Below are positions 1 to 64,000 of a stretch of DNA of 64,000 nt, in pieces (position 1 is the first letter of the stretch; the number at the start of each line of letters is the position of its first letter). Made by a program: the position numbers and the translations under genes. The notes beneath the pieces were generated by a model. That model did not search any database. It saw nothing but the letters and a program-made list of their open reading frames with translations, and was not told the DNA's origin. The stretch comes from Linnemannia elongata (lineage: Eukaryota > Mortierellomycota > Mortierellomycetes > Mortierellales > Mortierellaceae): positions 1,166,501 to 1,230,500 of the forward strand of contig JAXBDG010000012.1 in assembly GCA_036320915.1 (NCBI GenBank), written 5' to 3'.

Positions 1-407
1 AGCCTTCGAAAGGAACTGCCTCTCTCCACGATAGTGTTCTCTCCACTCCCAAAGGAATAAAGACAGGACGAAGGTCTGAGTAAACCTTGCTTGAAGTCCC
101 CATCTCCCATCACTTTCTTCTCCTTCCTTTTCTTTCTGTCTCATCACTTTTGCCTTCTTCTCGTCTCTCATCACTCTTTTGTCCTTCTTCCCTTCTTCCT
201 CACACCCTCCCGGGAATAATACAGTCTCTTTCACGTCCTACCCCTCCTCGCTCTCCCTTTTTGTGCACTATTACTCGTGTCAGTTACCTGATCAGTTTTT
301 TCTTTTTCCTTGTTTTCCCCTGAGCTATCCAGTTCTGCCGCCACACCCAATTTTCTTTTCTCACTCTCACTCTCACATTCTAATACTCCTACACACACAC
401 ACAGCCA
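1..407. other. 5' flank of the ER chaperone gene
   Basis: No gene is seen here. The stretch is strongly pyrimidine-rich on the plus strand (CT-rich runs from about 100 to 395) and ends in a short CA microsatellite just before the ATG at 408. It is most likely promoter and 5' UTR of the downstream gene. No specific unfolded-protein-response element could be recognised. Confidence 0.5.
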
Positions 408-3400
408 ATGAAGCCAACAACGCAAAGCAAAAAGAGGTCGCTCCTCACCCTGGGCGCGGTCGCCGCCTTGGGTGCCCTCTGCCTGAACACAACCCCCGTC
501 GATGCCGCTGTTATGGCCATCGACTACGGTACCGACTGGTTCAAGGTCGCCCTCGTCAAGCCCGGTATCCCCTTCGACATCGTCCTCAACGCAGAGTCTA
601 AGCGCAAGACCCAGTCGGCCATCAACATCCGCGGCGATAACCGCGCCTTTGGTTCCGAAGCCCTCAGCTTGGTATGGATCCGTGCCTGGTTCAATGATCA
701 GCATCCTTGTTTCTTAAAGTTACCCCTGAGAATGACACACGCGCATCCAGATTTTCTGACACTCCGTTGTATTGCTTTTATCGTTTCATATAGGCCACTC
801 GCTTTCCTCAAGATTCGTACATTGGATTAAAGAGAATCTTGGGTCGCGATTATGAGGACGATCATTGCGTCGAATTCCGTAACACCTTCACCAACAACAT
901 GATCCGGGATCCCGTCAGAGGCACTGCAATTTTCGAGACCACCTCAGGAAACCAGTTCACCGTCGAGGAATTGGTCGCTATGCAATTCGCGCTTGCCAAG
1001 CAGCAAGCTGAGGACACTGCCGGCGAGTCCGTCAAGGATGTTGTCATCACTGTGAGTTCTCGCGCTCGTTGCGATTTTGGTTTCTTCTTGGTTGAGAAGG
1101 AATGCTGACTTGTTTGAGTTATGACGTGGAGAAACTGACCCAACATTCCTTTAATTTCACTAAACACTTGATTTTTTTTGTAGATCCCTCCCTACTTCAA
1201 CCAGTTTGAGCGCCAGGCTGTTCTCGATGCCGCAGATCTGGCTGGTCTCCATGTTCTGTCTCTCATCAATGACGAATCTGCCGGTAAGTGAAACGGAAAC
1301 GCCCAATGCGAAAGGAGGAAAAAAAAAGGAAAAAAGAAAATGAGAGCAGTTAAGGCCATGGTTGCATCCAATCGTCTTTCGATTTCTAACGCCGATCCAC
1401 TCTGCATGCTCCACGTATTATTTTTGCCCGCAAATAGTTGCTCTGAACTATGCCATGACCAGAACATTCCCTCAGGAACAATGCCACATCTTCTTCGACA
1501 TGGGTGCAGGAAGCACTGCTGCCAGCTTAGCCTGTTTCCAGGATCTCAGTGTCAAGGATGTCGGCAAGTTCTTTAAGACTGTTCAGCAGGTCGAGATCAA
1601 GGCTGTTGGCTACGACCGCACCTTGGGAGGACACGAATTCGACGTTCGCCTCCAAAAGTTCCTTGCCGCTAAATTCCAGGAGGCCAAGGGATCCAAGATC
1701 AGTGGCCCCGTCATCGAGAACGAGCGCGCCATGGCCAAGCTCCTCAAGGAAGCCAACCGTGTCAAGCAGATCCTCAGTGCCAACACCGAGACGATGGCCT
1801 CCGTAAGTGCTTTGAGATGCCCTAATATTTAGTACTATATCGCTGTCTTTGTCACCTAACTAATCAACGTGTATTGGCCACCAATTTAGGTCGAGAGCTT
1901 GATGGATGATGTTGATTTCAAGATCAAGGTGACACGCGCAGAGTTGGAGGACTTGACCAAGGATCTTCTGGACCGTGTTCGTGGACCCATTGATGCCGCT
2001 TTGACCGAAGCCAACATGAAGTTGGACAACATCCAGTCGTTGGTGTTAGTTGGAGGTGCTGTCCGTGTGCCCTCAATCCAAACCAACTTGGCAGCCATTG
2101 TTGGAGAGGACAAGATCGCCAAGAACGTCAACGGAGATGAGGCTGCTGTCATGGGCGCTGTCTTCCGTGCCGCCAGTCTGAGCAGGCAGTTCAAGGTCAA
2201 GGAGGTCCGCCTGAAGGATATCTCTCCCTTCCCCATTGAGGTCAAGTACACTGGTGAAGCCAAGGATGCCTCCACTCCTGGAAAGCCCTTCTTGACTTCC
2301 ATCTTCAACGAGCGTTCTGTCCTCGGAACCCGCAAGATCATGAGCTTCAAGCGTGTCACCGATTTCGGATTCGATCTTCAGTACGGTCAGGTCTCTGCTG
2401 CCCACGGTGCCGAGCTTTCAGGCCAGGAGATTGCCCACGTGTCGTTGACAGGATTGACCGAGGCGATTAACAAGTTCAAGGACATCAGTGTTGCCACCCC
2501 CAAGGTCAAGGTCACCCTTGAGCTCTCCGAATCTGGTATTTTGAGCGTCCAGGATGCCACTGCAACCATTGAGACCGACAGCTCCAAGAAGGCTTCTTTG
2601 GCCGAAAAGGTGAAGTCCTTCTTCGGAGGCAGCGAGAAGAATGAAGATGTCAAGGAGGCAGAGGCCAAGGAAACTGACGAAGAGCAGGAGGCATCCGAGC
2701 CCGCCAAGGAGCAAGAGAAGGCTGCTGAGGAGGCGAAGGAGAACAAGACTACCGAGCCCACTGCCAACAACACCGAGACTGCCGCCAAGAACGAGACTGT
2801 CCCGACCACCCAGACCGAGAAGATTATTTTAAAGATCCAGACCGACTTCAAGGGCATTGTTCCTTTGTCTGCAGCCAACAAGAAGGATTCCTTGACCAAG
2901 ATCCAGAGACTGGATGCTTTGGACGCCGCCAAGCGCGCCCAGGAGGAGGCCAGAAACTCGCTCGAATCGTTCCTCTACCGTGGTCGTGAGTTGTTGTACA
3001 AAGACGAGATCATTGAGGTCTCGACTGAGGAAGAGCGCGAGCAGCTTTTCAAGAGCTTAGCGCTCTCGTCGGAGTGGTTGGAGGACAACGAAGATGCCGA
3101 GACACCCGAGTTCCAGACCCGCTTGAAGGATCTTCGCAAGATTGAGCGCCCCTTGTCGATCCGTGCCGCCGAACGTGTTTCCCGTCCCAAGGCCTTTGCC
3201 TCTCTCCGTTCATCCGTTACGATGGCCCGCTCTGTTGGCGAGCAGTTGTTGACTGGCGAGGGTGCCTTCCATGACCCAGCTGATGTCCAAAAGTTGTATG
3301 ATGCCTGCGACGAAGTTTTGGCTTGGATCGATGAGAAGGAGGCTGCCCAGGCCGAGCTCCCTCTGTGGAAGGATGGTGTGGTGTCGACACGCGAGATTCA

Positions 3401-3689
3401 GTTGCGCGGAAGCCCTGTTGAGCGGGAGATGCACCGGTTGATGAGCAAGAAGAAGCCTAAGGTTGTCAAGAAGAAGGAGAACAACTCGACCGAGACCAAG
3501 GAAGGTGGCGAGGAGAAGGGTGCCCCCAAGGGTGAGGGCGAGACGACGGAGGAGCAGCAGCAGGGGCAAGGGCAGGAGAAGCCAGCAGAAGGCTCCAGCG
3601 AGGAGTCGACGACAAATGAGAAGAAGCAGAAGGAGGAGAAGGCTGGGGAGGAGGCCGAGCCTGTTAAGCACAAGAAGGACGAGCTTTAG
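408..3689 (+). CDS. ER-lumenal Hsp70-superfamily chaperone, LHS1/HYOU1 (GRP170) type
   Basis: Five exons (408-671, 794-1051, 1184-1283, 1438-1802, 1890-3689) join in frame to 928 codons; all four introns are GT-AG and 110-155 nt. The product starts with a signal peptide (about residues 1-29), followed by an actin-like Hsp70 ATPase domain beginning [13 protein letters not shown] and containing [12 protein letters not shown]. Then come a beta-sandwich region, a Lys/Glu-rich acidic linker (about 575-640), an alpha-helical domain and a charged C-terminal tail. It ends in KDEL, a classical ER-retrieval signal, so the lumenal location is well supported. Large Hsp70s of this class act as nucleotide-exchange factors for BiP/Kar2 and in protein translocation and folding. 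Length matches the family (yeast Lhs1 and human HYOU1 are about 880-1000 aa). The start is the first ATG directly before the signal peptide. Gene identity is strong; the exact exon borders are read by eye. Confidence 0.93.
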
Positions 3690-4265
3690 ATGTTATATAT
3701 AGTTTGTTTTTTTCACCACTTTGCGTCGAGCTACCTCATTTTCTATTACCAATACATAAACTACGACACGCATTCCTAGACGAATAATTGGGCACCTGTC
3801 CCCTCCCTCGCATTGAGCAATTGGAGAAGCGGAAGTAAAACCGAAAGGCATTGAGTACCAAATGTGTACGTGAGTGAGTGAGAGTGCAGAGAAAGAGAGT
3901 GCGTGTGTGTACGTGAAGTAAACAACGGTGCCGTCGGCCCAAATAAGAAAGTCATTTGTGCGGGGTAGAGAGGATCCAATTCCAACCAAACCAACCAGCC
4001 AACCAATGGAGCAGCTGCGACTCTGCAGCTGAAAAGAAAAAAAAATCTTTTTTTCTTTTCTTTTTTTCTTTTTTCTTTCTCACAACAACTTCAAACTCAA
4101 CAACACTAACACTCCCCTCCCCCATCAGCCCCCCCGTCCTAGTGCCTGGTTCAACCCCTGGCTCACTCTTCTTCTTCCTTGCTTCCTCCACTTTACTCCT
4201 CCCGCCCCCAGTTGCCCCTCTAGTTCCCTCTTCTCCCCGAGACACCATATATAATATATAACAAC
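3690..4265. other. Intergenic region, 3' UTR of chaperone and promoter of ADE4
   Basis: No gene is seen. The first part is probably the chaperone 3' UTR. From about 4030 the plus strand becomes a long T/C-rich tract with T runs up to about nine, a usual fungal core-promoter and leader feature, ending at the ATG at 4266. Confidence 0.5.
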
Positions 4266-6983
4266 ATGTGCGGAATCACTGCTCTCCTCTTGGCCGATCA
4301 CAACCTGATGGCCAGCCCTGAGCTCCATGAGGGTCTCGGAATGTTGCAGCATCGTGGCCAGGCAAGTTCACTTGGACAATACCTCCTTTGTTTTTAAATA
4401 AGAGTCTGCCGTTTTACAAAGTAACTAACCATTAAAGTATTATCTCTGTATGATAAATAGGATGCCGCCGGTATTGTTACCTGTGGAAACAAGGGCCGTC
4501 TTTACCAGATCAAGGGCAACGGCATGGTCCGTGATGTTTTTGATCAGCCTAAGCTGGAGCAGCTTATCGGAAGCATGGGTGTCGGTCATGGTATGTTTCT
4601 GTCTCTCGTTTCCTTTTGGCTGTTTATCCTTGCATGGGACATGACCGGGACACACACACCCATAAACATCATACCATACACCGCAACACCAAGGACAACA
4701 ACAATATCAACAACAAACACAACTCCTCACATCAGTTTTTCTGTGAGAGTGTATCTCGACTGCATGAGTCTTCGATTAGACATTTTCTTTGGCTGAGACA
4801 ACCTTTTTTTTTCAGCCTCAGCTCTCTTTCAATGAACGAACGGATGAACGGCACCAGAGAAATCCATCTCGTCCGGGGTTTATCTGCGCAGAGCACGAGG
4901 AGTAGAGACAGCTCCTTTTATTGCCATGACGAACGATTGATTGACCTAACAAACTGTCCTACTTTGGTTTTGTTTTTTTGGCCTATAGTTCGTTACCCCA
5001 CTGCCGGATCCTCTTCGACCTCGGAGGCCCAGCCCTTTTACGTCAACAGCCCTTACGGTATCGTTTTTGCCCATGTAAGTACCCTGGCTTCTTACTTCTA
5101 CATTGGTAGATTGTTGTTTGTTCAGCAGGCCGACAACATGAGTTTTAATTGTTTTTTCTAACCCTTGTATGTTAATATGGAACTGGACCCTTACAGAACG
5201 GAAACCTGGTCAATGCTGACGAGCTCCGCGCTTTCATGGATCAGGATGCCCATCGCCACATCAACACCGATTCGGACTCGGAGCTGTTGCTCAACATCTT
5301 TGCTGACAACTTGCAGAAGACTGGCAAGGTCCGTATTAATGAGGAGGATATCTTTACTGCGATCAAGGGCATCTACGACGTCTGCCATGGAGGATATGCC
5401 TGCGTTGCTATGATTGCTGGTAAGTCAGTTTGAGCCAGTGTTGTCGGGGAACATAACAAGAATATGGACTCCTATCTTTTTTTTTTATCTTATTCGGAGC
5501 TGGAGATGTTGTGCTTGCTTCTTTTGTTTTTTTTTGCGGAGGAGTGAGGCGGGCGGAGAGAAAACTAGGCAAAGGATGGATGAGGATCGATTGTGACTTG
5601 CTTCGATTTAGAGTCGGGTCTATTAACGCACACACACTCTCTCGCTGTCTCACCATTCTCATAGGATTCGGTATCATTGGTTTCCGTGATCCTCACGGCA
5701 TTCGTCCCATCGGTTTCGCCAAGCGCCAGTCGCCCAAAGGAACCGACTACATGTTTGCCTCGGAGAGTGTCGTTTGCGACGGATGCAGCTTCTCGGACTT
5801 TGAGGACCTTAAGCCCGGTGAGGCCGTCATTGTGAACAAGAACTCGACTGTCACCAGGCGCCAATTGGTCCCCAATGCTTCGTTCTCGCCTTGCATCTTC
5901 GAGTACGTCTACTTTTCCCGCCCAGATTCGATCATCGACGGAATCTCGGTTTACAAGTGCCGTCTTGCTATGGGCGAGGCCTTGGCTGACCAGGTCTTGA
6001 AGAAGATGGGGCCTGACCACGATATTGATGTCATTATTCCCGTAAGTATAGCAGCTTTCTTTGCAGGAGGTGATCGACTGTGAGCAATTTGGTTGTCTTT
6101 AGATTAACTTGTTTCTAACCCCCTCTCTGGTGACCTTTTATCTTGATCTCTAGGTTCCTGACACGAGTCGTGTAGCTGCTTTGCAGACTGCCTACAAGCT
6201 GGATATCACTTACCGTGAGGGCTTTATCAAGAACCGTTACATTGGACGCACCTTCATCATGCCCGGTCAGGCCATGCGCAAGAAGACTGTTCGTCGCAAG
6301 TTCAACGCCATGTCGCTTGAGTTCGCTGGCAAGAACGTCTTGATCGTCGATGGTATGTTCAGGATGTACTCTTTTTTAGGTGCCTCTGCAATGTATACTT
6401 TATTTTGTCCATAAGCGGATGTAGTGGTGACTTAGCTGACTTACTTTATTCGTGTTTCAATGTAGATTCCATTGTTCGTGGTACGACCTCGAAGGAGATT
6501 GTGCAAATGGCTCGTGATGCTGGCGCCAAGAAGGTCTACCTTGCGTCTTGCGCCCCTGCTATCCGATACCCCAATGTCTACGGCATTGACATGCCTTCTC
6601 CTCACGAGTTGGTCGCATACAACAAGAACGAGGATGACATTGCCATTGCCCTCGGTGCCGACAAGGTCATCTTCCAGGTAATCATCATTGATTTCAGTTA
6701 AAACAGGAAGAGTATCTGTACATATTGAAAGAGTTGCTGACATTTTTTTTCTTACATTTATTAGAACCTCGAGGGTTTGGTTGCATCGTGTGAAAAGTTC
6801 AACCCCAGCATCACCAAGTGGGATGCCTCTGTCTTTGACGGCAAGTACGTCACCGGCAAGGTCGATGAGGCTTACTTGGCCCACTTAGAGAGCTTGAGAG
6901 CTGATGGAAAGAAGGGCAAGTTTGAGGACCTCCAGAGTCCCGAAACCTTGGGACTTGTCAACTTTAACTTGCAATTGAAGTAA
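4266..6983 (+). CDS. ADE4: Amidophosphoribosyltransferase (glutamine PRPP amidotransferase)
   Basis: Catalyses the first committed step of de novo purine synthesis: PRPP + glutamine to 5-phosphoribosylamine. Eight exons (4266-4361, 4461-4590, 4989-5074, 5197-5419, 5665-6041, 6154-6352, 6466-6677, 6765-6983) give 513 aa, close to yeast Ade4 (about 510). The protein starts MCGI, so the Cys exposed after Met removal is the class-II glutaminase nucleophile. The glutaminase part contains LQHRGQDAAGI, VGHVRYPTAG and GNLVN. The phosphoribosyltransferase part contains the PRPP loop [14 protein letters not shown] (about 365-378) and [10 protein letters not shown]. Intron 1 is CAG|GCAAGT...AG, a non-canonical GC-AG intron; it is needed to keep HRGQ-DAAG in frame. 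Intron 2 is unusually long (398 nt). The cytosolic location is from family knowledge. The 3' end converges with the cwf18 gene. Confidence 0.96.
4362..4460 (+). other. GC-AG intron in ADE4
   Basis: The donor is CAG|GCAAGT and the acceptor ATAG|GAT. The flanking exons encode the highly conserved glutaminase string HRGQDAAG without gap or extra residue. No GT donor in the neighbourhood keeps that string, so the 5' splice site appears to be the minor GC class. Confidence 0.85.
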
Positions 6984-7312
6984 TGTCCTCTATTTGCATA
7001 CTTTTTTTTTGTTGCCTTTCATTTTTTTTGTAATTATTTCTCCAACCCCGGATATTATTCACACACTTCCGACACTGGCAATACACTCCCTTCATGCAGC
7101 GACGAAATAGGAATGTTTCATCCTATGTACTTGAAGCACGCACCACCATTTCCCCATCATTTTTTTTCCCGTCTTCTTCAGCATTTCCCATCCTTATAAC
7201 CTCATAGAACAAATAAACAAATGTATAATATCCAATTGGTGTGTTGTTGTTTTTATTTTACAAGTGGGGGTTATGCCTTTGTGCAGAGTTGAGTCGTATT
7301 GGTATGGCGGTG
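6984..7312. other. Convergent 3' regions of ADE4 and cwf18
   Basis: No gene is seen. T-rich segments follow the ADE4 stop, and an A-rich string (AACAAATAAACAAATG) lies at about 7208-7223, plausibly within the polyadenylation region. The two genes end tail-to-tail about 330 bp apart. Confidence 0.45.
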
Positions 7313-8376
7313 TTATGCCATGCTGAGATCCTGAGGCCTCTCCTTCCTGATGAGTTCGATGACAGCCGCCCTAGTCTTCTTTTCCAGCTTAAGCAACTGT
7401 GGCTCTATATCCCGCTTCAGATCCCAGTTGGGTTTCTTGGGTGCCAGCGTAAAAATGTCCTACGAAAATACAAGTAAATGTCGAACAGAGGGTTAGAAAT
7501 GCCCAGGTATACGTTTGCCCTTTTATGGCTTGTTTTTGATTTTAAGATTAGGGGAGAAAAACAGAAAAGAGGAGAAGGGAAGAGTACTTACGACGTCTTT
7601 GGCGCGCTTCTCATCTTCTTCTTGTATGACTTTCTCGACGACGCCTTCCATCTTCTTTTCGACAGTATCGCCAATGTCGGCGGGGGTTGTGATCTTGGAC
7701 TCTTGGTCTTTCAGGGTTTCGTTGACTGGAGTGTAGTTGCGGAACGACATGCTAATGTTGAAGGAAGAAAAGTGAAAAAAGAGAGGTTGCGAGGATGTGA
7801 GAAGGTGGTCGTGTTGGAGTGTGAAGTTGGCTTTGTTGGATTGGTTGACTGACTGAAGGACTCCTTAGGAGGCGAAACGTCCTGAAAAAGAAAAAAAAAA
7901 TTCGGTGCCCTTTCTGACTTCTCGATGTTGTTCCTCTTGGTGACTCCAGCATATTTTGGCACAATTTCACGAGTTCCGATTGCTTCCCTGGGTGCGCCAA
8001 TTTGGTCGACCGGCGGGTCGTCCACCGCGTCAGAGCTGTTGTTGCCGTTGAAAGAAAAGCCCGATAGATCCTAGATCCAAATCAACGATTTGATTCTGTC
8101 CTGAATGCACTGGCTTCTTGCAGAAAGAGATAATCTGAAGGTGTCTTTTGGGGGCGATCCTCTGTATTCAAATGCCTTGTGTGATCCAATCCAAATCCGC
8201 TTCTCCAACGTCTGCGTTGCACAGGTCTTTTTTTTTTTTTTTTCCTGAGCTGAGGAGATTGCGATGCAAAAGGTTTAGGTCATGTACCTGACACTGTCGC
8301 CGCCTCCTGTTGACTCGAGTTTCCTCTTCTTGAGCTGCTCCAGTCTCTCCTTGCGCTTTTTGCTTGCTTCATCCAT
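7313..8376 (-). CDS. cwf18/CCDC12-family pre-mRNA splicing factor
   Basis: Three exons on the minus strand (8288-8376, 7592-7751, 7313-7459) join to 131 aa. The N-terminus is a basic coiled coil (MDEASKKRKERLEQLKKRK). Exon 2 carries the family hallmark SFRNYTP and exon 3 the hallmark LAPKKPNWDLKRDI followed by LEKKTRAAVIELIRK. In the family these mark a small component of the activated spliceosome (Prp19/NTC-associated; human CCDC12, fission yeast Cwf18). Exon 1 ends in phase 2 (AG) and exon 2 opens with C-ATG, so translation runs through SMSFRNY. An alternative reading would use the ATG inside exon 2 as the start, which would lose the usual N-terminal helix. The 536-nt first intron (7752-8287) is long for this window, and an alternative exon inside it cannot be excluded. 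Confidence 0.85.
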
Positions 8377-9190
8377 GATGTGAGATTTAAGTTGTGTCTG
8401 TCTGTCTGTCGGTGATCACGGTTTGATGGGGGAAGAGACAAACGTTTGGGCGATGCCTGAAATACCGGCAAAGAAGAGGAACAAACGGGCGCATTACGTC
8501 ACCGCAGTCCCAGCGCAAGCACCTACTGTCCTTTAAATCTTCGTAGCTTAGTGTGCTTGCAACACACGAAGAATGAACCCCTAGACAAAATGATCAAACG
8601 GCTTAACCGGTCTCACATTCATTTATCATTCGGGTAATGTTGTATTCTTCGAAATGGTGCCTTAATTACTACCAGTTTGTTCTACCTGGTCACTATTCGG
8701 AGACACTACCGCTTCTATTGCGAGGAGTACTGTACATGAACAAAGACACCATGGCGGGACGTCATCAAAAAATGATAGAAATCAAACGGAAAAGAGAAAA
8801 CAAGGGAGGGAAAAAACAATGGGGACTTGAATAAAAAAAAACAGGGCCATGTTGTGCGAACGAAAGTAGTGAAGTCGAAAAGATCAAGGATATGTCCAAG
8901 GGAAGGTGAAGATAAAGATTAAGGGATGCTTGGAAAAATCCAGGGATGCCGGAAAAAGATCAAGTGGTAAGAGAAGTCAAGGGATGGGAAAATCAAGCAC
9001 CACTCGATTTTTTTTTTTTATGACGAGCGAATGGTCAGATTTGTTGTTCCCCTCAACAAAGTTGAAGAAAACGGCAACATATGCTCTGACTTAAAAGTGG
9101 GCACACCAATGGATAAAGTCAGATGGAGGAGGTGGTAATGATGTTGGCGGTCTTGGTACTGCTTGACCTCGAACTTGGTCCAACTCCGCG
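8377..9190. other. Intergenic region with a short AGATCAAGG-type repeat
   Basis: No gene is seen. The part from about 8880 to 9000 contains spaced copies of a purine-rich motif of the form GATCAAGGGATGC/GGAAAA. The same motif recurs at about 47110-47240, so it is a dispersed minisatellite-like sequence. No promoter element of the flanking genes was recognised. Confidence 0.4.
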
Positions 9191-9700
9191 CTACTCCTTC
9201 CAAGGAAATGACCCGTCTTGGGTCAGGTACTCGAGCCTCTCCTGCTTGAGAAGTTGGCCCTGCACGACCGACGTTGGCCGTATTCTCCGCGGCCATCACG
9301 TCCCGCTGGTGGTAAATATGACAGTGCGAGCAATTGAAACCGGCGCATGTCGAACTGAGCCACAAAGAGACCGCATCTGGGATACTTCTTGGATGTATAG
9401 AATACATTGACTCCCACCAACACATAGCCTATTCCTTCCTTTAAGGGCTGTACATGCTCTGACAAAACGTGTCTGGATGGATAAGCTTCTTTCTTGCTCA
9501 CAGTGGAGTAACACGTAGTATAGCACGTTTTTGAACCAGAATAGGGTATTTTGAGCATACTGCTCAGCCCCAATATTGTTGCAAAGTTCAATTCCCTGAC
9601 CCTCCACTGTAGTATCCTCGTATCACATCCATAAAACAGGGACCGCGATGGGCTTTCACACAGTGTCAACGACAACGACGGAACTTGGAAAGTAGGACAT
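9191..9700 (-). pseudogene. Degraded Fanzor/TnpB-like nuclease C-terminus
   Basis: Reading the minus strand in several frames gives, in order, GVNVFYTSKKYPRCGLFVAQ, then DMRRF, then CSHCHIYHQRDVMAAEN, and after a further frame change YLTQDGSFPWKE and a stop (TAG at 9191-9193). This is the zinc-finger plus RuvC-III end of TnpB/Fanzor nucleases (TSKKCPRC ... CxxC ... HRDVxAAEN). It is clearly dead. The RuvC-II glutamate position reads Val (GTA instead of GAA), one zinc Cys reads Tyr, and at least two frameshifts separate the blocks. Upstream of about 9500 the similarity fades. Its wording differs from the large Fanzor gene at 21-27 kb, so it is from another subfamily. No terminal repeats were found around it. 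Confidence 0.75.
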
Positions 9701-9859
9701 TAGGTCCAATGCCTTAACATTAAAACGGAGAGCAGCGATAATAGAGCTGTTGGCAGAAGGAGCATGTGAAGGAAAGTGAACTTGTATGTGACAATGCATT
9801 CTATTTATTAATTTATTAATGTATATATATGTGTGTGTATTGACAAAGACGATTCGGCT

Positions 9860-11470
9860 TTAAGCCAACCAGAACCAGATCTTCTCCAGCAAGTTCCTGG
9901 GCACGCGCTCCTCTCCCATGGCCTCCAGCTCGTCCATCTCCTTCTTGCCAGTGATGGCATCAATCTGCTCGACAGGAATGTACAGTGGTGTGCGGTGGTA
10001 GAGCTTGTGGCCGAGGTAGAATGCCAAGAAGACAGGGATTGTGATATAGGTAGCGATGAAGTCCTTGGCATTGAAAGGCATGAACGTCTGGAAGCCACTA
10101 GTGAGGGTGAGCAACGAGACGATCACCAGCGTAAAGTAGGTGGCGTAAGGCTGCAAGGCCGTCCTGTAAGGAAGGACGTTGAGGAGGTTGTTGAACTCCA
10201 TGGCGCGGCGGAAGCGCAGGTAGGTAAGCATGACAACGATCCAGGCGATAAATCCAGAAATGGTCGAAATGCTGACGAACCAGTTGAAGACGGTGGCTCC
10301 TGTGTTGGACACGTTAAGGAAAGCCAGCATACCGAAGGCCCAAGTGAAAAGGACCGCGACGTATGGAACGCCTCTGCTGTTGGTGACGCCGAAACACTTG
10401 GGGGCCTGGCCGTTGAGAGACATGGAGTAGAGGACTCTGCTGCCCGAGTAGAGGAACGAGTTGCCGGCCGACCAGGCAGACGTAAGGACAGCAGCGTTGA
10501 TGATGTGATTAAGTACAGGGATACCGACTAGCTGGATTCCAATGACAAATGGCGATGCGCTAGCATTGGATGCACCGAGAAGGTTCTTGTCGTTCGAAGG
10601 AACAAGAATACCGATGAGAAGCGAGGAGACACCGTAGAACAGGGCCAAACGCCAGACAAAGCGGCGGGCGGCCTTGGGGATATTGCGGCGGGGATCGATG
10701 GTCTCACCAGCAGCGATGGCAATGAGTTCGGGCGAAGTGATGAAGGCAAAACCTGCGGAGACAAAGGCATGCCAGTATCCAAGGAAGCGACCGAGACTGC
10801 CCGCGGCCTTGTATTCCAAAAATGCGCCGCCGGTTTTCCAGTAGTGGAATCCAAGTATGCCGTCCTGGTTGGGAGCACCGCCGAAGAAGATGACGATGCC
10901 GAGGATGATGAGGCCGCAGATGGTGATGAGCTTGATACTGGCAAACCAGAACTCGGCTTCACCAAAGAAGCTCACAGCAATAATGTTGAGAAGGAGCATG
11001 ACGACAAGGACGATCGAGATCCAGACAGCGATGTTGACAGGCAAACCCCAGTAGTCGATGATGATGCCGGCGGCCGTGGCCTCGGCTCCGATGAGCATAG
11101 CGTATGCGTACCAGTAGTTCCAGCCGACGGCGAAAGCAAGACTTGGGTCCAAGAATCGACCGACAAAGTAGGGGACAGTGATGCCACGCATAGGGAGGTA
11201 AGTGACCATCTCAGCAAGGTTGTTCATGACGGTCCACACGACCACCGTCATCGACAAATAGGCTAAGAAGAGGGAAGCAGGGCCTGTGCTGGAGAGAATA
11301 CTGCCAGATCCGATGAAGAGACCAGTACCGATGGCGCCTCCGAGAGCGAGGAACTGGATGTGTCGGCTCTTGAGACCGCGCTCAAGCTGATCATGCTTGT
11401 TGGCCAAGTTGTACTCGGAATTCTCGAGCGGCTGGTTAGCCTCGATGTTGTAGTCTTCCTTTTTCTCCAT
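9860..11470 (-). CDS. Amino-acid permease of the fungal AAT/YAT (APC) family
   Basis: A single intronless frame encodes 536 aa. After a hydrophilic N-terminus the sequence ERGLKSRHIQFLALGGAIGT opens TM1 and carries the family signature GGAIGTGLFIGSG (about 44-56). About 12 membrane segments follow, including the conserved SAGFAFITSPELIAIAAGE stretch and SAWSAGNSFLYSGSRVLYSM. These proteins are plasma-membrane H+/amino-acid symporters. Which amino acids are carried cannot be read from sequence. The C-terminus (EERVPRNLLEKIWFWLA) has the aromatic-rich ending common in this family. The start is the first ATG, immediately before a charged cytosolic segment. An open frame of 232 codons on the opposite strand is a shadow of this gene. 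Confidence 0.95.
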   Translation of the reverse strand: MEKKEDYNIEANQPLENSEYNLANKHDQLERGLKSRHIQFLALGGAIGTGLFIGSGSILSSTGPASLFLAYLSMTVVVWTVMNNLAEMVTYLPMRGITVPYFVGRFLDPSLAFAVGWNYWYAYAMLIGAEATAAGIIIDYWGLPVNIAVWISIVLVVMLLLNIIAVSFFGEAEFWFASIKLITICGLIILGIVIFFGGAPNQDGILGFHYWKTGGAFLEYKAAGSLGRFLGYWHAFVSAGFAFITSPELIAIAAGETIDPRRNIPKAARRFVWRLALFYGVSSLLIGILVPSNDKNLLGASNASASPFVIGIQLVGIPVLNHIINAAVLTSAWSAGNSFLYSGSRVLYSMSLNGQAPKCFGVTNSRGVPYVAVLFTWAFGMLAFLNVSNTGATVFNWFVSISTISGFIAWIVVMLTYLRFRRAMEFNNLLNVLPYRTALQPYATYFTLVIVSLLTLTSGFQTFMPFNAKDFIATYITIPVFLAFYLGHKLYHRTPLYIPVEQIDAITGKKEMDELEAMGEERVPRNLLEKIWFWLA

Positions 11471-12583
11471 CGTGGGGGGGAGAGGGAGGTGGGAGGGTTT
11501 AGAGTCGCAGTGAAGGTAAGTTGTGTGTAAGATTTGTTAACACGAGCTAACGCTGACGGCGGGAGCGGAGAAGTAGGATGAAGACGAAAGAAGGAGCGGG
11601 GTTTGGCGTGAGAAAAAGAGGGGGAGAGAGCCTTGTAGGAGGTAGAAGGGTGAAGAAGTAAAAAAAAGGGAGATTCGAAGATGGGACATATTTATGGATG
11701 CATCCGTGGTAGTCACATCCTCCGCAAAATAAGGTACCAAGCCGCCTTCATCTTGGGGGGCGGCGTTTTAGTGTGGGAAACGGCCAAAAGGGCTTTACGG
11801 CCTACCCTAGCCCGTACTCTTTGAAACTTTAATTAACCTCGATACAACACACGAGCAGCGAACTAGCGAGTGACTGTGTCTTATTGGCGCCCACCTTCGA
11901 AGGTTGGATTCGGCAGTTCGGCGGCACGAGGTGCTAACGATGCATATTAGTTATGAAGTACAACAGGTTCTAGACTGACGGATACGAGATCGATCCCCCT
12001 GCCATGGAGGTACAATGTATTCATCCCTGCTGGATTAGGAAGAGAGAGAAAATGAGAGAAGAAGAAATGAGACGAGGCATGCATTTGGGAGGGAACCAAT
12101 CAAAGGGGTATCAAATGGATACCGAGGTCATTAGGGCGGCGAGGTCCAGGCTCTTCGGCAACAGCAGGGGTCCGGCTTAGCCTCAACTCGCCGAAAGTGA
12201 ACCTATCCTTGATATCCACGATGTGGGGTAGATGGTACCAGCCGTCATACATTAGCTTGTAGAATCAGTGTGGTCGTCATTTTGTCTAGCCTAGCGGTCT
12301 GCTGCCTCCTGGTATCGGTAAGCTTGGCTGCGGAGGGGCTCTGTCCACGCTCGTACAGTGCTCGACATCAATGATGGCATGTTTTGTGGATTTCGACCAT
12401 CGCAGACAAACAACATCATCTACACATAACATTCATTCATCTCTGTGTTCAATTACAGTTCTCCTTACGTAATGAGAATCTTTTCCACCATAAACAAATA
12501 TCTCTGTGCAAGGAGTTCTCCGGGTCAAAGCCACCATACGTTTTTTGTCTGCTAATACCTATTATACATTATACTCGATAACG
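11471..12583. other. Intergenic region, permease promoter side
   Basis: No gene is seen. On the permease side, the sequence from 11471 to about 11700 is pyrimidine-rich when read in the permease direction, as expected for a fungal leader. The rest has no repeat, RNA gene or motif that I can support. Confidence 0.4.
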
Positions 12584-13859
12584 CTATGGAAATGTGTCCA
12601 TGGCAGTGTCGGAGGGGTTGGGTGTGCCCGTCAGAGACCGCATCGGTGGTGTTGGAGTGGCGAGTTGGTTGCTCCTTCCAGGCGTTCCTGTGCTTACTCC
12701 TCCTCGTGGCGTACTAGTCTGTAGGTCCAACATGAACACTTCCCCGTCCGCACCACTACCTGTTAATGTCTCTGACCCTTCTGCTCCAACTCCCCCAGGA
12801 CTTGTAGATCCACGTCGATTATGGTTGAGACTCGGCGAGGCAGAACCGTGTGCGTCCTGAGAGACTACGCGCTCTGATGCGGGAGCCAACTGAGGTGTCC
12901 CGACTCCATGATCACCATCCAGCGCCACCACACCGTCCATATTCTCGACAAATCCTCCCTCATCGTCCTCATCATGGTCCTCCAGAGGGTCGTCATTATG
13001 AGACCGTTTGAGGTACAGCCTCTTCTCCTCCTCGCGCCGATCCTCCCGAATGGACTCCTGTGTACTTTGGAGACACAATAAGGCCGTAAAGAACTGTTTC
13101 TTCCTCAGATCCATCAACTGACTCTGCTGAGTAGCCTCGTTTTCCAGTTCCATGATCTCGGCGTTCAATTGGGCGATCGACTGTTGACTAGACTCGCGGC
13201 TAGGAAACTGAAGGACCTGGGTCGCCAGTTGGTCATATTCGATTTTGTTGGCGCGTTCCTGCTTGGCTCCTTCAAGATCACGGGCGAGGGTCTCGAGCTC
13301 CTCATGAGAAAGGGCGATATTATCCTCGATCTGGTTTTGTTCCTCCTGGTAGTGTTGTCTTTCCCGCTCGGCCATCTCTGTCACCAATGTTGATTTTGAG
13401 AGTCCAAGCTCGAACTGCGAGATCTCCATCAATAGCGCTTGAAAACCATTCTCACTAATATTGTGATCAGAAGTTGTATTAGCAATGATTTATAATACAC
13501 ACCAAGGATGAGCAACATGTTTGCTATCGCGACATAAACAAAAGGGAGGTGCTTACATTTCTTCCTGGGAGCCTGTGACGAGGACTCCGGTCCATTTCTG
13601 AAAACGTTGGGTCAGTCGCCTCAGAGGTCTCTCGTTGACACTTAACCGTGTCCGGATAATGCTGTCTAGTTAGGTGACGAAAGAGTGGGTGAGAGGGGCG
13701 TGAGGGTGGCGTGTAACGTTAGAAAACTGACAGGGGTGTTGTAGTTGGTGAGAAGCGCGCGCCATTGGGGTGACGGTAATAAAAGCGTTTGAGGGAGTTG
13801 ATTGGGGTCGAGCTGAGTCATCTTGATGGTTGTCCTGTACCTGTATCATCGTGGTCCAT
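12584..13859 (-). CDS. THO complex subunit 7 (THOC7/Mft1-like)
   Basis: Three exons (13841-13859, 13557-13665, 12584-13454) join to 332 aa. The first exon is only 19 nt and encodes MDHDDT plus one base; splicing gives DDTDSIIRTRLSVNE, matching the family's opening (D-x-IRxRL). Then come KWTGVLVTGSQEE, ISQFELGLSKSTLVTEMAER, KIEYDQLATQVLQFPSRE and LMDLRKKQFFTALL, all in the order seen in animal THOC7, forming a long coiled coil (about 55-180). THO/TREX couples transcription with mRNA packaging and export in the nucleus. The C-terminal 130 residues are an acidic, then Ser/Gly/Pro/Thr-rich tail not found in the compact animal protein (about 200 aa). An alternative start farther downstream in intron 1 gives a frame that does not join exon 2 as well. 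Confidence 0.88.
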
Positions 13860-14413
13860 GTCTTGTTATGAGTGCGGGGATTTATGAGCGACAGTCTGTA
13901 TTGAGTGGTTTCCTCCTGAGGTCGAGAAGGTGTGTTTGAGAGAGATAAGAGAGAAGGGTTAAGTGTGGCGTGTATGAGAAGAGAGAAAGAGAGAGGCACA
14001 GACAATCAGACACAGCCAACCCAGAGGGCGGAGGGAGGGAGACACTTATCACGTGCACATTGACCACAGTCCACAGTCCATGATGTGGCTTATGTTTATT
14101 TTGTTGATTGGCAGAGAGAGGTGAGGGTCGCTCTTTTTCTTTTTTTTTTTTTCCCCTTTCAGGTGTCGTGCAACTAACAAACAGTAGCGGACTGCAACAA
14201 AGAAAGGACAACAAGAAAAACAAGAGAGAGCGCACTAGTTCTACTTTCTTTTGCACCTAAACAAACCATCGAAGCAACCAAGCAACTCGACTCGCCGCCC
14301 TTGCCTCTTTTCTTCTTCCCTTCTTCCTCTCTTCCCCCTCTGTTCCCCTTTCCTCTCTCTTACCTTCTATTCCTCTCGCATTCCTCTCTACTGTTCAAAT
14401 AAGACGCAATACA
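13860..14413. promoter_or_regulatory. Shared divergent promoter region of THOC7 and UTP5
   Basis: About 550 bp separate the two head-to-head genes. A T-rich run (about 14136-14153) and a long CT-rich leader before the UTP5 ATG (about 14290-14395) are visible. No TATA box or named factor site can be assigned with confidence. The two products act in nuclear RNA metabolism, so co-expression is plausible, but that is inference. Confidence 0.4.
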
Positions 14414-16829
14414 ATGGTCAAGCACCCAACACCAAAGACCACCTTTGGCTCTCTCCAGAACCCTGACCACGTCTCGAATGCGGTCATCTTCCATTCCTCC
14501 TTCTCGCCCGAGGGTGCACACAACTACTGCATCATCACCCCCGGTGCTGATCGCTTCCGTCTTAGAGTCTTCGATACCGCCACAGGAAACCTCAAGAACG
14601 ACTACGAGGAGAAAGAAGGCGACGGCAAGTGGACTTGTGTCCGCTGGGGACATATCACCGAGGTTGCCGTACGTTTCTTTGTTGTTTGTCGTCGATGCGG
14701 TCTGCGATTGAAGATAATCCGTTCTTTGCAAGTGTACAATGGACTTACATATCTATTTCAATTTCCCTCTCTTGTTCAATCAACATGGTAGTCAAAAAAG
14801 AAGAAGGGTGTATCGACTGCAGGAAGCCGCAGCCCAGTTCTCGCCCTTGGACACACTAACGGACAGATCTCAATCTACTCACTGGCCCATGGCCTCGTTC
14901 TCCACCAACTTTCGGGATCGCACACTGGAAAGGTCAACGACTTTTGTTTCTCGGCTAGCGGGACCCGTGGCTTCTCTGCAGGCGAGGATGGTATGATTTG
15001 CGAATGGGATATTGCTCAGGGCGTCGAAATGAGCAAATTCCGCGCTGACAACAAGTCTGTCAAGAAGATTCAACTGGATCACGAGGAGAACATGCTCTTG
15101 ACCGCGGGACATAGCATGAAGCTCTGGGATCTGGAGACGCGCGAAATCATCAAGTCGTTCACTGGACATGCCAGCGTCATCACCAACGTCGTCTTTTCTG
15201 CCAACGACAAGTTCTTGGCCTCGACTGCCGAGCAGGATCGTTTCATTAACCTCTGGGACTGCACACGCGACAACCAGCAGGAGGGTAATATCACAGGTAC
15301 GTTCGGCTGAACAAACTGCGTTTTTGCATATTGCAAGATCGGCTGCCGCTGCTGATGTTTGTTACAAATGTCATAATGCAACAGGCAACGCCTTAATTGA
15401 TCCTGATGTACTAACGCACTCGTGGTATCTCCTTTCATGCTGTAAAATTTAATAGCCTTGACACTGGACAACACAGTTTCGCATATCGACATTTCATCCA
15501 CCAACGCCGTCTTGGCCATCTCAGAGGAAGGAACAGCCGGTTTGTGGCAGAACGCGCAGACTGCAAGCGGGACATCCAGCGTGAGCGGAAAGGCTAGCAA
15601 GAAGAAGCGTTACACGACACGCGCATGCGACTGCTTGATCAAGATTGAGTCTTCTCGTGGCGAGCGATCTGTGATTCCATTGTTGGGAGGAGTTTTCACA
15701 CCCCAGGGCCAGATGATTCTCGCCCGTGGATCCAACATCAAGCCCGTCTTTGAGAAGGTCGATTTCCAGAACGAGGACGGATCATTAAAGGAGAAGGAAT
15801 TGGTCTTGACCCGTACCCCCATCACCGGTTTCCTCATGGACGAGTCAGCACAGACGGCCAGCAACGTGAAGGCGACCAAGAAGGCATACGATGAGAGCGC
15901 AGTGACGGTTGTGGGAGCAGCAGATTTCGCAATGGCACAACCAGGTTTGGCCGAGGCTGCGGATGAGGATGATCAGAGCGATGATGATGAGATCAGCGAT
16001 AGTGAAAAAGGCGGTGCTCGATTGGAGGGACGGACTATGAAGGAAAAGTTGCAGGATTTAACTGTTGAGCGGACTGGCAAGAAGGCAAAACAGAACAAGT
16101 ACTCAACGCCCAAGGCTAACTCGCTGCAGCAAATGTTGATCCAAGCTTTGCACTCGAACGACTTGCAGCTGTTGGAGGCCTGTTTGACATACAACAACGT
16201 TGACGTGATCCGGAATACTGTCCGTCGTCTGCCCACGGCCTACGTGATCCCCTTCCTGACCCAGGTTATACACAAGTTCCAACAAAAGCCCAGCCGTGGA
16301 GAGGCTCTTCTTGAGTGGATCAAGGCCGTCTTGTTGATCCACACTGCCTACTTGATGACCGTTCCTGACCTGGTCAAGAAGCTGTCCAACTTTTACCAGA
16401 CATTGGATTCCCGTGTATCGGTGTACAGCAAATTGATCAACCTGCATGGACGTCTTGACCTGGTGATGAGTCAGGTGGAGATGCAACACAAAGATACTGA
16501 GGATATCTCCAACGTGGCACAAACGGTGTACCGGGAGGATGAGGATGATGATGAAGATGAAGATGACATGGATCTTGAGGATGACGGCGAGGATGAGGAG
16601 CTTGCTGACGAGGACAACGAGGTAAGCATTTTTTCACTTTTGTTATTTATCTGATATTTGCTTGGTTATGACACGCGAGACTTATACACTTTTTTTCCCT
16701 TTTTGTATGTCTACGTTGTTTTAGTCTGACTCGGACGATGATTCGGAAGGACTCGACTCAGAAATGTCGGACGACGATGATGATGATGAGGATTCCTCGG
16801 AGGACGACGAAGACGAGGATGAGGAGTAG
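14414..16829 (+). CDS. UTP5: U3 snoRNP/SSU-processome WD40 protein Utp5 (WDR43)
   Basis: Four exons (14414-14668, 14792-15296, 15456-16621, 16725-16829) give 676 aa. The N-terminal half is a WD40 beta-propeller (blades ending ISIYS, CEWD, KLWD, NLWD, GLWQ). A Utp12-family helical domain follows at about 471-600 (QQMLIQALHSNDLQLLEACL ... LPTAYVIPFLTQVIHKFQQK ... EWIKAVLLIHTAYLM). The last 60 residues are almost wholly Asp/Glu/Ser and are split by the final intron. In the family this protein belongs to the t-UTP (UtpA) subcomplex that starts 18S pre-rRNA processing in the nucleolus. KKKKG and SKKKR clusters could serve nuclear or nucleolar targeting (inference). The order WD40 then Utp12 then acidic tail fits Utp5/WDR43. 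Confidence 0.92.
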
Positions 16830-18887
16830 ACCACGAACAAGCCTTAGATAGATACTCCACTACACCCCACCGCCACTCAACACCTCACATCTAGCATTCT
16901 TTATTAAGTTCAAGTCCCCCCATTGCATGTATTTTCTTTTTTTTCCCACTCTTTCGTTGAAGCCTTTATTTGTCTCTATCGAAGATATTGATAATCGTAT
17001 GCTTTACCTGCGATTGAAAACATCATGCGACGTGTGCGACGGTGCTTTGACATGATACGAAGTTTTCTTTGCAAACGTTCATAGCATTGCTATAACACAA
17101 TTCACTTCGTCAATTACAAGCAAGCGACAACTACTACAGTGCTTGAGGAATTAGGCCAAATCCAACTTCGCAGAGCAAAATGTATCAATAACAACTTACA
17201 ATGTTCGACACCGTACCCCAGCTGACCTTCTAGCGATGCTGTTGATCATTCTGGCTCGAATCTAAGGGTGGATACACGAATCCACTTCACCTATTGAACA
17301 AGACTAGTTTGTAACTCGATGTTTTAGTTTTCTTCTACTTGACACGCGATCCAAATCAAGGTAAACTTTGTTGTTTAGAGAGTGTGAGACTTTTCTATTG
17401 TTATTGTTCTCAAGTCAGGTCATCAGGTCAGGGCACGCTAGGTATAATAAGCCTTTGTGGGTTATGAGGTGTGTTGACACCGCACTCTAGGGCTTATTCG
17501 TTCATTCAAGCGCGCCAGTTGGGGGTACTGAAAATAGGATTCTGAGAAAGAGGGATGGAGAAGGAGAAAGGCAAAATATCATTAAAGATCATCATAATTG
17601 GAGGGATGTTGAATGGGCTGTCCGAAGAACCACAGTGGTTCTATTATAATCGGGATGAAAGTCATTCGCGTTTTGTTGCTTTTGATGCGTTACAATTTTG
17701 CAGGGATTCAAGAAGAAGTGGTCATGGTCGCTAGCTTTCTGTTTTTCTCTTCTGGATACACTTTTCAGGGGGGGGGGTTCTTCAATATTTACGCCTTTAT
17801 TGTTTGATTGTCCTATTGATTCACAACGTTCTGTCTTGTCTACCCTCATTTCCCCTTCGTCGCTCTTGTACCTGTGTTATATGATGGCTGCTGCTTAAGA
17901 AATATTTCATGGTATCAAACAAGAATACAAATCAACACGTACTCAAGAAACGATCTCGGCATAAAAGCAAATAACAATGAACATGAAGGATTTGTCGCCT
18001 TAAATATGCTTTCAATCTTCTGCTTTTTCTTGTTGGAGTGCATAAATCCTGAATCATGGACATGTAAATTCAAGATGGCATGATCAATAACCTGGATCAC
18101 AATGGCGAAACGCGTTTTCGTTATTTATTTCATCCCTATTGGGGGGGGGGGGTTTGGTCTTTGCCTTTTTCCAAAGACACTCGAGGATCAACGAACGTTA
18201 ACCAACTTTACTATTTTCAGTATAAACACGCGTGAAGTGTATAGTGCCCTATTCAAGTAACCCAGATATAATAACTGAGAGTGCAACGGTCACTCTCTCC
18301 CCCGTATCGAACGCACTGATTCTGCAACATTACGAGAGAAGCCATCATTCTGAAAGGAACGATTTTTCCTTTCTCTCCTTACTCATTTTTTTTTCCTTTC
18401 AGGGGTCAAGGTAAGGGCAGTTCAACATATACCCTGGTAGGCGGGGTGGTGAGGATGGCCGGCTGAATAGGCCGCTTTCGGCGACAACCCTCGCTAAGCC
18501 TAAAGAAAAATAGAGTGCCATCCCCTTACCAGTTAGCCTCAGGAAATTGCATATAAGGTTATCCTTCAATCCTCCAAGATCTTTCCCTAACGCAGAAATG
18601 TTTTGAGGCTGGAAGTCGAAGAGATAGGAAGAGGAGGGGTTGTTGATTCTATGCCCACAGCATCGTTCCCAGAGAAGGCAACTTACATGACTTGTACTTT
18701 CCATTTACATATCACAGAGTAGAAAAGGAGGAGAACTTGGACGACTTGATGATGTTTTCGGTTGCTCTTTATTAAGACATATGGATTTTCAAAAGGGGTA
18801 GGCAGGGGATATGGGGTTGCGTGGGTAGACGAAGTATGGATCGGTTGATACTTATGTCTGTGGTTGATAGGCGCTATGCACAACCGC
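16830..18887. other. 2-kb gene-free interval with G runs and a dispersed repeat
   Basis: No gene could be supported. G homopolymers lie at 17768-17777 (10) and 18141-18152 (12). About 17935-18140 resembles 60000-60205 in the same orientation (shared blocks around GCATAAAAG, AATGAACAT, GCAATGGTGAAACGCGT), so it is a diverged dispersed repeat of about 200 bp. Other short open frames here lack codon or domain support. Confidence 0.4.
17935..18140 (+). repeat. Dispersed repeat B, copy 1
   Basis: It shares several ordered blocks with 60000-60205 (plus strand), the clearest being GCGAAACGCGTTTTCGTT here versus GTGAAACGCGTCTTCGTT there. The copies are visibly diverged, with indels. Family and ends are unknown. 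Confidence 0.45.
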
Positions 18888-19787
18888 CTAAAAACAGCAA
18901 ACAGGTGGACTGGGAGGGTTATAATTACAACACGTTTGGGAACAGCAAGCACCGGGGTTCATCAATTCACAAGGATTATCGTCTGCTGTGCATGGTGGTT
19001 GGCATGTACCAGACACACATGTATTGCCGCCACAGCAACCCGCGTTGGTAGGGCCACCACAGGCACCACCGAGTTGAGCGCATGGCACTTGGCATGTACC
19101 GGACACACATGTATTGCCGCCACAGCAACCGACGTTGGAGGGACCGCCACAGGAGCCACCGAGAGCAGAGCATGGTACTTGGCATTTACCGGACACGCAT
19201 GTATTGCCGCCACAGCAACCGACATTGGAGAGACCGCCACAGGTGCCACCGAGAGGAGAGCATTTTGGTTGGCATTTGCCAGAGACACATTTGTTGCCGT
19301 TACAGCAATGTGGCTTGGAGCCGCCACAGCAGCCACCGAGTGGAGAGCATTCCGGTCGGCATTTACCAGACACACACTTGTTGCCGTCACAGCATTTGTG
19401 TCCGGAGTGACCGCCACAGGATCCACCGGAAGAAGAGCACTTTGGTCGGCATTTGCCAGAGACACATTTGTTGCCGTTACAGCAATGGGGCTTGGAGCCG
19501 CCACAGCAGCCACCGAGTGGAGAGCATTCCGGTCGGCATTTACCAGACACACACTTGTTGCCGTCACAGCACTTGTGTCCGGAGTGACCGCCACAGGATC
19601 CACCGGAAGAAGAGCACGGATCGCGACATTTGCCAGAGACACATGTTACACCTTTGGAGCAAGCTTGAAGCGTGTCCTTGATATGACATACGCCTTTGAT
19701 GGTCAAGCATGGCAATGAGGTGGAAGCCACCGCACTGACAGCCAAAACACAGACTGCAACCACTGTGACAAGGAGTTGGATCTTCAT
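18888..19787 (-). CDS. Secreted multi-knottin (cystine-knot repeat) protein
   Basis: An intronless frame of 299 aa with a clear signal peptide (about 1-22, MKIQLLVTVVAVCVLAVSAV). The mature part is seven tandem modules of about 30 residues with spacing C-x6-C-x6/7-CC-x4-C-x4-C, each ending CVSGKC or CVSGTC. A diverged Cys-rich module lies at each end; the last ends in PPVCCF. This is inhibitor-cystine-knot spacing, so six Cys per module probably form three disulfides. Modules 1-2 and 3-4 are nearly identical at DNA level with an A-B order (180-bp period, e.g. 19261-19440 versus 19441-19620), showing recent duplication of a pair. No function can be assigned. Secreted Cys-rich proteins of fungi range from wall proteins and effectors to antimicrobials, and nothing here decides between them. 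The antisense strand is open over the same span, which is a by-product of the repeats. Confidence 0.85.
   Translation of the reverse strand: MKIQLLVTVVAVCVLAVSAVASTSLPCLTIKGVCHIKDTLQACSKGVTCVSGKCRDPCSSSGGSCGGHSGHKCCDGNKCVSGKCRPECSPLGGCCGGSKPHCCNGNKCVSGKCRPKCSSSGGSCGGHSGHKCCDGNKCVSGKCRPECSPLGGCCGGSKPHCCNGNKCVSGKCQPKCSPLGGTCGGLSNVGCCGGNTCVSGKCQVPCSALGGSCGGPSNVGCCGGNTCVSGTCQVPCAQLGGACGGPTNAGCCGGNTCVSGTCQPPCTADDNPCELMNPGACCSQTCCNYNPPSPPVCCF
19261..19620 (-). repeat. Two-unit higher-order tandem repeat inside the knottin gene
   Basis: Two near-identical 180-bp blocks (each encoding two different knottin modules) lie head to tail. The remaining modules toward 18960 are more diverged from each other, so the array has grown by steps of two modules. 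Confidence 0.85.
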
Positions 19788-21120
19788 GCTGTCGACTTAA
19801 TCTAGTGATGGTATGTCGAGTAGGAGATATACCACAAAGATTATAAGAGTTAGCAGGGGTCACCGCAATGAGTGAATAAAGGCCACCATCAAGAACGACA
19901 AGGAATGATGTTAACTACCTTAATGACAGGAGAGAAGAAACAAGGCGAGGAGATTAAAATGAGGAGGGATGCTTTGTATGAAAAGAAGATGATGTGATGG
20001 TGTGCTGTATGATTTTTTATGGAGTTAGGGTATTTGTGCGACCCTTTTATAGCAAGAATGCAACAGTGTAGTGTCCCATCTAACCATGCTCCCATTTAAC
20101 CATCTTCCCTTCTAACCGCCTCTTTCATCGATCCCATCCCTAACAAAACCACCTTCGAACGGCATTGGGAGCCAACTTCAGGGGATGCGGCAATTAATTG
20201 AGGGAAAGACCAATGGATAGCAAGAAATGATGGGGATTTACGGAGCTCTGGAGAAATCGAGGCACTAAATATAGGAGTGGATCAAGGGACGAAATCGAGA
20301 TCTAGGCACGAAAATCAAGACCTAGACACGAAAATCAGGAAATTAAGGTCCAGGCGCAAAGATCTGTTAATTTAAGGAATGGGGGTAAATCAACGGGCGC
20401 TTTTTTTTCTGTTTTGCTTTTGTTTTTTATTTTAAGAAGTTTAAATACATAGAGCATGATTGGTGTCAGTCGTGGGTTCATCGACGAGGGAAGGGGGGGT
20501 TAATGTTTCTCTCTCTGGTGTTTCGTCTCTGATAGCTGGGCTCGACCTTGAGTGATAGCCAAGTCCGCGGAGGCAAGGACGGTCCGTGGTTCAAAGGCAG
20601 TGTGATACCACCAAATGGTGACCAAGGTGGCAACAAGCAGGACTAAGACAGGGCTGTCATCGTGGAGCTTGATGGGGTCGGGGTCTGGGAAAAAGAGGCA
20701 GGTAGTCTGAGGGCCTAACTCGTTCCTCCAGATATCTTGAAGGTGTGCCTTGCCATACACCCGGTTTCTTGGAACAGCTGACGAGGGATGGCGAATCATA
20801 TCCACGTGCGCTTGACAGATTCGACAGACATGAGAGCACATCCGGGAGAAAAGAGAGTACAAAGAAGAGAGGGAGTAAGAGCGGGAGAGACAGACAGACA
20901 GAATGAGAGAGAGAGAGTGAGAGAGAGAGCATGTGTGTGTACGACGGGGTGATGGAAGTGATGGAGTGGTAGTGATCAGACCATTGGCAATGACTGGTAG
21001 CAAGCTTGATCGGCTGGAAGTTCTCCGGTCTTCGACCCCACAATAATAATTTTCTTCCTCACTTCGTTTTCCTCATGTTGCTTAGTGAGACACTCAGTTT
21101 CGTGAATTAACTGTCACGTA
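19788..21120. other. Gene-free interval between knottin gene and Fanzor terminus
   Basis: No gene is supported. About 20290-20340 holds a short repeated CACGAAAATCA motif, and about 20900-20935 is a GA-rich microsatellite. A minus-strand frame at about 20500-20860 encodes a Cys-x3-Cys-x2-Cys string followed by one hydrophobic stretch, but it runs out of a low-complexity Leu/Ser tract and has no recognisable relative. The TA at 21119-21120 borders the next element. Confidence 0.4.
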
Positions 21121-21165
21121 GAGTCTGCGCCAATAAGTCATAGGTTTATATATTTTTAGATTAAG
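21121..21165 (+). repeat. Terminal-inverted-repeat end on the 3' side of the Fanzor gene
   Basis: It directly follows TA at 21119-21120 and starts GAGTCTGCGCCAATAAGTCA, continuing into an A/T-rich stretch. This matches the left end of the MITE at 39164 (GCGCCAAAAAGTCATAGGG) and, over the first 18 bases, the right terminus of the DDE element at 29600 (2 mismatches). It reads inward, toward the Fanzor gene, so it is the left end of an element that contains that gene. An intact partner end with the same inner sequence was not found. Confidence 0.75.
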
Positions 21166-21254
21166 AAAAACAATAGAGTTAGTGAGTGCCAAACTTCTAT
21201 AAAGGCAACAAGCATAGCATCGATTCAAAGACATCTGGCCAAATAATATACCTT
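21166..21254 (-). ncRNA. Candidate guide-RNA scaffold region downstream of the Fanzor stop
   Basis: Only about 134 bp separate the Fanzor stop codon (21255) from the element end (21121). In known TnpB and Fanzor systems the guide RNA scaffold comes from this 3' segment and reads out across the element end into flanking DNA. Here that would be transcribed on the minus strand toward 21120. This is inferred from position only. No fold was computed and no conserved copy exists in the window to compare. Confidence 0.35.
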
Positions 21255-24200
21255 CTACTCTGCCCTCATGGACAGTTCATACGTTGCACGGAGCCACGCC
21301 GTGACATTAGAAAAAGTGGATGATCCAGATATGGAACTGGTGCTATTGGAGAAGGTACTTGTCGAGGGGGTCTCTTGAGAAGATGGACGAGGTGGGCGAG
21401 TGCGGAGGCGGAAGGGAGGCAATGGGTTGTGGTCGTCGGCGAGTATGGTCGTGAATCCTGACAGGGCAATGTTTGCTGCGGCGTTTCTGTCACGATTCTG
21501 GGTTGCGGTTCCACTGTGGAGGAGGGGACAGGAAGGGTTTTGACAAACTACGGCTCCATTGATCCTCACTTCACGAATTGATCCGTTAATTAAACGCCGG
21601 GCTGTTGCGATTTTGACAGACTGAAAGCATATACAACATAGCTTTGATGTCAGGTTCTCGTTGGTAACAGCAACAACACAATGTTGTCTATGTTCCTTAC
21701 GGAACTTGCCCCCTCCCCTGCGGGCATGACCTTGTATGAGTGAACCCACCCCAGCTCCTGCGGCGCCATAGAGGATGATAGGGAGGGCTTTGGGGTTTCT
21801 GAGGAGGCATTGTTTGGTTGGATGGTGACTGTCGAACGGGTGGGAGGACGTATGGTATTGGCTACAATCTGGTAGAGAGCAGAAGCCGTCAATGATTAGT
21901 TGACTGGTGTTGGAACTGGCGTCGGGCTCTCCAGGGGTCGAAGCGGCATCGTCTAGTATACAGTAAAGCGAACAAGTTAGAATTAATATTCCACTCTTGC
22001 TGTCCATTATCATACCTCAAAAGTAGACGTTTTTCTTACCAGCATTCTGGAAGAAATGCCTTTGGCGTGACGCTAGACCGGCGTAAGTCCTTTTGGTCAG
22101 TAGCTCGCGGGTTCTACGGTCCTTCAAGATTGTCTCGTTCCTCTCAAAGTTGCGTAGGGCTGGTCCTGTCGACATCCTTTTGTTTTGAGCCTCGTCAAGT
22201 TCGGTAAATGAGAGAAGGTGCGTGATGGAGTTTTTTGAGAGTTCTTGATGCGCAGCTTTCCACTCTGGAGTAAGTCGCTTGTTTCGTCTCTTTGCAGCCT
22301 TGTTCATGTACGAAAGATGATTGACTTGATTGGCCGTTGTGGTAATGGCAGGCGGAACACTGATGGCGAGTGGCGATTGAGGAACTTGAATGGTAGACGA
22401 ATGATGGTGAACGATAGCGTCGGTATCCTCAGGTTTGTCCTCTGTGGTGTTGTTGTTGTGGTATTGGCGATCGCTGCATTCTGCTTTGGTAGAGTCTTGA
22501 CCATCGTGATCTAGCATATCGGTGTCTTCGCCGTCCTTGACCGCATTTTCGTCTATGTTAGATTGGAATGGTGTGAAATATTAGTAAACATGGTTGGATA
22601 AACTTGAAAGCCCTTATTGTTCGATCGAAAGCTATACTTCCAAACTGTTCTTACCTTGCAGCAATTGGTAAATATTCAACCGGGCCGCAACATCGTGAAG
22701 AGACATTCGTGACGCCTGTAGCATCTTCGCGATGCCCGGGTCAAAGCTGCCTAGCGTCACCGTCCGTGGGTCTCGCGGCATTAGATGGTCCAAGTTAATG
22801 TACTCGGCGTAGTCCTCGTGTTCTGGCCTTTCCCATGATGGATCCCGTCGAGCGTTAGGAGGCTGGGCAGGTGCGTCCTGCTGCGCTTCCGGATCTGGTT
22901 TCGTTTCCTTTGTGAAATGTTGTAGACGCATCCAATAATAGCGGTATGATCGCAGAGTCCTGACCTCCTTCTCTGCCTCCAGGGTCGGCTGTAACTTGGA
23001 ATGATATGCATCCGACTTGTGACGGAAGTCTTCTCGCGCTGTGGACATCTGGACTAGGATCGTATCGGACTTATCTCCTAATCGTCGAGCGCGCGAAATC
23101 TGTCTCTTTTTCCGTGCCGATTCGACCTTGTCTTGGCGTAAAGGCTCCAGCTCGGACCGTAGGAGCTTCAACGTTACCATCGCCTCCTCCAACTCTGATT
23201 CAACCTTGGCGTATTCTTTCTCTACAAGCTCTGTATCCGCGTTCATGGTTCGGACTTCTTGGATCCAGTCAATAGCTGCAGGGGACCTCCTTTTCTTCTT
23301 GGCCTTGCGGCCAACATCAAAGAGGCTGACGACAGGATGGTCCAGCCGTCCTTGTTGACCATGACCTATAGTGGTTCCAATGATCCGCACTCTCAGCTTA
23401 TCGATGTAAATCAGTCTGATATCCAGAAAATGAAAAGAAAATATTAAGAACCTGTACTATGCAGCAAGTTCATCACAAACAAAAGAGCACAGGAGTGTTT
23501 GGCCAAGGGTTACCTGAAGGCGAACTCCATCTGATACTGCTTGCATAATTCATCAATAGCGTGCCGGTTCAAAATGGAGAAGAAGATCCTAGCCTTTTGT
23601 TGGAGAGTTGGTCGATTTCTGATAACGTTGAGGTTGTCGTCGTAGTAGTCAAACTGGTTTTCTTTGCTACTGAATAGTATCTCCGAGAGAGAGGACCGTG
23701 TGAGTGCCAAGGCATGGCGAGAGGAAGGAGATATTTCCGGGGCTAACTGTCGCATTGATCCTGAATATCCAGCAACACGGAAGAACTCGTTTGCCAAGAC
23801 GAGGAACGGTGCTCTCAACGCCACGTGGGCCTCTGCCTTGAACGTATATCCTCCGACGTTTTCCTTGGTCTTGGAATCACTCGACGATTTCGGCAGCTGA
23901 CGTTTCGGAACAAACGGCCTGAGGAGATTGACGAGAGTCGCCACGGTGATGCATTCGGGAGCTGTAGGCGTGATCCCTTTGCAAACTCGTTCCACATAAT
24001 ACGCATCTACTGGTCTCTCAAGAGAGGGAGATTGAAGGAGCATCTTCATGACTGCATGAAGGCCGTTGATCCGATCTGCAGGAGTCTCAGCACCTATTAT
24101 TTATATAAAGATATGTCAGATTCTACATCGCCAACGTAACGCCTTGAACGGTAGACATTCCATACATTACATGACTTCTCACTTACTCATACGTTGTGCC

Positions 24201-27095
24201 TTGATAGATATATGATTGTCCTTGTCTAGTAATGTGGTTAAGCGATCTAAAAATCGAAAAAAAACAAGTACACAAAAGTAGGTTAGTCAACCTCACCAAT
24301 GCATCTGTTTTTTTCAATGAATTTCAGTCTGAAAAAAGTGATAGCATTGACAAGTATGTAATTTGCATCGTTGAGGACGTACCTTCTTCATGATCCACGT
24401 ATTCTGTGGCTAACCAGTCCTGGGCTTCATCAGCACTGGCTCTTGCGATCAAAATGTCCTCCAACTCTGCTCCCAACGCATCAGTGGTCGAGGGCTTGAC
24501 GGCCTTGACAAACTCTTCCTCGATAGTCCCCAGGCGGTTTTCTTGGATTGGAGAAGGCTCGCTCAGTATCATCTGCCGCATAGCTTGTGTCACCACAGCC
24601 AAACGTTCTTCACCCCCCTTGGACTCTGTTCGCCACAGACAGTTGTCGAGGTCGCTCTGCAGCTTTCGACATCGTCTCCACCACTCCTTTCGTGTCAGGC
24701 TCCTTGTATGGTCTTCCTTGTACGTCTCCGGACCTCTTCCTTTCATATCTCCTTTCTCCCATGCAAACTGTTCTTTGATCGGTGTAAGGTGAAGGCGAAG
24801 AATTTTTTTGGTGAAAGTGTTGAAGATTTTATCGAATATACTTCCGTTGAGTAGTTGTTGAAAATCCTGTGCAAGGTCTTTTGTGAACGCATTGATGGTT
24901 TGCTTAAGGCCATAGAGTGGATGGTCTTTTGGTGGGGTAGAGGGGTGTTTTGTCGATAGTTTCCGCAGACAGTCCGACACTTCTTGCCAAAATGGATGCT
25001 CTTCGGAAAAATTGAGCTTGTTGTTGCCGTCTTTGTCCTGCTGGCCAGAATTCACACCCAGGTTCCTGGCGATAAAGAACCGGAATGCCTCGGCTGAGAA
25101 TATATCTCGAAGATCGCATGCCTCCTTGGATTGGTCTTCCTGCTCGATCCATCGCACTACATCTGCATCAAGGGGTGCGATCGGGACTTGGTGAGTTGAA
25201 AACGAGACATCAGAAACTCGGGGTTGGAACCCATCCGGAAAAAGATCTGCCAAGAGGAACCCTTTCGCGTTCTCTATATCAAACTGTCTTGCCGCCTATT
25301 GCAATTCACACAGAACAACAAAGGCTTTGTTAATAACAAAAACTTTCAGTAACATTGGGAGATGCTTCTGATACATAGTAACGCATTTTGTAGGAAGAAA
25401 ATAACTTACCAAGAGTATAATCTTTTGTCCCATAACTGCAGCATTAGACATAAGATCCGTCATAGTATCCTGTCTAGAATTCAAGGCGTCAACAACATGC
25501 CCAAGTTCGTGCTGCAGGTCCGGTCGCAATATTTGGCTCAGGGTCACCGTAATGGATCGATACTGTTGCGAGCCGTCTTCATTGTCCTCGTTGTCCTCGT
25601 CCTCCTCGCCATCATTATCCTGGTGCTCGTCCTTGTCCATATAGCCAGCCCCTGTTTCTGACTGTCCAGTTCTCTTCTCAAAGATGCTTGTCGGTCCGGA
25701 CGAACTTCCGGAGCTGGATGACTGATGGGAGACTGCCGCTGAACGTATTCTCCCACCCCTGTTGACAACATACTGGGATCCGACAACGACGTTCTCCATA
25801 ACTTGCCCCCATCTAGGCTGAAGATGGTCTCGGACGACTTGTCTCCAAACATCAACGCATCCCGTCCTGAACTTATTTCTCACTGTAGCCTCCGTCACGT
25901 GCGGAAACCCCAACTCATCTTTCACCGCCGCCACAAAGCCCTGGAAGTTAATGGGGCTCTTGGTTCTCTCCAGCCAGGTTTTTGTAAGCACGGCCAACTC
26001 CGAATCCTTGATTGATTGCGAGTGACTGTTGGCCTGTAACTTCTTCTTCTGAAGAATACTGGCTCGCTTTTCGACCTCGGTGTTGATAAATTCCTTGCTG
26101 TAACAAAAGGCAACGGAAATAAAATTGTTCAGGAAAAGAAATGACATGCTACCACCTTTGAACAAAGAGGTTGTCTATCATATAACGCCATAAGCCTATA
26201 ACGTTCACTTACCAATGATCCTCGTAGGTACTAATCAGAACAGCCTCCTCCAGATCTATCCATTCTGCATCTCTCTTCCTTCCATTACCGCCATGGGTAC
26301 GGCCGTGCTCGCGATGGGTCGCAGGCGTTGGATGTTCACTGTCCGTAAAGGCGATCGGCAAGGCTTCTTGAGGGGGGTGAAGACGAGGGGTGGCGTGGAC
26401 GGCGAAACCAAGAACAAGATACTCGATGTTTGTCTGAACATGGTCGGCCGCCTTAAGAAAACCAATCGACTTTGTGGTCTTGGAGCAGTTTCTTGGGCTG
26501 TATTTCCTAGCTTTTCCGAGGCTGCTGAATTCATAGACAGTCGCTTGATAATGGTCCGACAGGAACTGGAAAAAGATTGGACCACGATGATCCATCCGCA
26601 TAGTTATCGGCGGTGGGTCGGGAGGGGGACGATTACTGGAGTGTTGGGGAACTGTCCGATTGGCGAATTTGAGAGTAAATAAATGACTTGGTCGCGTTTT
26701 GGATGATATACCCGCATTAAGCATTGTTTGTGCGATGTAGTGAGCGAGCGCCGTTGATGGTGTTTCGGTTTCCAGACGTTGGGTTGTTGCGTTTCGGTCG
26801 GAAAGGATTTGGACGGTCAAGTAATAGTCGAGGAGTCGGTTTTTTGCAGTGGTAACATGTCCATTAAAGTTTTCTTGTTCCATTTGAGTGAAGGCGATTT
26901 CGAACTGTGTGGTTAGGCGTTCGTCCGGATCCAGACGTGGGGCTTCATGAATCCACTTCTCGTCTTGGAGGAGCATAATGCTGTCGGTCTAAATGATTCA
27001 AGAAAAGGACGCCATTAGTTTTTCGTCCGGGTAGTGCCTCTCATTCAAGAAGAATGTGGAGAACGCGTTGCAATTACCAGAATGTATGGGTCCAT
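21255..27095 (-). CDS. Giant Fanzor-like RNA-guided nuclease (TnpB/OrfB homologue), nine exons
   Basis: Nine exons (27078-27095, 26213-26988, 25410-26097, 24383-25295, 24187-24246, 23514-24093, 22655-23415, 22040-22552, 21255-21952) join at GT-AG sites with every phase matching, giving 5,007 nt and about 1,668 aa. The first exon is 18 nt (MDPYIL). The C-terminal third carries the Fanzor/TnpB core. RuvC-I is at TLGSFDPGI (D about 1237). RuvC-II is at VAVTNENLTSKLCCIC (E about 1535). A four-Cys zinc finger (CxxC ... CQNPSC) is followed by RuvC-III at NRDRNAAANIALSG (D about 1591). So all three acidic residues are present. YGAAGAGVG (about 1498-1506) before RuvC-II is also typical. The first thousand residues match nothing I recognise. 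They include an acidic Asp/Glu/Asn-rich segment, a basic string RKAKKKRR (possible nuclear signal) and a coiled coil (about 1065-1110). Known Fanzors are mostly far shorter. An automatic annotation could split this into several hypothetical genes. Confidence 0.85.
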
Positions 27096-27190
27096 GTTTT
27101 GGTGGCGGAATAATGACCTTGAGATGGAACAAGAGTTAGGAAAGGACAAGACATGAGCGGCAGACCACGACCTCATAAATAAACTCGATA
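27096..27190. other. Fanzor upstream gap
   Basis: Only about 95 bp lie between the proposed Fanzor ATG and the TA (27189-27190) that borders the DDE element. The native Fanzor promoter must therefore be very short, lie within the DDE element, or have been displaced by its insertion. Confidence 0.5.
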
Positions 27191-29600
27191 GAGGCCGCGC
27201 CCATAAAGTAACCGACTTACATATTTTTTTGGTTAAGGGGGGTTTCCTTTTTTGGTAAGGGGGAGGGGAAATTGTTTTGACTTTTTAGTTACAAAGAAAG
27301 GAGATAGACATGTCGCGGCGTGGTCTACGGTCAATGAGATGTCCTCTTCCTCTTCCTCTGCAATGGTGGGGTCGACTCCTCCTTCCTCGTCTTCTTTACC
27401 ATCGGGCGTGCGTTCAAAAATGATTCCTCTGTTGTCGGTTTTGTCTTGGTTGTTTACAATATCCACTGTCAGCTTCCACATCTCCCCCGAAAGATCTCCA
27501 AGAACCCACTCGTCATCAAATATGTTGTCGTCAATCTGTTGTTGGTGGTTGTTGTTCATATTGGTGATGTTGTCCATAATGTTGTTGCCATTGCTGGGGA
27601 TGTGTTTATCGCCCTCTTGAACCTCTTCCTCTTCTTCATCACTACTGTCGACTGGGTTCGCGGGGACTATGGACTCTCTAACCTTGACGGCTGCATCCCA
27701 ATAAGCTATCCATGTTTTGATGGTGTCCATCCAAAGAGAAATGAAAGTGGACTGTGGAATACTGTGAAGAAGATGGACCATGGTTCTTTTGAGAGAAAGC
27801 GCGGTGTGGTTGCCATCCGTACTTGATGCGACCTTGTTTTTGATACATCCCCAGACCTTCTCGATCGGCAGTAGCTCGCAGTGATAGGGGGGTGTCTTGC
27901 GAATAATATGGCCTCCGTACTGCTTGGCAATGGTGTAAATGGACCACGTTGATTCTTGAACGTAGGACTTGACCAGGTTCTCATAGTGTTTTTTTCCTTG
28001 GGACCTCGGGCAGGACGTGACCATGTCGATCCATCCAGGCTTTGATATCTGCTTTCTCCACCCACTCCTTCAAATCGGGTAGATTGGCCTTGTTCTTGGG
28101 TTTGGCTGCGGTCTTGTGAAAATGATAAGAGGCGCCATCCAAATGGATCCGACACTTCTCCAAGCCCATCTTTTGCAGGTTTTGGCAGATGTGAGCAAAG
28201 AGGTCATCGAAAGGTTTGGCGGTAAAGTTGCCATGATAATCCATCGTTGGGGCAATGATGCCTGCATCGCGGATCGTTTGAGGGAAATCGTTCCATAGGG
28301 TCTTGTCATGGAGGGTTTTGGAGGTTCCTTTGCTTTTGGTGTGGGTTTGTCCAATCGATGGCCAAATTTAGACGCTCTCGTCGACAAAAGACGACAGGTC
28401 GTCCTCCTTCTCATCGTACCAGACCACAAACGCGGCAAATATGACCAACAGTGGGCTGTGACCAGGCTCGGAAACACGTATCCCAGGGACAATCCAGCGG
28501 GAAGGGGCTGTGTGATCGAGATAGCAATAAGACTCGTCAAGAAACACCTCGGGGAATTTGGGTATCCATACATGCTCGCCCGTTTTGGTTACGTGTGGTG
28601 TGAGGTTGGGGAGCCGTCGTTCAAGGTACCTATTACGATAGGCGATGTTCTGAGGGGTACTATGCAAGATGTTCCGTCGCTTCGTCGAGTTGGCTGAACC
28701 CTTTTTATTGGTTTCCTCCACCATGTCATGAATCGTTTGCATCATCGACTCGTCCCTCTCTTTGTGGGGTCGACCAGGTCGAAGAGCTACAGGCACCTAT
28801 GCAACCAGAAACAAAGCCAGAAATTAATATGTGACAAGAAGAGGAGAAAAAACACAAAGGAAACATGCATATACGCACAACTGGGTTTTCTTGTCTGGTT
28901 AGTCCAATTGCTATTGAACATGCTTGCTTTCCAGTGCCAGTGAGTGCTTGGAGAGACCGGGCGGTATCAAAATGACCTTTACTGTCTTTCCAAGCTCGTC
29001 GAACCAACTGAGCACCTCAGAAGGTGCGCTGACAATAGCTAGGTATATTTTCCCGATGATACAGTATTCGTTCTGGGTGATAGAGACATTCTGTCGGTTA
29101 AGGAATACGGGCGGGGGGAGCTTTGGCTTGGGCTGAGGAGGGGCGGGTATATCCTCAGAAGTGAGAAATGGGTCCTCGCTGGTTGTAGCGTTATTATTGC
29201 TAGTCGAGGTGAGGTCTCGAAGGCGTTGGGAAGACACCTTTGGCGAATAATATGGGGAGGTGTTAAACTAGCGACGCAGTTCGCGTCCAGAGGACGAACG
29301 CGAGCTACGTGTGCTAGAGGGAGGAGATGTGGACGCCACTTTTGATCGCCATTGACTCGATCGCCGTTCCGGAGTCGTTGGGTTGGAGTTCAGGGGGCTG
29401 GTTTCGATCATAGTAAGATAGAGGGATGTTGAGGTGAAAGGGATGATTGTACGGACGATTCACTCTTTCGTCTGGGTATAATTGACCCCTCTGCGCAAAA
29501 CACCATGGGTGGTGACATCTGATTTGACAGTCCCTTAATTTTGATTCATTGGCATTCAATCAAAAAAATATGTAAGTCGGTCACTTATTGGCGCGGCCTC
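27191..29600 (-). mobile_element. Tc1/mariner-superfamily (DDE_3) DNA transposon with TA target duplication
   Basis: The left end (27191, GAGGCCGCGCCCATAAAGTA) and the right end (29600, read inward GAGGCCGCGCCAATAAGTGA) are inverted repeats matching for about 40 bp, continuing into CCGACTTACATATTTTTTT on both sides. TA flanks both ends (27189-27190 and 29601-29602), the signature of this superfamily. The element holds one degenerate transposase gene on the minus strand. Confidence 0.88.
27233..29237 (-). pseudogene. DDE_3-type transposase, interrupted
   Basis: The minus strand reads, in order: an HTH-like segment with FDTARSLQALTGTGKQA; an intron ending GCATAG; then VALRPGRPHKERDE, NKKGSANSTKRRNI and FPEVFLDESYCYLDHT. 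A stop (TAA near 28369) follows within ESV*IWPSIGQ. The same frame continues through TMDYHGNFTAKPFDDLFAHI and CRIHLDGASYHFHK (second catalytic Asp). A one-base shift at an A run near 27988 is followed by HYENLVKSYVQESTW and CELLPIEKVWGCIKN (catalytic Glu), with a long acidic tail. The catalytic D-D-E residues remain visible, but one nonsense codon and one frameshift break the gene. The exon structure before about 29007 is unresolved. Confidence 0.8.
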
Positions 29601-29602
29601 TA

Positions 29603-32480
29603 CCGATGTCTCGTCTACTATCTTTGACGGAGCCTAAGCGATCTTCGCTGTTTTGAGGGTCACCCGCATCAACATCGACTTTATTAGGAAATGAGTCCTG
29701 CCCAACCACAGAGGCATAGGCTCGCCTACCACAGGCAGAGTGGACCTGAGAGGACCTTATAAAGTAACACAAACGAGCACTTATTTTCCACGCAATTTGG
29801 CACTTTTTTTTCTCACTTGCATCTTGCATCCCTTGACCATTCACCATACCATTCCATTCACCTCTTTCTTTCATCCTTCTCCTCTCATCAAACCTAGTCA
29901 TACCTCTACCTCTTCACCTCTACACCACTGACTGTACACCACAGTCACACTCCTTATTCGTTCCTCACACCATTCCTCCTGTCGACAAGACTTCCTCCTC
30001 TCACTTCTCGTTACTCCTCCTCTTCACTTCCTCCTCCCGCATACGCATACACATCAATGATCTCCTCGTCTTCTGCCATTGGAAAAAGAAATGCGCCGAT
30101 AAGTGACCGAGAGCAGCGAGCATAACGACGCCGGGCACTGATAGCAGCAGAACAGCATCGCGCAGGGACCAGCAAATACAACGTCAGGAACAGTAAGAGC
30201 AGGAGCAGCAATATCAACAGGAACAATGGGCTGGTTAGCCAAGGTCAAATTCAGGTACGATTCTCAAAAAGTGTTCGTTTTATTAGGGGTTGTCAAAGTA
30301 CTGCCAAATCCAAAATAAATCCGCCGCTCGTTTGCGCATTTGACACTTCTCTGTCACCTTCACAGGCTTTCTAGTACAAAAATGCGAACGCACAAACCTA
30401 CGACCCTCGAAGTATTTCGCAAACACAAGGTGCGCGTTCGGCAGTGACAGAAATAGTCAAACGAGAAGAAAATAATAAAAACCCTTTTTCCTCCAGGAGA
30501 GTCAAAAACCATTTCATCTACTTCTCTCACAACCAATTGGGCATACCTCTTCCCCTCATTCCACCTACACCATGGTTCCTATCAAGAACAACAAGAACGT
30601 CCAACCCAAACCCACTCGTCGTGCAAAAGGCCATCGCGTCTCTCTTGATCCCCAAGAATATCAGCCTTTAAGCACAGCAATTAAGACCACACAACAAGAA
30701 AAGAGCAACCCCACCCATTTCTGTCAACCTTGTGTGTAACAATTTCTTGGTGCGTCTCCCTAGAGAAAAAAAAAAGGGCAAAAAGGGGCCAAATGGTCGT
30801 GATTTGATTACGTGAAAATGGATACTCGAAAAGAATACGAAAATGAGTACTCCCCTTTTGCGTGTCTTGAAATACGCCCAGTCCCATTTCACGCCGTCTG
30901 GCAAGATATTTGACGATCCGTATTGTCCGCCTCGGCTTGAAAGTACATGCACGCCAAATCCATTCATTCATTGTCATTGCCTAAGAGTGCCACGCAAATG
31001 ATCGAAGCGAACAATTGACGCTGAGGGAGACCGACCCACAAAACTGAATAATATGAGCATCCTTTCCTTCTCTACCTGCTTGGTTTGGGCTTGAACTCGA
31101 TGAGTACGAGTGTCAGAGACTGATGGACCAAAGAGGGAGAAGAAGGTTGGAAGGCAGACATCATGTCCTAAAATGAGGGTGTTCGTTATTACTTCCTTGA
31201 GTGAGGTGAAATAAACCTCACTGGCTGGCTGGCATTGGACCGACCATCAAGTGAAGTCAACCTTAACGGGTTTAATGGGTTTATTGGTTCCGCTTCGAGG
31301 TATGAGCACACACAATCGTACACCTCCCCTGTTTTCTTCAGAGGTTATTTCTGACTGTATTTAACGTAGCAAGAGGTTTGACAACACTGGCACGCTCAAA
31401 GTGTGTAGTGCATCCAGTTTCTAAAGAAAGCATCGATAATTAAATCCCCAAGTCCTGCTACGACACTAAGGGCGGTTGGATTGGATTCGGTTGACATGTT
31501 GGTCGAGGCAAGTTAAATGAATCTAAACAAGTTGAATGAATCAAGTGGAATGAGTGGATTCGGAGGGAGGGATCATGGACAAGAGTAACTGAATTCGGAG
31601 ATGAAAGGAGAGATGGGAAAAGAGATGGGGAAAGAAAAGGTTGACAGAGGGAGGAGGAAGACACACTGGGATGTTTTATTTTCGTGCACTTCTTGGCCGC
31701 CATTGGATGTTAGTTGGTCTTCTTATGTCTATGCGTCTCGGTGTATGAGCATGGACGACCTGTCCCTTGTGTTTTCCTCTTCTTTCTCCTTTTTGCATCG
31801 CAATAGGCGTTGTCCCCCTTTTCTTCCGTTTAATGGGATGATAGCCTCTGGGCTGGTTTATTTAAACTTGAGGATCAGAAAGATATACTTTAAACTGGGG
31901 TGAAGAAGCGAATGGGTAACAAGTCCCGTATGTCTCCAGAAAAAGGGGGCAGAGTGAAGACGAGTAATGACACTACACGGTACGTCTTCGTCTTGTTCCT
32001 ATCTGGTCCCTGTCGAGCTTTTCTATGACAGCCAGCCTGTGACGCACCTCCCTTCAATCTTAGGTTTGGTATGTGACACCTGAGCCGAGGAGCAACCCTT
32101 TGTCTCTCCTTCACTTTTCTTCTGCAACCTGAACTCCCGACTGTACTTGCCGCGCAAAGGATGTAGGAGATCACCGAGCGAAGGATGGATGGTGGAGCCC
32201 TTACTGAATGATTAGCAGAAGAGGAAATAGTCGTAGGTGAGAATCATGTTTGACCATGAAGACAAGAAAGGTGCACGTATCATAGATTTTTCCTGTGCGG
32301 AATCTGATCTACTCACACATAAGCAGCTGGAGAAAAAACATAAATATTAGACGGCACTCGTTTAGCAGTGTGGGAAAATGGGCATCCAGCAGACATCTGA
32401 AACCAAGTACAGAAGAGGACCCCTCAATGGTATTCGTCATCTCTTGCCGATTATAAATTAAAATGATTACCAACGATCTA
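29603..32480. other. 2.9-kb gene-free interval
   Basis: No gene or RNA could be supported. About 29800-30050 is strongly pyrimidine-rich on the plus strand (CTCC/TTCC runs). About 30300-30460 has imperfect inverted segments around CTCGTTTG and CAAACGAG, too weak to call an element. The remaining short frames are low-complexity or antisense noise. Confidence 0.4.
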
Positions 32481-32484
32481 CTAT

Positions 32485-32587
32485 CTAGCTCCTAACTGTT
32501 TACTTCCAAGCAGAGGTGAGCTGGTTGATTTTTTTGGTTAGGCTTAACAAAGTATTCATAATTGACAAGGTCTAGCAAAAAAATATA
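32485..32587 (+). repeat. Left remnant of a 22-bp minisatellite
   Basis: CTCCTAACTGTTTACTTCCAAG at about 32487-32508 resembles the 22-bp unit repeated at 39361-39500 and the segment at about 34855-34879. The transposon nest of 32.6-39.4 kb therefore seems to have landed in and spread apart one minisatellite locus. Confidence 0.45.
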
Positions 32588-32590
32588 CCA

Positions 32591-34850
32591 CACTCCTTTT
32601 TGCGAAATAGTCCACTTTTCATAGTAAATGTGAGCCATTTCGACTGAATTGAAAATATTAAGGGTGTTATTCATTTCCGTAACGCCTTATTTCCCTGCAA
32701 TATTGACGCTCATAACTACATCGAAAGCATGTCATCCTTACTTTTCACTCCTCTCTCGCTTCCAATATGGTAAAAAACAGACCCCACACTCGTTTCCGAG
32801 GCCCTCCCTTCGTGGACATCACTTCTGTGGTAAACCAGCTCCAGAACGGAGCCTCAACACAAACAGAGGAAGCGGACGCGTTGCACTACCAAGCACTGTT
32901 GTGTGCAGCGCGGGCTCGCAACAACAAGATTGTCAAAAGCCGACCTCAACAGCCTCAGCGGCCTCAACAACCCCGACAACCCCGACAACATCGACAACAT
33001 CGACAACCTGCCTATCCAAAAGCCCACAGGGGGGAAGGATTTCCTCTAAGGCGTCGAATGGAATTGGTTGAGATCTTCCGTTATCTTAAGGAGAGCGCCG
33101 ACACGAATGTTACGGCAAGCAATTTTCATCAGTTTGTGCGCTTCCCCGTCCCACGGCATTCAATCGTAAAATGGGACAAGGAGTTCGACAAGATCCAATT
33201 CGATGTAGCACATGGCCGAGGCGATAAATGTACACTCTCCAGCAGCCCAGTCGACCTTATACGACACATCATGGACAAGACTGTCCTTGAGTGGCTACTG
33301 GAGGTTCGGAAGAGTAATGGAATTGTCAGTGGTCTTCGGCTCCAGGCCGCTGCCGAATCCGTTCTTCACATTCTAATGGACGACATTCTCGCCTTCGATG
33401 AAATCCCTTTTGGCCGTCCAATCTCTTTTACATCATCGTGGCGTTCAAGAATGACTCAGGAGTACAGTGTCGCCTACTGCGGTCTCAAAGGAGAAGCGGG
33501 ATCTGTCGACAAGGACGCTATTGCAGAAAGGATGAACGAGATTCGTAACATATGCTCCGACTATGAGCTTGACGACATCTACAACTGCGATGAGACTGGC
33601 ATGTACCTCAAGGAGCTCTCCACTCACTCGTACACTACGCAGGAGTTGATTAGTGGCGCCAAACCAGAGCGGGGGGAAGCTCGCGTTTCGATTCTTTTTT
33701 GTGTCAACGCCTCAGGATCTTCGCTTGCCCGAGCAAGAACGGTAGAGGCTTTGAGGCTGCAAGTCATTGGTAAGGATATAAAAACGTCTTGCTTTTGTAT
33801 CAATATAAAGTAATAAGAAATGAATTTAATAATCATGTCTGCTTGCTTAACACTCTAGCCGAGCACCTTGCTCGAGGTATCCATGTGTTACCTGAGGTTC
33901 CTATTACCTCCATGAGACACGGAAATGGATACATGACCCTGGGTCTTTTCAAGCAATGGCTTCATTTGCTCGACGACAGCCTCATTAACAGAAGCCTTCT
34001 GCTCATTGACTCGTGTGGAGCACACGGAAAGCCTAAAGCTAACATCCAGGACCCGCTTGCAGAAGAGACATGGAAACATCTTCGGATTGAGCGCCTGCCA
34101 CCCCATTCAACAGCCGTTACCCAACCTTTGGACGCAGGAATAATCAGCTCATTCAAACGACACTATCTCGAGATGCTCAGCAACAAATCAATTGCAAAGG
34201 AGTATGCCACTGGCGAGAAAATCACCAATGGTGAGGCATGGTCACTTATTCCGTACGCGTGGTCGCATGTCACGGCCTTGACTGTGAGGCATTGTTTCTG
34301 CAAAGCGGGCGTTCTTTCACAGGCGCAAGTTGACAAGCTGGAGCAGGAATCAATATATCTGGAAGAGCAACCACCACTGTATCCTCCCGTGACGGACGCG
34401 GATGCAAGTCAAGCCAGGCGACGTTATGTACGATTGATTGCTTCGGTCATGGACGGAGACAAGATTCAGTTTTCCCTCGACAAGAACCAAAAGGACGCAC
34501 AGGATATGGCAGAGGAGATCAGACAGAAGGTGCGCAACAAGATCGCCAAGAGGTACGGCTCGCGAGACAGAAGTTCTTCCGTTGAGGCTGAGGTTGTTAA
34601 ATTGTTCCAGTCTACGTATGAAGGAGACAACTGGGCGACTAGGACGGTCCAGATGCTTAGGGACAAGAGTGCGGACCGCCGAAAAGCAGCACGCCTCTTG
34701 ATACGAACGTTTGAGGAATAGAAGTAATACCGAGAACGCGATCCTTTAAATCCTTGCAGAAATAAAATGAATAACACCCTTAATATTTTCAATTCAGTCG
34801 AAATGGCTCACATTTACTATGAAAAGTGGACTATTTCGCAAAAAGGAGTG
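32591..34850 (+). mobile_element. pogo/Tigger-like (DDE_1) DNA transposon with 86-bp identical inverted repeats
   Basis: Bases 32591-32676 and 34765-34850 are inverted copies that look identical by eye, beginning CACTCCTTTTTGCGAAATAG. They flank one two-exon transposase gene. The exact outer boundary and target duplication are uncertain: TA precedes the left side (32586-32587), but the right side is followed by CAGTTCAC rather than a clear TA. Identical repeats and an open gene suggest recent activity. Confidence 0.85.
32767..34721 (+). CDS. DDE_1-superfamily (pogo/Tigger/jerky-like) transposase
   Basis: Two exons (32767-33769, 33859-34721) joined by an 89-nt GT-AG intron give about 621 aa. 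A Pro/Gln/Arg-rich N-terminus is followed by HTH-like segments (RRRMELVEIFRYLKES and KTVLEWLLEVRKSNG) that in relatives bind the terminal repeats. The catalytic domain has LDDIYNCDETGMYLKEL (first Asp, about 275), RSLLLIDSCGAHGK (second Asp, about 383) and LPPHSTAVTQPLDAGIISSF (third Asp, about 425), the D-D-D pattern of the family. The C-terminus is helical and charged. No stop or frameshift is seen, so the protein may be active. The start is the first ATG inside the terminal repeats. The reaction is cut-and-paste transposition. Confidence 0.88.
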
Positions 34851-34907
34851 CAGTTCACTTCTCTGCTTGCAAGGCACTACAGTCCTTTTTGTGAAACTAG
34901 AATAGTA

Positions 34908-34927
34908 CCCGCGGCTACGCTCGCGGG
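34908..34927 (-). other. Helitron 3'-terminal hairpin
   Basis: Palindrome CCCGCG-N8-CGCGGG, followed on the minus strand by TACTATT and CTAG, the canonical rolling-circle termination structure of Helitrons. Confidence 0.88.
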
Positions 34928-35062
34928 GGGGGTGCCTTAATAGAATTTGTGCTGCCTGAGATTCGTTTACAAAGGGAGAAAAATAATAAAAAACATAACC
35001 AATGTTTATTGCTCTTCTTTTCTCTTCTTTTTTTGAAAATCAAAAACTGTTGTAACAGACAA

Positions 35063-38000
35063 TTAGGCAAACTCACGAAGAATCTCCGGATAAACGACAT
35101 TTGTTGTGCAGTCATATCGTGTATCGGCCTCCTGCCCCTCAATCAACACATGTACATTGTTCCTGTTTGTCACTCGAGATAGGGCGACATATAGTTGGCC
35201 ATGGGCGAACACTGGCTTCTTGAGATAGATGCCGACAGTGTCCAAAGTCTGACCTTGGGACTTGTTGATAGTCATTGCAAAAGCTGGCCGAGCCGGAAAC
35301 TGGAGTCGCTGGAACTTGAACGGCATATCGAGGTCAGAAGGACACATCGGAATGCGAGGAACCGATACTTGGGCGCCGGCATGTGTCCCTGTAATGATAG
35401 TGGCTTTCAAGATGTACCGAGTGAATGATGTACATATGAGGCGTGTTCCATTGCAAAGGCCCTCTGGAGGCATGATATTTCGAAGTAGAATGATAGGACA
35501 GCCTACGGTCAATCTCAGGCGGTGAGGAGGGAGCGAAGAAGACTTGAGGCCATGCAGAAACTCGACAGGAAAGAGATTTTCACCTCTACCATCCTCGTCA
35601 TCGATCACAGAGTCCTGCGAGAGAAACTCCCTTGATTCTCCATCTATGGCTGACATGATGCGGTTGTTGACTTCATCGACATCGTCGTTTGTTGGACAGA
35701 GCACTGCACGCTTATTGAGATACTGCGCATTGCCAACGTTGCGGTTGAGGCCTGGGTAGACCTTGGCAATGAGACTGTCTATGTCGGCATTGGCTGGCAT
35801 CACCATCTGGGGTGGAAGTGTGATGGTAGTGGAGATTCCATGGTCTGGAGATGGGCCAGGAACTCTTCCATCTCCGACTTGAAGGAGCCAGTTGGCAAAC
35901 TCGGTCTGTTCCTCGATATCGGGGGCATTGGCATTCCTGAGAAGACGCATGTTGGCGGAGAGGCGAAGGTATTGGATGTGCGGCCAAAGTGAAGACCGTT
36001 TAAGGCAGGCTCCAACGGTTTCTTCTCTGCGTCCTTGCTTGATGGCTGGAGGAATCTGTCTAAAGTCACCACCAAAGACCATGAGCTTTCCTCCAAAGGG
36101 ACGGTGTTCGTTCTCAGGATCCACAGTCTTCATCAGGTCTTTGAGTATGCGATCTACAGCCTCAAAAACATGTTGATGAGTCATAGGTGCTTCATCCCAG
36201 ACAATGATCTTGGCCTGGATGAGGAGATGGGCAGTTGGTGACCTGTGATTGACCGGGCAAACACTATCCTCGTGCGTAGGGACAGGGATCTTGAAACGCG
36301 AATGAGCAGTTCTCCCGCCTTGTAGAAGCAATGCGGCGATTCCAGATCCAGCAACGGCAAGAGCGATATGGCGATTTGACCGGACCATGGACAGGATAAG
36401 GGAATAGAGGAAGGTCTTCCCTGTACCTGCGGGACCATCGATGAAGTATGCCTCGGAAGAGCCCGTCTCATAGGAGTGCTTGATTCGGTCGTATGCACTC
36501 CTCTGATCCGCATTAAGGGAGCGTTCCATCATGGCAAGCTCCTCCGCACTTTGCAAAGAGTAATTCAACTCACCTGCAATAAATGCGTTTGCGTTAGGAT
36601 CATGCTGGTCCAGTATGACTGGCTTGAGAATGCCTTGGTAGTCATCGAGGGTCTTGTTGAGATGCCTCAAAAGAATTTGTAGGTGGATCAAAGCAGCGTT
36701 GGCACGCCTGTCTGCAAATTCTTCTCGCTGTGCGTCACTGGTAGCATCACGCTGTTTTGGATGGAGATCATCGGACAGTACATCGCGAAAGGTGTTCCAC
36801 AGTCGAGCAGGATCCCCGGGGTTGCAAAAGGCAAGGATCTCTGCAAACGTAATGCGAAGCTGGTATCCCGTCTGACTGACGGCGGCATCCCGAAGAGAGG
36901 TCTCCCACTCTTGATCGTCTTTAAGAAGGCCAAGGGCATCGCAGGCATTCTTGAATGTGGGGTGAACGACGTTCTCGACTGTCCTCAAGTCCTCAAATGA
37001 TTTGGGACTTTTACTGAGATCAGCAACAGCCGTAAATAAAACAGCTCGCCGGCGGTAGCATGCACATAATAGAGGCGGCCGACTGTACACCCTCTCTCTC
37101 TGAACTTCCATCGCTTATCCCTCTTGAGGTAAACGTGTGTCCGTGGGAAATCGTAATACAATGATGCGGGTTCGTTGGGATGGTCACGGTTATAGTTGAA
37201 AAATGCAGTTAGCGAACTGCGCTCCAATGCGGCTCTCTCTAGGATATCGGCGATTGGTTCGTCCGGGCGAAAGGCGTGCATGAACTGGCCGGGAAGATGA
37301 ATATGCAACCGGGTGACAGATGGATAGGCACTGTGCATGCGGAACCCATATATACGCCAAGCAGCCTCAGATGCAGAGACGTAGCGACCGTCGATAAAAT
37401 CAATGATCTCGTCGATCTCTCGCGGGCCATTACCGGCTTGGACTCCATCTTGGTCAGGTTGTTGAATCACGACTGTGGCTCGATCGTGGCCCTTGTAGAT
37501 GTACTTGAACAGATACTTGATCGCAGAAGACGACGTGCAGCTCTCGATATTGGTGTGCGCGCCGTACTTTGCCACCAGATAGAGGTTATGAGGAACAACC
37601 CAACAGTTGTCGAAAACCCCTCGACCATCGATCCTGATCGTCCTTCCATCGTTGCGGCGCCGGTATTGAGGGTAGCCATTCGGACCGTTTGTAGTGTGTT
37701 CGAGGAAAGGCTTGGGATAGCCTTTTTGAACATACACCGCCTTTCATGCAGGGTGACGCCATATTTGCCACTCCGCCTGGGCCATGGAGCATAGTGTTCT
37801 TGACAGTCTCGTAGGCGGCCGCGTGAGTTTCAGGGTTAGGGATCTCAGCGGAGATATTTTTGTCGTAATCGGAAGGATTTTCAGGCTTGTGATCAGGACT
37901 CATGATGAGCAGAATGTGTGCGTGAGGGAGACCACGCTTCTGAAACTCGATGACATGGATCATGGCGACAACTTCCCCAAGAACCTTTTTCTTCAGCAGG

Positions 38001-38782
38001 TCGTCGAGAAGCTCCTGCAACTTGACGTGAAAGACGCGGGCAGTCAAGTCCGGACGGTCGACCGCTGTTTGATGTGGGAAAAGCTCAGACGTGATTTCAG
38101 GCCACTTGGGATTGCACGTAAACGTGATGAAATAATCCGGGTTGGAGGAGTATGCACGCACAATGGACATTGCATCTTGATACAGCTGGTGCATAGACCG
38201 AGGTCCGCCAAGATAACTTGAAGGTAAGATAATTCGTCTCCCCACAGCAGCTGCGTTCACGTCTCCAGCATTGACCGCATCTTGCAATCCTAAAGAAGAA
38301 AGAAGAGAAAAAAAAAAAAAAAAAAGAAAAGGAAAAGGAAAAGGCGAGGTAGGAAAAAAAAATTAGAATTCAGAGAATTACTTTCAAAAATATTCGGAGT
38401 ACTTTCAGTATCATAAATAATGGTTCCCCTGATTACCTGAATAGAGTTCAATGCGAAGAGTCTGCTGATTCTTCTTTAGATAATTGAGGCGATTCATGTC
38501 CATGGTGCAAAACATGTCGACCATCAACTGCTGTAGAAGGCGTTTTGAACGGAACATGTACTCACTGCTATTGCCAGCGCGGTATTGGAGGCGATAAGCG
38601 AAGAAATCCATCATGGTGATCCTGCGACGGCTGTTGCCTTGGGCCTGCTCCTGGTCATATTCACCCTCATTCTCTTCACCATCAAACTCGTTGTCGAAAT
38701 CCATGGCAACTTGTGGATCAGCGTTGTCAAGGTGATTGTCGGCATTGCGGCCGTTATAGCCCTGGTCGAGCTGCTTCTCCAT
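35063..38782 (-). pseudogene. Helitron Rep-helicase (HUH endonuclease fused to Pif1-like SF1 helicase), frameshifted
   Basis: Exon 1 (38437-38782) and the next exon (from 38289) are joined by an A-rich intron to read LYSGLQDAVNAGD. The Helitron_like_N/Rep region follows: GRRIILPSSYLGGPR, DYFITFTCNPKWPEI and EFQKRGLPHAHILL (the HUH-type His pair). Then come CWVVPHNLYLVAKYGAHTNI and the Pif1 helicase with Walker A DGPAGTGKTF, Walker B IIVWDEAPM, GGDFRQIPP and TINKSQGQTLDTVG near the C-terminus. Two one-base frameshifts break it: near 37730 (an extra A in an A5 run before GGCTATCC) and near 37010 (a missing base in GTAAAAGTCCC). Otherwise no stop is seen, so loss of coding is recent or the shifts are assembly errors. 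Rep nicks and joins DNA; the helicase unwinds. Confidence 0.88.
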
Positions 38783-39163
38783 GTGTTCAAAACCATTAGT
38801 TGAGCCATAGGAACGTCAAAGTTTAAAACCGAAAAAGGAAAAGAAAAAACGGAGAGGTAACTACTGTGACTGCGAACTAACGTAAGTCAGGTGACGCGCA
38901 CCGATTTTGTATTATTTGATAGCCCAACTATTCCTATGAAACGTAGGCTATTTGACTGAATTGAAATATATACACGAGCTATTCATTTTTTGTGTGGTGG
39001 TTGAAATACGTTATTTCCCTATAGTCTTTACACACATATCTACCTCATGTGGCACCTTTAAATCCTTGCACAAGATATTGAATAGCTCCTGTATATATTT
39101 CAATTCAGTCAAATAGCCTACCTTTCATAGGAAAACTTGGGCTATTTCACAAAAAGGACTGTA

Positions 39164-39360
39164 AAGGCCGCGCCAAAAAGTCATAGGGTTATATATTTAT
39201 AATAGCACATTTGAATTGATTATCAAGGGCTTCCAGTGAGAAGTTAGGCGATCAGAAGCTTGTTTCATTTTTTCATTCTTCACACTAAAAACCCTTAATC
39301 ACCAATTCAAATGTGCTAATATAAAAGATATATAACCCTTGAACTTTCTGGCGCGGCCTC
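39164..39360. mobile_element. 197-bp MITE with the same ends as the Fanzor terminus
   Basis: The left end AAGGCCGCGCCAAAAAGTCA and the right end (inward) GAGGCCGCGCCAGAAAGTTC continue as inverted copies for more than 60 bp (both reach AGCACATTTGAATTG). It is flanked by TA (39162-39163 and 39361-39362). The left TA is also the right TA of the neighbouring pogo-like MITE. It has no coding capacity. Its terminus matches the sequence at 21121 and the DDE element at 27191-29600, so it could be mobilised by a transposase of that family. Confidence 0.9.
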
Positions 39361-39500
39361 TAACTGGTTTCTTGCAAGTCCCTAACTGCTTTCTTGCAAG
39401 TCCTTAACTGCTTTCTTGCAACTCCCTAACTGCTTTCTTGCAAGGCTCTAACTGCTTACTTGTAAAGTTCTAACAGCTTACTTACTACTTACAAGGCACT
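39361..39500 (+). repeat. 22-bp minisatellite, about six units
   Basis: The unit is TAACTGCTTTCTTGCAAGTCC with slight variation, head to tail, decaying after 39460. Related single units at about 32487 and 34855 mark the original locus into which the transposons inserted. Confidence 0.85.
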
Positions 39501-39804
39501 GCGAGGGTACTGGCGCCTTATTAACATATCAATCACAGATTACCAACAAAATGATTCGTTAACAGATTATTAACAGATTACGAATGCGTTGTTAACCGAT
39601 CACTACCGGATTCTCCTAAGTCAAGTTTCTCAACCCAATCAAGATTCGATTTCTTTAGGCGTCGCTACTTCCATCAAGGCATAAATAACTGGGCTTTCTG
39701 TAGTAGTTTTATTGTCTTACCAAAATCTCATCGACTTAACCGCCTTGATTTGCAGGTTCATCCTTTCCATAAAATTTTATAGACAATTCCTCTATCCGCC
39801 TTCA

Positions 39805-40614
39805 ATGGAGAACACGCCTACGATGCAATCGGTGCAAGTACAGCACATCCGCAATGCCACCGCCAAGATCAAGTACGGGGACACCACCTTCCTAGTCGAT
39901 CCCATGCTTGCCAAAAAGGGTACTTATCCAGGCTTCGAGGGAACGTATCGCAGCCACCTACGCAATCCGATGATCGAGCTTCCGATGCCGGCTGAGGACC
40001 TTGTGAAGGGCGTGGATGCAGTGATTGTTAGCCATACCCACCTCGACCACTGGGACGATGCTGCCCAAGAGGTGCTTCCTAAGGGCATTCCTCTGTTTGC
40101 GCAGAATGAGGTCGATGCCCAAACCATTCGCGCACAAGGCTTCACCGACGTTCGTATTGTGGGCGAGGACACTGTCTTCGAGGGCGTCCACTTGGCAAAG
40201 ACAGGGGGGCAGCACGGAACAGATGCCATGTACTCCTCACGTGACGTGGCAGAGATTCTTGGCCAGGTCATGGGCATAGTCTTTCACGCCCCGGGCTCGA
40301 AAACCGTCTACGTCGCTGGCGATACCATCTGGGGAAGCGAAGTTGATCAGACCTTAGCCAAGTTCAACCCCGACGTGATCATCCTGAACACCGGCGATGC
40401 TCGTATGTCTGGTTTCGACGGGTCCATTATCATGGGCAAGGACGACACACTCCACGCTTATCGAGCTGCGCCAAACGCAACCATCATCGCCGTGCATATG
40501 GATGCGATCAACCATACAGCATTGAGCCGCGAGGAACTGAGGGAGTATGTCCAGCAAAATAACATTCAAGATCGTACCTTGATCCCTGCTGATGGAGAAT
40601 GTTTGAAGTTTTGA
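39805..40614 (+). CDS. Metallo-beta-lactamase-fold hydrolase (UlaG-like), bacterial in character
   Basis: An intronless frame of 269 aa. It opens with a beta-rich segment (VQHIRNATAKIKYGDTTFLV-DPML), then the zinc-binding motif SHTHLDHWD (about 75-84), a later His (KTGGQHG), VYVAGDTIW (metal-bridging Asp) and a C-terminal HMDAINH. This is the MBL fold of UlaG-type hydrolases, frequent in bacteria. No signal peptide is seen. The in-frame ATG at 39712 would add 31 residues rich in Leu and Ile; I chose 39805 because the conserved fold starts just after it. Lack of introns, prokaryotic-style sequence and a transposon-rich position suggest horizontal transfer from bacteria (inference). The substrate is unknown. 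Confidence 0.85.
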   Translation: MENTPTMQSVQVQHIRNATAKIKYGDTTFLVDPMLAKKGTYPGFEGTYRSHLRNPMIELPMPAEDLVKGVDAVIVSHTHLDHWDDAAQEVLPKGIPLFAQNEVDAQTIRAQGFTDVRIVGEDTVFEGVHLAKTGGQHGTDAMYSSRDVAEILGQVMGIVFHAPGSKTVYVAGDTIWGSEVDQTLAKFNPDVIILNTGDARMSGFDGSIIMGKDDTLHAYRAAPNATIIAVHMDAINHTALSREELREYVQQNNIQDRTLIPADGECLKF

Positions 40615-41169
40615 TTTATGGCGTCCATTCCAATCCGACAGTGCGCATTGTTGCATCTCAGGCTTAGTCACACAATTGATAGCAATAGACACACAAGTAG
40701 AGTAGCAAAGCCAACTAAAGACCCCTCTTGTCATATCATTTTGCCATTGTATGACCTTACTTTATCGCATGCGCTATTCTCTGCAGATTCATGAAAAAAA
40801 GAGTGGTGCTTTCTGTCACCGAATAAAGACTTTTTGAATACGCTGTACAAAATAATTTATCATTGGATCTTTTTCTCTCATCACTCTGCAGGAGTGATCC
40901 CATCCCTGGAACAATGCCCAAGACTGATAGAGTTGGATGATCACTTCCCTCCCTTCCTTTATATTTAAATAATTATAATTGTCTCAATTGGACCCAGCGG
41001 ATACAATGGCTCCTCCTTGGATACTTCCCAGGTGTAGTAGAAACAAAGATTCATCACCAGGTCAGCATACTTAAATTGCTTTCTACAAATCAACCTTTCT
41101 CTCATTCATCACTCTCTTTTTCTTTACAACACATTCACTCTTTCTTTCTCCACCTGCTGGAACGATCTC

Positions 41170-42190
41170 CTGTTTGAAACAACGTCAACATGAAATACCT
41201 GCCACCAACAACGTGCTTGATGCAAAAGCACAACTTCGACAAAGGAAATCGACCACACAAGTCGGACAACCATTCAAAATCTCCACCTCCTTGGTGATCA
41301 AGATCAAGAACGAGAACTATGAAATTATTACTGAACCGCAACCAGGGAGACCAAAGGCATTCTCAACAAAAACAAGGTCGGTCATGGCATAGCATTTAGA
41401 CACCAAAACAGACAAAGATGGAAAAAGATTCGTGCAATCAACAGAAGGAGAACAGTTTCACATTAACACAGTCGGCAGAATCTACTTCAGGAGGGCGCCA
41501 GGGCTTACTCGCGACCCAAGAAGCCGAATTTGACCCGAGATCAGATGGCTCGGAGGCTCCAGTTTGCGAAAGACCATATCCACTGGACAGTCGATGACTG
41601 GGTGAAGGTAATGCTCTCCGATGAGACGATTATCAGCATATCGGGTCCTTTGGCAAGTCTTACTACCACAGCGGACCTGATCGCCAACGAATGCTACCTC
41701 ACCAAGTCCAACAAACAATGCAAGAAGTAGTGGCAAGATGATGGTGGGGATGCATGACATTTTTTTTTGCGTTGGTAATGCAAGTTGAATACGGAATCGA
41801 TCGATCTTGACCTCGATGTCGTCAAGGATTATGTTTGGCAATCTCGCGATTACTGGCGCATGGACGCGGAATCATTTCACCCTCCAGTAGGACAATGCCC
41901 GAGTGCATACTGCACGCAAGGTAATGGAGTTCTTCGAGGAATAGAACATCACTGCCCTTCCCTGGCCCGTCAACTCTCCTGACCTCAGTCCCATCGAGAA
42001 TGTTTGGGAATACATCGACTGCAAGCTGGATCGGTACCTAGAGGCACCAAAGGGCCAGGATGAGCTCTGGGAACGTGTGCAGGTCATCTGGGAAACATTC
42101 CTAATGACTTCCTCGAGAAACTGTACGAGAGCATACCATGGCGTCTGAAGGAGGTCAGAAACAAAGGAAGCAACACAAAGTACTAGTCAG
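41170..42190 (+). pseudogene. Tc1/mariner transposase relic
   Basis: Ordered pieces in shifting frames read: an N-terminal HTH-like part with KIKNENYEIITEPQPGRPKA; ARRLQFAKDHIHWTVDDWVK followed by VMLSDET (first catalytic Asp); and, near the end, WPVNSPDLSPIENVWEYIDC (catalytic region) with KLDRYLEAPKGQDELWERVQ and DFLEKLYESIPWRLKEV. Several stops and frameshifts separate them. This is the Tc1-like D-D-E/D transposase layout (WxxVIFSDE, SPDLNPIENxW) and is clearly inactive. No terminal repeats were recognised. Confidence 0.8.
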
Positions 42191-42612
42191 CGAGTAGAAG
42201 AAGAGAAAATAGCTGATTTCACTTTTTACATAAACTAGCTCAACACAATCGCTTATCTTTAAATGGATGTCGATGACGACAGAGTTGAGTAAAATTTAAT
42301 GAGTTTGTATGTATTGTAAGAAGAGAGGGAGGGGAAGTTACTTGGCCGAGTTGAGGATGGAAGGATGAGAAAAAAAAGAGAAAGTTTTATTTATTTTAAA
42401 AAGTAGAAATCATTGAGTCAATTAATGTAATGAATGACTGTAAGAGTCCCCATACAAGTAAAGCTGAGGTCACTTTTTTGTGTATCTGGCTTCTTGCAGA
42501 GGGAGTGAAGGATGAAGTACATCGAGGGATATCGACAACGTTTGAAAGATGAGTCCGGGTCAATTTAAAACTAATGTATGTCGCCTGTTTGTTGCGAACT
42601 GGATCACACCTT

Positions 42613-44403
42613 TTATTTTTTGAACGGCCTACGGAACGGCGACGCTTTCTTGCCATTCAAACTGTGATGTCGATTCCGCGACTTGGAAATCACATATTCC
42701 CTTGCCGGCTCATACGTCGCTACCGCGTCATACTCATTAAACTCGAATTCATAACTGTTGAACTGAAGTCCCCTATAAGCCCCTTCTTCGTCAGTATCAG
42801 TATTATTCCGCATATTCCACTCCTCTATACGCAACCTAGCTTCCTCCTCCTCCTCCACTTTTACCATGCGACTAGCATCCTCCACCGTCAAAGTCCGCTT
42901 TTCACTGCTCTTCCATGCGCCCGTGCGTTCGGCGTAGGCAGTCGCTTCCTTCTCGGACATGAAAGCCTTGATCGGGTACATAAACTGCATGTGAATTGGC
43001 CGCAATTCCAAGCTGCGACTTTTCTGCACATACGCACTCGAAACGGCACACATAAACTGCTTGGCTTTTGTCCAGTGGTCCCACCATTGACTCATACCTC
43101 CGTGCGGTTTGTCCAGCTTCAGCGGATCCCAATCTCGGACAATACAGTCTTCTAGACTGCGGTCGTCGGCGCCAGGAACATACGACTCAAATGTCGATCC
43201 AACATAGTCTCGCAGGTGTATCTGGACAGAGCCCATGTCAATCTCTTTCAGATTCGGGAACGAGCCAATGATGGAGATCACGTCTTCTGGAGAAACGGTC
43301 GTCGCGAAGAGACCCATCACCTCGAGCGTGTCTTGACTAGATGACCGCAGCGATTTCAAAATTTCATGAAACTGGAGCTGCTCCTTGAAGTGCGCTGGGA
43401 ATCGCACTGTCCGCAGCTGGCTGAATCGTTGGACCTCTCGTGCACAGTCCATGTCATACCCCCCATACCTCAGATCAAGCCCTCTCAGAGTTGTGCATCT
43501 AACAAGGGCCTCCAATACCTCCTCCGAATATTCGCCCGTAAGATCGACCAAGACCTCCTGAAGATCTGGGCTATTTCGCAGCAGCGGAAGGTAGTACTCG
43601 TGAAACTCGAATGGCAACTCCAGCTTCCTGAACGCAAACGGCTTCATCGGGCCTACGGCTTGCTTCTCTGCTGCCTGTTTGAATTGCCGAAATGTAGGCA
43701 GCATCTCGAGGTAGTTCTCGTCGTCCATGTTGAATGACTTGCAGCTCCAAGAGGCGACGGAGCAACAACCATCGCAAATGTTGCAGAAAAGGTACAATGG
43801 GAGATGCTCCTTGCTGAGCACGTATAGCTCCTGAAGAGGTCGTTGCTGGCACATGTAAAGCAGGCACCGTGCAAAGTCTTCATTCACGTGGCCGTCTGGG
43901 ACATGCCAGGCCAACCGTGTCAATGACGGGTGCCTTTCAATGGCGAGCATCAGTGCTGCGGAGAATACGAGATGTTTGCTGAAGTGCCGGTAGTGGTACC
44001 GGTTAAGGTCCACTTCAAGGCTCCTGAGGTCGGGGTTATTGTCAAGCAGGGACTCTATTGCAGGAAGTGGCGTTGGCTCGCCCTCGTAGGAGCACGTAAA
44101 GTTTTGGTCATAGAGTATTATCTCCTGAAGGTGAGTGAAGCCCAGGGCGGAGATCCTTTCAATGTGCGGGGCGGCGATTGTTAGAGAGCGGATCCAGCGC
44201 TTGTGGTCGAGGATGGTGGCGATCCTGTCGTTCGTGAGGGTGGCCGTCGATGGAAGCTTCAGGTGACTCCAGAGATGGGGTTTGAACAGCGAGGACCATT
44301 GTTTGTTGACTTTGCGACAGTTTTGGATATCGCACAATGAGAGGGACTGGCATATAGTATCGACGATCAAGGTGATATCGAAGATCGAAATGGATTCTGA
44401 CAT
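42613..44403 (-). CDS. F-box-like / leucine-rich-repeat protein
   Basis: An intronless frame of 596 aa when started at the ATG at 44403. The track of codons also opens upstream to 44520, but that part is low-complexity. Residues 5-50 (IFDITLIVDTICQSLSLCDI, then NCRKVNKQWSSLF and PHLW) resemble an F-box. About ten irregular leucine-rich segments follow (LRSLEVDL, LQEVLVDL, LRGLDLRY, LRTVRFP, LKEIDMG). The C-terminus is charged and ends RRPFKK. F-box proteins recruit substrates to SCF ubiquitin ligases via Skp1, but the target is unknown and the F-box call is from pattern, not a scored match. Large families of such genes are common in early-diverging fungi. Confidence 0.75.
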   Translation of the reverse strand: MSESISIFDITLIVDTICQSLSLCDIQNCRKVNKQWSSLFKPHLWSHLKLPSTATLTNDRIATILDHKRWIRSLTIAAPHIERISALGFTHLQEIILYDQNFTCSYEGEPTPLPAIESLLDNNPDLRSLEVDLNRYHYRHFSKHLVFSAALMLAIERHPSLTRLAWHVPDGHVNEDFARCLLYMCQQRPLQELYVLSKEHLPLYLFCNICDGCCSVASWSCKSFNMDDENYLEMLPTFRQFKQAAEKQAVGPMKPFAFRKLELPFEFHEYYLPLLRNSPDLQEVLVDLTGEYSEEVLEALVRCTTLRGLDLRYGGYDMDCAREVQRFSQLRTVRFPAHFKEQLQFHEILKSLRSSSQDTLEVMGLFATTVSPEDVISIIGSFPNLKEIDMGSVQIHLRDYVGSTFESYVPGADDRSLEDCIVRDWDPLKLDKPHGGMSQWWDHWTKAKQFMCAVSSAYVQKSRSLELRPIHMQFMYPIKAFMSEKEATAYAERTGAWKSSEKRTLTVEDASRMVKVEEEEEARLRIEEWNMRNNTDTDEEGAYRGLQFNSYEFEFNEYDAVATYEPAREYVISKSRNRHHSLNGKKASPFRRPFKK

Positions 44404-44834
44404 TGTAGATGGAAAAGAATGGTGTAGAGTGAGGGAAACTGTGGGAAACCTGTGGAGGGTGATGTGTATGGTGTGTCTGTGTAAGGGCGAGTTTTTAAAG
44501 GGCACCAGATAAACGATCATATCGGTGGCGCAGAGCCATGCCTTTGATTTTGAATTTAAAGTTTACTGCGCGTGAAGGACAAAATCGAAAAAGAAGATGG
44601 GGCGGATCTTCCTTTGATACCATGACGCCACCAGGGCGCCAGTCTCTATTTAATTCTAATTGTCTCACAATCGACTCTGCAATCGGCAGCAGAGAGGATC
44701 CATGAAATCATTTATTAAAACAAAAAAAAAGGTGCTCATTCGATGTGCTGCTTAATCGTTGCTGATGTGGTAAAATAACTGGTTTGTCGAGCGTGAAGCG
44801 TTGAACGACAACTGACCACAGGTTCACCAATCGT

Positions 44835-45314
44835 TCACATTATTGCAACTACTGAGATTGCATATTGTCTTTTTTCTTCGACTTGCGGCTCTTTCTCCAA
44901 CCGATACATGTTCTTAGGCTTAGACTGCATCACAGGCAGATCGTTCAGCTCCCTGGCTTGGAGTTTGGCTCCAGGATTATCGAGCGGCTGTCCGACGAAC
45001 ACTTTAGCTTCAGCTTGAGTTGTAGGTGCAGCTAGTGTGGCAGCGAAAGAGAGATGACTTGGCGCCGAGGTATCTAGGCGACGTAAGGCCAAACGTTGTT
45101 CGTCAGAGGCAGAAACGAGAGATGAACGATCTAGGTGGACAGCAAGGCGGACGACTAGACGGGCGCCAAGATATAAGGTGCGGCGGAGATGGATCGGTAG
45201 ACGGCCAGCGCATGTAGGCATCGTGCTACTTTGCCTAAGCATGATGGATATGCCGTGGGTAGGTAGCGTATATGCCGTAACTCCGTGCTGGTGATGGCTT
45301 AGGTCGAAGGACAT
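44835..45314 (-). CDS. Hypothetical protein, 159 aa, weakly supported
   Basis: An open frame without recognised domain. The N-terminal half is Arg/Leu/Ser-rich. The C-terminal half reads GQPLDNPGAKLQARELNDLP and YRLEKEPQVEEKRQYAISVV, which looks like natural protein sequence rather than random translation. There is no signal peptide. It may be a gene fragment or a real small gene; expression data would be needed to decide. Confidence 0.3.
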   Translation of the reverse strand: MSFDLSHHQHGVTAYTLPTHGISIMLRQSSTMPTCAGRLPIHLRRTLYLGARLVVRLAVHLDRSSLVSASDEQRLALRRLDTSAPSHLSFAATLAAPTTQAEAKVFVGQPLDNPGAKLQARELNDLPVMQSKPKNMYRLEKEPQVEEKRQYAISVVAIM

Positions 45315-45456
45315 TCGATAAGACAGTGGACAGTTACGACAAGAGTAATTCTTTGTGATGGGCTCAAATGGAGGCGTAGCTAATACATGATGGACAAAAT
45401 TGGGAGAAAAGTCAAAGCATATTTGGCAAATGGTAGGAAATAATTCCCCTTAGGTA

Positions 45457-45626
45457 GTAATAACTGGCTTATGGCAGCCAAGCGTTCATAGCGACGTTGC
45501 TTTTTGATCCTTCGATGTTGGCTCTTCCTATCATACTGAAGCAGAATTCAGTAAGCGTTAGATTGTTCACTCACTAATAGGGAACGTGAGCTGGGTTTAG
45601 ACCATCGTGAGACAGATTATTTTGCC
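45457..45626 (+). pseudogene. 28S rRNA fragment (domain V)
   Basis: It reads as conserved eukaryotic 28S rRNA: TAACTGGCTTATGGCAGCCA, GCGTTCATAGCGACGTTGCT, TTTTGATCCTTCGATGTTGG, GAAGCAGAATTCAGTAAGCG, CACTAATAGGGAACGTGAGC, TGGGTTTAGACCATCGTGAG. About 170 bp are present with scattered substitutions, so it is a relic and not part of an rDNA unit. It runs directly into dispersed repeat A. Confidence 0.9.
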
Positions 45627-45776
45627 TTTCAACCAAAATGATGTAAAAAATTAACCACTGATCCAGCTGTGAGCGGGGTTTGCATGGGCGTAGAACAAAA
45701 ATGTTGTCCTGAATAGCTGGCTAATCGGGGTTTAGTGGCCAAAACAAAATATTTTATGTGAAATGCCCAATACTTA
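45624..45776 (+). repeat. Dispersed repeat A, copy 1
   Basis: About 150 bp that recur in inverse orientation at 59508-59659 at roughly 95% identity by eye (for example TTTAGTGGCCAAAACAAAA and GTGAAATGCCCAATA). It has no coding capacity and no clear terminal inverted repeat. Here its 5' side is fused to the 28S rRNA fragment. Confidence 0.88.
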
Positions 45777-45839
45777 GAGATGCTATAATTATGCTTTTTT
45801 TCATATTATCCCTGTCCATTGCGGATGACATCAAAAACG

Positions 45840-46322
45840 CTACTCGGATCTCCAGAACAGGAAACGTTGAGCATCGTTACCATTTGCCGGTTTGAGTGCG
45901 ATATCACCATGTGGGATGACAGGGGGTTCTGCAGTCCAAAGCAAATCGACGTCTGGGACTTTGATGGCAAATGAGCTGTCTCCTGCTGGCTCGATTTGGA
46001 ACACGGTTGGGGTTCCCGCTGTAGAAACAGGTTCTCCATCACCAACTTTGTGGACAGCAGCGCCAAGGCTCAAACCAACATTGTGCAAGATGTATCCATG
46101 ATGGACATTGTCATATTGACCTTTCCACATTTCGAATGGACCAGGAGCTTCCCTTGTACTGGCAATGTACACCTGGGTTCTTGGGTTGTACGACCTGACT
46201 GTCGACCGACTCGCAACGTTGGTTATTTTGTAGAGGCCATTGTCGAGAACAAGGCCATCAATTCCGCTTTGAAGTGCCAAAGTTGAAAACAAGATGAATA
46301 CGATCGTGTTGACAAATTTCAT
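45840..46322 (-). CDS. Small secreted protein, possible beta-trefoil (I66 protease-inhibitor-like)
   Basis: An intronless frame of 160 aa from the ATG at 46322. A signal peptide (about 1-23, MKFVNTIVFILFSTLALQS) precedes a mature part of about 135 aa beginning LDNGLYKITNVAS, with a later FQIEPAG and ending RFLFWRSE. The G-x-Y-x-I-x-N opening and spacing of Q/F-W-x-I/F strands are reminiscent of fungal beta-trefoil serine-protease inhibitors of MEROPS family I66 (cospin-like), but the match is by impression only. It has no cysteines in the mature part. The frame opens further upstream to 46430, but that would bury the signal peptide. Confidence 0.6.
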   Translation of the reverse strand: MKFVNTIVFILFSTLALQSGIDGLVLDNGLYKITNVASRSTVRSYNPRTQVYIASTREAPGPFEMWKGQYDNVHHGYILHNVGLSLGAAVHKVGDGEPVSTAGTPTVFQIEPAGDSSFAIKVPDVDLLWTAEPPVIPHGDIALKPANGNDAQRFLFWRSE

Positions 46323-47109
46323 GGTTTCTTTTTCTTTGTGGTGAAGTCTGGGAGGGGAAGGGAAGAGCTGAAGAAAAGAGTGACCATGTAAGTAAACGAA
46401 GGGAAAATCCTTATATTTTATCAAATGCAATCACATTTCCTTACTATGAGCTTGGCTAAGAGCGCTTTAGATAGGGTTCAGCGTCGTTTCTTGTGAGGTA
46501 TCGCTCGAAGTTGGTGTGGTAACTCTTGTGATGGCGCTGACGATGGTTCTTGCGGTAGTTATTGAGAGCTTTGAGAATGCTGCTGTGAATCTGGAGTCTT
46601 GGGTAGGATCAGATATGTGTCAATGCAAGACAGTTGGACAGGTGTGGTCTCTTTATATACGCGAAGAGAATGGTCAGAAAAATGAATCAGTTCGAGTTTT
46701 GCCATTTTGCATGAAGAACGAAAGCAAATCAGGGGACACTGTTCATATAGGACTAAGGAAGAGAAAGGGGGCTGCCAAATATCAAGAGCAAGTAGAGGGA
46801 GTAGAGTACATCAAGGGCATGCTAAGAAAAACTGAGTGTGCTAAAAGAAGAGGGAGCAAAGGAACGGGAGAAGAGAGGTGCTGAAAAATGATCAATGTGT
46901 TTTGTGTACGTGCACAACATGTGTGAGAGGTTTAGCAGCATTGGTCGCGGTGGCTGCATGTTTACTCACGTGGTAAGAGGGTTATATAAATAAAACATAG
47001 AAGCGTTAAATAACGAGGAGGTTTTGTCTAGCTCACACCCAGGCACACTCTTATATTTTCACCTTCTACACACACCTATTCCTCTTCACTATTCAACACA
47101 AGGGATACT

Positions 47110-47240
47110 GAAAAAGATCAAAGGCGCTCAGAGGAGGGAGGAGCGGGAAAAGATCAAGGGACAACATCAATGGGCAAGATGGCATCAAGGAATGCAGGAA
47201 AAGGATCAAGGGATGCTGGAAAAGGAGGAGGGCCGAAAAG
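47110..47240 (+). repeat. Purine-rich minisatellite (GATCAAGG type)
   Basis: Irregular tandem of a motif like GGAAAAGATCAAGGGATGCT. It is shared with 8880-9000, so the motif is dispersed in this genome. Confidence 0.55.
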
Positions 47241-47640
47241 ATCAAGAGCACTCCAAGGAATGGCACATGACTTTCAGGGGGCATGATAGGATCATGTCAT
47301 GTGATACTAGAAGAGCATCTCCGGCGAAGTTGGAAGGAACGCGTGTGAGGATAACGCAAGCCTTCCTAGCGTGCCATTTTTAGTTGAATACGAATAGACC
47401 CACGGTCCAGAATCTTAAGAACGTGGGATTATCTTGCAGAGCGGAAAGGCTTTGAGAGGTCCCCACTAATGTTAATTTCAAATATTGGAAGAGATAAATC
47501 CATTGCAGACGACTTTAATTGAACGGGGTATTGTAAGCAGTAGAGTAGCCTTGTTGCTATGATCTGCTGAGATTAAGCCCATTGTTCTACAGATTTGTTC
47601 GAAGGAAAAACATCCCCTTTCTATACTTCACTATCTTTTT

Positions 47641-47673
<33 letters not shown>

Positions 47674-48128
47674 GATGAAGTTATTCTCACAGCCCTGTGA
47701 AGTCTTATTCTCACAGGGTCCTTAAATTTACATGGGTTTGGCATGAAGACCTTGACGTGGACCTTGTGCAAAAAACAGGTTTCCTTATTATTTTGTTCTC
47801 AAACTCCTGGCAATCACTCCAAGAGTCTCTCGAGCCATCCTATCTATTGTTGCCTTGGCCTACCACCTTAATACTCATGCTTTCTTCTACCAAATTTAAC
47901 TCTTTTGACCATCCAATGGTCCTATAATTGACAAAGGCTTCGACTCCAATATTTCCTTGAACCAGACCCCTAATCATGTCCATTCTTATACCAATCGATG
48001 CACCTCTTATGAGGTAAAATAGTTATATAAAGAGAAAGGGCTACTTCATATTGAGTTTTTATACTTTACATTGATGGATGTGAGATTTCACTGTGAGAAT
48101 AAGGCCACTCAACCCCGCGAGAAGAGAT

Positions 48129-48159
<31 letters not shown>

Positions 48160-49214
48160 CAAATGATGGTCAAGGGTCGTAGTTTTGCTGCATAATCCAT
48201 TGTCCATTACCTCGAGAGAATAATAATCCGACGGCAGCAAAGATGACCGACACTTTTCGTAAAATGTATTGTTGTAATGGTGCTTTCAAAGAATGGAGTT
48301 TAATTAAAGTGAGAGTTGCACTCTAACCACTGCTTTTTCTCTTTGCTTCTACTTTTTTTTCTTTTATGCTTCGATTCTGCACTTTGAATGGCCTCTACTA
48401 TAGAGTCCAAGCGCAGATCTTGAGGTTTGCCGCAGCTTAATGACTTTCAAAATGCTCGCACGCCATTTTCGTCAAGGTGGTATGTCAAGTCATATCAATG
48501 CGACATCTTGAGATAAGGGAAAAATAAGGCGCTTTCATGGCTCTTGGTATGGAGGCGTTTTATTTTGTCCAGCGTTTTTTGAGGCCTTTTTAGGTTAAAA
48601 ATAACAAGGACAGTTTGTTTGGATTTTTCCAAACACCATAGTGCCATAAGCACTAAAAATAAGGTATGTCACCAATATCGTTTCTTTTGATGCGGTAGCA
48701 ATTTTTTTTTTTTTGGGTCATCGTTGCTGCCGTCAAGATAATGGAGTGTTGCATATGTTCCCCTTAAAGTTGCAAGGAACAGCACGGGAGAGCGCGAATC
48801 AACTTCACATTGCTAGGAAACAGGTGGGTGTAGTTAAGTTGCAGACAGAGGAACAGGACAGGGAAACAAAGGGTCTATTTAAGCTAAGGACGAGACAAGC
48901 AGAAGGAACCAATACGGCGCTTGGATCTTGGACAGGGCTTGGAACGTTAGACAGGGCTTGAAGCATAGGGCGGGGCTTGGGATCTTGGATGGATCTTGAC
49001 AGTTTCAGCTGATGGCGGAGGTCACGTGACTGTTAAATCCAAAATCTACGGCGTTCAACGGAACTTGGACGAAACCAATGTAAGCTTTAACCTGGCGCCC
49101 TTGGGACAAACGTGATACTCAGGGAAAAACGTGGCACTGGGTGTACTATGTGTTCCATTTGTTATTGAGAAGTGTATACGTCTAACAATTTAAAAAAATG
49201 GGTACTGATATTAT

Positions 49215-49331
49215 AGTTCAACTGGCTTGGCTGCTGCTTTTTGATCCTTCGATGTCTACTCTTTCAGTACTTGCTTCAGCAGGATTTCCCAGGCGTGCTG
49301 TTAATGAGACGAAATGCACGGTTAGTTTTAT
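49215..49331 (+). pseudogene. Second, more degraded 28S rRNA fragment
   Basis: It contains ACTGGCTTGG, CTTTTTGATCCTTCGATGT, TTCAGCAGGATTTCCCAGGC and CGGTTAGTTTTATTC, in the order of the same 28S segment found at 45457, with deletions. Divergence is higher, so it is an older copy. Confidence 0.65.
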
Positions 49332-50223
49332 TCACGAAGAATCTATAAATTAGTGTGCTCTATAAACCAGCTAACAACAACGACCTTCTTTCTCGTCTTT
49401 CTTTTCCTGAATTTTGTCTCTTTTCGCCGAGGACTTGTCCGACGGCTTATAAACATTGTACTAGAAGGGAGACCCGCCCATCCCACCCCATTAGTGTAAT
49501 TTTTTACCTCGCAAAGTTCCTACGCGGATGGTGAGGTTCTAGGCACTGCACTTTTTTCTTTTTTATATCTGGAATTGCTGAAGAAATAAAGATAGTCACG
49601 TTGACATGAAGTGGGTTTCCCTCTCTTGAAGTATAATGACTGATGCTTTGTTCACCTCGCAGTATTTGTAGTACTCCTCTCTATTAAATCAAAATATCAC
49701 CACCAGAAAAAACAAAAAAAAAAAAGAGTGATGGCTCAACGCTCAGAACATTAAAGTAGAGGAGATGGTAAGGAAGCGGGTGCAGGGAAGCGGGTACAGT
49801 GATACAAAAGAGTGAAGAAGGGGTAAAGAACAAGAAAATGAGGAAAACGAAAGAAGAACCAGAAGATGAATCGAACAGGAATTAAAGAAAGGGCGTTGAA
49901 GGGTGGGCAAAGAAAGAACAAACTTCTCTAAAACAAAATGAGAGAAAAAAAGAAGAGGGATACGAGTAGTGTTTTCTCATCGAAGGCGAGCCCAATAATA
50001 ATTCGAATTGAACTTGGGTCTCGCGCGGACTCAAATATTCGATGAGAAAGACTGCTAGGAGGAAAAGTAAAAAAGGACAAGCCACATTTCCTACCGACAC
50101 ACAAGGTGTCAGGTGTTCAGCCAGGTAGATCGCGACAGCAATCTTAGAGCCCCTTCCTCATTTTCAGGCTATCCGTTCAGGTTTTGTTTTGGGCTGGGGC
50201 GAAATGGTGCCTTTAATGCTTCG

Positions 50224-50275
50224 CCGTCTCCCTCTCCGTCTCCCTCTCCGTCTCCCTCTCCGTCTCCCTCTCCCT
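50224..50275 (+). repeat. CTCCGTCTCC microsatellite
   Basis: About four near-perfect repeats of a 12-base unit made of CTCCGTCTCC plus CT, head to tail. Confidence 0.8.
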
Positions 50276-51718
50276 CCGCGAGCGGACGCCGTGGGCACTA
50301 AGCTAGTTTTGTTTTAATAGAGAGAAGAGAAGGACACTTAAGCTCGAGCTGTGTGATTCCTGACGCCGCATGCGGCAAAAGGGAAGGAGCACTTTAGCGT
50401 GAAGCGTCAGTATGCTGTGAGCGTAGCGCGCGAGCTTTGTGGTAATCCTCTATAAACCAATCCGTCCTCTATTTTGTTTCTTTTGGTTGATGAACATACA
50501 ATATGTTGCATCTTTACTCTTTCTTCTTCCTGTATTCCAGACTCCCTCTTTCATCACTTCGGTTTCAAGCTCAAGCCTTTTCTTTCTATCCTTCCTTACA
50601 CACAACTATCATAATGCAGAGGTACACATTGTCAATAAAAAAACTCAATCAGAAAAAAAAAACCATCTCCATCAACCTCAACGATGGTACAGCTACCGAG
50701 CCCAGGAACATTATTATCAAAGGAAGGGACGGGTACTTGAAGAGTATCATTGAGTCCATCCCGTGTACCGTCCACTGCAGTTCACACTGGTGCCCCCCCC
50801 CCCCCCCCCCCCCCTCCCGAGACAATGGTTACTGGATATACAATGCACACCTCTTGCTATCGAAAAACCAAGTTTCGCCAGAATGTTCATTGTAAATCGA
50901 AGCAGTCAATCCAGAGTATACCCGCAACATTGTATTTAAGAGAATCTTTGAAGAATAACCACCTTTACACCCATTACCCCTACAGTATTATAAACCCACA
51001 CCCGTGCCCCAGGAAACATTTTTTTTCTTTTTTCCAAGGTAACGCTACCCGCCAAAGAATAAACGTCCTTACACCTATTAGCACTACATAATTACAAAGC
51101 ACCACACACTCTTGGCATCCACGGGCAACCTTTCTAGTCACAACAAAAAGGTGAAGTGCAGTCAAAGTCACATGAGGTGAAGTGGAGGCACGAGGGATAT
51201 AGCACTTGAAGGATTATAGTTGTGATATGCCCATCCCATACATCCACATATCGCAATTGAAGACCTGTCAAGACAAAGGATGGTGATTTGTCTTTGTAAT
51301 AAGGTTACATGGCGTAGAAGTATCCAAAAAGGAGCAATCAAAGTGTTTTATGCGCCACTAAAAACACATTTCCAGCCGCAGTCGCATTAGCAGCATTTGC
51401 CAAAGGACAGAGAAATAGGCACAACCGACTGCTTGTGATGCTTCGCTATAGGTCTCTAACTGACTGATGGGGTACCGTGGAGAAAAGGTTGAAACGAATA
51501 ACATATTTGTGTTGACGTTAGCAGCGATCTTTTACCTTGACAGTGATTTGGGTCATCGATAGCGATTCCTCGAAGCAACCCTTGGATCATGGAGACAAAG
51601 GTGATCTTGTACCTGAGTTTTTGTTTGTCCTTGGCGGATAACTTTATCTGACACCGGACCTCAACTATAATTAATGCTAAAAAACAAGACCGCCTTTGGT
51701 TACTGGTGTCTACCATCG

Positions 51719-52300
51719 ACTTTTCCGCATGCAAAAATGAGTGTCGGACTGTGTGAAGCTAAAAGAATGGAAACAGACAAAGACAAAGGGCCTAGAATCA
51801 AAAGGCTGCGCAAAATATCTCTTCCTCCCTACTCCGCTTAAGCCCTTCGCTCCTTCCTCACCCATTGCTCTCTTTTTTCTTCGAGATTTTGGTTGCAGGA
51901 ATCACCATTGACATTTCTGCATGCGAAAAAGAGGGTTAGACTGTGTGAGGCAAAAAGAAGGAAAACAGGAAAAGGCAAAGGAACCTAAAATCAAAAGGCG
52001 GTGCAAAATATCTTTTCCTCCTTACGCCGCTCAAGCCCTTCGCTCCTCCCTCAACCATTGCTTTCTTTTTTCTTCGAGATTTTGTTTGCTGGAATCACCA
52101 TTGGCTTTTCCGCATGCGAAAACCGTGTTGGAATGTGTGAGGCAAAAAGAAGGAAAACAGAAAAAGGTAAAGAAACCTAAAAATCAAAAGGCTGTGCAAA
52201 AGTATTTCTTCTTTCCTTACGCCGCTGGAGTCCTTCGCTTCTTCCTCACCTACTGCTCTCTTTTTTCTCCGAAATCATTGTCCATTCTTCCATCCTTCCA
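51719..52300 (+). repeat. Three tandem copies of a ~192-bp unit
   Basis: Copies start near 51719, 51911 and 52102, each with CATGC(G/A)AAAA, then a GTGTGAGGCAAAAAGAAGG-type block, then an AAAATCTTT/CTCC block and CCATTGCT. They are visibly diverged. They lie about 1 kb upstream of the STAND gene. The open frame across them is periodic and not convincing as a protein. Confidence 0.8.
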
Positions 52301-53228
52301 ATTTGACATCCGCTCTTTTCTCATTTCAACTTGTTCATTGCTCATTGTTCATCACTTACATTCCGTTTGGAATCGACTTCGTTTGCGAACAACAAATCGC
52401 ACCTGAGTAAGAGAGTACGTTGGTTCTTGTCGAGAAGGTGCACCTGCGAAAGAACAACAACACGTCAGTAGTAATCGTCTTTGACCGTCTTCCTCAACTT
52501 AATCCCCTTTTACTTGTTTTCTCTGCCACCAGTCGACCACAGACTTTCTATAAGACATTTTCTATCAACAGACGCCTTACCCAGCCCGCCTTCAGGACAA
52601 AAGGATACACTATACATACTATACACACACATAACTACAACGTCAGTTCGCCCCGCCAAAGAAGCGCACACCAAAGTACCAGTGTGAGTACAGGAGCAAA
52701 GGGGGGGGGGGGGGGGGGAAGGCAGCATAGGCAACTGGACGTCATGCCAAAGTGTTATTACTGACCGTCCTTCTCTTTCTCTATTTTTTACATAGACAAC
52801 ACAAACACAAAAACAAAACAAAAACAACAAAAAACTGCAAGAAGACTCCTAAAAAAATAACAAGGCCATCTCTCCATCTCACTCGTCATCCACCTTGCTG
52901 ACGGATTCAAAAAACACCAACCTGGCCATACCTTCAAGTAAGGGTCGTTGTGTCAGTTGAGAGCACTCCGCTCCATTCAGCATGTGCACGACTAGATACT
53001 AACAGTGCTGTGTCTGGTCGGCCATTGTCTCCATTAGATTTTCACTCTCCAAAGTCAACTGAACAGGCCGCCAAACCCCATCTTTAAACTCTAACACAAT
53101 ATTTCTACAGTCAACACCAGGTAAACAACATGTCGAAAAAGGCTCTTCACTTCTGACTGCAGAGGTGTCTGTAATCGGTTGTAATTAACGCAGTTGCTAT
53201 TGCTGTTGCCGCTACTAGAACTCGCAAC
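52301..53228. other. Leader/promoter region of the STAND gene
   Basis: No gene is seen. It includes an 18-base G run (52701-52718), CA-rich and A-rich stretches (about 52790-52860) and several short possible splice motifs. Part is probably the 5' UTR of the downstream gene, but no promoter element can be named. Confidence 0.4.
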
Positions 53229-56200
53229 ATGACCAACACTACTCCCTACCAACAACTCAACCCGCAGAATATCAACGATGATGACAGTATCAACTCCACG
53301 GAGCATGTCAGAAAGGGCAACAAGTCGCTCGATTTCTCGGGTATCCCCAAGTCCGAGACCAAGGGGCTCAGGAACATGTCCTCCGACCAATTCTTGAGCG
53401 CTGCGCGCACTCCTCGAGCGACAGGTCCTCAGTTGGTTCCTTCCCTTGCTATAGGAACTCCTATTGTTGCGTCCAGCGATAGAGTAGGCAACCCCATGCC
53501 GAAACACCGTCCTGCTACGAGCCAAAACCTCTCGATCATCTTTCTCGAGAACCTTCCCATGCCTGCGACTCAGACTGCACTTCCTTTGCTTTCGGAACGC
53601 ATCGAGAAGACAGCGCAGTTGGTCTATTGTAACACCTTGCTACTCCAAGGCGAAAAGACGAGCGACGATGTCGTGCAGATGAAGTTTACTCTCACTGAAA
53701 ATGAACGAGAGTGGATGGCAGAGATGGACGAGGACCCCACGAAAAAGGCTCATATTCGTTGGCTGACTGCTCGCATGGTGGAGGAGTTCATCCAGGACGG
53801 CGTAAAGGATTCGACCGAGATTGCCGAGATTATCGCCCTGGGTCCTGTTCTTGACCGTGAGCCTTACCGCAAGCTGCTTTCTTGTCTCATCAGCGGATTT
53901 GAAGACGCTCGTATTCTGGACGCCGATCTGCTGCAAGGACTTGTTCAGCTCGTACAGTCTGGTTCGCCTGGGTGTCTTGTCTCGGATGACTTGGTCAAGA
54001 TCTTTGGTATCCTCAGGATCCGCTTGCAGGAGACTCATCAACAGTCGTCAGAGCACTCTTTCCATCTCACTCAGGCCGTGGCGCGGGTCTTGGATGTTAT
54101 GGCAGAGCATGATGTCAAGGACTTGAACCGTGTCGAGGAGCATGAATCCTTGTCTGGGGTGCTGTCGGGGTTGAAGGACAGCTCGGACCCTTATCTGATG
54201 TACCAAGCCTGCTACGCATTTCAGGCGCTACAGTATGTGCCTGACGACGAGACAGCTCTGCAAGCGATACTTCGCCACTCTAAAGGTGTGGCCGGTGGTC
54301 TTGTGAAGATCTCGGGTTTGGTGAAGCTGGATCTGAATATGGTCATCGAGGGTCTTGGAGACCTCAAGGACGTAGCTGTTGGTGTCTATGACGTCGCAAT
54401 GCCTGCCTATGAGGGACTGTGTTCGGTGATAGAGAGCGGTCGCGGTGTTCTGGAGAATCTTCGGGATGGATATGGGTCAGGGTCGAGAAAGAAGCGTCCT
54501 TGGTATGTGGCCATCCGTGCTGCCTCCGCTCTTGTTGAAGCCGGACAGTTGAATGATCTCAATCGGTTGATCTATGAAGCACCTTGTCGTCGCGACCCTT
54601 TGTTTCAGTGGGGCGCCTGTCAACTCTTGGGAGAGATTGCATCCGATGTCATCTGGGACACCACCGTACGCCAGCACGCCATTGATCTTCTCGGAGAGTT
54701 GTACAAGAACGACCCAGAGTGGGGCCAGGACGAAAGCGTCAGCACGTGGATGATTAACATTGTCAGTCAACTCGGTACTTCCCCTGACCGGGTCATCGCC
54801 ACCAGAGCTCAGATGTTGCTCAACGAGCTCATGCACGATCAAAGCAACACTACCAGACTTCCTTACCCGCTGAGAAGCCGCCTTCCTTTGCCCACATCGT
54901 CAACTCTACTGACCCGCGTCCAGGCCATTCCAGATGTCGAGTATGACCTTCACAAGTTGCGGTTGCAGCGTATTGAAGAGCGCAGGAGAGGCGTCTACAT
55001 CCCCCCTCAAGCAAAACCTAACTTGCAGGCGGGGAGCGACACGCTGTTCCCACTCATGGAGAAGGTTCAGGAGTTTTTGGCCGGTCATCGTCAAGTATTC
55101 CTGGTGCTGGGTAACTCTGGTGCAGGCAAGTCGACCTTCAACCTCCAGCTGGAGTATACCCTGTGGAGGGGATACAAGTATCATGGACCTATCCCTCTTT
55201 ACATTAACCTTCCCACCATCGATGACCCGGCACACGACTTGATCGAGAAGCAACTACAGTACTACAACTTCTCAGAGCCGCAGATCCAGGAGATGAAGTT
55301 GTATCGGGAATTTGTACTCATCTGCGACGGATACGACGAAAGCCAGCTCAAAATCAACATTTTCACCACCAACAACTTCAACCAGACAGGGCAGTGGAAG
55401 GTCAAGATGGTCATCAGTTGCCGCACCCAGTACCTGGGCCCAGACTATCGGTATCGGTTCCAGCCCCATTCAACTGACCGATACCAACAACAAAGTGTTG
55501 CAGCGGATCTTTTCGAGGAGGCGGTTGTAGCGGCATTCACGCGTGCACAGATCCAGCAGTATGTCGAAGAGTATGTTAAAGAGTTGTCTGCGGTTGACGC
55601 TGTTCAGGACCAACCTCCATGGACTGCCGAGGATTACATGGACAAGCTAATCAATATCCGGAATCTGATGGACCTGGTTTCGAACCCATTCCTTCTGTCA
55701 TTGTCTTTGGAAGCGCTTCCCTCTGTTGTCAAATCCCACAAGGACCTGTCGGCGATCCGTATCACGCGCGCGCAACTGTACGACAGCTTTGTCAGAAGAT
55801 GGCTCGAGGTCAACCGTGCAAGGTTGGAGCAGAGTCCACTGAGCGACGCCGAGCGTTCAGACCTGAATCTCCTTGTCGAGGATAACTTTCTCTACCACGG
55901 CACATACTTCCAGAAGGAGCTTGCAACGGCGATCTTTATGGAGCACAAAGGCAACCCCATCGTCAAGTACACTCATCTTCGCGACAAGGCTACATGGAAG
56001 TCGGCATTTTTTGCTCCCGAGGGTCAGGCCAAGTTGCTTCGAGAGTCTAGTACGGTGACGCGGAGTGGAGCCTTCTTTCGTTTTCTGCATCGGTCGCTGC
56101 TCGAGTACTTTTATTCGAGGACTATCTACGACCCTCGCGATTACGGCTCTGATGATGATAACTCTGGCGACCGTGAGGCGACCTTTGACTTCAAGACCTG

Positions 56201-58496
56201 TCTGGCTCAGAAGAACATTGTCGAGGAGCCGTTGATCTTGCTGTTTTTAGCTGAGCGAGTGTCGCAGAACCCTTTATTCAAACAGCGACTTCTAGATGCG
56301 ATTGAAGAGTCCAAGGCGGATGCGGTGGAGCAACCGATCAAGGTGGCAGCAGCGAATGCGATCTCGATTTTGGTCAAAGGTGGCGTGTCTTTTAATGGTG
56401 CGGACCTTCGATGCGTCAAGATTCCTGGTGCTGATCTATCCGGAGGTCAGTTCGACTCTGCCCAGTTCCAAGGAGCCGACTTGACGGGCGTCAATCTCGC
56501 AAAGTGTTGGCTGCGGCAGGCGGACATGAGCGGTGCACATATGGAGGGTGTCCGATTTGGAGAGTTGCCGTACGTTGAGATGGACCAACGTGTGCGGTCC
56601 TGCACTATTTCGCCCGATGGAAAGATGCTTGGTGCGGGTTTGGAAAATGGGATCGTCTATATCTACGAAACCTCAACATGGACAAGGATGCATCGCCTGG
56701 AAGGCCATACTTTTATAGTGAGGAGTGTTGCCTTCTCACCAGACAACCGACGACTCGCATCCGGCTGCTACGACAAGACGGCTCGACTTTGGGACACTAC
56801 CAGCGGTGAGGAGCTATTGGTTCTGAAGGGACACGGCGACTATGTTAGCTCGGTCAGTATCTCACCCTGCGGCAACCGAATAGCGTCGAGCAGCGTGGAT
56901 GAGACGATACGATTGTGGGACGCGCAAACCGGTGAGAGTCTACGCATCTTGGAGGGTCATGGTTATTCCGTCATCAGCGTCAAGTATTCACCAGATGGAT
57001 GCCAGCTTGTGTCAGGCGGCTATGACGGGAAGATTCGATTTTGGAATGCAGACACTGGAGAGCCAGGGGTTGTTTTGAGTCCCTCTTTCGGAGGCGTGAT
57101 CTGCCTTTCTTATTCTCCGGATGGACGATGGATCGCCGCTGGTCATCAGAGGGGTCAATTGCAGCTTTGGGATGCAGTGTCCTTGGAGCCAGGTCCCGTC
57201 CTCGGTGGGCACCCCGACATTGTTACAGGAGTCGCCTTCTCCCCAGACGGCCAATGGATTGCTTCTTCTAGTGATGACAAGACAGTGAGAATATGGGATG
57301 CGTCGACCTTCACTCTTGTAACTGTCTTGACTGGTCATAATAATTATGTGAGCTGCGTTGCCTTCTCGCCAGATGATCGTCAGATCGCATCCGCAGGTGA
57401 CGACTGGAAGGTGCGACTGTGGGAAGTGGGCTCTAGTTGGTCGAGTCTTGACCCACAGGATGGTGGTCGTGTCGAAGGGTTGGCATACACTCCTGATGGT
57501 CGGACTGTCCTCTCGCACGACAAGGGCGGAACCTTTCGACAGTCGGATGCTGCAACGGGTACATCTGCACCTATCCCCTACAAGATGCCCATGCAGACGG
57601 AGGTCACATCCAGGGCTAACGCTCTGGATGGCAGCCAACTCGCATTCGGTTGTTATGATGGCTCTATCCGCCTGTGGAACTGTCAAACTGGTACAGCAGG
57701 ACCTGTCTTGGAGGGACATTCACACGAGATCAAGAAGCTGTTCTATTCGCCTTGCTGTCGCTGGATTGTCTCTGTCGACGAGAGCAACACCGTGCGATTG
57801 TGGGACCTGGACGATATGGAGTCACAGCACCTCGTTCTTGATATAGACGAGTATTCGGAAGGAGATGTCCGTGATGTGGCTTTCTCGTCAACTGGAGGTC
57901 AAATGGCAATCAATGCTGGGTTGTACACTGTTTGTCTCTTTGACACTCAGTCCAGAGAGAGTCCGAGTCGTATGAAGTTAGAAGGATCCATTTTGTCTTT
58001 GGCTTATTCACCAAACGATCAGCAAATCGCCATTGGAACCAAAGAAAACAGGATTCTTCTTTGGGACTTGTCATCGAGGGAGCCTGGAGCCATACTTGAG
58101 GGACATAAGAACTGGATTCGATGCGTCGCGTATTCACCGTGTGGACAATGGATCGCCTCAGCCAGTGACGACAGAACGGTTGGAATATGGCATCGTCAGT
58201 TGTCGGACGAGGTGGAGAGTTGGTCAAGAGTGCAATCCATCTGTGCATTCTTTGGCTACGTTGGCAATGTAGCATGGAATCCCGTTGTTCCGATGGAGCT
58301 TGCTACCGGTTCCTGGGATGAATCTGTCCAAGTATGGAAAGTGTCGACCGGTGAAGCTGGGAAGGTCATTGTCAAAATGGTCTGGGGCTTAAACCTAGGC
58401 ACACTCTGTACCGAGGGTGCCACGCTCACGAGCGCCGTAGGACTCAGCTCGATCTACCAAAAGTTGTTACTTCAACGCGGTGCTCTTCCCTTCTGA
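53229..58496 (+). CDS. STAND/NLR-like protein: ARM-like, NACHT, pentapeptide and 14 WD40 repeats
   Basis: One intronless frame of 1,755 aa. The N-terminal 550 residues are helical, ARM/HEAT-like (TARMVEEFIQDG ... YVAIRAASALVEAGQL ... WGACQLLGEIA). A NACHT-type NTPase follows with Walker A LGNSGAGKST (about 627-636) and Walker B FVLICDGYDE (about 696-705), then helical domains. Pentapeptide repeats (FNGADL, IPGADLSG, FQGADLTGVNL; about 1055-1115) lead into 14 WD40 repeats (about 1120-1745), enough for two seven-bladed propellers, for example SVAFSPDNRRLASGCYDKTA. Fungal proteins of this design are signal-transducing ATPases linked to non-self recognition and regulated cell death; the repeats sense and the NTPase oligomerises. 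No separate death-effector domain is recognisable at the N-terminus. The function here is inferred from architecture. WD blades 8 and 11 are degenerate. Confidence 0.92.
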   Translation: MTNTTPYQQLNPQNINDDDSINSTEHVRKGNKSLDFSGIPKSETKGLRNMSSDQFLSAARTPRATGPQLVPSLAIGTPIVASSDRVGNPMPKHRPATSQNLSIIFLENLPMPATQTALPLLSERIEKTAQLVYCNTLLLQGEKTSDDVVQMKFTLTENEREWMAEMDEDPTKKAHIRWLTARMVEEFIQDGVKDSTEIAEIIALGPVLDREPYRKLLSCLISGFEDARILDADLLQGLVQLVQSGSPGCLVSDDLVKIFGILRIRLQETHQQSSEHSFHLTQAVARVLDVMAEHDVKDLNRVEEHESLSGVLSGLKDSSDPYLMYQACYAFQALQYVPDDETALQAILRHSKGVAGGLVKISGLVKLDLNMVIEGLGDLKDVAVGVYDVAMPAYEGLCSVIESGRGVLENLRDGYGSGSRKKRPWYVAIRAASALVEAGQLNDLNRLIYEAPCRRDPLFQWGACQLLGEIASDVIWDTTVRQHAIDLLGELYKNDPEWGQDESVSTWMINIVSQLGTSPDRVIATRAQMLLNELMHDQSNTTRLPYPLRSRLPLPTSSTLLTRVQAIPDVEYDLHKLRLQRIEERRRGVYIPPQAKPNLQAGSDTLFPLMEKVQEFLAGHRQVFLVLGNSGAGKSTFNLQLEYTLWRGYKYHGPIPLYINLPTIDDPAHDLIEKQLQYYNFSEPQIQEMKLYREFVLICDGYDESQLKINIFTTNNFNQTGQWKVKMVISCRTQYLGPDYRYRFQPHSTDRYQQQSVAADLFEEAVVAAFTRAQIQQYVEEYVKELSAVDAVQDQPPWTAEDYMDKLINIRNLMDLVSNPFLLSLSLEALPSVVKSHKDLSAIRITRAQLYDSFVRRWLEVNRARLEQSPLSDAERSDLNLLVEDNFLYHGTYFQKELATAIFMEHKGNPIVKYTHLRDKATWKSAFFAPEGQAKLLRESSTVTRSGAFFRFLHRSLLEYFYSRTIYDPRDYGSDDDNSGDREATFDFKTCLAQKNIVEEPLILLFLAERVSQNPLFKQRLLDAIEESKADAVEQPIKVAAANAISILVKGGVSFNGADLRCVKIPGADLSGGQFDSAQFQGADLTGVNLAKCWLRQADMSGAHMEGVRFGELPYVEMDQRVRSCTISPDGKMLGAGLENGIVYIYETSTWTRMHRLEGHTFIVRSVAFSPDNRRLASGCYDKTARLWDTTSGEELLVLKGHGDYVSSVSISPCGNRIASSSVDETIRLWDAQTGESLRILEGHGYSVISVKYSPDGCQLVSGGYDGKIRFWNADTGEPGVVLSPSFGGVICLSYSPDGRWIAAGHQRGQLQLWDAVSLEPGPVLGGHPDIVTGVAFSPDGQWIASSSDDKTVRIWDASTFTLVTVLTGHNNYVSCVAFSPDDRQIASAGDDWKVRLWEVGSSWSSLDPQDGGRVEGLAYTPDGRTVLSHDKGGTFRQSDAATGTSAPIPYKMPMQTEVTSRANALDGSQLAFGCYDGSIRLWNCQTGTAGPVLEGHSHEIKKLFYSPCCRWIVSVDESNTVRLWDLDDMESQHLVLDIDEYSEGDVRDVAFSSTGGQMAINAGLYTVCLFDTQSRESPSRMKLEGSILSLAYSPNDQQIAIGTKENRILLWDLSSREPGAILEGHKNWIRCVAYSPCGQWIASASDDRTVGIWHRQLSDEVESWSRVQSICAFFGYVGNVAWNPVVPMELATGSWDESVQVWKVSTGEAGKVIVKMVWGLNLGTLCTEGATLTSAVGLSSIYQKLLLQRGALPF

Positions 58497-59507
58497 AGTG
58501 CCGACATTCCACATGAGACTAGGGGTTTCCGCCACGCACCCCCCCCCCCCCCCCCCCCCCCCCTTCCCCCTCCCTTTTTTTCTTCTTCTTAGCCCTTTTA
58601 AAGTAGCATTCCATAACGTTCCTATTGATTATTGGTCTGAGATTACTCCATTATTAAAAAAAAATAAGCCGGAACAGTGGTCAACACTGGCATTATTCGT
58701 CCATTCGAATCTGGCTTTCATATGTAGTCGCATGCGGGTCTGATTAGGCTTCAACACCTGCTCACTGCAACGTCCTGTGCAAAGAAAACTGCTTCATGTC
58801 GGGTAGTTTCCAGGAACTGACCTACAGACTGTTCTACTGTGTGCTCGATGCACTTGACCCGTCTTTGTGGTCCCTGCGGCGTGCTAAGCCCACCCCTCTG
58901 TAGCTTTTTTGGGCCACTCGTCAAGAGAAGTGCAAACGCTTTGCTTCCGTCCTCAAGTCGCGGTCCTGGCTGCATCGAACAGTTGCTGCATGCTTAACAA
59001 CATGAATCAGTTCCTACTCGAAATCGACCAGTATCTCATTGTCACTGGTAGTGACCTGCTCCCATGTCTTGCAGGCACGAGAGTGTGCACAAAGCTCTCC
59101 AGCGGCACTCGTTTTGCTTGATTTTTTTTCCTCCGCTTTTCGGGTGTGTTTGTTTTGGGGATATGGAGACCTAAGGTATTCTGTCTCATCTGTTTACACC
59201 CTTCCACTAATTTTTATTATTATAACGCCCGCGATGACTTTGCCAAGGGACAACGCGTTTTTATAAGCTCACCTTCTGTTTTATTTTACTTCAGGGTGTC
59301 AAAGTAGGAAGGGCTGGAACGATACCCTTTGTTAAACTCTATGCCTTCTCTATTTTGCCGTCTAATCTCACCCAGAAGGTGGATTCTAGAGAAAAAAAAC
59401 TTCGTGCTCTATGGCGGAACTTTGATATATAAAACAACAACAAAGATGCTGTTCTTCCGACAGATTATGCCAGATTTGAGCATTTGCTAAGCTAATATTC
59501 AATTATT
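58497..59507. other. Downstream of STAND gene
   Basis: No gene is supported. A 25-base C run (58539-58563) lies 40 bp after the stop. A minus-strand frame at 58751-58975 has a plausible composition, but no recognised domain or start context. Confidence 0.4.
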
Positions 59508-59659
59508 GGGCATTTCACATGAAATGTTTTGTTTTGGCCACTAAACCCCGATTAGTTAGCTATTCAGGTCAACATTTTTGTTCTACACCCATGCAAACCC
59601 GCTCACAGCTGGATTAGTGGTTAATTTTTTACACCATTTTGGTTGAAAGGCACAATATC
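59508..59659 (-). repeat. Dispersed repeat A, copy 2 (inverted)
   Basis: Reverse complement of 45624-45776 at roughly 95% identity by eye. Here it adjoins the Pif1 relic instead of a 28S fragment, so the repeat itself ends at about the CCTTTCAACC edge. Confidence 0.88.
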
Positions 59660-59699
59660 CAAGAGAATGTAAGCAATTCGTAGTTTTTTTTTTGTATAT

Positions 59700-59840
59700 C
59701 AATTGTGATCAATTTGCCACCCTCCTTTCTCGTAGAACTGTTCCCATACTGCCATTCACCAGACCGTTCTGAACATCGAGATTGGCAAGACACATGACCC
59801 TGGCGCCGACTTTGACTTCTAGTGTAGTCAAAAGACCCGT
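59700..59840 (-). pseudogene. Pif1-type helicase fragment
   Basis: The minus strand reads LEVKVGARVMCLANLDVQNG then LVNGSMGTV, the conserved domain-2 block of Pif1-like helicases (K-x-GA-x-VM-x3-N-x3-GLVNG-x-G). A stop follows 13 codons later and another frame continues. It is a small relic of either a cellular PIF1 copy or a Helitron. Confidence 0.7.
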
Positions 59841-59999
59841 CATTTGTAGAATGTTTAAACAAATTGAATTATAAGAGAGTTCATTTCATAGCTACGAGGA
59901 TAAGCCGTTATCTGCTCGATGCTCGACTCCTTTCTTAGTACAGCAAAAACGAGGCCTGATCCAAGACAGATGAAGGGTGTCGAATGAGCTGCCTGAGGC

Positions 60000-60205
60000 A
60001 AAATGTACTCGTGAAGTGGTTTCAGCATAAAAGGAAATAAAAATGAACATCAAGGGTATGTCTTCTACCGTGAACTCTTGACCCCTTTGTTTTGCCTATT
60101 GGAGTATATGAATCTTGATACACGGACGCATAACGTCAAGATACCATGAGTAACAACTGGATTCGCAATGGTGAAACGCGTCTTCGTTCTCTATTTTCAT
60201 CTCTG
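60000..60205 (+). repeat. Dispersed repeat B, copy 2
   Basis: Diverged copy of 17935-18140 in the same orientation, clearest at its 3' part (GCAATGGTGAAACGCGTCTT). Confidence 0.45.
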
Positions 60206-60599
60206 TAGACCCGCGGGTAATAATGTTGTTTGACCATAGCATTGACCTTTTCTGAGATTATTTTAATTGTTACGCCTTTCCTTGTCTCCACCACCCCTAA
60301 AGCGCGTATCAACCTCTCAGCCTCAGTTATAAAAGCTACAAAAGACGTTAGGGAGGGGTTTACCTTTCTTTCCCTTGAACCTATACCGGGGGATCGTAGA
60401 ATAAAGTGGCGTCCTTGCTTAGTCCATACTGATTCCTGCATGCTAATAAAGGCGGGAAGTTGTGGGTTGATATAAACGCGCGAACGCGAAGGTGAAGGGG
60501 AAAAGATCGTCCTGATGTGCACGTGCCATGAGAGGTATAAAAATCGCTTTTCTCGCCAAAACTTTTGTTTTCTTTTTCTTTTTCTTTTCTTCACTCCTC

Positions 60600-62150
60600 T
60601 TTGGCCCCTCCTCTTGGCACCCGGCTCTACCGTCGACTCTACCGTTTGGAACCCGCTCCCTGGCTATGGGACACCTGGTAAGATAACCAACTCCCTTCTC
60701 TCCTCCCCCCCCCTTCCTTCTCGAGTAAGCAGAGAAACGACTGAGGGGGTGGGTGTGTGCATACGCTTGTCGTTGTATACCCTTTTCCGCCTTGTCTTTC
60801 CCGTCCATCTTTCCTTTCCTTGTGTTTCGTGTTGGAGTGCGCGTTTGCACTTGCGTTTTTGGGGGGTCACTGCTTCGCTCCTCTTTCACCTATCCTTGAA
60901 TCCTTTCCCTTGTTTGCGAGGGTGTGTGTTTGCATTAGTTTTTCTTGTTCTTTGTTTATTCCTTCCCCGTGTTCCTGTGGGTGTGTGTCTTGATTCCGCG
61001 TTGCTTTGTTCGTTCTTTTACACAACTATACGGTTCCCACGCTCACCCGCCTCCTTCTTTTTGAGTGAGGCCCCCATCATGGTTACGTTATTCTCACACT
61101 CATCAAAATTGATCAGAAACACATACCAACAAATTGGGTCGCGTGTATATAGTACTGATCATCAGCGGTTTTTAATTATTGTCATCCGTACTATTAAAGT
61201 GATGAAATAGGTGAGGGTGCTGCGAGGGATCGACACCCCTCCTCACCCGAACCTGCCGAGATGAACGGGTGTGAGTCGACTCGAACTCCTCCTCCTCACA
61301 CCCGGTTCTACCGCTTTTGGACCCCGCTCCCTGGCTATGGGACACCTGGTAAGATAATCACCTCTCCTTCCCTCCCTTCCCTTTCATTCCCCTTCCTTTC
61401 AAGCAGCACGAAAAAAGAGGGTGTGTGTGCATGTCTTTGTTTCACAATGTCCCACTCTTTTGTTTCTGTCTTTTCCCCTTTCTTTGTTTTTTTTCCTGTG
61501 GGGAATACGCGTCCACGTTCTTTTTGCTTCGTTCCATTCCCCTTTACCCCTCCTTCCTTACTCCACGCTCTTTTTTCTCCAACACTCTCCTGCCTATTTG
61601 TTCTTGAGTTGTTGTCCCATCATGGTTATGTTATTCTCACACTGATCAGAAACACTACAGAAGATTGAGTTGCGTGTACTTGTACTGATCATCAGTGATT
61701 TGACCGTCATCCGAATCATTTTAGTGATGTGTGAGGGTGCTGCAAGGGATCGACTCCCCTCCTCACCCTGAGACCTGGATCTACCGAGATGAAAGGGTGT
61801 GAGTCGAGTCGAGGTCGTCCTCCTCACACCCGACTCTACCGCTTTGGACCCCGCTCCCTGGCTATGGGAGACCTGGTAAGATTTCCCCTCCATTCCCTTC
61901 CCCTCCTCCCCCTTCCTTTATCTCCCTCACCTTGCCCTTCCCCTCAAGCAACACGAAAAGAAAAGAGGGTGCACGTGCGTGTCCATGTCCCATTCTTCCC
62001 CTCTCTTTTTTTTCTGTCGTCGCCCCCTTTCTTTGTTTTTTCCTATGGGGAGTGCGTGTCCGCGTTGTTGTTGCTTCGTTCCCTTCCATTTCCTTCTCTC
62101 CTCCCTCCCCCACACTCTCCCTCCTCCTTTGCGTGGAACTGATCGCCATT
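60600..62150 (+). repeat. Three large tandem repeats (about 0.5-0.65 kb each)
   Basis: Each copy has a core CCCGCTCCCTGGCTATGGGA followed by (C/G)ACCTGGTAAGAT (near 60655, 61329, 61855), a long C/T-rich body, then CCCATCATGGTTA and TTATTCTCACAC, ACTGATCATCAG, and GTGAGGGTGCTGC leading to the next core. The core ends in a perfect-looking splice donor (CTG|GTAAGA), so it could have come from an exon. The reading frame is not kept between copies (a one-base difference in the TTTTGGACC/TTTGGACC run). Confidence 0.8.
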
Positions 62151-62504
62151 GATTACATCATTTCACGCCGATCTATGATCAATAATCAGTATTCGGGACA
62201 CCTGCACACAATTTTGGTGCCGCATGCCTTTTAGCTAATCACAAAATTTTGTTGCCTTCATATCACTTTAGTGACAAGGAGGTGCCAAGACGGGGTCAAG
62301 AGGAGTCAAGACCCCCTCCCCCTCACACCTAAGTGTCCGCAAGCCCGGCTTGACATGGTCATCGGCCTGTGGCCATGTCAAGGGAGTGGGTGCGCCGGTA
62401 TGGTGGTGGCCTTGGGGGGCGTCTGGCCCTCCCAACTCTCGCGGTACGCTGTTGGAGGACGACGTTAAAGGGGGTGCTAATCCTTTTTTTTTTAGGATGG
62501 GGTC

Positions 62505-62665
62505 GCGGGCTATTATGGGATCCTGAGGGCTATTATGGGAATCTGAGGGCTAATATGGGGATCTGAGGGCTATTATGGAATTCCGAGGGCTAATATGGGG
62601 ATCTGAGGGCTATTATGGGATTCCGAGGGCTAATATGGGAATCTGAGGGCTCACTATGGCATCGC
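62505..62665 (+). repeat. 20-21-bp minisatellite, about eight units
   Basis: Unit of the form CTGAGGGCTAATATGGGGAT or CCGAGGGCTATTATGGGATT, head to tail; two unit types alternate in part. Confidence 0.88.
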
Positions 62666-62754
62666 GGGCTACTGTTGGGTCGAGAGATAAATTTGTGTTG
62701 TATGGGGACGCGGGCTCAATTGATCTACGATCTCACTCAAACTGAGGTTTGAAG

Positions 62755-63520
62755 CCATCTCCACTATCGGCCTTTCTTTGTTGGAGTGGCATTGAGGCAA
62801 CTGAGGGCACAAAACGTTGCGAATGATGAAGTTTGGTTCATAGTCTGACAAGACTTGCACAAAAGTCTGATGACACTCGGACCAAGTCTGACGCAGTTTT
62901 CACTATCGGCTTTTCTTTACTGCAGCGGCATTGACACAACTGAGGGTACAAAACGTTGCGGATGATGAAGTTTGGTTCAAAGTCTGATGGCGCCTGCTCC
63001 TAGTCTGATGACACTCGGACCAAGTCTGACGCAGTTTCACTCTCGGCTTTTCTTTAATGCAGCGGCATTGACACAACTGAGGGTACAAAACGTTGCGGAT
63101 GATGAAGTTTGGTTCAAAGTCTGTTGAGCCTTGTACAAAAGTATGATGACACTTGAACCAAGTCTGACGCACCTTCCACTATCGACTTTTCTTTGTTGGA
63201 GTGGCATTGACACAACCGAGGGCAAAAAACGTTGCGGATGATGAAACTTGCTCCAAGTGTAATGACACTGGCACCAAGTCTGACGCACCTTCTTCCACTA
63301 TCGACTTTTCTTTGTTGGAGTGGCATTGACACAACCGAGGGCGAAAAACGTTGCGGATGATGAAACTTGCTCCAAGTGTAATGACACTGGCACCAAGTCT
63401 GACGCACCTTCTTCCACTATCGACTTTTCTTGGTTGGAGTGGCACTTGCTCCAAGTCTAATGGCACTTGCTGCAAGTGTCCACTATCGGCTTTTCTTTAT
63501 TATAGTGGCATTGGGACAAT
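62755..63520 (+). repeat. Satellite-like tandem array, 120-147-bp units
   Basis: About six units begin CACTATCGGCTTTTCTTT or CACTATCGACTTTTCTTT, each with GTGGCATTGACACAAC, AAAACGTTGCGGATGATGAA and CCAAGTCTGACGCA. The two units starting near 63176 and 63296 are almost identical, with a 120-bp period. Open frames on the minus strand across the array are a result of the periodicity. Confidence 0.88.
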
Positions 63521-64000
63521 TGAGGACTTGCTTTTTTGATTTCTTCTTTTTTAAAACTATCAAACTACCAACCTTTGGGGCACTCGGCGCGCGACCTCCT
63601 CGCGGTGTGTCATGGACTGTAGGTTGTTGAGGTGGGAGCCCACAGTCAGACAGCGGCCTACTAATAAAAATCTCCTCCCCCCCCTCCTTATTTTTTTTTT
63701 TTTACCCAACGTTTCTTACCATTTTTTTTCTTGTTCTTTGATGATTGAAAAACTTAAATGAGAATAAAGAGTGGGTATGAGCGTGAATGGAGACTGAACC
63801 GGCATCTGAAAAATGACTTGTACTCTTGCTCTTGATCCTTCTTTGCAAAGATACATCTAGTCGGTGAGGTGAATAATTGGATCGAATGCATCCTAGTTAC
63901 GAAGGCGGATAGCGATATTCTTGATTATGGCGGCTATTGCATCGTTGAGCAAGATGGTTTATTCGTTACGATAACTTCTTTTTTTTTCGTGTCGTTTGAA
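63521..64000. other. Right end of window
   Basis: No gene is supported. There are several T runs and a CT-rich stretch. The window ends in T-rich DNA without a recognisable feature. Confidence 0.4.

Follow-up and report, generated by a model that had tools for sequence, protein, structure and literature searches.

A giant Fanzor1-like gene, predicted to encode an RNA-guided nuclease, is the cargo of a Tc1/mariner-type element in Linnemannia elongata

The analysed stretch of Linnemannia elongata DNA (64,000 nucleotides, in the following called the window) contains an 8.49-kb Tc1/mariner-type element with TIRs and TA duplications, whose cargo is a giant Fanzor-like gene. The gene lies on the minus strand (27095-21255) and consists of nine exons, which are separated by GT-AG introns and join to 5,007 nt, corresponding to 1,668 codons and the stop. 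Nine exons in phase with about 1,668 codons free of stops had been proposed in a preliminary description of the sequence, and this could be confirmed. The following features were assigned:

21118..29604, minus strand: whole element (TIR, DDE transposase, internal TIR copy, giant Fanzor-like gene, TIR)
29564..29604, minus strand: left TIR, start GTAGAGGCCGCGCC, with the TA target duplication inside G-TA-C
27233..28796, minus strand: DDE_3 / IS630-Tc1-mariner-type transposase, broken in the window copy (profile search, copy comparison)
27185..27234, minus strand: internal TIR-like copy separating the transposase from the Fanzor gene, oriented as the right end
21255..27095, minus strand: giant Fanzor-like gene, 9 exons, 1,668 aa (exon join)
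27078..27095, minus strand: exon 1, start uncertain (exon join; ATG comparison among the copies)
26213..26988, minus strand: exon 2, leader, fold not recognised by profiles (exon join; Pfam and PDB searches)
25410..26097, minus strand: exon 3 (exon join)
24383..25295, minus strand: exon 4 (exon join)
24187..24246, minus strand: exon 5, 60 nt (exon join; shorter in the exon-chain model)
23514..24093, minus strand: exon 6 (exon join)
22655..23415, minus strand: exon 7, charged stretch followed by RuvC-I, which holds D1237 (SFDPGI) (exon join, motifs)
22040..22552, minus strand: exon 8, low-complexity stretch followed by a conserved region that separates RuvC-I from RuvC-II (exon join, alignment)
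21255..21952, minus strand: exon 9, RuvC-II with E1535, C4 zinc finger, RuvC-III with D1591, low-complexity tail (exon join, motifs, alignments)
21118..21157, minus strand: right TIR, ending ...GGCGCAGACTCTAC
21116..21254, minus strand: candidate 3' guide-RNA scaffold (3' UTR, right TIR and TA), by analogy with the systems treated in PMC10711439

An exon-chain model reproduced exons 2-4 and 6-9 exactly, shortened exon 5 and placed extra sequence and exons upstream, which gives 1,840 aa in total. Because this model was trained on the window CDS itself, it does not support the exons fully independently. In the three copies of the element found in the genome, all 24 splice-site pairs of the eight introns are GT-AG. 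The less certain parts of the gene model are exon 1 and the acceptor of exon 7. The ATG of the 18-nt exon 1 is retained in all three copies, and translation could alternatively start from Met 11, which is in frame. A deposited Linnemannia elongata model has 12 residues more at the start of exon 7, as if an acceptor 36 nt upstream were used. The deposited models that were compared (P0001, P0002, P0017) are fragments annotated as hypothetical proteins; the one from L. elongata (638 aa) corresponds to residues 818-1436 of the window protein, and one from Mortierella (328 aa) begins in exon 8. These fragments and the differing acceptor would fit two or more adjacent genes joined by mistake. However, the Mortierella model crosses the exon 8-9 join in frame, the introns are conserved in all three copies, and homologous stretches follow in the same order in divergent relatives, which makes a wrong joining very improbable.

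The preliminary description had placed a split RuvC domain and a four-Cys finger with D1237, E1535 and D1591 in the last third of the protein, and the motifs were found exactly there: D1237-P-G, E1535 and R-D1591, together with Cys 1542, 1545, 1573 and 1578. E1535 occupies the alternative position of the catalytic Glu, six residues before the first zinc-finger Cys (C1542). The pattern DPG..ExxxxxxCxxC..C..C..RD, with spacings picked after the sequence had been seen, occurs once in the window protein and in none of 20,000 shuffles. In alignment A1, D-P-G, TNE..TS..C..C, C..C and RD are invariant in four of four divergent members. The wider alignment A4 comprises 38 rows (36 of the 44 homologue hits, P0001 and the window exon; the hits not used, P0041, P0042, P0044, P0046 and P0048-P0051, are short or have low coverage). 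Here the catalytic E is found in all 37 covering rows, D1591 in 33 of 35, and the four Cys in 35 of 36, 34 of 35, 35 of 37 and 34 of 36. The proposal of a RuvC domain and zinc finger of the Fanzor/TnpB type is supported.

Several features differ from the known proteins. The spacing from D1237 to [TS] is 301 residues and lies outside the published Fanzor1 range D-X(125,275)-[TS][TS]; the D-E distance is 298, compared with 158 in SpuFz1 (D383, E541; PMC11423790). In the contiguous homologues P0021, P0025, P0028 and P0032 this distance is 169-172 (the DAG/DDG matches of P0001 and P0026 are not RuvC-I and were excluded from these counts), and therefore the excess spacing in the window protein looks like a subfamily insertion. 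The TDG motif of the Fanzor1 WED domain has no counterpart in the window protein or in three of four modelled relatives; the lone TDG, at residue 654 of L048, is at most a candidate for the WED site. TnpB and Cas12 share the RuvC domain and zinc ribbon, but in a typical TnpB, according to PMC10711439, the motif is D-hydrophobic-G and the Glu lies about 50 residues before the zinc finger, unlike the window protein. The same paper describes DPG and the alternative E, the two derived signatures of Fanzor. Fanzor1 proteins such as SpuFz1 from Spizellomyces punctatus and PpFz1 from Parasitella parasitica resemble the window protein in DPG, alternative Glu, C4 finger, RD and their role as transposon cargo, and differ in size, as they have mostly 600-700 aa (PMC11423790). 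The unusual size that had been remarked on before is supported.

Profile searches gave a mixed answer on the relationship to Fanzor and TnpB. PF07282 (TNB) scored 13.6-16.6 bits with the window protein (cut-off 26.3), matched five of six A3 members and eight of ten further homologues below the cut-off, and reached the cut-off in no giant-family member. PF14354 (zinc-ribbon-like) outscored PF07282 in five of these ten homologues, and an unrelated glycosyl-hydrolase model matched the window RuvC stretch with E 0.0098, nearly equal to the 0.0091 of PF07282. Neither phmmer with the window protein nor the narrow profiles A1 and A3 found a Fanzor in the PDB. The wide profile A5 (28 rows: 26 of the 44 homologue hits, P0001 and the window exon) did: among its eight PDB hits the Parasitella Fanzor1 ranks first (E 0.0022) and the Spizellomyces Fanzor1 second (E 0.0035), both over the default threshold of the tool (0.001). 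The catalytic E, the four Cys and RD coincide in both alignments. These hits also include a weak Cas12f match (E 0.018) and lack GtFz1, the third Fanzor1 with a solved structure. Comparison of a giant-family profile with three members of the TNB-positive family of the genome gave E 3.1e-4 and a probability of 39.5% (none of 60 column shuffles scored as high), and with the narrow profile A1 the probability was 5%. The similarity to fungal Fanzor1 is weak but specific. A zinc-ribbon protein unrelated to Fanzor, with D/E/D by chance, would explain why all single-sequence Pfam scores lie under the curated cut-offs and other models score alike. Such an origin is scarcely credible to us in view of the order and conservation of the motifs and of the fungal Fanzor1 structures as best PDB matches of the wide profile.

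Profile searches against Pfam and the PDB gave nothing convincing for the leader and the long N-terminus. The best matches, zf-C4H2 and DUF7380, are weak (E 0.01, one member each); residues 441-1242 match no Fanzor by profile search, and their similarity to the second Fanzor1-like family of the genome is not significant (E 0.057). An OTU-like leader, suggested by reading the sequence by eye, has no profile support, and comparison of the leader with the XPG-like domain of the other family gave no match (E 0.73). The idea of a fused partner domain peculiar to the window gene can be dismissed, since divergent relatives have the same length; by sequence comparison a long N-terminus characterises the family.

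At least 18 loci of the giant family were counted in the source genome. This lower bound is a hand tally of 51 matches; automated merging gave 17 by joining two C7 loci. Divergent members were modelled at roughly 1,500-1,660 aa, and with the window protein the family spans roughly 1,500-1,670 aa. The lengths of the relatives L046-L049 are approximate, as these were computer-spliced with the model that had been trained on the window gene. L046 and L049 have mispredicted C-termini, in L047 the first exons abandon a long open frame and switch to another, and the lysine run that precedes RuvC-I in L048 is doubtful. Since L046 and L049 share 89% identity across most of their length, they were counted as one subfamily. 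The search for relatives in Mortierella-type genomes was successful, with homologues in Mortierellomycota and one protein each in Glomeromycota and Mucoromycota. No full-length match was present among 8,000 scored candidates, and a one-pattern scan of IMG/VR found no viral relatives. As relatives in the same genome are comparably long, the giant proteins are probably a large, little-explored branch of the Fanzor family and not a one-off.

The same genome harbours a second Fanzor1-like family with 54 PF07282 hits, 53 of them over the cut-off. Like the giant family it is multi-copy and has a long N-terminus, zinc finger, RD and, in most copies examined, the alternative Glu (Lys in L012). It differs by exceeding the Pfam cut-off, by the presence of TDG, by D-G-G or D-L-G in place of DPG, and by an XPG/FEN1-like N-terminal exon. 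In the open-access library that was searched we found no paper pairing Fanzor with Mortierella, Linnemannia or XPG.

A genome search revealed three copies of the element, 97.6-98.3% identical. Homology of the window copy with both sisters spans 29604/29609 to 21117/21118 and ends there in both; the internal TIR-like copy is also present in both. The window transposase shows a 102-nt deletion relative to both sisters, an in-frame stop and a frame change. Only the C29 copy encodes an intact transposase (526 aa), which scores 31.6 bits with PF13358 (cut-off 28.6); the IS630 profile (E 8e-14) and HTH_32 remain below their cut-offs. Relatives of the transposase elsewhere in the genome are all distant and partial, and most of them are broken. 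Neither stand-alone mariner copies, beyond the three elements and internal TIRs, nor solo-end "ghost" copies were found in the genome, where three 3' ends were detected. To the right, the window insertion is flanked by an old remnant of a different giant-family element, with homology beginning 45 bases past the insertion; a search for the empty site gave no convincing match for the left flank. Similar Tc1/mariner Fanzor1 elements are PGv-1 and PUl-1 (Bao and Jurka 2013; PMC3627910), which also combine a mariner-type transposase and Fanzor with TIRs and TA duplications. Compared with them, the Fanzor protein of the window element is much larger, the element has a third, internal TIR copy, and its host belongs to the Mortierellaceae, a group absent among the fungi in the table passage of PMC3627910.

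A host-tamed copy, as considered in the preliminary description, is not supported, because the gene lies within a mariner-type element that has two nearly identical sisters inserted elsewhere; a host-tamed single-copy gene was rejected in view of the three element copies. The proposed selection to stay coding, on the other hand, was borne out: dN/dS between the copies is 0.28-0.38, with a nonsynonymous fraction far below the neutral expectation, which supports past purifying selection on the gene. Such a low fraction can also reflect selection on source copies. The element could be a decaying relic, whose family may be active nucleases and whose window copy is intact by chance and inert today. 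Premature stops in the Fanzor-like gene of two of the three copies, leaving the window copy as the only intact one, and broken transposases in two of three point in this direction; 1,668 open codons across nine exons and the low nonsynonymous fraction argue against it. We regard a relic as rather unlikely, although it would be compatible with our best reading of the family.

According to this best reading the protein is probably a divergent, greatly enlarged RNA-guided nuclease of the Fanzor1 lineage, serving a Tc1/mariner-type transposon as cargo, with RNA guidance and activity predicted from sequence. The guide RNA would come from the mRNA 3' end or from a transcript across the right TIR, and its guide portion would be read from flanking DNA below 21116. 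The protein would then cut the matching empty site left by excision, beside a predicted GGTA TAM, and repair of this site would restore the element. The leader of about 440 residues and the approximately 790 residues before RuvC-I may form a recognition/wedge lobe of increased size, which might make additional contacts to protein or nucleic acid. In all three insertions GG directly precedes TA, and SpuFz1 elements, whose TAM is CATA, have CA in front of the left repeat (PMC10432273). By this analogy GGTA is the predicted TAM, though it may instead represent a target preference of the transposase. As TA lies inside G-TA-C in three of three copies, the TIR possibly includes these bases. No folding signal for a structured RNA was detected in the 3' region (z = +0.37). 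This, the absence of TDG, the extreme divergence and the long region with no known domain would also suit a protein derived from Fanzor1 that is no longer guided by RNA and serves the mariner element otherwise, for example as a transposition cofactor or guide-free nuclease. We consider this improbable, as almost every aligned homologue retains the catalytic residues and homologues extend to other phyla.

Within the giant family a second type of carrier element, the L047-type element, showed no TIRs. It may be, and we put this forward tentatively, that early-diverging fungi possess a distinct clade of giant RNA-guided nucleases in which RuvC is preceded by more than 1,200 residues, and that these are carried on two or more dissimilar kinds of element (mariner with TIRs, and the element with none detected). 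Such a clade could harbour a new kind of recognition lobe or a built-in partner domain; for comparison, a REC insertion of approximately 900 residues is given for AsCas12a in PMC10432273. The window copy is an intact candidate for biochemistry, and the element yields a direct prediction, a GGTA TAM and a guide from the right flank. In a second clade of this genome an XPG/FEN1-like domain is present in addition. A conserved multi-copy clade of such size in Mortierellaceae, with relatives in one arbuscular mycorrhizal and one mucoralean fungus, would show how far the recognition lobe can grow.

The window protein is encoded inside a mariner-type element, where a DDE transposase lies upstream of its gene on the same strand:

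21118-21157: terminal inverted repeat (TIR), right end of the element
27095-21255, minus strand: giant Fanzor-like gene, 9 exons with GT-AG introns, 1,668 codons when joined
27185-27234: third TIR copy, in right-end orientation, between transposase and Fanzor-like gene
29564-29603: TIR, left end of the element

This exon join bears out the nine minus-strand exons and about 1,668 codons proposed in the preliminary description, and the D/E/D residues and four-Cys layout claimed there could be located as well: D1237 within the RuvC-I motif SFDPGI, the catalytic E1535 within VTNENLTSKLCCIC, the zinc-finger cysteines 1542, 1545, 1573 and 1578, and the last Asp, D1591, within NRDRNAA. The joint motif pattern occurred in 0 of 20,000 shuffles. 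An exon-chain model, with the window gene's own CDS as training set, recovered exons 2-4 and 6-9 unchanged, with exon 5 shorter and extra exons upstream. The deposited models of this gene (P0001, P0002) are fragments; the L. elongata model (638 aa) reads through intron 8 at its end and has 12 additional residues at intron 6, and that of Mortierella sp. GBA39 comprises 328 aa. Deposited L. elongata proteins match the window protein at 95.7% over residues 818-1436 and at 97.2% over 1496-1602, so that the host is probably a Linnemannia.

DPG and an alternative Glu are described as derived Fanzor signatures in PMC10711439; both are present in the window protein and invariant across four divergent family members. 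In a 38-row alignment every one of the 37 rows that extend over the alternative Glu retains it, and 33 of 35 retain the last Asp. In four homologous proteins (P0021, P0025, P0028, P0032) a single reading frame spans the complete RuvC and the D-E distance is 169-172, near the 158 of SpuFz1 (residues as given in PMC11423790). The zinc-ribbon model PF07282 stayed under its cut-off in every giant-family member scanned, with sub-cut-off matches in 3/4, 5/6 and 8/10 members of three scans, and in five of the ten-member scan a different zinc-ribbon-like model outscored it. Such competing profile scores speak for a protein unrelated to Fanzor, a reading we regard as very improbable: while narrow family profiles found no Fanzor match in PDB, a wide 28-sequence profile placed PpFz1 first (E 0.0022) and SpuFz1 second (E 0.0035), the alignment spanning the E, Cys and RD positions; GtFz1 was not among its PDB matches. 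Against three members of a second, TNB-positive Fanzor1-like family the wide profile reached E 3.1e-4 (probability 39.5%), exceeding 60 of 60 column shuffles, whereas the profile of the four divergent members alone reached a probability of 5%. The TDG motif, a feature of Fanzor1 WED domains according to PMC10711439, is absent from the window protein, which differs from published Fanzor1 proteins in TDG, motif spacing and Pfam cut-off, and we file it as a divergent Fanzor1-lineage protein.

The genome holds 54 TNB matches, 53 of them above cut-off; the window gene is not among them. An XPG/FEN1-like exon lies upstream on the same strand in 34 of the 54 (median distance 3.15 kb), and these represent 34 of all 39 matches to this exon; the control counts were 2 (opposite strand) and 3 (downstream). 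The XPG assignment rests on scores under the Pfam cut-offs: XPG_I gave 20.7 bits against 24.9 in L010, and L009 and L012 had only weaker XPG_I_2 matches. A PDB search with the XPG-like stretch of L012 found no match. RuvC-I of this family reads DGG or DLG in place of DPG (e.g. L009, L010, L012). The family is a possible two-nuclease fusion; no report of Fanzor and XPG together was found in the open-access literature searched.

Searching the genome with the window protein gave 51 matching stretches, from which we counted 18 giant-family loci, three near-identical and 15 divergent (the script gave 17, having merged two loci on contig C7). Divergent relatives are also modelled long (L046 1,508 aa, L047 1,658, L048 1,594, L049 1,414; approximate lengths with known model errors), and therefore the long N-terminus is a property of the family. 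L047 aligns with residues 508-1431 at 24%; between L046 and L049 the identity is 89%. Two protein searches gave 7 and 44 relatives; those named by source include Linnemannia elongata, L. gamsii, L. zychae and Mortierella species, with one each from Funneliformis mosseae and Backusella circina (E 6e-7). No convincing Pfam or PDB match was obtained for the leader (residues ~1-440, about the first 205 profiled) or for residues 441-1236. Residues 441-1242 align weakly with their counterpart in the second family (E 0.057), which only hints that they include the recognition/wedge region.

Directly beside the window element lies an incomplete left-end fragment of an L047-type giant-Fanzor element (29650-30074, plus strand; 88.7% identical over 29728-30074). 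Elements of this type (L047/L056 on C28, right end ~2243077; L066 on C9) show no TIRs, the best inverted match being 8 nt versus 21 nt for the window element in the same test. TTCTGG stands a few bases past the stop codon at the right end and TTTCTGG at the C9 left end; such ends may point to a recombinase-type element, Crypton- or IS607-like. A repeated stretch adjoining an L047-type element (L056, C28:2232400-2236560) contains a minus-strand 723-aa ORF, RecQ-type helicase-like by eye.

The entire 8.49-kb window element has two further copies, on C29 (97.7% nucleotide identity) and C12 (97.6%), and homology ends at the terminal repeats in both. With its gene sitting in a transposon that has two near-identical sisters, the host-tamed copy suggested earlier is not sustained. 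The right end occurs at three places in the genome, the three copies, and the left end at these and their three internal TIRs. All three insertions read GG-TA-element-TA-C, as expected if insertion into GTAC duplicates the TA. The C29 transposase is intact (526 aa, above the DDE_3 cut-off) and its Fanzor-like gene has a 159-nt deletion and a stop at codon 147; in C12 the transposase is broken and the Fanzor-like gene has a stop at codon 638; in the window copy the Fanzor-like gene is intact and the transposase broken. Outside the element, 18 nt at 30093-30110 are 94% complementary to its TIR, and a Cys-rich tandem-repeat ORF of 302 aa adjoins it (18888-19796, minus strand; DNA repeat periods 90 and 177 nt).

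For the three copy pairs, dN/dS of the Fanzor-like gene is 0.33, 0.28 and 0.38, and the nonsynonymous share of differences is 0.54, 0.49 and 0.57 versus 0.77 expected. This shows constraint in the past of the copies, as distinct from present function of the window copy, so that the proposed selection to stay coding holds for their history.

Overall, the window protein is probably a divergent, enlarged Fanzor1-lineage nuclease, predicted to be RNA-guided; its gene is cargo of a mariner-type element. Judging from SpuFz1 and other systems of the Fanzor1 type, a right-end RNA would comprise the 3' UTR, the right TIR and TA, with its guide taken from the flank; the 3' region gave no folding signal (z +0.37). 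SpuFz1 elements have CA ahead of the left repeat and the TAM CATA, as described in PMC10432273; GG likewise precedes TA in all three window-type insertions, which makes GGTA the predicted TAM. Cutting of the empty donor site would then favour retention of the element.
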